Part shown: piece by piece, positions 1 through 32,159 of the stretch
Numbering within the stretch: position 1 is the first letter of the stretch
Layout: each line of letters begins with the position of its first letter
DNA from: Sphingomonadales bacterium
GTDB taxonomy: Bacteria; Pseudomonadota; Alphaproteobacteria; Sphingomonadales; Sphingomonadaceae
Length of the DNA stretch: 32,159 nt
Direction of reading: 5' to 3'
Assembly: GCA_027485485.1 (NCBI GenBank)
Contig: JAIXQY010000003.1
Span: 1 to 32,159 of the forward strand
Notes under the pieces: generated by a model
Told to the model about the DNA's origin: nothing
The model's database searches: none
What the model saw: the letters and a program-made list of their open reading frames with translations, nothing else
Translations under genes and position numbers: made by a program

Positions 1-159
1 GGCCGGCAGAATTGGTCACCAATGCCCGGATTTTGGCCACCAGCCTGGCCAAAGCGCCGGATATTTCAGGATAATGTGCCGGCAGAGTTCCGCACGAGCC
101 CATCAAATTGCCGGCTGATGGGGCCGTCTGTCACAGCCGGAACCATGAATTATACGTAG
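1..159. other. Left-edge noncoding stretch with two palindromes
   Basis: No convincing gene is visible in this stretch. It holds a near-perfect palindrome, ATTGGT-C-ACCAAT, at 11-23, which looks like an operator for a dimeric regulator. It also holds a perfect 8-bp hairpin, TTTGGCCA / TGGCCAAA, at 32-39 and 46-53 with a 6-nt loop, flanked by CCGG on both sides (27-30 and 57-60), so the fold can extend. No T-run follows on either strand, so a terminator role is not supported. The gene to the left of the window is unknown, so the role of these structures cannot be assigned. Confidence 0.4.
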
Positions 160-233
160 TTTCAATGGTTTAAATCCAGCCCTGTCCTACAGGTCGCCCT
201 TTGCGCTAAACTGCGGACGTTCTTTGAAAATCC
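160..233 (+). repeat. Repeated intergenic element, copy A
   Basis: This element consists of the blocks TTTCAATG (160-167), CTGTCCTACA (182-191), TGCGCTA (202-208) and CGTTCTTTGAAAATCC (218-233). The same blocks, in the same order and at nearly the same spacing, occur on the minus strand at 13594-13665. It points towards the 3' end of glmS, which lies on the opposite strand. The last block resembles the boxA-like CTTTGA sequences of alphaproteobacterial rRNA leaders, but no rRNA is nearby. It could be a small RNA gene, a promoter-plus-leader, or a non-autonomous repeat. The resemblance of the two copies is directly visible; the function is unknown. Confidence 0.6.
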
Positions 234-239
234 GCACAG

Positions 240-259
240 GCCCGGCCGCGCAGCCGGGC
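240..259 (-). terminator. Possible glmS terminator hairpin
   Basis: A perfect 7-bp stem, GCCCGGC (240-246) with GCCGGGC (253-259), lies immediately after the glmS stop codon on the minus strand. A T-rich tract (ATTTTC) occurs about ten bases further on rather than directly after the stem, so it is a weak candidate for intrinsic termination. It also follows the repeated element on the plus strand. Confidence 0.4.
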
Positions 260-260
260 G

Positions 261-2087
261 CTATTCCACCGTCACCGATTTGGCCAGGTTGCGCGGCTGA
301 TCGACATCGGTGCCCTTGGCCAGGGCAACATGATAGGCCAGCAGCTGCACCGGAATGGCGGTGACCAGCGGGCTGATGAACGGATCGACCAGCGGCAGGG
401 TGATGCTGGCCATCGTGCCCTGGCCATGGGCGGCAATGCCCGGCGCATCGGAAATCAGCACGACCCGGCCGCCGCGCGCCATCACCTCCTGGCAGTTGGA
501 AATGGTCTTCTCAAAGCGCGGACCCGATGGCGCGATGACGATCACCGGCACATGTTCATCGATCAGGGCGATGGGGCCATGCTTCAGCTCGCCCGCGGCA
601 TAGCCTTCGGCGTGGATATAGCTGATTTCCTTCAGCTTCAGCGCGCCTTCCAGCGCCATCGGATAATCCGGGCCGCGCCCGATATAGAGAATGTCGCGCG
701 CCTTGGCGAGATTTGGGGCCATGGCGGCAATGGCGTCCTCCCCCTTCAGCGCCGCGTTCATCGCCGCCGGCACTTCGGTGAGCAGATGGACCAATCGCGC
801 CTCTTCGGCGGCATCGATCCGGCCCTTGGCCTTGCCCAGCGCGATGGCAAAGGCGGCGAGCACGGCCAACTGGCAGGTGAAGGCCTTGGTGGAGGCCACG
901 CCCACTTCCGGGCCAGCGTGGGTGGGCAGTAGCAACTGGGTTTCGCGCGCCATGGTGGAACTGTCCACATTCACCACCGCCGCCACCATCTGGCCGCCGG
1001 CGGTGGCATGGCGCAATGCGGCCAGCGTGTCGGCTGTTTCGCCCGACTGGCTGATGAACAGGCACAGGCCGCCGGGTTCATAGACCGGATCGCGATAGCG
1101 ATATTCGGAGGCATTTTCGATGGCGACCGGTACCCGGGCCAGGCTTTCGATCCAATAGGATGCGACCTGGCCGGCCAGCAGCGCGGTGCCGCAGGCAACG
1201 ATCTGAACCCGCTTCACGTCGGCCAGATCAAAGGGCAGTTCGCTGGGCAGGGCCACGGTTTCGGCCAGCGGATCAAGATAGGCGCCCAGCGTCTGCGCCA
1301 CCACGATCGGCTGTTCGTGGATTTCCTTTTCCATATAATGGCGGTGGTTGCCCTTCTCCATCACCGCCGCGCTGGCAGACGAGGTGATGAAGGGGCGATT
1401 GACCGGCTGATCATCGCCATCAAAGATCGCTGCGCCGCTGGGCGACAGGCGCACCCAGTCGCCTTCTTCCAGATAGCAGATGCGGTTGGTGAAGGGCGCC
1501 AGGCCCAGCGCATCGGAGCCCAGGAACATCTCGCCCTGGCCTTGACCCACCACCAATGGCGATCCGCGCCGCGCGCCATACAGCACATCCGGGTGTGATT
1601 TGAACAGGATGGCAAAGCTGAACGCGCCATGCAGCCGCTTCAGGGTTTGCGCGACGGCGGCATCGGGTGTGGCCCCGGCGGCCAGCGCCAGCTCGATCAG
1701 ATGGGCAACGACTTCGGTGTCCGTCTCCGATGCCAGCGTGCGGCCGGCGGCCAGCACCTCGGCGCGCAGCGGCTTGAAATTCTCGATGATGCCATTGTGC
1801 ACCAGGCAGACATTCTCGGTGGCGTGCGGGTGGGCATTGCCGGTGGTGGGTGCGCCGTGGGTGGCCCAGCGAGTGTGGGCGATGCCGATGCTGCCGGGCA
1901 GCGGGTTGATCGCCAGTTCGCGCGCCAGATTGGCCAGTTTGCCCGACGCGCGGCGACGATCCATCAGGCCGTCGTGAATGGTGGCAATGCCCGCACTGTC
2001 ATAGCCGCGGTACTCCAGCCGGCGCAGGCCATCGATCAGGCGATCGGCCACCGCCTCGGTCGACAGGATGCCGATGATCCCGCACAT
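261..2087 (-). CDS. glmS: Glutamine--fructose-6-phosphate aminotransferase (isomerizing)
   Basis: GlmS makes glucosamine-6-phosphate from fructose-6-phosphate and glutamine, the first step of UDP-GlcNAc synthesis for peptidoglycan and lipid A; it is cytoplasmic. The 608-residue product matches the usual length of about 609. It begins MCGIIG, exposing the Cys2 nucleophile of the class II glutaminase domain, with HTRWATHG further on. Two SIS isomerase domains follow (CGTALLAG, SQSGETADT and TKAFTCQ segments), and it ends in the typical PRNLAKSVTVE tail. The ATG at 2085-2087 has a purine-rich GGAAAGG upstream inside the end of glmU, from which it is separated by 2 nt, so the two are very likely co-transcribed and translationally coupled. 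I see no glmS ribozyme, which would not be expected in this group. Confidence 0.97.
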   Translation of the reverse strand: MCGIIGILSTEAVADRLIDGLRRLEYRGYDSAGIATIHDGLMDRRRASGKLANLARELAINPLPGSIGIAHTRWATHGAPTTGNAHPHATENVCLVHNGIIENFKPLRAEVLAAGRTLASETDTEVVAHLIELALAAGATPDAAVAQTLKRLHGAFSFAILFKSHPDVLYGARRGSPLVVGQGQGEMFLGSDALGLAPFTNRICYLEEGDWVRLSPSGAAIFDGDDQPVNRPFITSSASAAVMEKGNHRHYMEKEIHEQPIVVAQTLGAYLDPLAETVALPSELPFDLADVKRVQIVACGTALLAGQVASYWIESLARVPVAIENASEYRYRDPVYEPGGLCLFISQSGETADTLAALRHATAGGQMVAAVVNVDSSTMARETQLLLPTHAGPEVGVASTKAFTCQLAVLAAFAIALGKAKGRIDAAEEARLVHLLTEVPAAMNAALKGEDAIAAMAPNLAKARDILYIGRGPDYPMALEGALKLKEISYIHAEGYAAGELKHGPIALIDEHVPVIVIAPSGPRFEKTISNCQEVMARGGRVVLISDAPGIAAHGQGTMASITLPLVDPFISPLVTAIPVQLLAYHVALAKGTDVDQPRNLAKSVTVE

Positions 2088-2089
2088 GC

Positions 2090-3436
2090 CTATTTGCCTT
2101 TCCTTGCCGCCTGCTGGCGGCGGAAGCGCGCCGCCCAGCCCGGCCGCTCATCCTGCCGGCCGCGCGCCACGCCCAGGGCATCGGCCGCGACATCGCCGGT
2201 GATGGTGCTGCCGGCGCCGACAATGGCGCCATCGCCAATGGTCACCGGGGCGACCAGTGCGCTGTTCGAGCCGATGAAGGCGCCGGCGCCGATCACCGTC
2301 TGATATTTGAAGAAGCCATCATAATTGCAGGTGATGGTGCCAGCCCCGATGTTGGCCTTGGCCCCCACGGTGGAATCACCCAGATAACTCAGATGGTTGG
2401 CCTTGGCCCTGGCGCCAAACACGGCCTTCTTGGTTTCGACGAAATTGCCGATCTTCACAGCTTCGCCCAGCACGGTGCCCGGGCGCAGGCGGGCGAAGGG
2501 GCCGATCTCGCAATCAGGGCCGATGGTGGCGCCTTCGATATGGCTGTGGGCGCGGATGCGGGTGCCGCTGGCGATGGAAACGCCGGGGCCGAACACCACA
2601 AAGGGTTCGATCTCCACGTCGGCCGCGATCTGTGTATCAGCCGCCAGAAACACAGTTTCGGGTGCCTGCATGGACACCCCGGCCGCCAGCAGCTCGGCGC
2701 GGCGGCGGCGCTGGAAAATGGCTTCGAGCGCGGCCAGTTCGGCGCGGCTGTTGACGCCGGCCACATCTTCGGCGGCGGTTTCAATCACCGTGCAGGCACG
2801 GCCATCGGCCAAGGATATACCAACAATATCAGGAAGATAATATTCCTGCGCCGCGTTGTTGTTGGTGACTTTGGCCAGCAAGGCAAACAGGTCGGCACTG
2901 CGCACCGCCATCAGGCCGCTGTTGCACAGGGTGACAGCGCGTTCGGCCGCCGATGCGTCCTTATACTCCACCATCCGGCGGATCGCGCCGCCGTCGGCCA
3001 GGATGCGGCCATAGGCACCCGGATCAGGCGGCCGGAAGCCCAGCACCGCCACCGCGACATCATCGCTGAGGGCGTCGACCAGCCGTTGCATGGTGGCGGC
3101 CGGCACCAGCGGGGCATCGCCGAACAGGATCAATATCTTGCCATCAAAGCCGGCCAGTGCCGCCTGGGCCTGCTGCACGGCATGGCCGGTACCCAACTGC
3201 GGCTGTTGCACCGCAACGGCGGCACGGCCCGCCACTTCGGCCTCCACCTGGTCTTTCAGGGCGCCCACCACCACGACGGTGCGGGCCGGGGCCAGTTCGG
3301 CCAGACTGTCCATCAGATGGCGCAGCATGGGTTTGCCGGCGATCGGGTGCAACACCTTGTGCAAGCGCGATTTCATGCGTGTGCCCATGCCGGCGGCAAG
3401 GATGATGGCGGCGATGGGGGCAGGCGCTTGGCTCAC
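2090..3436 (-). CDS. glmU: Bifunctional GlmU: UDP-GlcNAc pyrophosphorylase / GlcN-1-P acetyltransferase
   Basis: GlmU acetylates glucosamine-1-phosphate and then couples it to UTP to form UDP-GlcNAc. The N-terminal uridylyltransferase domain carries the nucleotide-binding loop LAAGMGTRMKS (about residues 13-23) followed by KVLH. The usual Pro before KVLH is His here. The C-terminal half is a left-handed beta-helix of hexapeptide repeats with the acetyltransferase segment KANHLSYLGD, which contains the catalytic His. The reading frame is open far upstream, but homology begins just after a GTG at 3434-3436, preceded by an AGGG at suitable spacing. That gives 448 residues, close to the family norm of about 456. 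It is first in the glmU-glmS operon and divergent from gph. Confidence 0.95.
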   Translation of the reverse strand: MSQAPAPIAAIILAAGMGTRMKSRLHKVLHPIAGKPMLRHLMDSLAELAPARTVVVVGALKDQVEAEVAGRAAVAVQQPQLGTGHAVQQAQAALAGFDGKILILFGDAPLVPAATMQRLVDALSDDVAVAVLGFRPPDPGAYGRILADGGAIRRMVEYKDASAAERAVTLCNSGLMAVRSADLFALLAKVTNNNAAQEYYLPDIVGISLADGRACTVIETAAEDVAGVNSRAELAALEAIFQRRRRAELLAAGVSMQAPETVFLAADTQIAADVEIEPFVVFGPGVSIASGTRIRAHSHIEGATIGPDCEIGPFARLRPGTVLGEAVKIGNFVETKKAVFGARAKANHLSYLGDSTVGAKANIGAGTITCNYDGFFKYQTVIGAGAFIGSNSALVAPVTIGDGAIVGAGSTITGDVAADALGVARGRQDERPGWAARFRRQQAARKGK

Positions 3437-3533
3437 GCCGTTGCCCTGCCACAACGCCACGGGCTTGAAAAGTGGCGGGCCTGCGCGCAACGACCGTCGC
3501 TGAACTGCAACAATTTTCGGGCAGGGCCAGTCG
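3437..3533. promoter_or_regulatory. Divergent promoter region, glmU-glmS / gph-phoR
   Basis: This 97-bp space separates the divergent GTG of glmU and ATG of gph, so it must hold promoters for both directions unless transcripts come from further away. I cannot pick out clear -35/-10 pairs and see no Pho-box-like direct repeat here. A GGGCAGGG tract just upstream of the gph ATG may serve as its ribosome binding site. Confidence 0.4.
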
Positions 3534-4202
3534 ATGTTCCCCAAAACCATCCTGTTCGATCTGGACGGCACCCTAGTCGACACCGCGCCCGATCTGGCCG
3601 GGGCGATGAACCACGTGCTGGCCACATTGGGGCGTGCCACCCTGCCGGTTGATACGGTGCGCCACCTGGTGGGCCACGGCGCCCGCGCCCTGATCAGCCG
3701 CGGGCTGGAGGTGACGGGGGAAGCGCGGCCGGATCTGGTGGAACCGGCCATGCCGTTGTTCCTGCAATATTATGGCGCCCATATCGCCGATTCCTCCCGC
3801 CCGTTTGACGGGGTGGAGCGTGCGCTGGACGCGCTGGCGGCGGCGGGCTGCACCCTGGCCATTTGCACCAACAAGCCAACCGCGCTGGCCGATGCGCTGG
3901 TGGCGGCGCTCGGCTGGCAGGGGCGCTTTGCCGCCGTGATCGGGCAGGATCGCGCCACGCGCGCCAAGCCCGATGCAGCGCATGTGCTGGAAACATTGGT
4001 GGCCTGTGGTGGTGACGCGGCGTCTGCGGTGTTTGTCGGCGATTCGGCCACCGATGCCGGCGCGGCGCGCAATGCCGGGCTGCCGCTGGTGCTGGTGAGC
4101 TTTGGCTACAGCGATGTGCCGGCCGCCACGCTGGGGGCGGATGTGCTGATCGATCATTATGATCAATTGCTGCCGGCGCTGGCCGGGCTGGCGCCGTCAT
4201 GA
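3534..4202 (+). CDS. gph: HAD-family phosphoglycolate phosphatase
   Basis: This is a HAD-superfamily hydrolase of the phosphoglycolate phosphatase type, thought to remove 2-phosphoglycolate arising from DNA repair or oxygenation. Motif I is DLDGTLVDT (residues 9-17), with the two catalytic aspartates. Motif II is the TNK in ICTNKP, the motif III lysine lies in AKPDAAHV, and motif IV is VGDSATD. An alpha-helical cap sits between motifs I and II. The length of 222 residues is normal. Its stop overlaps the phoR start by 4 nt (ATGA, 4199-4202), so the phosphatase is tied to the Pho regulatory cluster. Sequence alone does not fix the substrate; other small phosphate esters are possible. Confidence 0.88.
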   Translation: MFPKTILFDLDGTLVDTAPDLAGAMNHVLATLGRATLPVDTVRHLVGHGARALISRGLEVTGEARPDLVEPAMPLFLQYYGAHIADSSRPFDGVERALDALAAAGCTLAICTNKPTALADALVAALGWQGRFAAVIGQDRATRAKPDAAHVLETLVACGGDAASAVFVGDSATDAGAARNAGLPLVLVSFGYSDVPAATLGADVLIDHYDQLLPALAGLAPS

Positions 4203-5338
4203 CCTCGGTGGAAATTGCCTTGCTGGTGCTGGCAGTGATGCTGCTTGGCTATTTTCTGGGCCGGGTGACGGCCCCGGATGCCGCGCCGCCGCCGCCGGTG
4301 GTTGTGGATGATCCGGTGCCAGCCAAGGCCAATGCCCCGCGTGCCGATCTGCTGCACATCGAAAGCCTCAACGGCCCGGTGCTGATCCTCACCGGCACGC
4401 TGGTGGATGCCGCCAACAGCGCGGCGCGCAGCCTGATGGGCAACCGCATCGTGGGCAGCGACATCCGTCTGACCGTGCGCCATCCCGCCCTGCTCGACGC
4501 TGTGGACCAGGTGATGGCCGACGGCGCGTCGGACGAGCGTGAGATCACCGGGCTGGGCAGCGCCAACCGCAGCTTCCGGTTGCGCGCGCTGGCGGATGGC
4601 GATGGACGCTGCATCGTGCTGCTGGATGATGTGACCCAGGCCAAGGCCACCGAACGGATGCGGGTGGATTTTGTGGCCAACGCCAGCCACGAACTGCGCA
4701 CCCCGCTGGCGACGCTCACCGGCTTCATCGAAACGCTGCAAGGCCCTGCGGCCGAGGATGAGCCGGCCCGCCAGCGCTTTCTGGCGATCATGGCGCAAGA
4801 GGCTGATCGCATGCGCCGGCTGATCGACGATCTGATGAGCCTGTCGCGCATCGAGCTGGACAAGTTCATTCGTCCCACCCAGCCGTTGCTGCTCACCGGC
4901 ATTGCCGCCGAAGTGGCTCGCACCCTAGCAATGCGGCTGGAAGCCGACCAGCGCCAACTGGTGATCGAGGAGCAGGCCGATCTGCCGGCGGTGCGGGCCG
5001 ACCGGGATCAGGTGTTGCAGGTGTTGCACAATCTTGTGTCCAACGCGTTGAAATATGGCCGCACCGGCACCCCGATCATCGTCAATCTGGCGGCCACTCC
5101 CGATCATCTGCGCATCAGTGTGCGCGACATTGGTGATGGCATCGCGCCCGAACATCTGCCCCGGCTGACCGAGCGCTTTTATCGCGTCGATTCCCAGCGC
5201 AGCCGCACCATGGGCGGCACCGGGCTGGGGCTGGCCATCGTCAAGCATATCGTTGAGCGGCACCGCGGCCGGCTGGAAATAGACAGCCGCCAAGGCGAAG
5301 GCACCGTGGTGAGCTTCACTCTGCCGTTGGCGATGTAA
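4199..5338 (+). CDS. phoR: Phosphate regulon sensor histidine kinase PhoR
   Basis: PhoR is the membrane sensor kinase that phosphorylates PhoB when phosphate is scarce. The 379-residue protein has one N-terminal membrane helix (about 4-21), a proline-rich linker, and a PAS-like region (about 50-148). The HisKA domain carries SHELRTPLATLTGF with phospho-acceptor His164. The ATPase domain shows the N box HNLVSNALKYG (277-287), G1 DIGDGI (310-315), the F box ERFYRVD, and G2 GGTGLGLAIVKH (339-350). There is no large periplasmic domain, as is usual for PhoR, which is thought to sense through PstSCAB and PhoU. It is separated from its partner phoB by the whole pst operon, as in Caulobacter-type clusters. 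Confidence 0.93.
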   Translation: MTSVEIALLVLAVMLLGYFLGRVTAPDAAPPPPVVVDDPVPAKANAPRADLLHIESLNGPVLILTGTLVDAANSAARSLMGNRIVGSDIRLTVRHPALLDAVDQVMADGASDEREITGLGSANRSFRLRALADGDGRCIVLLDDVTQAKATERMRVDFVANASHELRTPLATLTGFIETLQGPAAEDEPARQRFLAIMAQEADRMRRLIDDLMSLSRIELDKFIRPTQPLLLTGIAAEVARTLAMRLEADQRQLVIEEQADLPAVRADRDQVLQVLHNLVSNALKYGRTGTPIIVNLAATPDHLRISVRDIGDGIAPEHLPRLTERFYRVDSQRSRTMGGTGLGLAIVKHIVERHRGRLEIDSRQGEGTVVSFTLPLAM

Positions 5339-5343
5339 CAATA

Positions 5344-5361
5344 GTGTCAAATATTCGTCAT
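5344..5361 (+). promoter_or_regulatory. Candidate Pho box upstream of pstS
   Basis: Two imperfect 7-bp direct repeats, GTGTCAA (5344-5350) and TCGTCAT (5355-5361), are separated by the AT-rich spacer ATAT. The GTCA cores are exactly 11 bp apart. This is the architecture of PhoB sites (consensus CTGTCAT-N4-CTGTCAT), and each half matches 5 of 7 positions. It lies just after phoR, about 85-100 bp upstream of the pstS start, where PhoB would activate the pst operon. Confidence 0.65.
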
Positions 5362-5444
5362 ATGCCCCTCATCGCCGTTCGTTAGGGCACAGGGATGGGC
5401 AATATTGGCAGGCGATTCGGTCTGCCATCACCACGAGGTTGATC

Positions 5445-6539
5445 TTGCAGCAGGCGACATCCCAGGCTGAAGCGGCCACGGGCAACCGGAACAACTGGCG
5501 TCGTGCCGGTCTGGCCCTGACCATGCTCGGGGTGGGCGGAGCGCTGGTGGCCGCCTGTTCGGGTGGCAGCCGCACCCAGATCCGCATTGTCGGCTCCTCA
5601 ACCGTCTATCCGTTCACCACGGCGGTTGCCGAACAGTTCAAGCGCAAATGGCAGGAATTCCCGGCACCGATCGTGGAATCGACTGGCACGGGCGGCGGCA
5701 TCAAGCTGATGTGTGCTGGCCTGGGAGCCCAGTTTCCCGATGCGGCCAACGCCTCGCGCCGCATCAAGAAAAGCGAAGTGGATGATTGCGCCAGCCACGG
5801 CGTGACCGGCCTGATCGAACTGCAGGTGGGCATCGATGGCCTGGTGATCGCCCAGAGCCGCGAAGCCAATTTCCCGTCGTTGACGGAGCGGGATGTCTAT
5901 CTGGCGCTGGCCGCCAATCCGTTCGGCAAGGGGCCCAACACCGCGCGCACCTGGCGCGACGTCAACCCGGCGCTGCCCGACATCAAGATCGAAGTCATCG
6001 GCCCGCCGCCCACCAGCGGCACCCGCGACAGCTTCAACGAGCTTTACATGCTCAAGGGCTGCAACAGCGAGCCGGCGATGAAAGCGCTGAAGGCGCGGGA
6101 CGAGGCCGCGCACAAGCAGGTCTGCGAAAAGGTGCGCGAAGACGGCCCGTTCGTGGAAGGCGGCGAGAATGACAATCTGATCGTGCAGAAGGTGGCCGCC
6201 AACCCGCGGGCGCTGGGCGTGTTCGGATACAGCTTTGTCGAGGAAAATGGCGACAAGGTGAAGGATGTGCCGCTGGCCGGTGTGCCCGCCACCTATGAGA
6301 ATATCGCTAGTGGCGCCTTTCCCGCGTCCCGCCCGCTTTATCTTTACGTGAAGGCGCAGCATGTGCCGGCGGTACGCGGCATGCGCGAGTTTTTGGGTGA
6401 GTATGCCCGGGAATCCACTTGGGGCCGCAGCGGTTATCTCTCCCGCAAGGGGCTGGTGGCCGCGCCCGAAGCCATTCGCCGCCAGGGCGAGGCCATCGCC
6501 CGCAACCTGACCGTACTGGACAAGGACGCGATCTCGTGA
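5445..6539 (+). CDS. pstS: Phosphate ABC transporter substrate-binding lipoprotein PstS
   Basis: PstS captures periplasmic phosphate and delivers it to PstCAB. The mature part begins with the family signature IRIVGSSTVYPFTTAVAEQF and includes the phosphate-loop-like segments STGTGGG and PTSGTRDSF. The N-terminus has a positively charged stretch, a hydrophobic core and the lipobox VAAC (Cys38 with this start), so it is probably membrane-anchored. There is no ATG at the right place. A TTG at 5439 abuts a GAGG, while the TTG at 5445 lies 6 nt after it, so I prefer 5445 (364 residues). Its stop overlaps the pstC GTG by 4 nt. It belongs to the longer PstS subgroup with inserts, rather than being close to E. 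coli PstS. Confidence 0.9.
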   Translation: MQQATSQAEAATGNRNNWRRAGLALTMLGVGGALVAACSGGSRTQIRIVGSSTVYPFTTAVAEQFKRKWQEFPAPIVESTGTGGGIKLMCAGLGAQFPDAANASRRIKKSEVDDCASHGVTGLIELQVGIDGLVIAQSREANFPSLTERDVYLALAANPFGKGPNTARTWRDVNPALPDIKIEVIGPPPTSGTRDSFNELYMLKGCNSEPAMKALKARDEAAHKQVCEKVREDGPFVEGGENDNLIVQKVAANPRALGVFGYSFVEENGDKVKDVPLAGVPATYENIASGAFPASRPLYLYVKAQHVPAVRGMREFLGEYARESTWGRSGYLSRKGLVAAPEAIRRQGEAIARNLTVLDKDAIS

Positions 6540-7930
6540 GGCTGTTGATTGCCTTTGCCATGGTGCTGGCCCTGGCTGGCCTGGCCTATCTGGCCGGGCG
6601 CGGGCGGGCCAACCGGTTGGTGCTGGCCGGCGGCAACCGCATCGGCGCGGTGCATTCCCGCCCGGTCTATCATGGTGCCTATATGGCCGTGCTGGCGCTG
6701 GCGCCGGCGTTGTTGCTGCTGGCTGGATGGGCCATCGTTGGCGAAAATGTCATTGAAGGGCAGGTGGTTGCCACCATGCCAGCGGCCAGCCAGCCGGCGC
6801 CCGGCAATGACCGCGTTGCCCTGATGAACGAAGTGCGCGGGCTGGTGACCGGCGATCTGCCGCAGGCGTTCAACCCGCTCGCCCCGGTCCTGGCGCCGCG
6901 CTATGCCGCCATCAAGAATAATCTCGATCTGCTCGCCGGCGCGCTTGCCGTGGCCCTGCTCTGCCTGGGCGGCCTGTGGGGATACAGCCGGATCCGCCCG
7001 GATTTCCGCGCCCGCAACCGGGTGGAGGCGCAGGTGCGGGTGCTGCTGCTGGTGGCATCGGTGGTGGCGATCATCACCACATTCGGGATCGTGCTGTCGC
7101 TGATCTTTGAATCGATCCGCTTTTTCCGGATGGTGTCGCCGGTGGAATTTCTCACCGGCCTGGCCTGGAGCCCGCAGACGGCACTGCGCGCTGACCAGGT
7201 TGGTTCCACTGGTGCCTTCGGGGCGGTGCCGCTGTTCTGGGGCACAATCTTCATTGGTGCCATCATTGCCATGGCGGTGGCCATCCCGCTGGGCCTGATG
7301 TCGGCCATCTATCTCACCCAGTATGCACAGCCGAGCCTGCGCAAATGGATGAAGCCGGTGCTTGAGCTCCTGGCCGGTGTGCCGACCGTGGTTTACGGCT
7401 TTTTTGCAGCGCTCACCGTGGCGCCGCTGGTGCGCCAGTTGGCCGTGATGCTGGGCATGGTCGATGCCTCGGCCGACAGTGCGCTGGCTGCCGGCCTGGT
7501 GATGGGGGTGATGATCATCCCGTTCGTCTCCTCCATGGCCGATGATGCCTTGACCGCCGTACCGCGCGCCATGCGCGATGGCAGCCTGGCCATGGGGGCC
7601 ACCATGTCAGAAACGGTGAAGAAGGTGATGGTGCCCGCGGCCCTGCCGGGCATCATTGGCGGCGTGCTGCTGGCCGTGAGCCGGGCGATTGGCGAGACCA
7701 TGATTGTGGTTATGGCTGCCGGCCTCGCCGCCAATCTGACCGCCAATCCCTTCGCCAGCGTGACCACCGTCACCACCCAGATCGTCGCCCTGCTCACCGG
7801 CGATCAGGAGTTTGACAGCGCCAAGACCCTGTCGGCCTTCGCGCTCGGCCTTGTGCTGTTCATGATGACCCTGGTGCTCAACATCTACGCGCTGGCCGTG
7901 GTGAAACGGTATCGGGAGGCTTACGAATGA
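6536..7930 (+). CDS. pstC: Phosphate ABC transporter permease PstC (long form)
   Basis: This is one of the two membrane subunits of the high-affinity phosphate importer. The C-terminal 270 residues are a standard binding-protein-dependent transport domain, with the ATPase-coupling loop around GSLAMGATMSETVKKV and the segment SRAIGETMIVV. The protein is 464 residues, much longer than E. coli PstC (about 319). The extra N-terminal part has membrane helices near residues 2-20, 48-68 and 130-150, with a periplasmic-looking loop between the second and third, as in the extended PstC proteins grouped as DUF3708. The start is a GTG at 6536, in a GTGA overlap with the pstS stop. The frame is open further upstream but only as an overlap with pstS. 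An ATG at 6560 is an alternative. Confidence 0.9.
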   Translation: MRLLIAFAMVLALAGLAYLAGRGRANRLVLAGGNRIGAVHSRPVYHGAYMAVLALAPALLLLAGWAIVGENVIEGQVVATMPAASQPAPGNDRVALMNEVRGLVTGDLPQAFNPLAPVLAPRYAAIKNNLDLLAGALAVALLCLGGLWGYSRIRPDFRARNRVEAQVRVLLLVASVVAIITTFGIVLSLIFESIRFFRMVSPVEFLTGLAWSPQTALRADQVGSTGAFGAVPLFWGTIFIGAIIAMAVAIPLGLMSAIYLTQYAQPSLRKWMKPVLELLAGVPTVVYGFFAALTVAPLVRQLAVMLGMVDASADSALAAGLVMGVMIIPFVSSMADDALTAVPRAMRDGSLAMGATMSETVKKVMVPAALPGIIGGVLLAVSRAIGETMIVVMAAGLAANLTANPFASVTTVTTQIVALLTGDQEFDSAKTLSAFALGLVLFMMTLVLNIYALAVVKRYREAYE

Positions 7931-9234
7931 CGGCCTTGCAGCCCAGCCGGCTCCTTTCCGAACGCCTGCCCACCGATTGGGAGTCGCCGGCCATGCGCGC
8001 GCGCATCGCGGCGCGCTATCGGGCGGAGCGCAACTTCCGCCGGCTGGGGGCGGCCGCGTTGGTGATTGCCGCCAGCTTCCTCGCCTTCCTGTTGTTCACC
8101 ATCGTGCGCGACGGCTGGAGCGGCTTCCTGCGCAGCGAAGCCCGGGTGGTGGTGACCTTCACGCCGGCCACCCTGGGGCTTGATCCGGCCGCAGTGGCCG
8201 GGCCGCAAGGCAAAGTCCTGTTGGCGCGCGCCGACTATCTGGCGCTGATGAACGAAGCCGCCCTGACGCTTGGCCCGGCCTCTGGCACCTTGTCTGACGC
8301 GGCGTGGCTGGAGCTGCGCGAGCGGCTGGTCGCCGATCCGGCACTGTTGGGGAAGACGGTCCCGGTGTGGGTGCCGGTGCGATCGACCATCGATCTGCTG
8401 GCCAAGGGCAAGTTTGATCTGGCCGCCCCGGCCGACAGCCGCGGTGTGAGCGATCGTGAGGTGGCGGCGTGGCGCTGGCTGGAGCGTGAGGGCCGGCTGC
8501 GCACCAATTTCAACATGGCCTTCCTGCGCAACGCCGATTCCACCGAGCCGGAACTGGCCGGCATCGGCGGCGCCGCGCTGGGATCGCTGCTCACGCTGGT
8601 GATCACCATTGGTGTTGCCTTCCCGCTGGGCGTCTTTTCGGCCGTGTGGCTGGAGGAGTTCGCGCCCAAGGGCCGACTGGCTGATATCATTGAACTTTCG
8701 ATCAACAATCTGGCGGCGGTGCCATCGATCATCTTTGGCCTTCTGGGCCTGGCCTTCTTCCTGAACTTTGCCGGCATGCCGCGATCGGCACCGCTGGTGG
8801 GCGGCATCACGCTGGCGCTGATGATCATGCCGGTGATCGTGATCGCCGCGCGCGTCGCCATCAAGGCCGTGCCACCGTCGATCCGTGATGCGGCGCTGGG
8901 CATCGGGGCCTCGCCCATTCAGGTGGTGTTCCAGCATGTGCTGCCGCTGGCGCTGCCCGGCATCATGACCGGCACCATCATCGGTGTGGCCCGCGCGCTG
9001 GGCGAAACCGCGCCACTGCTGCTGATCGGCATGCGTGCCTTTGTGACCGACGTGCCGCAGGGCTTCACCTCGCCCGCGACCGTGCTGCCGATGCAGGTGT
9101 TCCTGTGGTCCGATGATGTGCAGCGCGGCTTTGTCGAGAAAACCTCTGCCGCCATCCTGGTGCTGCTTGTCATCCTGATCGCGATGAACAGCCTGGCCAT
9201 CTATCTTCGCAACCGTTTCGAGAGGCGCTGGTGA
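7927..9234 (+). CDS. pstA: Phosphate ABC transporter permease PstA (long form)
   Basis: This is the second permease subunit of the phosphate importer. The C-terminal part holds the transport domain, with the coupling loop around [20 protein letters not shown] and the segment [16 protein letters not shown]. The 435-residue protein is longer than E. coli PstA (about 296) because of an N-terminal helix (about 41-60) followed by some 150 residues of probable periplasmic domain, the arrangement grouped as DUF3333. Paired with the extended PstC, this suggests that both permeases contribute large periplasmic surfaces. It overlaps pstC by ATGA and pstB by GTGA. Confidence 0.92.
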
Positions 9235-10031
9235 ACCCGAACTCTGCCCCAAATCCGGCAATGGGCCACAACAATGTGCCCAAGATGACGGCCCGCGACG
9301 TGAATGTTTTCTATGGCCAGAAGCAGGCCATCAGGAACGTTTCCATCGATGTGACCAGCGACAATGTCACGGCCTTCATCGGCCCGTCTGGCTGCGGCAA
9401 GTCCACCTTCCTGCGCTGCCTCAACCGCATGAACGACACGGTGGATGGCGCCCGGGTGGAGGGCCGTATCGAATTGGACGCGCAGGATATTTATGCGCCG
9501 GCCATGGACGTGGTGCAGCTGCGCGCCCGGGTGGGGATGGTGTTTCAAAAGCCCAACCCGTTCCCGAAATCCATCTATGAGAATGTGGCTTATGGCCCGC
9601 GCATCCATGGCCTGGCCCAGGCCAAGGCCGATATGGACAATATCGTGGAAAGCGCGCTGCGCCGCGCCGGCCTGTGGGAAGAGGTGAAGGATCGCCTGGG
9701 CGAAAGCGGAACCGCCATGTCGGGCGGGCAGCAGCAGCGGCTATGCATCGCCCGGGCCATCGCAGTCGATCCGGAAGTGATTTTGATGGACGAACCCTGT
9801 TCGGCGCTGGACCCGATTGCCACCGCCCGCATCGAGGAACTGATCGACGAATTGCGCGGCCGTTATGCCATCGTGATTGTCACGCACAACATGCAGCAGG
9901 CGGCGCGGGTGAGCCAGAAGACGGCGTTTTTCCACCTCGGCACGCTGGTGGAATATGACGACACGTCGGCCATTTTTACCAACCCGCGCGAAACCCGCAC
10001 CAAAGATTATATCACTGGCCGTTACGGCTGA
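9231..10031 (+). CDS. pstB: Phosphate ABC transporter ATP-binding protein PstB
   Basis: PstB is the cytoplasmic ATPase of the phosphate importer. Visible motifs are Walker [10 protein letters not shown] (51-59), the Q-loop in [10 protein letters not shown], the ABC signature MSGGQQQR (163-170), Walker B VILMDEP (183-189) and the switch His in IVTHN (about 219). The 266-residue length is typical, with a slightly longer N-terminus. The GTG start at 9231 overlaps the pstA stop by 4 nt. The sequence from KPNPFP to the end is strongly PstB-like rather than a generic ABC ATPase. Confidence 0.96.
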
Positions 10032-10054
10032 CCCCGAACTGAAAGGCTTCCCCC

Positions 10055-10765
10055 ATGGCCGAATTTTCTGCCCACACGGTCAAGAGCTTCGATGAGGATA
10101 TTGCTCAGTTGCGGGCATTGATTACCCGCATGGGTGGTCTGTGCGAAACCCAGATTTCCGATGCTGTCGATGCGCTGGTGAACCGCAATCTGGAAGCGGC
10201 GGCGGTGGTGGTTGAGAATGACAAGCGGCTGGATGCGCTGGAGGCCGAGGCCGAGGCGCAGGCGCTGCGCATCATCGCCCTGCGCGCGCCGCTGGCGGGT
10301 GATCTGCGCGAGATTGTGGCCGCCCTGAAGATCGCCGGCGTGATGGAGCGCATCGGCGATTATGCCAAGAATATCGCCAAGCGCGCGACCGTGGTGGCGC
10401 AATCCAAGCCGATTGCGCCGGCGGTGATCATTCCGGAAATGGCCCGCGCCGTGGTTGAAATCATCCGCGATACGCTGGATGCCTTCGTGGATCGCGATGC
10501 CGAAAAGGCCAAGGCCATTCTCAGTCGTGATCAGCAGGTTGATGAATATTACAACGCGCTGTTCCGGTCACTGCTGACGTTCATGATGGAAAATCCGCAT
10601 TACATCACGCCATCGAGCCATTTGTTGTTCGTTGCCAAGAATCTGGAACGGATCGGCGATCATGCCACATCAGTTGCCGAGATGGTCTATTTCACCGCGA
10701 CGGGTCAGCGGCCGGGCGAGCGGCCGAAAAATGATTTCACTTCAACTATTTATGCCCCCCAGTAA
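10055..10765 (+). CDS. phoU: Phosphate signalling protein PhoU
   Basis: PhoU links PstSCAB activity to PhoR and keeps the Pho regulon off when phosphate is plentiful. The 236-residue helical protein shows the two PhoU repeats with their metal-binding signatures MERIGDYAKNI in the first half and LERIGDHATSV in the second. It follows pstB after 23 nt, with an AAAGG upstream of the ATG, and precedes phoB by 16 nt. Its position between transporter and regulator is the standard one. Confidence 0.95.
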   Translation: MAEFSAHTVKSFDEDIAQLRALITRMGGLCETQISDAVDALVNRNLEAAAVVVENDKRLDALEAEAEAQALRIIALRAPLAGDLREIVAALKIAGVMERIGDYAKNIAKRATVVAQSKPIAPAVIIPEMARAVVEIIRDTLDAFVDRDAEKAKAILSRDQQVDEYYNALFRSLLTFMMENPHYITPSSHLLFVAKNLERIGDHATSVAEMVYFTATGQRPGERPKNDFTSTIYAPQ

Positions 10766-10781
10766 CACGGGAGAATGATCG

Positions 10782-11498
10782 ATGCGTGCCAAGATCCTTT
10801 TGGTTGAAGATGATGCCAGCCTGATCGAGCTGGTGACCTATAATCTTGAAAAGGAAGGCTTTGACGTCGTCCGCACCGGCGACGGTGAGGAGGCCCTCAC
10901 CCTGGCCGAAGAGGAAAAGCCCGATCTGGTGATCCTGGATTGGATGATCGCCAATCTGTCCGGCATCGAAGTGTGCCGCCGGCTGCGGCGATCCCCGGCC
11001 ACGGCCAATCTGCCCATCGTCATGCTGACGGCGCGCGGCGATGAGGCGGACCGTATCCGCGGCCTCGAAACCGGCGCCGATGATTATATGACCAAGCCGT
11101 TCAGCCCCCGCGAGCTGATCGCCCGCATCCGCGCCGTGCTGCGCCGCCTGCGCCCGGCCCTGCAGGGCGGCCAGCTGGAATTTGCCGGCATCGCCATGGA
11201 TACCACCGCCCACCGGGTGACGCGCGATGGCCGAACCGTGCAGTTGGGCCCCACCGAATTCCGCCTGCTGCGGCACTTCCTCGAGCATCCGGGCCGGGTG
11301 TTCAGCCGCGAGCAGCTGCTGGATGCGGTGTGGGGCCGCGATGTCTATGTGGAGCAGCGCACGGTCGATGTGCACATCCGCCGGCTGCGCAAGGCGGTCA
11401 ATGCTGGGCCTGCGGGCGAGGAACTGCCGGACTTCATCCGCACCGTGCGTTCGGCCGGTTACTCGCTCGACACCTCACCCGAAGCACAGGCCGCCTGA
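10782..11498 (+). CDS. phoB: Phosphate regulon response regulator PhoB
   Basis: PhoB is the DNA-binding response regulator activated by PhoR. The receiver domain (1 to about 120) has the acidic pair in LLVEDDASL, phospho-acceptor Asp53 in VILDWM, the Thr of MLTARGDE and the Lys of YMTKPFSP. A winged-helix OmpR/PhoB DNA-binding domain follows (about 130-232), with the recognition region RTVDVHIRRLRKA. The length of 238 residues is typical. A GGGAGA lies upstream of the ATG. It is probably the last gene of the pst-phoU-phoB transcript and is expected to bind the Pho box near 5344. Confidence 0.95.
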   Translation: MRAKILLVEDDASLIELVTYNLEKEGFDVVRTGDGEEALTLAEEEKPDLVILDWMIANLSGIEVCRRLRRSPATANLPIVMLTARGDEADRIRGLETGADDYMTKPFSPRELIARIRAVLRRLRPALQGGQLEFAGIAMDTTAHRVTRDGRTVQLGPTEFRLLRHFLEHPGRVFSREQLLDAVWGRDVYVEQRTVDVHIRRLRKAVNAGPAGEELPDFIRTVRSAGYSLDTSPEAQAA

Positions 11499-11600
11499 CA
11501 ACCGCCAACCGCTCTGAACCGTATTTGGCTTTGCATGCCGGCTTGGCTTGGCTAAACCGCAGCACTGTGTTGATTCCATCTGTTCAGGGATTGTTGACCA

Positions 11601-12497
11601 ATGTCCATTTCGTTTGAAGGTCGTGTTGCCATTGTCACGGGTGCCGGTGGCGGTCTGGGTCGCGCCTATGCGCTTGATCTGGCCCGGCGCGGGGCCAAGG
11701 TGGTGGTGAACGATCTGGGCGGCGCCCGTGACGGTTCGGGGGCCTCGCTGTCGGCCGCGCAGGCGGTGGTGGACGAGATCACCGCCCTTGGCGGCGAAGC
11801 CATGGCCAATGGCGCCAGCGTCACCGACATGGCGGCTGTGGAAAAGATGGTCGCCAATGTGCGCGAGCGCTGGGGCCGCATCGATATCCTGATCAACAAT
11901 GCCGGCATCCTGCGCGACAAGACCTTCGTGAAGATGAGCGTGGATGATTTCCGCCTGGTGATGGATGTGCACCTGATGGGCAGCGTCAACTGCACCAAGG
12001 CGGTGTGGGAAATCATGCGCGAGCAGGCCTATGGCCGCATCCTGATGACCACCAGCTCCACCGGCCTGTATGGCAATTTCGGCCAGGCCAATTATGGCGC
12101 CGCCAAGCTGGGCCTGGTGGGCTTGATGAAGACGCTGGCGCTGGAAGGTGCCAAATACAACGTGCATGTGAACACCATCGCGCCGCTGGCCGCGACCCGC
12201 ATGACCGAGGATCTGATGCCGCCGGCCATGCTGGAAAAGATGGGCCCGGAAACCGTGGTGCCGGCCAGCGTCTATCTGGTGTCGGACGAAGCGCCGACCA
12301 ACGTGATTCTGAACGCTGGCGGCGGCGGTATCGAGCGCGCCTATGTCACGCTCACCCGCGGCATCCATCTGACGGCGGACGAAATGACCGCCGAAACCGT
12401 GGCAGCCCGCTTTGCCGAAATCAGCGACCGCACCGGCGAAATCGCGCCGGACAATGGCGGTGCCCAGGCGGCCATGGCGCTGGGGGGCGGCCGCTGA
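11601..12497 (+). CDS. SDR-family dehydrogenase, MFE-2 (3-hydroxyacyl-CoA dehydrogenase) type
   Basis: This is a short-chain dehydrogenase/reductase. It shows the NAD(P)-binding motif TGAGGGLG (13-20), a downstream acidic residue in VVNDLGG, NNAG (99-102), and the Ser / YGAAK catalytic set (Tyr165, Lys169). The segments NDLGGARDGSG and GILRDKTFVKMS are characteristic of the N-terminal dehydrogenase domain of peroxisomal multifunctional enzyme type 2 and its bacterial relatives. A role in beta-oxidation of acyl-CoA or steroid side chains is therefore plausible. No hydratase or SCP-2 domain is fused. It stands 102 bp after phoB, with a weak AGGGA ribosome binding site. The exact substrate is not readable from the sequence. 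Confidence 0.82.
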   Translation: MSISFEGRVAIVTGAGGGLGRAYALDLARRGAKVVVNDLGGARDGSGASLSAAQAVVDEITALGGEAMANGASVTDMAAVEKMVANVRERWGRIDILINNAGILRDKTFVKMSVDDFRLVMDVHLMGSVNCTKAVWEIMREQAYGRILMTTSSTGLYGNFGQANYGAAKLGLVGLMKTLALEGAKYNVHVNTIAPLAATRMTEDLMPPAMLEKMGPETVVPASVYLVSDEAPTNVILNAGGGGIERAYVTLTRGIHLTADEMTAETVAARFAEISDRTGEIAPDNGGAQAAMALGGGR

Positions 12498-12504
12498 TCC
12501 GCGG

Positions 12505-13563
12505 GTGATCGAAGAGCGCGATCTGGATGCCGCGGTTGCGGCCGGCGTGATCGATGCGCCGACGCGGGAGCGGCTGGTGCAGTTCAGCCGCGATCTGAAG
12601 CGGGGCACGGCCGGCGGCGACGAGGAAAGCTTCCGGCTGCTCACCGGGTTCAATGATATCTTCGTGGCCATCGCCATCGGCCTGTTGCTGGTGGCGCTGG
12701 CCGGGATTGCCAGCCTGGTTTCGGAACTGGCCGCCGCGCTGGTGGTGGCCGGGACCAGTTGGCTGCTGGCGGAATATTTCACCCGCCAGCGCCGCATGGC
12801 CTTGCCCAGCATCCTGTTGTTGCTGGCCTTTGTCGGCGCCAGTCTGTGGGCAGCGCTCAGCCTGCTTGGCGGCGTGGCCCGGCTGGGTGAAGGGGCCGAA
12901 GCCGGGCAGGCGCTGCAGATCAGCAGCATATTGGCCAGCGTGGGCGGCGCGGGGGCGGTGGCGGCCACGGCCCATTGGTGGCGTTTCCGCGTGCCGATCA
13001 CCATCGCGGCGGGCGCTGCCGCCATCAGCCTGGCCGCCATCAGCCTGGCCGGCGGCGTGCTGGGCCCGGCCTTTGCCCTGGCTGGCACCAACATCCTCAC
13101 CCTTTTGGTGCTGATCTGCGGCGTGGGTGTGTTCACGTTGGCCATGGCCTTTGATGCCCGCGATCCGGCCCGCATCACCCGCTGGTCTGATGTGGCGTTC
13201 TGGCTGCATCTGCTGGCGGCGCCCATGCTGGTGCACCCGCTGTTCAATGGCACCGGCCTGGTGGAAAGCGCTGGCCAGCCGGTGGCAGCCGCCCTGGTGG
13301 TGCTGGCCTTTCTGCTGCTCACGCTGGTGGCCCTGGCCATTGATCGCCGCGCCCTGATCGTGTCGGGCCTGGGCTATGCGATCTTTGCCATCCAGACGCT
13401 GGTGAAACAGGGCAATGATCTTTCGATCAGCACCAATGTCGGCCTGTTGATCGTGGGCCTGATGCTGGTGCTGCTCTCTGCCGGCTGGCGATCGGCGCGC
13501 GCCCTGCTGGTCCACCGCCTGCCGCTGGGGCTGCAGGCCAAACTGCCCGCACCGGCGCGTTGA
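12505..13563 (+). CDS. Polytopic membrane protein, function unknown
   Basis: I do not recognise a specific function. The first 40 residues are soluble and charged (VIEERDLDAAVAAGVID, then RERLVQFSRDLKRG), a pattern reminiscent of the leader of DUF2157-type membrane proteins. About nine or ten hydrophobic helices rich in Ala, Leu and Gly follow, and a short basic tail ends it. The frame is open back to 12412 inside the SDR gene. The conserved-looking part begins at a GTG at 12505, 8 nt after the SDR stop, which gives 352 residues. Translation coupled to the SDR gene is likely. An upstream ATG overlapping the SDR end cannot be excluded. Confidence 0.68.
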   Translation: MIEERDLDAAVAAGVIDAPTRERLVQFSRDLKRGTAGGDEESFRLLTGFNDIFVAIAIGLLLVALAGIASLVSELAAALVVAGTSWLLAEYFTRQRRMALPSILLLLAFVGASLWAALSLLGGVARLGEGAEAGQALQISSILASVGGAGAVAATAHWWRFRVPITIAAGAAAISLAAISLAGGVLGPAFALAGTNILTLLVLICGVGVFTLAMAFDARDPARITRWSDVAFWLHLLAAPMLVHPLFNGTGLVESAGQPVAAALVVLAFLLLTLVALAIDRRALIVSGLGYAIFAIQTLVKQGNDLSISTNVGLLIVGLMLVLLSAGWRSARALLVHRLPLGLQAKLPAPAR

Positions 13564-13836
13564 CCGGAAAAGTCCGGCCGGAAAATTTTTGCTGGAATTT
13601 CAAAGAACGGTTGATGGTACCGCATTGGCCGGGGTGTAGGACAGCGCGCTTCCAAGGCACTGAAAATCATGGATTATTTGCCCCGTCCAGCGTTGCGGCA
13701 GGCGATTTTGGCCGATTCGCCGGGATTTCCCCCATGAAAAACCGCCGGATCTGCTGGCGCATTGGCGCGGTTGGTGTCCGGGCGCTGGCCGGCGGGGTCC
13801 GGCCGCTGGGGAAAGCCGGGGTGCGGGTGCCGGGAA
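13564..13836. other. 273-bp intergenic region between convergent genes
   Basis: The region lies between the membrane protein gene (+) and the DUF2794 gene (-). It begins with two CCGGAAAA direct repeats (13564-13571, 13578-13585) followed by ATTTTT, possibly a weak transcription stop for the plus-strand gene. It then holds copy B of the repeated element (13594-13665). Near its right end is a hairpin, GGCCGG (13787-13792) / CCGGCC (13799-13804), that could help end the DUF2794 transcript. A 96-codon plus-strand frame spans it but looks non-coding. Confidence 0.5.
13594..13665 (-). repeat. Repeated intergenic element, copy B
   Basis: Read on the minus strand, this copy carries TTTCAGTG, 13 nt, CTGTCCTACA, 10 nt, TGCGGTA, 8 nt, CGTTCTTTGAAATTCC. 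Against copy A (160-233) the blocks match 7/8, 10/10, 6/7 and 15/16, with spacings differing by at most 1 nt, while the sequence between blocks differs. It lies downstream of the minus-strand DUF2794 gene and points at the 3' end of the plus-strand membrane protein gene. Its role is unknown. Confidence 0.6.
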
Positions 13837-14178
13837 TTACAGGAGTTTAAGCAAGCGCCGTTCCAGCACCGCCAGCACGCTGGCCAGTTCGTGGCCGCGT
13901 TTCAGGATCACGCCGGCTTCGCCATAGAGCACCCATTCGCCCTGGCGGCTGCGCAGCGCCGGGTCTTTCACCAGCCGCACATCGGGGTTCTCGGCGGCCC
14001 GGCGGAAGGCGGAGAAGCTGGCGACCTTCGGGCCCAGTTCCAGGGCATAATCGCGCCACTGGCCGGCGGCGACCATGCGGCCATAAAGCGACATGATGCG
14101 ATCAAGCTCGGCGCGGGTGAAGGCCACTTGGGCAGCGCGCGGGGCGCTGGTGGCGGCAAACGGGATGACATTGCTCAC
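13837..14178 (-). CDS. DUF2794 family protein
   Basis: This small alphaproteobacterial protein of unknown function has 113 residues. The open frame extends upstream, but family-like sequence starts at a GTG (14176-14178) giving VSNVIPF, preceded by GGGAGG. Recognisable segments are FTRAELDRIMSLYGRMVA, QWRDYALELGP, FSAFRRAAENP and VILKRGHELASVLAVLERR. The first of these, with its YGRMVA and WRDYA blocks, is what I associate with DUF2794. No signal peptide or membrane helix is seen. It follows the serine acetyltransferase gene by 32 nt on the same strand and is probably co-transcribed with it. Confidence 0.8.
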   Translation of the reverse strand: MSNVIPFAATSAPRAAQVAFTRAELDRIMSLYGRMVAAGQWRDYALELGPKVASFSAFRRAAENPDVRLVKDPALRSRQGEWVLYGEAGVILKRGHELASVLAVLERRLLKLL

Positions 14179-14210
14179 GCCTCCCAGAGTGGCGCGGCCG
14201 CGAACGCCGG

Positions 14211-14882
14211 TCAACCGGCCTTTCTGTGCGCCTCTTCCCGGGTCAGATCGTCGAGCCGGGCTTTCAGCACCTCGATCTCGCAGCGCAGCAGCTCCAGCTT
14301 CTGGGTTTCGGGATCGAATTTCTGCGCGCACGGCGTGCCATAGGGCATGAACGGCCGGGCATAATCCTCGGCCGCCACCACCACGGCCTTGGCCGGGATG
14401 CCGACCATGGTGGCGCCTTCCGGCACATCGCGCGTCACCACGGCGTTGGCGCCCACGCGGGCATTGGCGCCCACGGTGATCGGGCCCAGCACCTGTGCGC
14501 CGGAACCGATGATGGCGCCATCCAGGATGGTGGGGTGGCGCTTGCCGCCAATGCCGCCGGCCGGATCGGTGCCGCCCAGGGTGACGCACTGATAGATGGT
14601 GACATTGTCACCAATCTCGGCCGTTTCCCCGATCACCACAAAGCCGTGATCGATGAAGAAATTGCGGCCGATGCGGGCGCCGGGGTGGATATCGATGGCG
14701 GTGAGCAGGCGGCTGATGTGATTGACCAGCCGGGCCAGGAAGAAGAAGCGGGCGCGGAACAGCAGATGGGCAATGCGGTGCATGCCCAGCGCCCACACAC
14801 CGGGATAGGTGAGGATTTCCAGCTTTGACCGCGGCGCCGGGTCGCGCTGTTTCACGGAATCAAGATAGGCGATCAAACCCAT
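14211..14882 (-). CDS. cysE: Serine O-acetyltransferase, EpsC-type
   Basis: The enzyme acetylates L-serine with acetyl-CoA, the committed step of cysteine synthesis. The 223-residue protein is shorter than E. coli CysE (273), as in the EpsC type. It has a short helical N-terminus ([15 protein letters not shown]), then a left-handed beta-helix with [17 protein letters not shown] (catalytic His), [23 protein letters not shown] and KRHPTI. A charged helical tail ends [22 protein letters not shown] is well placed upstream of the ATG. The tail does not show the usual terminal Ile of CysK-binding enzymes, so formation of a cysteine synthase complex is uncertain. Confidence 0.9.
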
Positions 14883-15011
14883 GGCTGTTCTCCGCCGCCA
14901 AGGAATTGGGCGAACGATTTGAGCGCCACTTAAGCCATTTCACCGCAAAAGGCCAGCCACCCCGGCCGGGATGACTGACCTTTCATGTTGGCGCCTGGGT
15001 GGGAAGCGCTG

Positions 15012-15530
15012 TCAGATCGCCTGAAGCGTGCGCGCCACGGCATGCACCACGGCGGCAATGCGCACGGCGGCCTGGATCTTGTCCGCGCCCACGCCATGCT
15101 GGGCCAGCACCTTGTCGTGCGCGTCGATGCACATGCCGCAGCCGTTCACCGCCGAAACCGCCAGGCTGTACAGCTCGAAATCGGCCTTTTCGATGCCGGG
15201 CGCACCGATCACATTCATGCGCAGCTTGGCCGGCATGGTTTTATAATCCGGGCGCGAGGCCATGTAGGTGAAGCGATAATAGATGTTGTTCATCGCCATG
15301 ATGCTGGCGGCGGCCTTGGCGGCGTTCAGCGCTTCGGGCGACAGCTTGGTGGCGGCCTCGGCCTCCACGGCGTCGATCAGCGGCTTGTGCGAACAGGCAT
15401 GGGCGACGGCAACGATGGTGCCCCACTTCTGCTGATCATTGAGCAGTTGCTCGGTGAGCAGGCTGGAGACGTTCAGGCGCAGATCCTTGGCGTAATCCGG
15501 CAGGGTCTTGGCGAGTTCGGAGAAAAGCAT
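15012..15530 (-). CDS. ahpD: Alkyl hydroperoxide reductase-associated AhpD (CxxC) protein
   Basis: AhpD is a thiol peroxidase of the carboxymuconolactone decarboxylase fold that reduces AhpC, or acts directly on hydroperoxides. The active-site motif is CGMCIDAH, with Cys131, Cys134 and His138; Glu119 fits the proton-relay glutamate known in mycobacterial AhpD. The frame is open upstream, but family sequence starts at the ATG at 15528-15530 (MLFSELAKTLPDYAKDLRLN), preceded by AAAGGAG, giving 172 residues. It lies 200 bp downstream of ahpC on the same strand, so the pair likely forms one peroxide-removal unit in place of AhpF. Confidence 0.92.
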   Translation of the reverse strand: MLFSELAKTLPDYAKDLRLNVSSLLTEQLLNDQQKWGTIVAVAHACSHKPLIDAVEAEAATKLSPEALNAAKAAASIMAMNNIYYRFTYMASRPDYKTMPAKLRMNVIGAPGIEKADFELYSLAVSAVNGCGMCIDAHDKVLAQHGVGADKIQAAVRIAAVVHAVARTLQAI

Positions 15531-15540
15531 GGGGGCTCCT

Positions 15541-15724
15541 TTCCCCTCTAGGGGGAAGGCTTGTTGTTGAAGAGGGGAAGGGGCCGCGGCAAAGCCGCGG
15601 CTGACGTCGAACGGGTTCGGCGGGCGCTTGGATTGGCTTGGAAATCCAAGCCTTCCCAAGCTTGCCCGCCGCCCCGCCGGCCGGCCTTTGACGAGTCGGG
15701 GGATAGCGCCAGGGCGCTATCCCC
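15541..15724 (-). other. Cluster of four perfect hairpins between ahpC and ahpD
   Basis: Four perfect inverted repeats are packed into the ahpC-ahpD spacer. They are TTCCCC / GGGGAA (15541-15546, 15552-15557), GCCGCGGC twice (15583-15590, 15594-15601), GGCTTGG / CCAAGCC (15635-15641, 15646-15652), and a 12-bp pair GGGGATAGCGCC / GGCGCTATCCCC (15699-15710, 15713-15724) ending 6 nt past the ahpC stop. None has a following T-run. They may set the ratio of AhpC to AhpD by partial termination or mRNA protection. The first one overlaps the ahpD ribosome binding site. Confidence 0.6.
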
Positions 15725-15730
15725 ACGCCG

Positions 15731-16279
15731 TCACGCGGCGGGCTTCAGCGTTTCTTCGCCGCCCTGCCAGTTGCACGGGCACAGCTCGTCAGTCTGCAGC
15801 GCATCGAGGATGCGCAGGGTTTCGGCCGGGTTGCGGCCGACGTTCAGGCCGTTGGCGGTGACGTGCTGGATCACATTGTCCGGATCGATGATGAAGGTGG
15901 CGCGCAGCGGCACGCCGGCGCCGGCAACGATGATGCCCAGCGCGTCGGCCAGCAGCTTGGAATTGTCGGCCAGCCAGGGGAAATCGCAGGCGGCCAGACG
16001 CTCATCGCTCTTGCGCCAGGCGAAGTGCACGAAATCGGTGTCGGTCGACGCGCCGATCAGCACGGCGTCACGATCTTCGAAATCACCCTTCAGTTCGCCA
16101 TAGCCGATGATTTCGGTCGGGCAGACGAAGGTGAAATCCTTGGGCCAGAAAAACAGGATCTTCCACTTGCCGGGATAGGCGGTGGTGATGTCCAGCGTTT
16201 CGCCGGCGGGCAGCGCGGCAACGCCCTGCTGCACAGGCAGATCGAAGGAGGGGATGGTATCGCCAACGGTGAGAGCCAT
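15731..16279 (-). CDS. ahpC: Peroxiredoxin AhpC
   Basis: This typical 2-Cys peroxiredoxin reduces hydrogen peroxide and organic hydroperoxides in the cytoplasm. The peroxidatic Cys53 is in PKDFTFVCPTE and the resolving cysteine region is DELCPCNWQGGE near the C-terminus (Cys167 and Cys169). The length is 182 residues, from an ATG at 16277-16279 with AAGGA upstream; the frame is open further but without homology. The C-terminal CPCNW has an additional cysteine next to the usual resolving position. It is divergent from oxyR, consistent with OxyR control, and is followed by ahpD. Confidence 0.95.
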   Translation of the reverse strand: MALTVGDTIPSFDLPVQQGVAALPAGETLDITTAYPGKWKILFFWPKDFTFVCPTEIIGYGELKGDFEDRDAVLIGASTDTDFVHFAWRKSDERLAACDFPWLADNSKLLADALGIIVAGAGVPLRATFIIDPDNVIQHVTANGLNVGRNPAETLRILDALQTDELCPCNWQGGEETLKPAA

Positions 16280-16353
16280 GGGGGTGATCCTTGTCTGGGG
16301 GGTTGAATCTTGGTGCGGCCAGTGCCGACGCCTTGCCCAATGCCGCCCGCCGA

Positions 16354-16402
16354 GATAGAAATCCAATCGATAATATTGGTGTGACAAATCGAATCTATCG
16401 AT
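16354..16402 (+). promoter_or_regulatory. Candidate OxyR-binding region, ahpC / oxyR
   Basis: This AT-rich stretch of the 121-bp divergent spacer is bounded by GATAGA (16354-16359) and TCTATC (16394-16399). It contains CCAAT-N7-ATTGG (16363-16379) and, over the oxyR ATG, the palindrome ATCGA-N5-TCGAT (16388-16402), which fits the LysR-type ATC-N9-GAT pattern. It is not an exact match to the four-half-site E. coli OxyR consensus. The position between a peroxiredoxin gene and oxyR makes regulation of both genes by OxyR the natural reading. Confidence 0.55.
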
Positions 16403-17306
16403 GACAGCCTTTCAGCCCACCTTGAAGCAGTTGCAATATCTGGCAGCCCTGCACATCCACGGCCACTTCGGCCGCGCCGCCGAAGCCTGTTTCGTCACCC
16501 AGTCCACCCTGTCGGCCGGCCTGGCCGAACTGGAATCGCTGTTGGGCGTGCGGCTGGTGGAGCGCAACCGCCGCGTGGTGCGCTTCACGCCGATGGGCGA
16601 GCGGGTGGTGGCCAAGGCCTATGGCGTGCTGCGCGAGGCGGATGAGCTGGTGGGCCTGACGGTGGGTGGGGACAAGCCGCTGGCCGGCCCGCTGCGGCTG
16701 GGGGTGATCCCAACCATCGCGCCCTTCCTGTTGCCGCGGGTCGCGCCGCGCATCCGGGCCGATTATCCCGATCTGAAACTCTATCTGCGCGAAGACATGA
16801 GCGGCCCGGCCAGCGAGGCGCTGAGCCGCGGCATGCTGGATGCGGTGTTGCTGGCCTTGCCATGGGACACGGCGGGGCTGGCGGTGATGCCGCTGGCCGA
16901 AGACCCGTTCTTCCTGGTGTTTGCGCCGGGCGACCTGCCCGATCCGCCGCCATCGGTGGCGCCCGATTCGATCGATGCGCACCAGTTGCTGCTGCTGGAA
17001 GACGGGCATTGCCTGAAGGACCAGGCGCTTTCCGCCTGCGGCCGACCGGAACTGCGCGCCGATCCGGCGCATCGCGGCACCAGCCTGGTGACATTGGTGG
17101 AGATGGTGGCCGGCGGGCTGGGGCAGACGTTGGTGCCCAAGCTGGCGCTGGATGCCGGCATCATCGCCCACACCAATCTGATCGCCCGGCCGCTGTCCGG
17201 CGAAGCCTCGCGCACGTTGGCGCTGGTGTGGCGGCAGGGGTCCCCACGTGAAGCGGAATTCCGCTTGCTGGGCGACACAATAGTGGCAGGATTGGCGCTG
17301 TCATGA
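16401..17306 (+). CDS. oxyR: LysR-family peroxide sensor OxyR
   Basis: OxyR is a transcription regulator that senses hydrogen peroxide by forming an internal disulfide. The N-terminal winged helix-turn-helix covers residues 1-65, with GRAAEACFVTQSTLSAGLAE. The sensor domain contains LLLLEDGHCLKDQALSAC, with Cys204 and Cys213 nine residues apart, matching Cys199 and Cys208 of E. coli OxyR and flanked by the same kind of residues. The length of 301 is normal. The start codon at 16401 lies within a LysR-type palindrome and has no obvious Shine-Dalgarno sequence, so translation may be weak or leaderless. It is divergent from ahpC and 43 bp upstream of a quinone oxidoreductase gene. Confidence 0.93.
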   Translation: MTAFQPTLKQLQYLAALHIHGHFGRAAEACFVTQSTLSAGLAELESLLGVRLVERNRRVVRFTPMGERVVAKAYGVLREADELVGLTVGGDKPLAGPLRLGVIPTIAPFLLPRVAPRIRADYPDLKLYLREDMSGPASEALSRGMLDAVLLALPWDTAGLAVMPLAEDPFFLVFAPGDLPDPPPSVAPDSIDAHQLLLLEDGHCLKDQALSACGRPELRADPAHRGTSLVTLVEMVAGGLGQTLVPKLALDAGIIAHTNLIARPLSGEASRTLALVWRQGSPREAEFRLLGDTIVAGLALS

Positions 17307-17349
17307 GCCGCCGTTATGCTGCGCGCGAACACTCTGGGGAGATCATCGA

Positions 17350-18324
17350 ATGAAGGCCGTGCTGTGCGTTGAACACGGGCCACCGGAAGCGCTGGTGGTG
17401 CGGGATGTGGCGGTGCCGGAACCCGGCAAGGGCCAGGTGCGCATAGCCGTGAAGGCCGTGGGGGTGAATTTCCCTGACACGCTGATCATCCAGAATCTCT
17501 ATCAGTTCAAACCGGCGCTGCCGTTCAGCCCCGGCGGTGAATGCGCCGGCATCGTGAGCGCGGTGGGCGAAGGCGTCACCGATGTGGCGGTGGGTGATCA
17601 TGTGATCGCCATGATCGGCCACGGCGCCATGGCCGAAGAGGCGATTGCCAATCGCGGCCAGGTGGTGCGGATGCCGCCCGGCATGCCGTTCGATATCGCG
17701 GCCGGCTTCACCATGACCTATGGCACCAGCCACCACGCCCTGAAACAGCGCGGCGCGCTGAAGCCCGGCGAGACGCTGCTGGTGCTGGGCGCGGCCGGCG
17801 GCGTGGGCCTCACGGCGGTGGAGCTGGGCAAGGTGATGGGTGCCAAGGTGATCGCGGCGGCCAGTTCCGATGAGAAGCTGGAACTGTGCAAGGCGATGGG
17901 CGCCGACGAGGTGATCAATTATGCCACCGAAGATCTGAAGGATCGGGTGAAGGCCCTCACCGGCGGGCGCGGCGCTGACGTGATCTATGATCCGGTGGGT
18001 GATCGTTTTGCCGAACCGGCGTTCCGCGGCATCGCCTGGAATGGCCGTTATCTGGTGATCGGTTTTGCCGCCGGCAACATCCCGGCGCTGCCGCTGAACC
18101 TGCCGCTGATCAAGGGCGCCAGCATCGTGGGCGTGTTCTGGGGCGCGTTCACCCAGGCCGAACCCAAGCTGCATCTGGAGAATATGGCGGAGCTGCTCGG
18201 CTGGTATGCCGCTGGCAAGCTCAAGCCACATGTGTCGCGCCATTTCAGCCTGGATGAAGGCCCGCAGGCCATCCGCTGGATGATGGACCGCAAGGCCTTG
18301 GGCAAGATCGTGCTGACCATCTGA
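17350..18324 (+). CDS. Zinc-independent NADPH:quinone oxidoreductase (MDR family)
   Basis: A medium-chain dehydrogenase/reductase of the quinone oxidoreductase branch, 324 residues. The N-terminal GroES-like domain has FSPGGECAGIVSAVGEGV. The Rossmann domain carries the dinucleotide motif in VLGAAGGVGLTAVELGK (about 146-162) and ADVIYDPVGDRF. The structural and catalytic zinc ligands of alcohol dehydrogenases are absent. Such enzymes reduce quinones or electrophilic enones using NADPH. It sits 43 bp after oxyR with GGGGAG upstream of the ATG, and 30 bp before an aldehyde dehydrogenase gene, which suggests a stress-linked oxyR-qor-aldehyde dehydrogenase unit. Confidence 0.88.
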   Translation: MKAVLCVEHGPPEALVVRDVAVPEPGKGQVRIAVKAVGVNFPDTLIIQNLYQFKPALPFSPGGECAGIVSAVGEGVTDVAVGDHVIAMIGHGAMAEEAIANRGQVVRMPPGMPFDIAAGFTMTYGTSHHALKQRGALKPGETLLVLGAAGGVGLTAVELGKVMGAKVIAAASSDEKLELCKAMGADEVINYATEDLKDRVKALTGGRGADVIYDPVGDRFAEPAFRGIAWNGRYLVIGFAAGNIPALPLNLPLIKGASIVGVFWGAFTQAEPKLHLENMAELLGWYAAGKLKPHVSRHFSLDEGPQAIRWMMDRKALGKIVLTI

Positions 18325-18354
18325 ACGTCAGCAATTTTCGGGGGGAAACAGGCC

Positions 18355-19797
18355 ATGGCTTTGCGAGACGTCTATCCGCTGTATGTGGCCAATCGGCCGG
18401 AACAGCCCAACACCGATCTGGTGGTGACCGACAAGTTCACCGGCCTGCCCGCCACCCGCGTGGCGCAGGCCGATGCCGCGATGATCGATCGCGCCATCGC
18501 CGCCGCCGTGGCGGCCGCCGCGCCGATGGCCGCCATGGCCAGTTTCGAGCGCCAGGCCGTGCTGGCGCATTGCGTGACGCGCTTCACCGAGCGGTTTGAC
18601 GAACTGGCCCATGCCCTGTGCATCGAAGCCGGCAAGCCGATCCGCGATGCGCGCGGCGAGGTGGGCCGCCTGATCGACACGTTCCGCATTGCGGCCGAAG
18701 AAAGCGTGCGGATGACCGGCGAGGTGCAGCCGCTCGACATTTCGGCGCGGGCCAAGGGCTATCAGGGGATGTGGAAGCGCGTGCCGATCGGGCCGTGCAG
18801 CTTCATCAGCCCGTTCAACTTCCCGCTCAATCTGGCGGCGCACAAGATCGCCCCGGCGATTGCCGTGGGCTGCCCGTTCGTGATGAAGCCGGCCAGCCGC
18901 ACGCCGCTGGGCGCGATCATCATCGGCGAGGTGCTGGCCGAAACCAATCTGCCGGAAGGGGCGTTTTCGATCCTGCCGGCCAGCCGCGACGGCGCCGATC
19001 TGTTCACCACCGATGACCGGCTGAAACTGCTCAGCTTCACCGGATCGCCCGATGTGGGCTGGGATCTGAAGGCGCGCGCCGGCAAGAAGAAGGTGGTGCT
19101 GGAACTGGGCGGCAATGCCGCGGTGATCATCATGCCCGATGCCGATCTGGATGATGCCGCCGATCGCACGGTGTTCGGTGCCTTTTATCAATCGGGCCAG
19201 AGCTGCATCGGGGTGCAGCGCATATTGGTGCATGATGCGATCTATGATGCCTTCAAGGCCAAACTGGTGGAGCGCACCGCCAGGCTGATCGCCGGCGATC
19301 CGCGCGAGGAAGCCACCTTCGTGGGCCCGATGATCGACGTGAAGGAAGCCGCGCGTCTGGAAAAATGGATCAATGAGGCCGTGGCCGGCGGCGCCACCCT
19401 GTTGTGCGGCGGCCAGCGCGAAGGCGCGATGCTGGCGGCGACCCTGCTGGAAAATGTGCCGAATTCGGCCAAGCTGAACACCGAGGAGGCGTTCGGCCCG
19501 GTGGCATTCTTTGCCCGGTTCAGCAGCTTTGAACAGGCACTGGACATGGTCAACGACAGCAAGTTCGGCCTGCAGGCCGGCATCTTCACCCGCGATCTGT
19601 TCGAGATGCTGAAGGCCTGGGATCATCTGGATGTGGGCGGCGTGGTGATCAACGATGTGCCAAGCTATCGCGTCGACAACATGCCTTATGGCGGCGTGAA
19701 GGATTCAGGGCTGGGCCGCGAAGGCGTGCGCTTTGCCATGGAAGACATGACCGAGATCCGGAACCTGGTGATCCGCCGCCGGCCGCAGGATCTGTGA
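18355..19797 (+). CDS. NAD(P)-dependent aldehyde dehydrogenase
   Basis: An aldehyde dehydrogenase that oxidises an aldehyde to the acid. Conserved parts include SPFNFPLN with Asn155, the cofactor segment VMKPASRTPLGA, SFTGSPDVG, general base Glu250 in LELGGNAA and nucleophile Cys284 in GQSCIGVQRI, then EEAFGPV and MPYGGVKDSGLGREG. The length of 480 residues is normal. It resembles the lactaldehyde / phosphonoacetaldehyde / glyceraldehyde-3-phosphate-like branch more than the betaine aldehyde branch, but the substrate cannot be named with confidence. It is 30 bp downstream of the quinone oxidoreductase with a GGGGGGAAA tract before the ATG. Confidence 0.9.
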   Translation: MALRDVYPLYVANRPEQPNTDLVVTDKFTGLPATRVAQADAAMIDRAIAAAVAAAAPMAAMASFERQAVLAHCVTRFTERFDELAHALCIEAGKPIRDARGEVGRLIDTFRIAAEESVRMTGEVQPLDISARAKGYQGMWKRVPIGPCSFISPFNFPLNLAAHKIAPAIAVGCPFVMKPASRTPLGAIIIGEVLAETNLPEGAFSILPASRDGADLFTTDDRLKLLSFTGSPDVGWDLKARAGKKKVVLELGGNAAVIIMPDADLDDAADRTVFGAFYQSGQSCIGVQRILVHDAIYDAFKAKLVERTARLIAGDPREEATFVGPMIDVKEAARLEKWINEAVAGGATLLCGGQREGAMLAATLLENVPNSAKLNTEEAFGPVAFFARFSSFEQALDMVNDSKFGLQAGIFTRDLFEMLKAWDHLDVGGVVINDVPSYRVDNMPYGGVKDSGLGREGVRFAMEDMTEIRNLVIRRRPQDL

Positions 19798-19868
19798 CGC
19801 GCACTCACTGCGGGTTCATCGGCCGGGCGCTACTTCCAAGCGCCCGCCCACCCTGCTAGGGAAGCCCA

Positions 19869-20666
19869 ATGTCCCGGATCAATCGTTCAGCCATTGCCTC
19901 CCTGCTGGTGCTTGCCGTTCTGTCTGGCTGCGCCAGCGGGCGCGGCGGCAAGGGCAAGAAGGATCAGCGCTATATCGCGCAGGATGTGGAAACCCTCTAC
20001 ACCGCCGCCAAGCAGACGCTGGACCGCCGGCAATATCGCCTGGCCGCCGCCCAGTTCGACGAAGTGGAGCGCCAGCACCCGTACAGCGTGTGGGCCCGGC
20101 GTGCGCAGTTGATGAGCAGCTTCAGCTATTTCGTCTCGGGCGAATATGCCGAATCGATCAGCGCGTCGCAGCGGTTCCTGTCGCTGCACCCCGGCAGCCG
20201 CGAAGCACCCTATGCCTATTACATGGTGGCCTTGAGCTACTACAACCAGATCATGGCGGTGGGGAAGGATCAGAAGATCACCCAGCAGGCGCTGGATGCG
20301 CTGGGCGAGCTGGTGCGGCGTTATCCCAACACCGATTTTGCTGCCGATGCCCGGTTGAAGATCGATCTGGCGCGCGACCATCTGGCCGGCAAGGAAATGG
20401 ACATCGGCCGATTCTATCAGCACCAGGGCCTGTATCTGGCGGCGATCACCCGGTTCCGCACCGTGATCGACAAATATGACACCACCAGCCATGCGCCCGA
20501 GGCGCTGCACCGGCTGGTCGAATCCTATCTGGCGATGGGCATCCCGGAAGAGGCGGTGAAGTCGGCCGCCGTGCTGGGCAACAATTACCCCGGCTCCAAA
20601 TGGTATGACCGCAGCTACAAGCTGGTGGCGCGCTGGGTGCCGGACGCGCAGAAAAAGGCCAGCTGA
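19869..20666 (+). CDS. bamD: Outer membrane protein assembly factor BamD
   Basis: BamD is an essential lipoprotein of the BAM complex that inserts beta-barrel proteins into the outer membrane. The N-terminus is a lipoprotein signal ending in the lipobox LSGC (Cys21), followed by tetratricopeptide-like helices. Recognisable segments are YTAAKQTLDRRQYRLAAAQF, QHPYSVWARRAQLM, FLSLHPGSREAPYAYYMVAL, RYPNTDFAADA and GRFYQHQGLYLAA. The length of 265 residues is typical. AGGGAAG precedes the ATG. Its last base is the first base of the next gene's ATG (TGATG), so the two are translationally coupled. Confidence 0.95.
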   Translation: MSRINRSAIASLLVLAVLSGCASGRGGKGKKDQRYIAQDVETLYTAAKQTLDRRQYRLAAAQFDEVERQHPYSVWARRAQLMSSFSYFVSGEYAESISASQRFLSLHPGSREAPYAYYMVALSYYNQIMAVGKDQKITQQALDALGELVRRYPNTDFAADARLKIDLARDHLAGKEMDIGRFYQHQGLYLAAITRFRTVIDKYDTTSHAPEALHRLVESYLAMGIPEEAVKSAAVLGNNYPGSKWYDRSYKLVARWVPDAQKKAS

Positions 20667-21082
20667 TGCTGATCCCGGTCACATTGATCACCGCCGGCCT
20701 GCTGGGCCTGGTGTTCATGGCGCTGACCCTTCGGGTGGTGGCGCGCCGTGCCGGGCGGAAGATCATGATCGGGGACGGCGGCGATGCCGACATGCTGGAA
20801 CGCATCCGCGCTCACGCCAATTTCACCGAACATGTACCGCTCACGCTCATCCTGATGGGCGGCATCGAAGTGACCGCGGGCCATGGTTCGCTGTGGCTGT
20901 GGGGCGCTGGCGCTGCGCTGGTGCTGGCACGCATCGCCCACGCCATCGGCATGAGCCGGCCGGCGCCCAACCCGTTCCGGGCCGCCGGTGCGCTGATCAG
21001 CTGGGTGATCATTCTGGGGCTCAGCCTGTGGGCCTTGTGGCTGGGCGTGATGCCGCCGCCATCGCCACATGATTTCGTCTAG
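20666..21082 (+). CDS. MAPEG-family membrane protein
   Basis: A 138-residue, four-helix membrane protein of the MAPEG (membrane-associated eicosanoid/glutathione metabolism) superfamily. The typical segment is DMLERIRAHANFTEHVPLTLI, which contains the conserved RAHANFTE block; helices occur near 5-24, 47-65, 72-92 and 108-128. Bacterial members are mostly uncharacterised, and some show glutathione-dependent activity. It overlaps the bamD stop by one base, an unusual operon partner for BamD. It is followed by a hairpin shared with the convergent MBL gene. Confidence 0.85.
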   Translation: MLIPVTLITAGLLGLVFMALTLRVVARRAGRKIMIGDGGDADMLERIRAHANFTEHVPLTLILMGGIEVTAGHGSLWLWGAGAALVLARIAHAIGMSRPAPNPFRAAGALISWVIILGLSLWALWLGVMPPPSPHDFV

Positions 21083-21098
21083 GGCTTTTTGGTTTTTC

Positions 21099-21128
21099 GC
21101 ATTTTCCGAGCCGCGAAGCTGAAAATGC
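21099..21128. terminator. Hairpin between convergent MAPEG and MBL genes
   Basis: GCATTTTC (21099-21106) pairs perfectly with GAAAATGC (21121-21128), and the inner AGC / GCT pairs as well (21109-21111, 21118-21120). It directly abuts the MBL stop codon. Two T5 runs (21086-21090 and 21093-21097) lie before it on the plus strand, which is the wrong side for a classical plus-strand terminator. It may still end or protect transcripts from both directions. Confidence 0.45.
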
Positions 21129-21803
21129 TCAGCCCAGCATCCGGTCCGACACATAGGCATTGGCCTGGCGTTCGCGGCCGAAGGTGCTCATCGGGCCGTG
21201 GCCGGGCACGAAGGCAGTTTCATTGCCCAGCGGCCACAGCTTGGTGGTGATCGCCGTCACCAGATCATTATAGTTGCCCTTGGGGAAATCGGTGCGGCCG
21301 ATGCTGCCCTGGAACAGCACATCGCCCACGATGGCCAGCTGCGACGGTGCATGGTGGAACACGACATGGCCGGGCGTGTGGCCGGGGCAATGATAGACAT
21401 CCAGCACCAGTTCGCCCACCGTCACCTGGTCGCCATCGTGCAGCCAGCGATCCGGCGTGAAAGCGGTGGCGCCTGGCACGCCATAGGCAGCACCTTGCGC
21501 CGGGTTCATGTCGATCCAGAACTTGTCATCCGGGTGGGGGCCCTCGATCGGCACGCCCAGCTGCTCGGCCAGCACGCCGGTGAGGCCGCAATGATCGATA
21601 TGGCCGTGGGTGACGAGCAGTTTCTCGATGGTCACGCCATGATCGGCCGCCACCTGCTTCAACCGGTCGAGGTCGCCGCCGGGATCGGTGAAGGCGCCGC
21701 GCATGGTTTTCGTGCACCACAACAGGGTGCAATTCTGCTGCAGCGGGGTGACCGGCACGATGACGGCTTGAAGCGGCGGTTTGGCGTTCATGCCGCCATG
21801 CAT
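21129..21803 (-). CDS. MBL-fold metallo-hydrolase (glyoxalase II-like)
   Basis: A metallo-beta-lactamase fold hydrolase of the small glyoxalase II-like / YcbL group. Metal ligands are visible in THGHIDHCG (His66, His68, Asp70, His71), CPGHTPGH (His142, also His146), Asp161 in IVGDVLF and His202 in VPGHGP. Such enzymes hydrolyse thioesters such as S-lactoylglutathione, but the substrate here is inferred. The longest frame starts at 21839. The ATG at 21803 has GAGGG at good spacing and gives 224 residues, and 21791 (MNAKPP) is another option. It is divergent from the SulP transporter. Confidence 0.87.
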   Translation of the reverse strand: MHGGMNAKPPLQAVIVPVTPLQQNCTLLWCTKTMRGAFTDPGGDLDRLKQVAADHGVTIEKLLVTHGHIDHCGLTGVLAEQLGVPIEGPHPDDKFWIDMNPAQGAAYGVPGATAFTPDRWLHDGDQVTVGELVLDVYHCPGHTPGHVVFHHAPSQLAIVGDVLFQGSIGRTDFPKGNYNDLVTAITTKLWPLGNETAFVPGHGPMSTFGRERQANAYVSDRMLG

Positions 21804-21912
21804 GGCAAAGCCCTCGGTTCGGCGCAAGCCGTGCCGCATTGCGCGTCTGTAATGATACGGGATTGCCCCGGCCTGTTAGCTTGCGCGGCAATGCGTTTGG
21901 AGACGTGAGAGG

Positions 21913-23493
21913 ATGAAGGAAAGCAACAGCCTGCTGGCCAGTTGGCGGCAGGATGTGCCGGCTTCGATCGTGGTGGCGCTGGTGGCGCTGCCCTTGTGTC
22001 TGGGTGTGGCGCTGGCGTCGGGCGCGCCGCTGATGTCGGGCCTGGTGGCTGGCATCGTGGGCGGCATCGTCGTTGGCGCCGTCAGCCGCTCTGCCCTGTC
22101 GGTCGCCGGCCCCGCGGCGGGGCTCACCACCATCGTGCTCGCGGCCATCACCAGCTTGCCCAGCTTCGAAGCCTTTCTGCTCAGCGTGTGCCTGGCCGGG
22201 TTGCTGCAGATGCTGTTTGCCGCCAGCCGCGGCGGGGTGATTGCCGAATTCGTGCCGGGCGCGGTGATCACCGGCATGCTGGCGGCCATCGGCCTGATCC
22301 TCATCCTCAAGCAATTGCCCCACGCCGTGGGCTATGATGGCGACCCCGAAGGCGATTTCGGCTTTTTCCAGCCCGATGGTGACAACACGCTCACCGCGCT
22401 CACCCACATGCTGTCGAATGATTTCCTGTGGGGCGCAGCGATCATCGCGGCGTTCAGCCTGATCTTCCTGTTCTGGTGGGACAAGGCGCGGCCCAAGCAT
22501 GGCCCGCTCAAGCTGCTGCCCGGCCCGCTGGTGGTGGTGCTGTTTGGCGTGGGCGCCAATGCCGGCTTCCAGACCTTTGCGCCCGACCTTGCCATTGCCA
22601 CCACCCATCTAGTGCAGGTGCCGGTGTCGGCCACGCCGCTGGCGCTGGTGGACCAGGTGCGGCTGCCGGATTTTTCCGCCATCACCAATGCCAAGGTGTG
22701 GACGGTGGCGCTCACCCTTGCCATCGTCGCCAGCCTGGAATCGCTGCTCAGCGTGAAGGCGGTGGACGAGCTTGATCCCAAGCGCCGGGTGACCGACAAG
22801 AACCGCGAACTGCTGGCGCAAGGCACCGGCAATCTCGTTTCCGGCCTGCTGGGCGGCCTGCCGGTGACATCGGTGATCGTGCGATCATCGGCCAATGTCG
22901 AGTCCTCGGCCGATTCGCGGCTGTCCACCATGTTGCATGGGGCCTGGCTGTTGCTGGGGCTGGCGCTGGTGCCGGCAGTGCTCAACCTCATCCCATTGTC
23001 AGCGCTGGCGGCGATCCTGATCGCCACGGGCTATAAACTGGCCAAGCCGGCGCTGTTCATCCAGCGCTGGCGCCAGGGCATGAGCCAGTTCATCCCGTTC
23101 TTCATCACCGTGGCGGCCATCCTGTTCACTGATCTGCTGATCGGCATCGCCATCGGGCTGGCGGTGGGTTTTGCCTTCGTGATCTGGCGCTCCACCGGCA
23201 ACATCATCACCTATGTCGAATATGGCGGCACGGTGATGGTGCGGGCGCGGCGCAACCTCTATTTCATGCACAAGCCTGCCCTGCAGGAAGCGCTGGGCCG
23301 GGTGCCGGACGGCGCCGAAGTGCTGATCGATCTGGCGGCGACCAACTATGTCGATCTGGATTGTATCGACATGATCAACAGCTTCCTGCGGGGCGCCGCC
23401 TACCGCGGGATCAATGTGCGGGTGCGTGCCGACCATACCCAGCGCAGCGCCGCGATGATCAACGCCCCCATCACCCGCGCGCGCGCCACTTGA
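21913..23493 (+). CDS. SulP-family inorganic anion transporter (probable bicarbonate transporter)
   Basis: A 526-residue SLC26/SulP transporter of the inner membrane. The N-terminal region DVPASIVVALVALPLCLGVALASGAP and the block LVSGLLGGLPVTSVIVRSSANVES (308-331 region) are typical, with about 10-14 helices. A C-terminal cytoplasmic STAS domain covers about 447-510 (LIDLAATNYVDLDCIDMI). The next gene, 9 nt downstream, encodes a beta-carbonic anhydrase. That pairing favours bicarbonate, imported with sodium or exchanged, over sulfate as the substrate, as in BicA-like systems. The substrate is an inference from context. Confidence 0.88.
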   Translation: MKESNSLLASWRQDVPASIVVALVALPLCLGVALASGAPLMSGLVAGIVGGIVVGAVSRSALSVAGPAAGLTTIVLAAITSLPSFEAFLLSVCLAGLLQMLFAASRGGVIAEFVPGAVITGMLAAIGLILILKQLPHAVGYDGDPEGDFGFFQPDGDNTLTALTHMLSNDFLWGAAIIAAFSLIFLFWWDKARPKHGPLKLLPGPLVVVLFGVGANAGFQTFAPDLAIATTHLVQVPVSATPLALVDQVRLPDFSAITNAKVWTVALTLAIVASLESLLSVKAVDELDPKRRVTDKNRELLAQGTGNLVSGLLGGLPVTSVIVRSSANVESSADSRLSTMLHGAWLLLGLALVPAVLNLIPLSALAAILIATGYKLAKPALFIQRWRQGMSQFIPFFITVAAILFTDLLIGIAIGLAVGFAFVIWRSTGNIITYVEYGGTVMVRARRNLYFMHKPALQEALGRVPDGAEVLIDLAATNYVDLDCIDMINSFLRGAAYRGINVRVRADHTQRSAAMINAPITRARAT

Positions 23494-23502
23494 GAGCCAG
23501 CC

Positions 23503-24141
23503 ATGAAGGAAGTCGATCAACTGCTGCTGTCAAACCGGGCATGGGCGGCGGAAATGCTGGCCGAGAATCCGGAATTCTTCAACCGCAACATCAACTGGCA
23601 GCGCCCGGTGTTCCTGTGGATCGGCTGTTCGGACAGCCGGGTGGCGCCCGATCAGATGACCCAGGCGGTGCCCGGCGGCCTGTTCGTGCACCGCAACATC
23701 GCCAATCTGGTCTATGCCGATGATCGCAACCTCATGGCGGTGCTGCATTATGCCATCAACGTGCTGGAGGTGCCCAATGTGGTGATCTGCGGCCATTATG
23801 GCTGTGGCGGCATCCAGGCCGCGCTGGATGGTGCCCCCGAAGGCCCGATTTCGCACTGGCTGGAACATGCCCGCCAGGTGCTGGACGATCACCGCAGCGA
23901 GATCGAGGCCCTGCCGGAAGGCGAGGCGCGGGTGAACCGGCTGGTGGAAGTGAATGTGCGCGATCAACTGCTGCACCTGGCGCGCACGCCGGCGGTGCAG
24001 GCGGCCTTTGCCGATGGCCGGCCGTTGCAGCTGCACGGCTGGGTCTATGATCTGCGCGATGGCCATATCAAGCCGTTGATGCGCATCGATGGCGGCACCG
24101 TGCTGGACGAGGTGCCCAAGCCGGAGCGGGTGTTGTTGTAG
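23503..24141 (+). CDS. Beta-class carbonic anhydrase
   Basis: This enzyme interconverts CO2 and bicarbonate in the cytoplasm. Zinc ligands are Cys42, His98 and Cys101 (WIGCSDSRVAPDQ and VVICGHYGCGGIQAAL), with the Asp44-Arg46 dyad that controls access to the metal. Further conserved parts are GLFVHRNIANLV and the C-terminal LHGWVYDLRDG. The length of 212 residues is typical. The adjacent SulP transporter, separated by 9 nt, suggests that the two supply bicarbonate for carboxylation reactions or handle pH. Confidence 0.95.
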   Translation: MKEVDQLLLSNRAWAAEMLAENPEFFNRNINWQRPVFLWIGCSDSRVAPDQMTQAVPGGLFVHRNIANLVYADDRNLMAVLHYAINVLEVPNVVICGHYGCGGIQAALDGAPEGPISHWLEHARQVLDDHRSEIEALPEGEARVNRLVEVNVRDQLLHLARTPAVQAAFADGRPLQLHGWVYDLRDGHIKPLMRIDGGTVLDEVPKPERVLL

Positions 24142-24153
24142 GTTCATTCCCCC

Positions 24154-24273
24154 ACAAGAACTTCGTCATGCTGAACTTGTTTCAGCATCCATGGAGCGCA
24201 ATCACCCAAAAGCGCATTTTTCGGGGCAAGCTCCCATGGATGCTGAAACAAGTTCAGCATGACGAGGTCTTGT
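24154..24273. mobile_element. MITE-like foldback element
   Basis: Two perfectly complementary 31-bp arms lie at 24164-24194 and 24234-24264 around a 39-nt centre. The outer flanks also pair imperfectly (ACAAGAACTT against ACAAGACCT), extending the element to about 120 bp. The arm begins CGTCATGCTGAAC and contains TTTCAGCATCC. I recall nearly identical dispersed inverted repeats in many sphingomonad genomes. It codes for nothing, lies just after the carbonic anhydrase stop, and could act as a transcription stop when transcribed. No flanking target duplication is obvious by eye. Confidence 0.78.
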
Positions 24274-24287
24274 TGGTGGTGAGGCCC

Positions 24288-24323
24288 AAAAAAAGCAGGG
24301 CCGCCGCATCGCTGCGACGGCCC
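24288..24323 (-). terminator. Intrinsic terminator for the RidA gene
   Basis: On the minus strand a 10-bp stem (24314-24323 with 24298-24307, one G-T or mismatch position) and a 6-nt loop are followed directly by GC and a run of seven T (A7 at 24288-24294 on the plus strand). It lies 23 bp beyond the RidA stop codon. This is a textbook intrinsic terminator. Confidence 0.85.
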
Positions 24324-24346
24324 TTCCTCGTGTTGCGGCGCGTGCC

Positions 24347-24823
24347 TTACTTGGCAGCAATCACCGTCAATTCCACGGTGAAGTTCGGCCCGGCCAGTGC
24401 GGCGACCTGCATGGTGGTGCGGGTGACGGTGGTGGGGTTTTCGGCGGTGCCGAAGAACTCCGCGAAGCCGGCGTTGAAGCCGGCAAAGTCCATCTTGCCA
24501 TCCATGCCCGGCGCGGCGGTGAGATAGGCATCCATGCGGACGATGTCCTTCATCGTCATGCCATGGGCTTCCAGCAGCGCCTTGATTTTCTTCAGCACGC
24601 TGATCGTCTGGGTCTTGGTGTCACCAAATTCGGTCGGCTTGGCCGGATCGATGGGGGAGGCGAGCTGGCCCGACAGATAGACGGTGGTGGCACCGGGTTT
24701 CACCTTGGCGGCAGCCAGGATGCGGCCGGGCGGGGTGGTGGTGACCTTTTCGACATTCTGGGCGGCGGCGGGCGCGGCCAGCGCGAGGCCCAGGGTGGCG
24801 GCGGCGAGTGCGATCAACTTCAT
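24347..24823 (-). CDS. Exported RidA-family (YjgF/YER057c/UK114) protein
   Basis: RidA proteins hydrolyse reactive enamine/imine intermediates to keto acids and ammonia. This 158-residue member has a clear N-terminal signal peptide (MKLIALAAATLGLALAAPAAA), unlike cytoplasmic RidA of about 128 residues, so it should act in the periplasm. The catalytic arginine equivalent to E. coli RidA Arg105 appears to be Arg135, in TVTRTTMQV. Glu151 in TVELTVIA fits the conserved glutamate near position 120. The site therefore looks intact. It lies 90 bp downstream of a TonB-dependent receptor gene on the same strand but behind a strong hairpin, so it may have its own promoter. GAAGGGGA precedes the ATG. 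Confidence 0.85.
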   Translation of the reverse strand: MKLIALAAATLGLALAAPAAAQNVEKVTTTPPGRILAAAKVKPGATTVYLSGQLASPIDPAKPTEFGDTKTQTISVLKKIKALLEAHGMTMKDIVRMDAYLTAAPGMDGKMDFAGFNAGFAEFFGTAENPTTVTRTTMQVAALAGPNFTVELTVIAAK

Positions 24824-24843
24824 GTGAGTTCCCCTTCGAGCTG

Positions 24844-24880
24844 GAAAAACGAACGGGCGGCAGGATTGCCCTGCCGCCCG
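24844..24880 (-). terminator. Intrinsic terminator for the TonB-receptor gene
   Basis: CGGGCGGCAGG (24854-24864) pairs perfectly with CCTGCCGCCCG (24870-24880) around a 5-nt loop. On the minus strand the stem is followed by TTCGTTTTT, making a good intrinsic terminator 33 bp after the receptor stop codon. It separates this gene from the RidA gene. Confidence 0.8.
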
Positions 24881-24913
24881 CTGTTGGCAAGCGATAATGC
24901 TGCCTTTTGTGGC

Positions 24914-27703
24914 TTAGAAGCGAGCCGAAGCGCGCAAATACCAGAAGCCACCCATCTGGCCGATCGGCGCGGTATCCGGATAGAGCGAGCCGTTGGCCTG
25001 ACCGCCGGTCTGCGGGAAGGCGTTGCGGGTTTCGCGGGCCGGATAGGTGTTGAACAGGTTCTGCGCACCCACCGCGACGCGATAATTTTCTTCGAAGGTC
25101 ACGCCGACTTCAAGATCGAAGGCAACCTGAGCGCCGAAGCTCTTGGAGAAGGGCACCGGATACAGGGCAGCAGCCTGTGCGGCATCAATCCCCGGCGTCG
25201 GGCCGATCCCCGAGGTGATCGGATCGTTGAACGAGGTGAACTTGCCAAAATAGCTGCCACGGGCGGTCGCGTCGAAGATGCCCTGCTGATAGGTGGTCGA
25301 CAGCACGGCGCGCCAGTTCGGGTTCGACTGTTCGATGTTGCCAACGCGGACATCGTCAACCGGCCGGAAGTTGGACAGCGACTGGCCGTTGGCCAGCGTG
25401 CCGGTGATCACCTTGCGATCGGTGACCTTGGTCTTGTTGTAGTTGATCGCCAAGCTGGAGTTGAAGCGGCCGATGCTCGTGTCAGCCTTGTGCTGGATCA
25501 CGAGATCGAAGCCCTGCGTGCGGGTGTCGAAGGCGTTGGTGAAGTAACGCAGCGCGCCCAATTCGGCGGCTTCGGCCACACCCTGGGCCAGCAGGAACTG
25601 CGTGGCGGTCAGGCCGGTGCCGTTGGCCTGGTTGGGGTTCAGGTTGCCGGTGATGCCGATGCGATCTTCAACCTTGATGTTGTAGAAGTCGATCGTGATG
25701 TTGAAGCCGCCGCCCGGGGTGACGACGAAGCCGCCCGAGAAGTTGGTCGACTTTTCCGGGCTCAGTGGCTGGGCCAGGAAGAACTGGCCAATCGGGCTGT
25801 CCGGACGCACGGTGGCGATGCCGAGCGGCACGGTCGAACCGAACGGGAAGCCGGTGGTCAGGTTCTGGGTGAACTGCTGACCGGGGGTCGGAGCGCGGAA
25901 GCCAGTGGAGGCGGCGCCGCGAACGGCGACCACATCGTTGAAGGCATAACGCGCGCTGATCTTGCCGTTGAACGTGTCGCCAAAGTCGTTGAAATAATCG
26001 TAACGCGCGGCAACGCCGACATCGAGACCTTCAACCGGGGTGGCTTCGAAATCGATATAAGCCGAATAGTTGTTGCGGCCGCCTTCGATCACCGAAGCCG
26101 GGCCAAAGCCCTGGAAGCCGTTGGAGCCCGGCAGCGAGGTCGCAACGCGGACCACGGTCGGGTTGAGCACCGCACCCGGCGTGGAGCAGGGCACCGTGGC
26201 CGCGGCCAGGGTGCAACGCACCAGCGATTGGGCGGCATAGGGGCCGACTTCCCACGATGTCTTGTCGCCGAGACCGACTTCATAGGCCTCACGACGCACT
26301 TCAAAGCCCCAGGCGATGAACAGCGGCTTGGCGAAGCCGATTTCGGCTTCGGTGTTGAAATCGGCGTTGAGGTTGAACTCACGCTGCACCAGCTTGCCCA
26401 TGTAGAAATCGGTGGGCGTCGCCGGGCCGAGCGAGGCGTTGATCGTGTCGCTCATGAAGTAGCGGATCTGGTTCTGACCATACATCAGCGAGATGTCGTA
26501 CTTGATGCCCTTTTCTTCGCCCTTGAAGCCGCCGACCAGGCCGATATCTTCGTTGGTCGCTTCAAAGAACGGCACGAAGCCGTTGCGGAAGGTGGGGAAG
26601 CGCGCATCGTCGTTGATGTTGAAGGTGGCGCCGTTTTCATCCCACAGCGGCGTGCCGGTGGCGGTGAAGCCAACGCGGTTCAGGAACACCGGGTTGACCG
26701 AACGGTTGGTGGTGGCGGTGCCGGGGCGGCCATTGATCGGCGCGTGGGTGACGGTGACCGGGATGCGCAGGTTGAAGTCGTTGCCCTGGCGCTGCCAGCC
26801 ATAGTTGCCGAACGCATAGAAGGTGGTGTCACCGGCCGGCAGTTCCATGTTGAACACGGCGCGATAGGCACGGTTTTCCGGGCCGCCCAGGCGGTTGCCG
26901 GTGGGGAAATCGGTGATGATGTTCTGCGCGCGCAGCGGCGCCACCGACGGACGCTCCACCGAACGGTCCCAGATGTTCTGATCAATGAATTCACCGGTGA
27001 TGTTGAAGAAGCCGCCGTCATCACCCAGCTTGGTGCCATAGAAGGCCGAAAGCTGCGTGTCCTGGCCATCGCCCTGATAGGTCTGGCCATAACGGGCGGT
27101 GAATTCCAGGCCGGTGTCGCGGCGCAGGCCCAGGTTGATCACGCCGGCGATGGCGTCGGAACCATATTGGGCGGCGGCGCCATCGCGCAGCACTTCGAGG
27201 CGGCCGAGGGCGATACCCGAGATCTGCGACAGGTCAGCACCCTGCGAACCGGCGTTGAGCGCGCCGGCGGCAACCTGCACCAGGGCCGAACGGTGCATGC
27301 GCTTGCCGTTGATGAGGACGAGGATCTGGTCAGCCGGGAGGCCGCGCAGCGTGGGCGGACGCACGAAGGCGGAGGCATCGCCCAGCAGGTTGCGCTGCTG
27401 GTTGAAGGAGGGGACCAGCGTTTGCAGGATGGTCTGCAGCTGCGGCGCGGGCTGGGCCTTGAAATCGTCGGCAGTGAACACGTCAACCGGCACGGCGCTT
27501 TCCAGCACGGTGCGATCGCTGCGGCGGGTGCCGGTCACGACGATCGTGGCGTCTTCCTTGCCTTCTTCGGCGGCGGCAGCGGCGGCAGCCGGCTGATCGT
27601 CGGCAGCCAGTGCCGGTGCGGCAACTCCGGCCAGAACCAGCGCCATCACCGATGTTGCCAGCTTGAGTTCAGCCCGTTGCAGCTTTTCGCGGATTCCAGT
27701 CAT
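24914..27703 (-). CDS. TonB-dependent outer membrane receptor
   Basis: A 929-residue outer-membrane transporter for a large nutrient driven by TonB. The start is the ATG at 27701-27703, with AGGGGA upstream; the frame is open further back but shows no homology. It has a signal peptide (TSVMALVLAGVAAPALA), an Ala-rich linker, a TonB-box-like TIVVTGTRR (53-61), and a plug domain with TLRGLPADQILVLINGKRM and GSDAIAGVINLGL. A long barrel follows and ends in Phe (RASARF), as required for BAM recognition. The ligand is unknown; iron chelates are only one possibility, and no Fur-box-like palindrome stood out upstream. The neighbours are a GNAT enzyme upstream and an exported RidA protein downstream. 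Confidence 0.93.
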   Translation of the reverse strand: MTGIREKLQRAELKLATSVMALVLAGVAAPALAADDQPAAAAAAAEEGKEDATIVVTGTRRSDRTVLESAVPVDVFTADDFKAQPAPQLQTILQTLVPSFNQQRNLLGDASAFVRPPTLRGLPADQILVLINGKRMHRSALVQVAAGALNAGSQGADLSQISGIALGRLEVLRDGAAAQYGSDAIAGVINLGLRRDTGLEFTARYGQTYQGDGQDTQLSAFYGTKLGDDGGFFNITGEFIDQNIWDRSVERPSVAPLRAQNIITDFPTGNRLGGPENRAYRAVFNMELPAGDTTFYAFGNYGWQRQGNDFNLRIPVTVTHAPINGRPGTATTNRSVNPVFLNRVGFTATGTPLWDENGATFNINDDARFPTFRNGFVPFFEATNEDIGLVGGFKGEEKGIKYDISLMYGQNQIRYFMSDTINASLGPATPTDFYMGKLVQREFNLNADFNTEAEIGFAKPLFIAWGFEVRREAYEVGLGDKTSWEVGPYAAQSLVRCTLAAATVPCSTPGAVLNPTVVRVATSLPGSNGFQGFGPASVIEGGRNNYSAYIDFEATPVEGLDVGVAARYDYFNDFGDTFNGKISARYAFNDVVAVRGAASTGFRAPTPGQQFTQNLTTGFPFGSTVPLGIATVRPDSPIGQFFLAQPLSPEKSTNFSGGFVVTPGGGFNITIDFYNIKVEDRIGITGNLNPNQANGTGLTATQFLLAQGVAEAAELGALRYFTNAFDTRTQGFDLVIQHKADTSIGRFNSSLAINYNKTKVTDRKVITGTLANGQSLSNFRPVDDVRVGNIEQSNPNWRAVLSTTYQQGIFDATARGSYFGKFTSFNDPITSGIGPTPGIDAAQAAALYPVPFSKSFGAQVAFDLEVGVTFEENYRVAVGAQNLFNTYPARETRNAFPQTGGQANGSLYPDTAPIGQMGGFWYLRASARF

Positions 27704-27935
27704 TGCAGTCCCCTGGGTTGTGGATATCGTTTTTTGCCCCTTGAGCACGCCGGGGCCTGAACCTTCCTGTCCGAAAGGGCCGGAACAGGTTGATCGTGGC
27801 CTCTGAAGCGCAGGCACGTCTTGGCTGACATACGCTATTTGCGCACGCTTCGAAATGGTCGCAGGGCTGTGGCTGCAATGATACAGTTGGCAGGCGTGGC
27901 TTTTGCGCAACAGTTGGGCAGTGCGGGGCGGCCAT
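27704..27935 (-). promoter_or_regulatory. Leader region of the TonB-receptor gene
   Basis: This 232-bp region lies between the GNAT stop and the receptor start. It contains GCCCC (27736-27740) / GGGGC (27752-27756) and an imperfect hairpin CCTGTCC / GGAACAGG (about 27766-27788), both within the likely untranslated leader. It must contain the receptor promoter, but I cannot define it. No known riboswitch is recognisable by eye. Confidence 0.35.
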
Positions 27936-28484
27936 TCAGTGGGTAAGTTGCTTGGCCATTGGGACGAAGCCAACCGCAACGCCGCCGCAATCCAGACTGA
28001 TCGCCTCGCCGGGCACATAATGCTTGGTCGCATAGAAGGGCACGCCGGGCAGGGTGGCCATCAATTCGGTGCGGGTGAAGCCGGCCTGCAGCGCCGCCGT
28101 TTCGCACGCCGATAACAGCGCCGCGCCCACGCCGCGCCGGGCAGCCTCCGGCGCCACGAAGAAGGCGCGGATCTTCGCGGCATCGCGGGCGGGATCGAGC
28201 AGGCCGGATTGGCGGCCGGCAAAGCCATCGCTGCCAAACAGCGTGGCCCGCCGGCTCCAGCCGCCGCAGCCCAGGGTTTGGCCAGCGGATTCGACCACCA
28301 GATAGGTGCTATCGGCGACCAGTTCGCTGTCCACCCCGAACACATGGGTGATCGCCGCTTCGATCTGGGCCGCAGTGTAGAAGCCCTGGCTGAGTCCCCG
28401 GGCCGATGCGGTGATGAGGCGGTTCAGGGCAGGGATCTCATCCAGGCGGGCGGGGCGGATCGACAGCGGGGGATGGGTTATCAT
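27936..28484 (-). CDS. GNAT-family N-acetyltransferase
   Basis: A 182-residue acetyltransferase of the GNAT fold that would transfer an acetyl group from acetyl-CoA to an amine. The N-terminal strand and helix are IRPARLDEIPALNRLI. The central strand region is STYLVVESAGQTLGCGGW, and the acetyl-CoA pyrophosphate-binding loop is FFVAPEAARRGVGAALL. A C-terminal FYATKHYVPG resembles the FYxxxGF element of the family. The ATG at 28482-28484 has AAAGAG upstream and is preferred to a TTG 18 nt earlier. The substrate is unknown. The gene is upstream of the TonB receptor on the same strand but 232 bp away. Confidence 0.85.
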   Translation of the reverse strand: MITHPPLSIRPARLDEIPALNRLITASARGLSQGFYTAAQIEAAITHVFGVDSELVADSTYLVVESAGQTLGCGGWSRRATLFGSDGFAGRQSGLLDPARDAAKIRAFFVAPEAARRGVGAALLSACETAALQAGFTRTELMATLPGVPFYATKHYVPGEAISLDCGGVAVGFVPMAKQLTH

Positions 28485-28639
28485 GCGGACTCTTTGCCGC
28501 AAGTCGCGGCCATTCTCAATTGCACCGCGCGGTTACAAAAAATAAGCCGAATCATGATAAACACCACAAGTCTTGCGGCAATAATCACGAAACAAGTCGC
28601 ACAATTGAATTACATTTTGCAATTCAGAAAGAACGATAA
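28485..28639 (+). promoter_or_regulatory. AT-rich leader before the tadE-like gene
   Basis: This spacer is clearly richer in A+T than its surroundings and separates the divergent GNAT and TadE genes. It contains the inverted repeat AATTG (28602-28606) / CAATT (28619-28623), a possible operator or hairpin close to the tadE start. AGAAAG just before the ATG may serve as ribosome binding site. Divergent promoters are expected, but I cannot place them reliably. Confidence 0.45.
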
Positions 28640-29056
28640 ATGAAAATTCACGATTCATTGTTCATGCCATTTCTGCGATCTGACCGCAGCGGCGCTGCCG
28701 CCATGGAATTTGCACTCTTACTGCCAATACTTGCCGTGATGATGTGCGGCACACTGCAGTATGGTGTGTTGTTTTACACATGGAATGTTGCCCTGAATGG
28801 CGCGCGCAATGCGGCGCGGGCGGTGGCGGTGGGCCGAATCGATGCGGCAAGCGGTGCGGCGCGTATGCGGGGCGCCCTGCCGGGCTGGGTGAGCGCCGGC
28901 GGCGGTGACGACATCAATGCGCAGGTCACCGATGCCGCGGTGGGCGGTGAAGTGGTGGCGCGCCTGCGCTTTCCGGCGCGCGATGCGACCTTCGTGCCGC
29001 TGGCGCCGATGCCCGAGAATGTGACGGTGGAAGTGCGCATGGTGAAGGAGGCATGA
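28640..29056 (+). CDS. tadE: TadE-like pilus assembly / pseudopilin protein
   Basis: A 138-residue TadE-family protein. After a short basic leader (FLRSDRSG) comes G-AAAM-E-F at residues 18-24, which fits the G/XXXXE[F/Y] processing site of the Flp/TadE class, followed by a hydrophobic helix (ALLLPILAVMMCGTLQYGVLF). The rest is a small periplasmic domain. TadE and TadF are minor pseudopilins of tight-adherence (Flp) pili. The gene overlaps the next gene by 4 nt. No prepilin, TadV peptidase, TadA ATPase or secretin gene is in the window, so this pair would depend on machinery encoded elsewhere. Confidence 0.82.
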   Translation: MKIHDSLFMPFLRSDRSGAAAMEFALLLPILAVMMCGTLQYGVLFYTWNVALNGARNAARAVAVGRIDAASGAARMRGALPGWVSAGGGDDINAQVTDAAVGGEVVARLRFPARDATFVPLAPMPENVTVEVRMVKEA

Positions 29057-29976
29057 TCCGCCGCCTGTTCCCGGCACGCAGCGGCAGCATGGCGCCGATG
29101 TTTGCGCTGGCCCTGCCGGCGCTCACCGCTGGCGTGGGCTTTGCGGTTGATGGCGCGGCCATGCGGCTGGCGCAGGCGCGGTTGCAGGTGGCGGCGGATG
29201 CGGCTGCGGCTGCGGCCTCGCGCCGGCTGGAATCGAGCAGCGCGGCGCAAACCGAAGCGGTGCGCATGGCGCAGGCCAATCTGCCGCCGTCAGCGCATGG
29301 CATGGTGCTGGCGGCGGCTGACGTGCGAAGCGGTGCCTGGAACAACACCACCAAAAGCTTCACCACCGGGCCCAGCAACCTGAACGCGGTGCAGGTGACG
29401 ACGCGCTATGCGCAGGCCAATGGCAACCCGTTCCGCCTGTTCTTTGCGCCGGTGTTCAGCCTGAAGACCATCGATCTTTCGGCCACGGCCATCGCCATCT
29501 GCCCATCCAATCCCACCCTGTCGCAGATCAGCAGCACGATCCCCAGCCGCATCGCGGTCGTCACCATGGGCCAGGCGTGCAACCCCGGATCGGGGCTGAC
29601 CGGCACCTGTTATTGGGCCACGCCGCAGGGCAACCCCATCGTGCGCGTGGACAATTGGAACCCCGGCGTCACCACCATCACCGTGCGCATCACATCGCCC
29701 ACGCGCCTGGCAGGCCTGTTCTCCTTCACGGCGCCCACGGCCGGCCAGTTCTGGGTGGTGGTGCCGAATGTGCAGATGAACAATGTTGCCAATGGAGCGC
29801 CGGCGGAAAACATCGTCTTCCGCATCCAGAGCTCAAGCCCCACCGTGCCGTCAAACCGCATCAACACCGGCGGCACCGCCACCTACAACAACCGCTTCAA
29901 TTCATCGGCCACGCTGCCGGGCAGCGCCCTGTGCGCCTTTTCCACCCAGGCCGCGGCCAGCCGGCTGGTGAACTAG
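29053..29976 (+). CDS. tadG: TadG-like pilus assembly protein
   Basis: A 307-residue protein with the TadE/G-type N-terminus: SGSMAPMFALALPALTAGVG, a membrane helix, then AVDGAAMRLAQARLQVAADA, a block typical of TadG. The remaining roughly 200 residues are a periplasmic domain rich in Thr, Asn and Ser, without the von Willebrand A motif (DxSxS) often fused to TadG. Four cysteines appear after residue 160 (CPSN, QACN, TCYW, LCAF). It overlaps tadE by ATGA, so the two are co-expressed. Its TAG stop and the stop of the opposing amidohydrolase gene lie in the same CTAG (29973-29976). Confidence 0.8.
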   Translation: MIRRLFPARSGSMAPMFALALPALTAGVGFAVDGAAMRLAQARLQVAADAAAAAASRRLESSSAAQTEAVRMAQANLPPSAHGMVLAAADVRSGAWNNTTKSFTTGPSNLNAVQVTTRYAQANGNPFRLFFAPVFSLKTIDLSATAIAICPSNPTLSQISSTIPSRIAVVTMGQACNPGSGLTGTCYWATPQGNPIVRVDNWNPGVTTITVRITSPTRLAGLFSFTAPTAGQFWVVVPNVQMNNVANGAPAENIVFRIQSSSPTVPSNRINTGGTATYNNRFNSSATLPGSALCAFSTQAAASRLVN

Positions 29977-31667
29977 GCCTTGTACATGGCCCGGCCATCC
30001 ACCACGGTTTCGATGATCCTGATGTCCTTGATCCTGGCCGGATCGATCGCTGTCGGATCATCGGCCAGCACGACATAATCGGCCAGCTTGCCGGCGGTCA
30101 GGCTGCCCTTGATCGCTTCTTCCTTGGCGGCCCAGGCGCCGTTCAGGCTGTTGATGCGGATGGCCTCCAGCGCCGAAACCCGCTGTTTGGCGCCCCAGGT
30201 CTCACCATTCCAGCCGGTGCGCGTCACCATGCCCTGGATGCCCATCAGCGGCGCAAACGGGCCGGGGAAGAAATCGCTGCCGGCGCACACCTTGATGCCG
30301 TGATCGAGGAAGCTGCGGAAGGCCATGGCATTGGCCATCCGTGCCTCGCCATAGAAACCGAACTTGTCGCTATTGTAATAGGCATAGCTGGTGAACGGCG
30401 CCGGCACCGCGCCCAGCGCCGCCATGCGCTTCAACAGGCTTTCGTTGACCAGCGTGCAATGGGTGATCTTGGGCCGCAGATCGCGCACGGCCAGCTTGGC
30501 CTGCGCCCGTTCAAAGGCGGTGAGCGCCATGCCGATCGTCACATCGCCATTGGCGTGGACATTGGGCGTGATGCCGGCGCGGACCATCTTTTCCACCCAG
30601 GCGTCCAGCACGTCCTGCGGTTCGGTGATATTGCCATAATAAGGCGGGGTGCGGCCTTCGTAGGGTGTGGACAGCGCCATGGTGCGTTCGGAAAAACTGC
30701 CGTCGGCCAGATGTTCGGCGGTGGCGCCCAGCCGGATCCAGTCATCGCCGAACCCGGTTTTAAGGCCGCTTTCCACCATGTGATCCAGAAAGGCGCCCCG
30801 CGCCTCATAACTCACCCGGTGGGTCAGCTTGCCTTCGGCGCGCACATCCTGGATCGCGGCCATGTCGCCGCCCTGGTGGTGCACGGTGGTGAGGCCATAA
30901 CGGCTGAAGGCGGCGCTGATGTGCGCCATGCCGGCGCGGGCGCGCTTGGCCTTTTCGGCGGCATCCAGCACCGGGCGCAGGCCCTTTTCCTCCACCAGAT
31001 CAATGGCATTGTCGGTGATGCGGCCCGAAAGCCGGCCATCGGGCAGGCGATCAAAAGTGCCGCCGGGCGGATTTTGCGTGTCACGGGTGATGCCGGCCAT
31101 GGCCAGCGCAAAGCTGTTGACGAACACCGTATGGCCGCCGCGGTGGCGCACCATCACCGGGTGGGTGGTGGACACCTTGTCGAGATCGGCGGTGGTGAGC
31201 TGGCGGCCGTCCTTCAGCTTGGTGTCATCATGGAAATAGCCATCCACCCAATAGCCCGGCGGCGTGGTGGCCGCCCGCGCCCGCAGCTTCTCGATGATCG
31301 AGGCGATGGTGACAAATTCCACCTCGAACGGATTGCCCACCAGCACCTCATACAGCAGCACATCGCCGATCGGGTGGTTGTGGCAATCGATGAAGCCGGG
31401 GACAACGCAGGCGCCTTTCAGGTCAACCAGTTTGGTGGCCTTGCCGGCCAGCCCGCGCACATCATCGCCGCCCACCGCCATGATCCGCCCGGCCTTGATC
31501 GCCATGGCGGTGGCGGTGGGGCGGGCATCGTCCATGGTGATCAGCCGGCCGTTGAACAATATCGCATCGGCATCCCGCTCCTGCGCGGCGGCGCGGGCGG
31601 CCCAGCTGGCCCACAGCGGCGCGGCCAGAGCGGCGGTCATGATGGTGCGGCGGCTGGTATTGGTCAT
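29973..31667 (-). CDS. Tat-exported amidohydrolase (YtcJ / amidohydrolase_3 family)
   Basis: A 564-residue metal-dependent hydrolase. The N-terminus has a twin-arginine signal, TSRRTIMTAALAAP, running to ARAAAQ, which implies export in folded form. The amidohydrolase core begins DAILFNGRLITMDD. The metal site HxH is His96/His98 in GFIDCHNHPIG. Later parts include TVHHQGGDM, NVHANGD, ITHCTLVNE and CAGSDFFPGPFAPLMG, then the usual C-terminal GSLTAGKLADYVVLADDP. Family members act on N-acyl or cyclic amides and other substrates, so the substrate is open. The ATG at 31665-31667 has AAGGGGA upstream and fits the signal peptide; longer frames do not. It is divergent from an acyl-CoA dehydrogenase gene. 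Confidence 0.9.
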   Translation of the reverse strand: MTNTSRRTIMTAALAAPLWASWAARAAAQERDADAILFNGRLITMDDARPTATAMAIKAGRIMAVGGDDVRGLAGKATKLVDLKGACVVPGFIDCHNHPIGDVLLYEVLVGNPFEVEFVTIASIIEKLRARAATTPPGYWVDGYFHDDTKLKDGRQLTTADLDKVSTTHPVMVRHRGGHTVFVNSFALAMAGITRDTQNPPGGTFDRLPDGRLSGRITDNAIDLVEEKGLRPVLDAAEKAKRARAGMAHISAAFSRYGLTTVHHQGGDMAAIQDVRAEGKLTHRVSYEARGAFLDHMVESGLKTGFGDDWIRLGATAEHLADGSFSERTMALSTPYEGRTPPYYGNITEPQDVLDAWVEKMVRAGITPNVHANGDVTIGMALTAFERAQAKLAVRDLRPKITHCTLVNESLLKRMAALGAVPAPFTSYAYYNSDKFGFYGEARMANAMAFRSFLDHGIKVCAGSDFFPGPFAPLMGIQGMVTRTGWNGETWGAKQRVSALEAIRINSLNGAWAAKEEAIKGSLTAGKLADYVVLADDPTAIDPARIKDIRIIETVVDGRAMYKA

Positions 31668-31800
31668 GGCTGGTTCCCCTTGGCCAACATGGTCGCCGAG
31701 GTGGCGGCGGCGCGCAAGGGGGCAGCGTCCTCCCCCAATCCGCCAGTTATGCGGCCCCGCCCCGCGGCCCACACTGCACAGGCAAAGGGAGGAATAGCCC
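31668..31800. promoter_or_regulatory. Divergent spacer, amidohydrolase / acyl-CoA dehydrogenase
   Basis: This 133-bp spacer separates two divergent genes and must hold promoters for both. GGGAGGAATAG before 31801 is a strong ribosome binding site for the plus-strand gene. I see no convincing operator, though GCGGCCCCGCCCCGCGGCC (31751-31769) is a GC-rich near-palindrome. Confidence 0.4.
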
Positions 31801-32159
31801 ATGGATTTCGCACTGCCCGCCGATCTGATTGCCTATCTGGCCGAACTGGATGATTTCATCGCGGCCGAGATCAAGCCGTTGGAAAACCAGGACGACAATA
31901 TCCGCTTTTTCGATCATCGCCGCGAATGGGCGCGCACGGATTTCGAACATGGCGGTCTGCCACGCCGGGAATGGGAGCTGCTGCTGCGGGAAGCCAGCAT
32001 CCGGGCGGACAAGGCCGGCCATTGGCGCTTTTCGGCGCCGAAGAAATATGGCGGCAAGGATGGGGCCAATCTGTGGATGGCGGTGATCCGCGATCGCTTT
32101 GCCGCCAAGGGGCTGGGATTGCACAATGATCTGCAGAATGAACATTCGATCGTGGGCAA
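31801..32159 (+). CDS. Acyl-CoA dehydrogenase, N-terminal part (runs off the edge)
   Basis: An open frame of 119 codons continues past the right edge. It starts MDFALPADLIAYLAELDDFI and contains EIKPLE, HRREWARTDFEHGGLPRREW, FSAPKKYGGKDG and LGLHNDLQNEHSIVG. This looks like the N-terminal helical domain of the acyl-CoA dehydrogenase superfamily (FAD-dependent alpha,beta-desaturation of acyl-CoA). A long segment between the first helix and the PKKYGG element is typical of the larger, CaiA-like members. The ATG is preceded by GGGAGGA at good spacing. Catalytic and FAD-binding parts lie beyond the window. Confidence 0.82.
   Translation, partial: MDFALPADLIAYLAELDDFIAAEIKPLENQDDNIRFFDHRREWARTDFEHGGLPRREWELLLREASIRADKAGHWRFSAPKKYGGKDGANLWMAVIRDRFAAKGLGLHNDLQNEHSIVG

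Follow-up and report, generated by a model that had tools for sequence, protein, structure and literature searches.

Promoters of leaderless mRNAs place the ATG at the transcription start, and the EcfG general-stress promoters of Alphaproteobacteria follow the pattern GGAAC-N17-CGTT. Bacterial MITEs and intergenic repeats are dispersed and occur at variable positions. The elements described here, built around the core CTGTCCTACA, resemble leaderless promoters in that a sister form carries an ATG at its predicted start, but CTGTCCTACA replaces the usual -35 and, in the form studied here, a boxA-like sequence replaces the ATG. Like the EcfG promoters they would be a lineage-specific two-block promoter, although neither block is alike, and like MITEs they are dispersed at variable positions, but they have a register and an orientation rule as well. 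Leaders in which boxA and Nus factors bring about antitermination occur in rRNA, suhB and other transcripts (PMC5725501), a paper which, according to its discussion, set non-coding RNAs aside in its list. Our elements share with these leaders a boxA-like sequence near the presumed transcript start, and TTCTTTGAC stands before 23S in two same-genus operons; they differ in being scattered between genes, in their link to a single promoter motif, in pointing toward opposing genes and in a boxA core that deviates in 10 of 18 genus copies.

The pair that gave rise to this analysis lies in a 32,159-nucleotide stretch of a Sphingomonadales genome (hereafter the window), and its two copies are members of a large family of dispersed DNA elements in one bacterial group. 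Judging from the sequence, we think it rather probable that each copy represents a lineage-specific promoter class that gives an untranslated, probably antiterminated RNA against the converging gene. If true, the family would have a further, new layer of regulation, formed by promoters whose 10-bp core is strongly constrained, present in as many as 91 exact copies per genome and followed by either an ATG or a boxA-like start; Nus-factor antitermination would extend beyond rRNA and coding leaders, via boxA on dispersed untranslated RNAs, and head-on transcription between converging genes would become testable as a regulated process.

The two copies and the element family

The original prediction had described two intergenic copies of four conserved blocks, each copy aimed at the end of an opposing gene, and it was accurate in coordinates, spacing and position (Table 1); what each copy faces is the stop codon of an opposing ORF. 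The copies are identical at 38 of 41 block positions (7/8 + 10/10 + 6/7 + 15/16), and the gaps between blocks, read directly, are 14/13, 10/10 and 9/8 nt in copy 1/copy 2. Copy 1 ends 27 nt from glmS, and copy 2 ends 30 nt from its opposing ORF. The combination CTGTCCTACA-N15-40-TTCTTTGA occurs twice in the window against a mean of 0.00 over 100 shuffles; less striking are CTGTCCTACA alone with at most one mismatch (2 against 0.57 expected) and GTTCTTTGAAA alone with at most two (6 against 2.09 expected). At a guess, the upstream block of copy 1 could be an activator or UP site; among the 18 genus copies TTCA gives the most frequent letters at offsets -21 to -18 (9-12 of 18 per position). The near-palindromic TTTGGCCACCAGCCTGGCCAAA is common to the own-genome copies L001, L002 and L004, in one of which it is altered.

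Table 1. Positions of the element blocks and neighbouring genes in the window, with loci of HTH genes found behind cores in this and other genomes.
Feature	Position	Strand	Remark
Near-palindromic block TTTGGCCACCAGCCTGGCCAAA	32-53	+	about 150 nt upstream of copy 1 core
Copy 1, upstream block TTTCAATG	160-167	+	15-22 nt before CTGTCC; read directly
Copy 1, core CTGTCCTACA	182-191	+	over presumed -35 region
Copy 1, third block TGCGCTA	202-208	+	read directly
Copy 1, TGCGCTAAACT	202-212	+	third block and -10-like hexamer TAAACT (207-212); presumed register
Copy 1, boxA-like block CGTTCTTTGAAAATCC	218-233	+	predicted transcription start about 219
glmS, opposing gene downstream of copy 1	261-2087	-	
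ORF opposing copy 2	12412-13563	+	without NCBIfam or Pfam match
Copy 2, boxA-like block CGTTCTTTGAAATTCC	13594-13609	-	predicted transcription start about 13608
Copy 2, TGCGGTACCAT	13614-13624	-	third block and -10-like hexamer TACCAT (13619-13614); presumed register
Copy 2, third block TGCGGTA	13624-13618	-	read directly
Copy 2, core CTGTCCTACA	13635-13644	-	read directly
Copy 2, upstream block TTTCAGTG	13658-13665	-	read directly
ORF upstream of and co-directional with copy 2	13837-14589	-	residues 155-239 match DUF2794
HTH loci behind cores			L152/L309 (own genome), L207 (G179), L232, L233, L237 (G110), L310 (G009), L313 (G207)

When the block combination was searched in the own genome and in relatives, it was found more often than by chance. 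The own assembly (240 contigs, 3.32 Mb) contains the exact block pair four times and the reversed pattern not once, and CTGTCCTACA 39 times against 4 for its reversed pattern, while relatives reach 91 against 11. A sequence-only model, R1, made from 53 copies (five of them from the own genome), gave 35 matches there at E<=10 and nine at E<1e-4, five of these nine being model members. The 10-mer CTGTCCTACA was in excess in all nine family genomes tried, eight of which were relatives picked for many model hits, with ratios from 2 (G073, 32 against 16) to 27 (G122, 82 against 3). It was scarce in the three genomes tried from other families of the same order (3/0, 1/3 and 2/5 against the reversed control). 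At E<=0.1, R1 found a match in 144 of the 199 genomes in the window's family and in 78 of its 96 genera; by our estimate, chance would account for about 20 genomes. We take this family to be Sphingomonadaceae, since named contigs such as L092 and L023 are identical to members of it.

An exact scan of GTDB genomes returned 63 stretches. Of these, 48 bear the label of Sphingomonadales or one of its genera, and 15 of the 48 come from one Novosphingobium-labelled MAG. Going by their labels, we set aside 14 stretches from outside Sphingomonadales as chance and retained L068, labelled Microvirga; L031, L053, L073 and L092 were dropped as duplicates of other rows. The model alignment was built without L025 (coding-looking by eye), L082 (truncated at its end) and spans longer than 50 nt. 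Gene calls throughout are those of a simple custom finder, by which all 30 own-genome loci examined (29 distinct sites, L145 being the same as L153) are intergenic. L163 and L174 belong to G009, and some of the direct-repeat, tail and shared-site rows called "own" mix the own genome with G009. The sole viral-contig match to the exact block pattern is L325 (IMGVR_UViG_3300031692_000026, 4303-4346, minus strand), and plasmids, queried with two of the elements of other genera, gave no match.

The element family was not found in the literature searched. Among the matches listed for TGTCCTACA no title concerned a bacterial promoter, and among those listed for leaders, small RNAs, start-site maps, intergenic repeats and gene transfer agents of the group no title or abstract start named the motif, preprints and many subscription papers being outside the scope of the search.

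Probable promoter register and the boxA-like block

That the element might be a promoter plus leader gained support from the register of ATG or YTCTTT behind the core in other genera, where CTGTCCTACA looks like the part of a promoter that lies farther upstream. We took 60 exact sites from three other genera, hand-picked rather than random (20 of 26 in G207, 20 of 91 in G179, chosen among the 54 listed, and 20 of 38 in G110), and dropped the seven inside ORFs, leaving 53 intergenic sites. An ATG begins 36-39 nt after the first C of the core in 18 of the 53 (3/17 in G207, 5/20 in G179 and 10/16 in G110), 12 of them at offset 37, whereas later positions have 0.57 each. A YTCTTT block is found at 36-38 in ten sites and at 62-69 in another 12, all 12 in G179, for a total of 22; the ATG and the YTCTTT block never occur at one site (0/53). 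Recounting without the 13 sites that were already model hits left 40, with 16 ATG, 12 YTCTTT and again none with both. In the own genome, 30 distinct sites (two G009 rows removed) comprise 12 with a boxA-like block, only one with an ATG at 36-39 and 17 with neither. The exact core present in most of these site sets is a consequence of searching by it.

According to this arrangement, CTGTCCTACA would span the -35 region, a degenerate TAnnnT-like -10 would follow, and transcription would begin about 36-37 nt after the first C. The ATG or YTCTTT register, together with the position of the weak -10, thus places the start in the window near 219 on the plus strand and 13608 on the minus strand. Against the promoter reading stand the single ATG among the 30 own sites, the weakness of the -10 region in the other genera, with 0.04-0.42 bits at offsets 24-30, and the boxA-like block of G179, which follows the presumed start by 25-30 nt. 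A sigma-70 scan of window positions 1-600 counts against it too, with one match, at 46-75, none at copy 1, and no TTGACA.

The resemblance of the last block to boxA, which had hinted at antitermination, finds some support in the YTCTTT register and in TTCTTTGAC before 23S in the two same-genus operons. Both window copies share TTCTTTGA with the sequence before 23S in these two genomes, the only ones of 31 in which our search detected 16S; rRNA was not found in the own assembly. The sequences TTTCTTTGACATTGTG and TTTCTTTGACATTGTGAATGG stand before 23S in the two operons, and GCTCTTTCTCATCG and GCTCTTTCTCATCGTAGG before 16S. The consensus of the 53 elements, GTTCTTTGACAnC, resembles TTTCTTTGACATTGTGAATGG of the 23S side, and the G179 elements as well as three own tails of the second form of the element, class B, resemble GCTCTTTCTCATCGTAGG of the 16S side, so that elements of both kinds exist. 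The 18 boxA-type copies of the genus (12 own, 6 from G009) divide into eight with YTCTTT and ten with YTCCTT. These ten, which include both metK copies, read TTCCTTGA or CTCCTTGA, that is YTCCTTGA and not YTCTTTGA, which counts against the boxA reading. The proximity of the block to the 5′ end of the predicted transcript fits the start deduced from the ATG register. In the form found in the window the transcript would open with the boxA-like sequence, and we propose that RNA polymerase would for this reason recruit Nus factors and become resistant to Rho as it makes the untranslated RNA.

We also considered whether the element is a copy of the rRNA promoter and rejected this: the region before 16S in two relatives has, by eye, a TTGACG/CATAAG-like pair, and the nearest CTGTCCTACA-like words (at most three mismatches) are not at that promoter.

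Orientation, conserved sites and downstream repeats

Most boxA-type sites point at the end of an opposing gene, the property first claimed for the window pair. Of the 18 genus copies, 17 face the 3′ end of such a gene, and an opposing gene is faced by 21 of 22 boxA-type sites in three genomes of other genera, by 29 of 35 other sites and by 11 of 12 MAG copies; in the set formed by the last two, four of 51 sites had no callable neighbour, and all of these sets overlap in genomes and contain several sites that are orthologues of each other. By contrast, 13 of 18 ATG-type sites face a co-directional gene, which differs from the boxA-type at a Fisher p of 8e-6, a test that was picked after the data were seen and that excludes 13 sites of neither type. 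Exceptions are a copy before dnaA, with no opposing gene ahead of it, and likewise six of the 35 other sites. This copy upstream of dnaA belongs to class A, the form of the window copies; in L001 the gap between element and dnaA is long and holds a CTGTCAT-type direct repeat which, by eye, resembles a Pho box. Genes following cores in other genera are varied (trpA, pyrC, moaC, a pterin-binding enzyme, GST and an ArsC-like protein), and a single regulated pathway was rejected on these grounds.

If the promoter reading is right, the RNA would be directed at the 3′ end of the gene next to it, which is encoded on the opposite strand and in the case of copy 1 is glmS, while in the sister form, common in some other genera, the ATG at the same position would be a leaderless start, mostly directed toward co-directional genes. 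The sequences themselves show the motif, its excess, the register with ATG or YTCTTT, the intergenic placement and orientation, and kept blocks at one shared locus; we infer that the element is transcribed, that its boxA-like block is functional and that its RNA reduces the opposing gene's read-through or expression. A wider picture, in which tens of dedicated promoters per genome provide boxA-led, Rho-resistant antisense transcription that runs head-on into converging genes and serves as a fence against read-through, with an ATG version for leaderless genes and terminase-small-subunit-like HTH proteins perhaps as dedicated activators, is in our opinion doubtful.

Conservation of the loci in close relatives, to which the original prediction had looked, was contradicted at glmS, where the element is missing from all 22 readable same-genus genomes over a stretch of up to 600 nt behind the stop codon (one more genome, the 23rd, was too short). 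At metK, a site common to the own genome and G009, the two can be aligned on either side of the element; its TTTCA, CTGTCCTACA and GTTCCTTGA blocks are preserved, and its spacers differ. Citromicrobium-like genomes have another site in common, next to a gene that by eye is ssb-like, and one shared class B site keeps the core, the -10-like block and GCTCTTTCTCAG. The view that the pair is not a recent duplication is therefore upheld by metK, with its kept blocks and diverged spacers, and weakened by the glmS-side copy, absent from those 22 relatives.

Class B loci also carry downstream repeats. In seven own class B loci (L135-L139, L142 and L146) the distance from the stop codon of a co-directional gene to the element is 4-64 nt. 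Many class B loci are followed, at 86-154 nt, by a direct repeat like GTCAATTGTGTCAAAA, and in three (L140, L146 and L148) CTCTTTCTCA comes next. The direct repeat is specific to the genome: GTCARNTGTGTCARR occurs 38, 32, 10 and 9 times in G207, G029, the own genome and G009, and its reversed pattern 0 times. The tandem direct repeat about 85-155 nt downstream of many cores is GTGTCAGGTGTGTCAGG in L185-L204 and L245-L274 (G207 and G029) and GTCAATTGTGTCAAAA in own class B loci (among L135-L154); G110, G179 and the Novosphingobium-labelled MAG each have a different sequence there. Searching back from 16 repeats of G207/G029, we found an exact core 110-146 nt upstream in seven and a core with one or two mismatches in three; four others had a core with three mismatches, for which chance may suffice, and two had none.

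Such repeats, genome-specific and lying about 85-155 nt beyond many cores, could suggest a non-autonomous mobile repeat of the MITE kind, whose dispersed copies with conserved ends would persist in 3′ intergenic gaps, where an insertion is nearly harmless. The absence of the glmS-side copy from the 22 readable relatives also fits such an origin, as do the 15 similar copies of about 200 nt in the Novosphingobium-labelled MAG, with their sharp left boundary at CTGTCC. However, a mobile repeat agrees poorly with R1 matches (E<=0.1) in 78 of 96 genera, with blocks kept and spacers free within one genome, with the ATG or YTCTTT register and with sites common to several species, both flanks included, and we regard it as unlikely. 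An element may be both mobile and a promoter, and a mobile origin of some copies in addition to the promoter class is likely.

RNA readings and genes behind the cores

The elements could instead be ordinary small-RNA genes with a common promoter, the RNA acting in trans and the orientation reflecting where they are tolerated. In 18 of 24 units of G207/G029 a T-run of four or more shortly precedes the direct repeat, and in these units the presumed start lies 64-101 nt from the T-run or repeat, which speaks for such genes. The RNA body, however, is not conserved between copies of one genome, its folding hardly beats that of shuffled sequences (mean z-score -0.6), the 65-nt core has no conserved pairs, and in the window only 27-30 nt separate the element from the opposing stop codon, all of which make this explanation improbable.

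The structured RNA that had also been suggested did not survive, since the 53 sequences of the 65-nt core contain no consensus pair; a riboswitch-like regulatory RNA or a DNA maintenance site of origin or segregation type, to which the fixed blocks and the copy upstream of dnaA might point, is very hard to credit given zero pairs and no Rfam match over cut-off in the window in the first case, and an ATG register and orientation left unexplained in the second. In the Rfam search of the window nothing exceeded the gathering cut-off, and below it there were chance-level matches only, among them CC0196, which overlaps the tail of copy 1 (17.9 bits, E 3.3). Fifteen other loci gave two tRNAs and one suhB/mmgR match, none on an element; the last, a suhB (mmgR) sRNA match in L093 (2043-2120, minus strand), lies about 3.3 kb from a MAG element on the same contig.

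Returning to the promoter class, terminase-small-subunit-like HTH genes lie within about 400 nt behind a CTGTCCTACA core in 11 of 16 cases in four genomes (6/7 in G110, 3/6 in G207, 1/2 in the own genome and 1/1 in G009), counts that include some cases placed by coordinates alone and that start from an HTH query itself taken from behind a core. The five members that we scanned all hit PHROG 4044, terminase small subunit, with E from 3e-5 to 7e-22, and four of the five gave nothing over cut-off against Pfam and NCBIfam. By their position, these HTH proteins are candidates for the cognate factor. In L238 (G110), a GTA_holin_3TM gene (PF11351) begins 69 nt after a CTGTCCTACA core.
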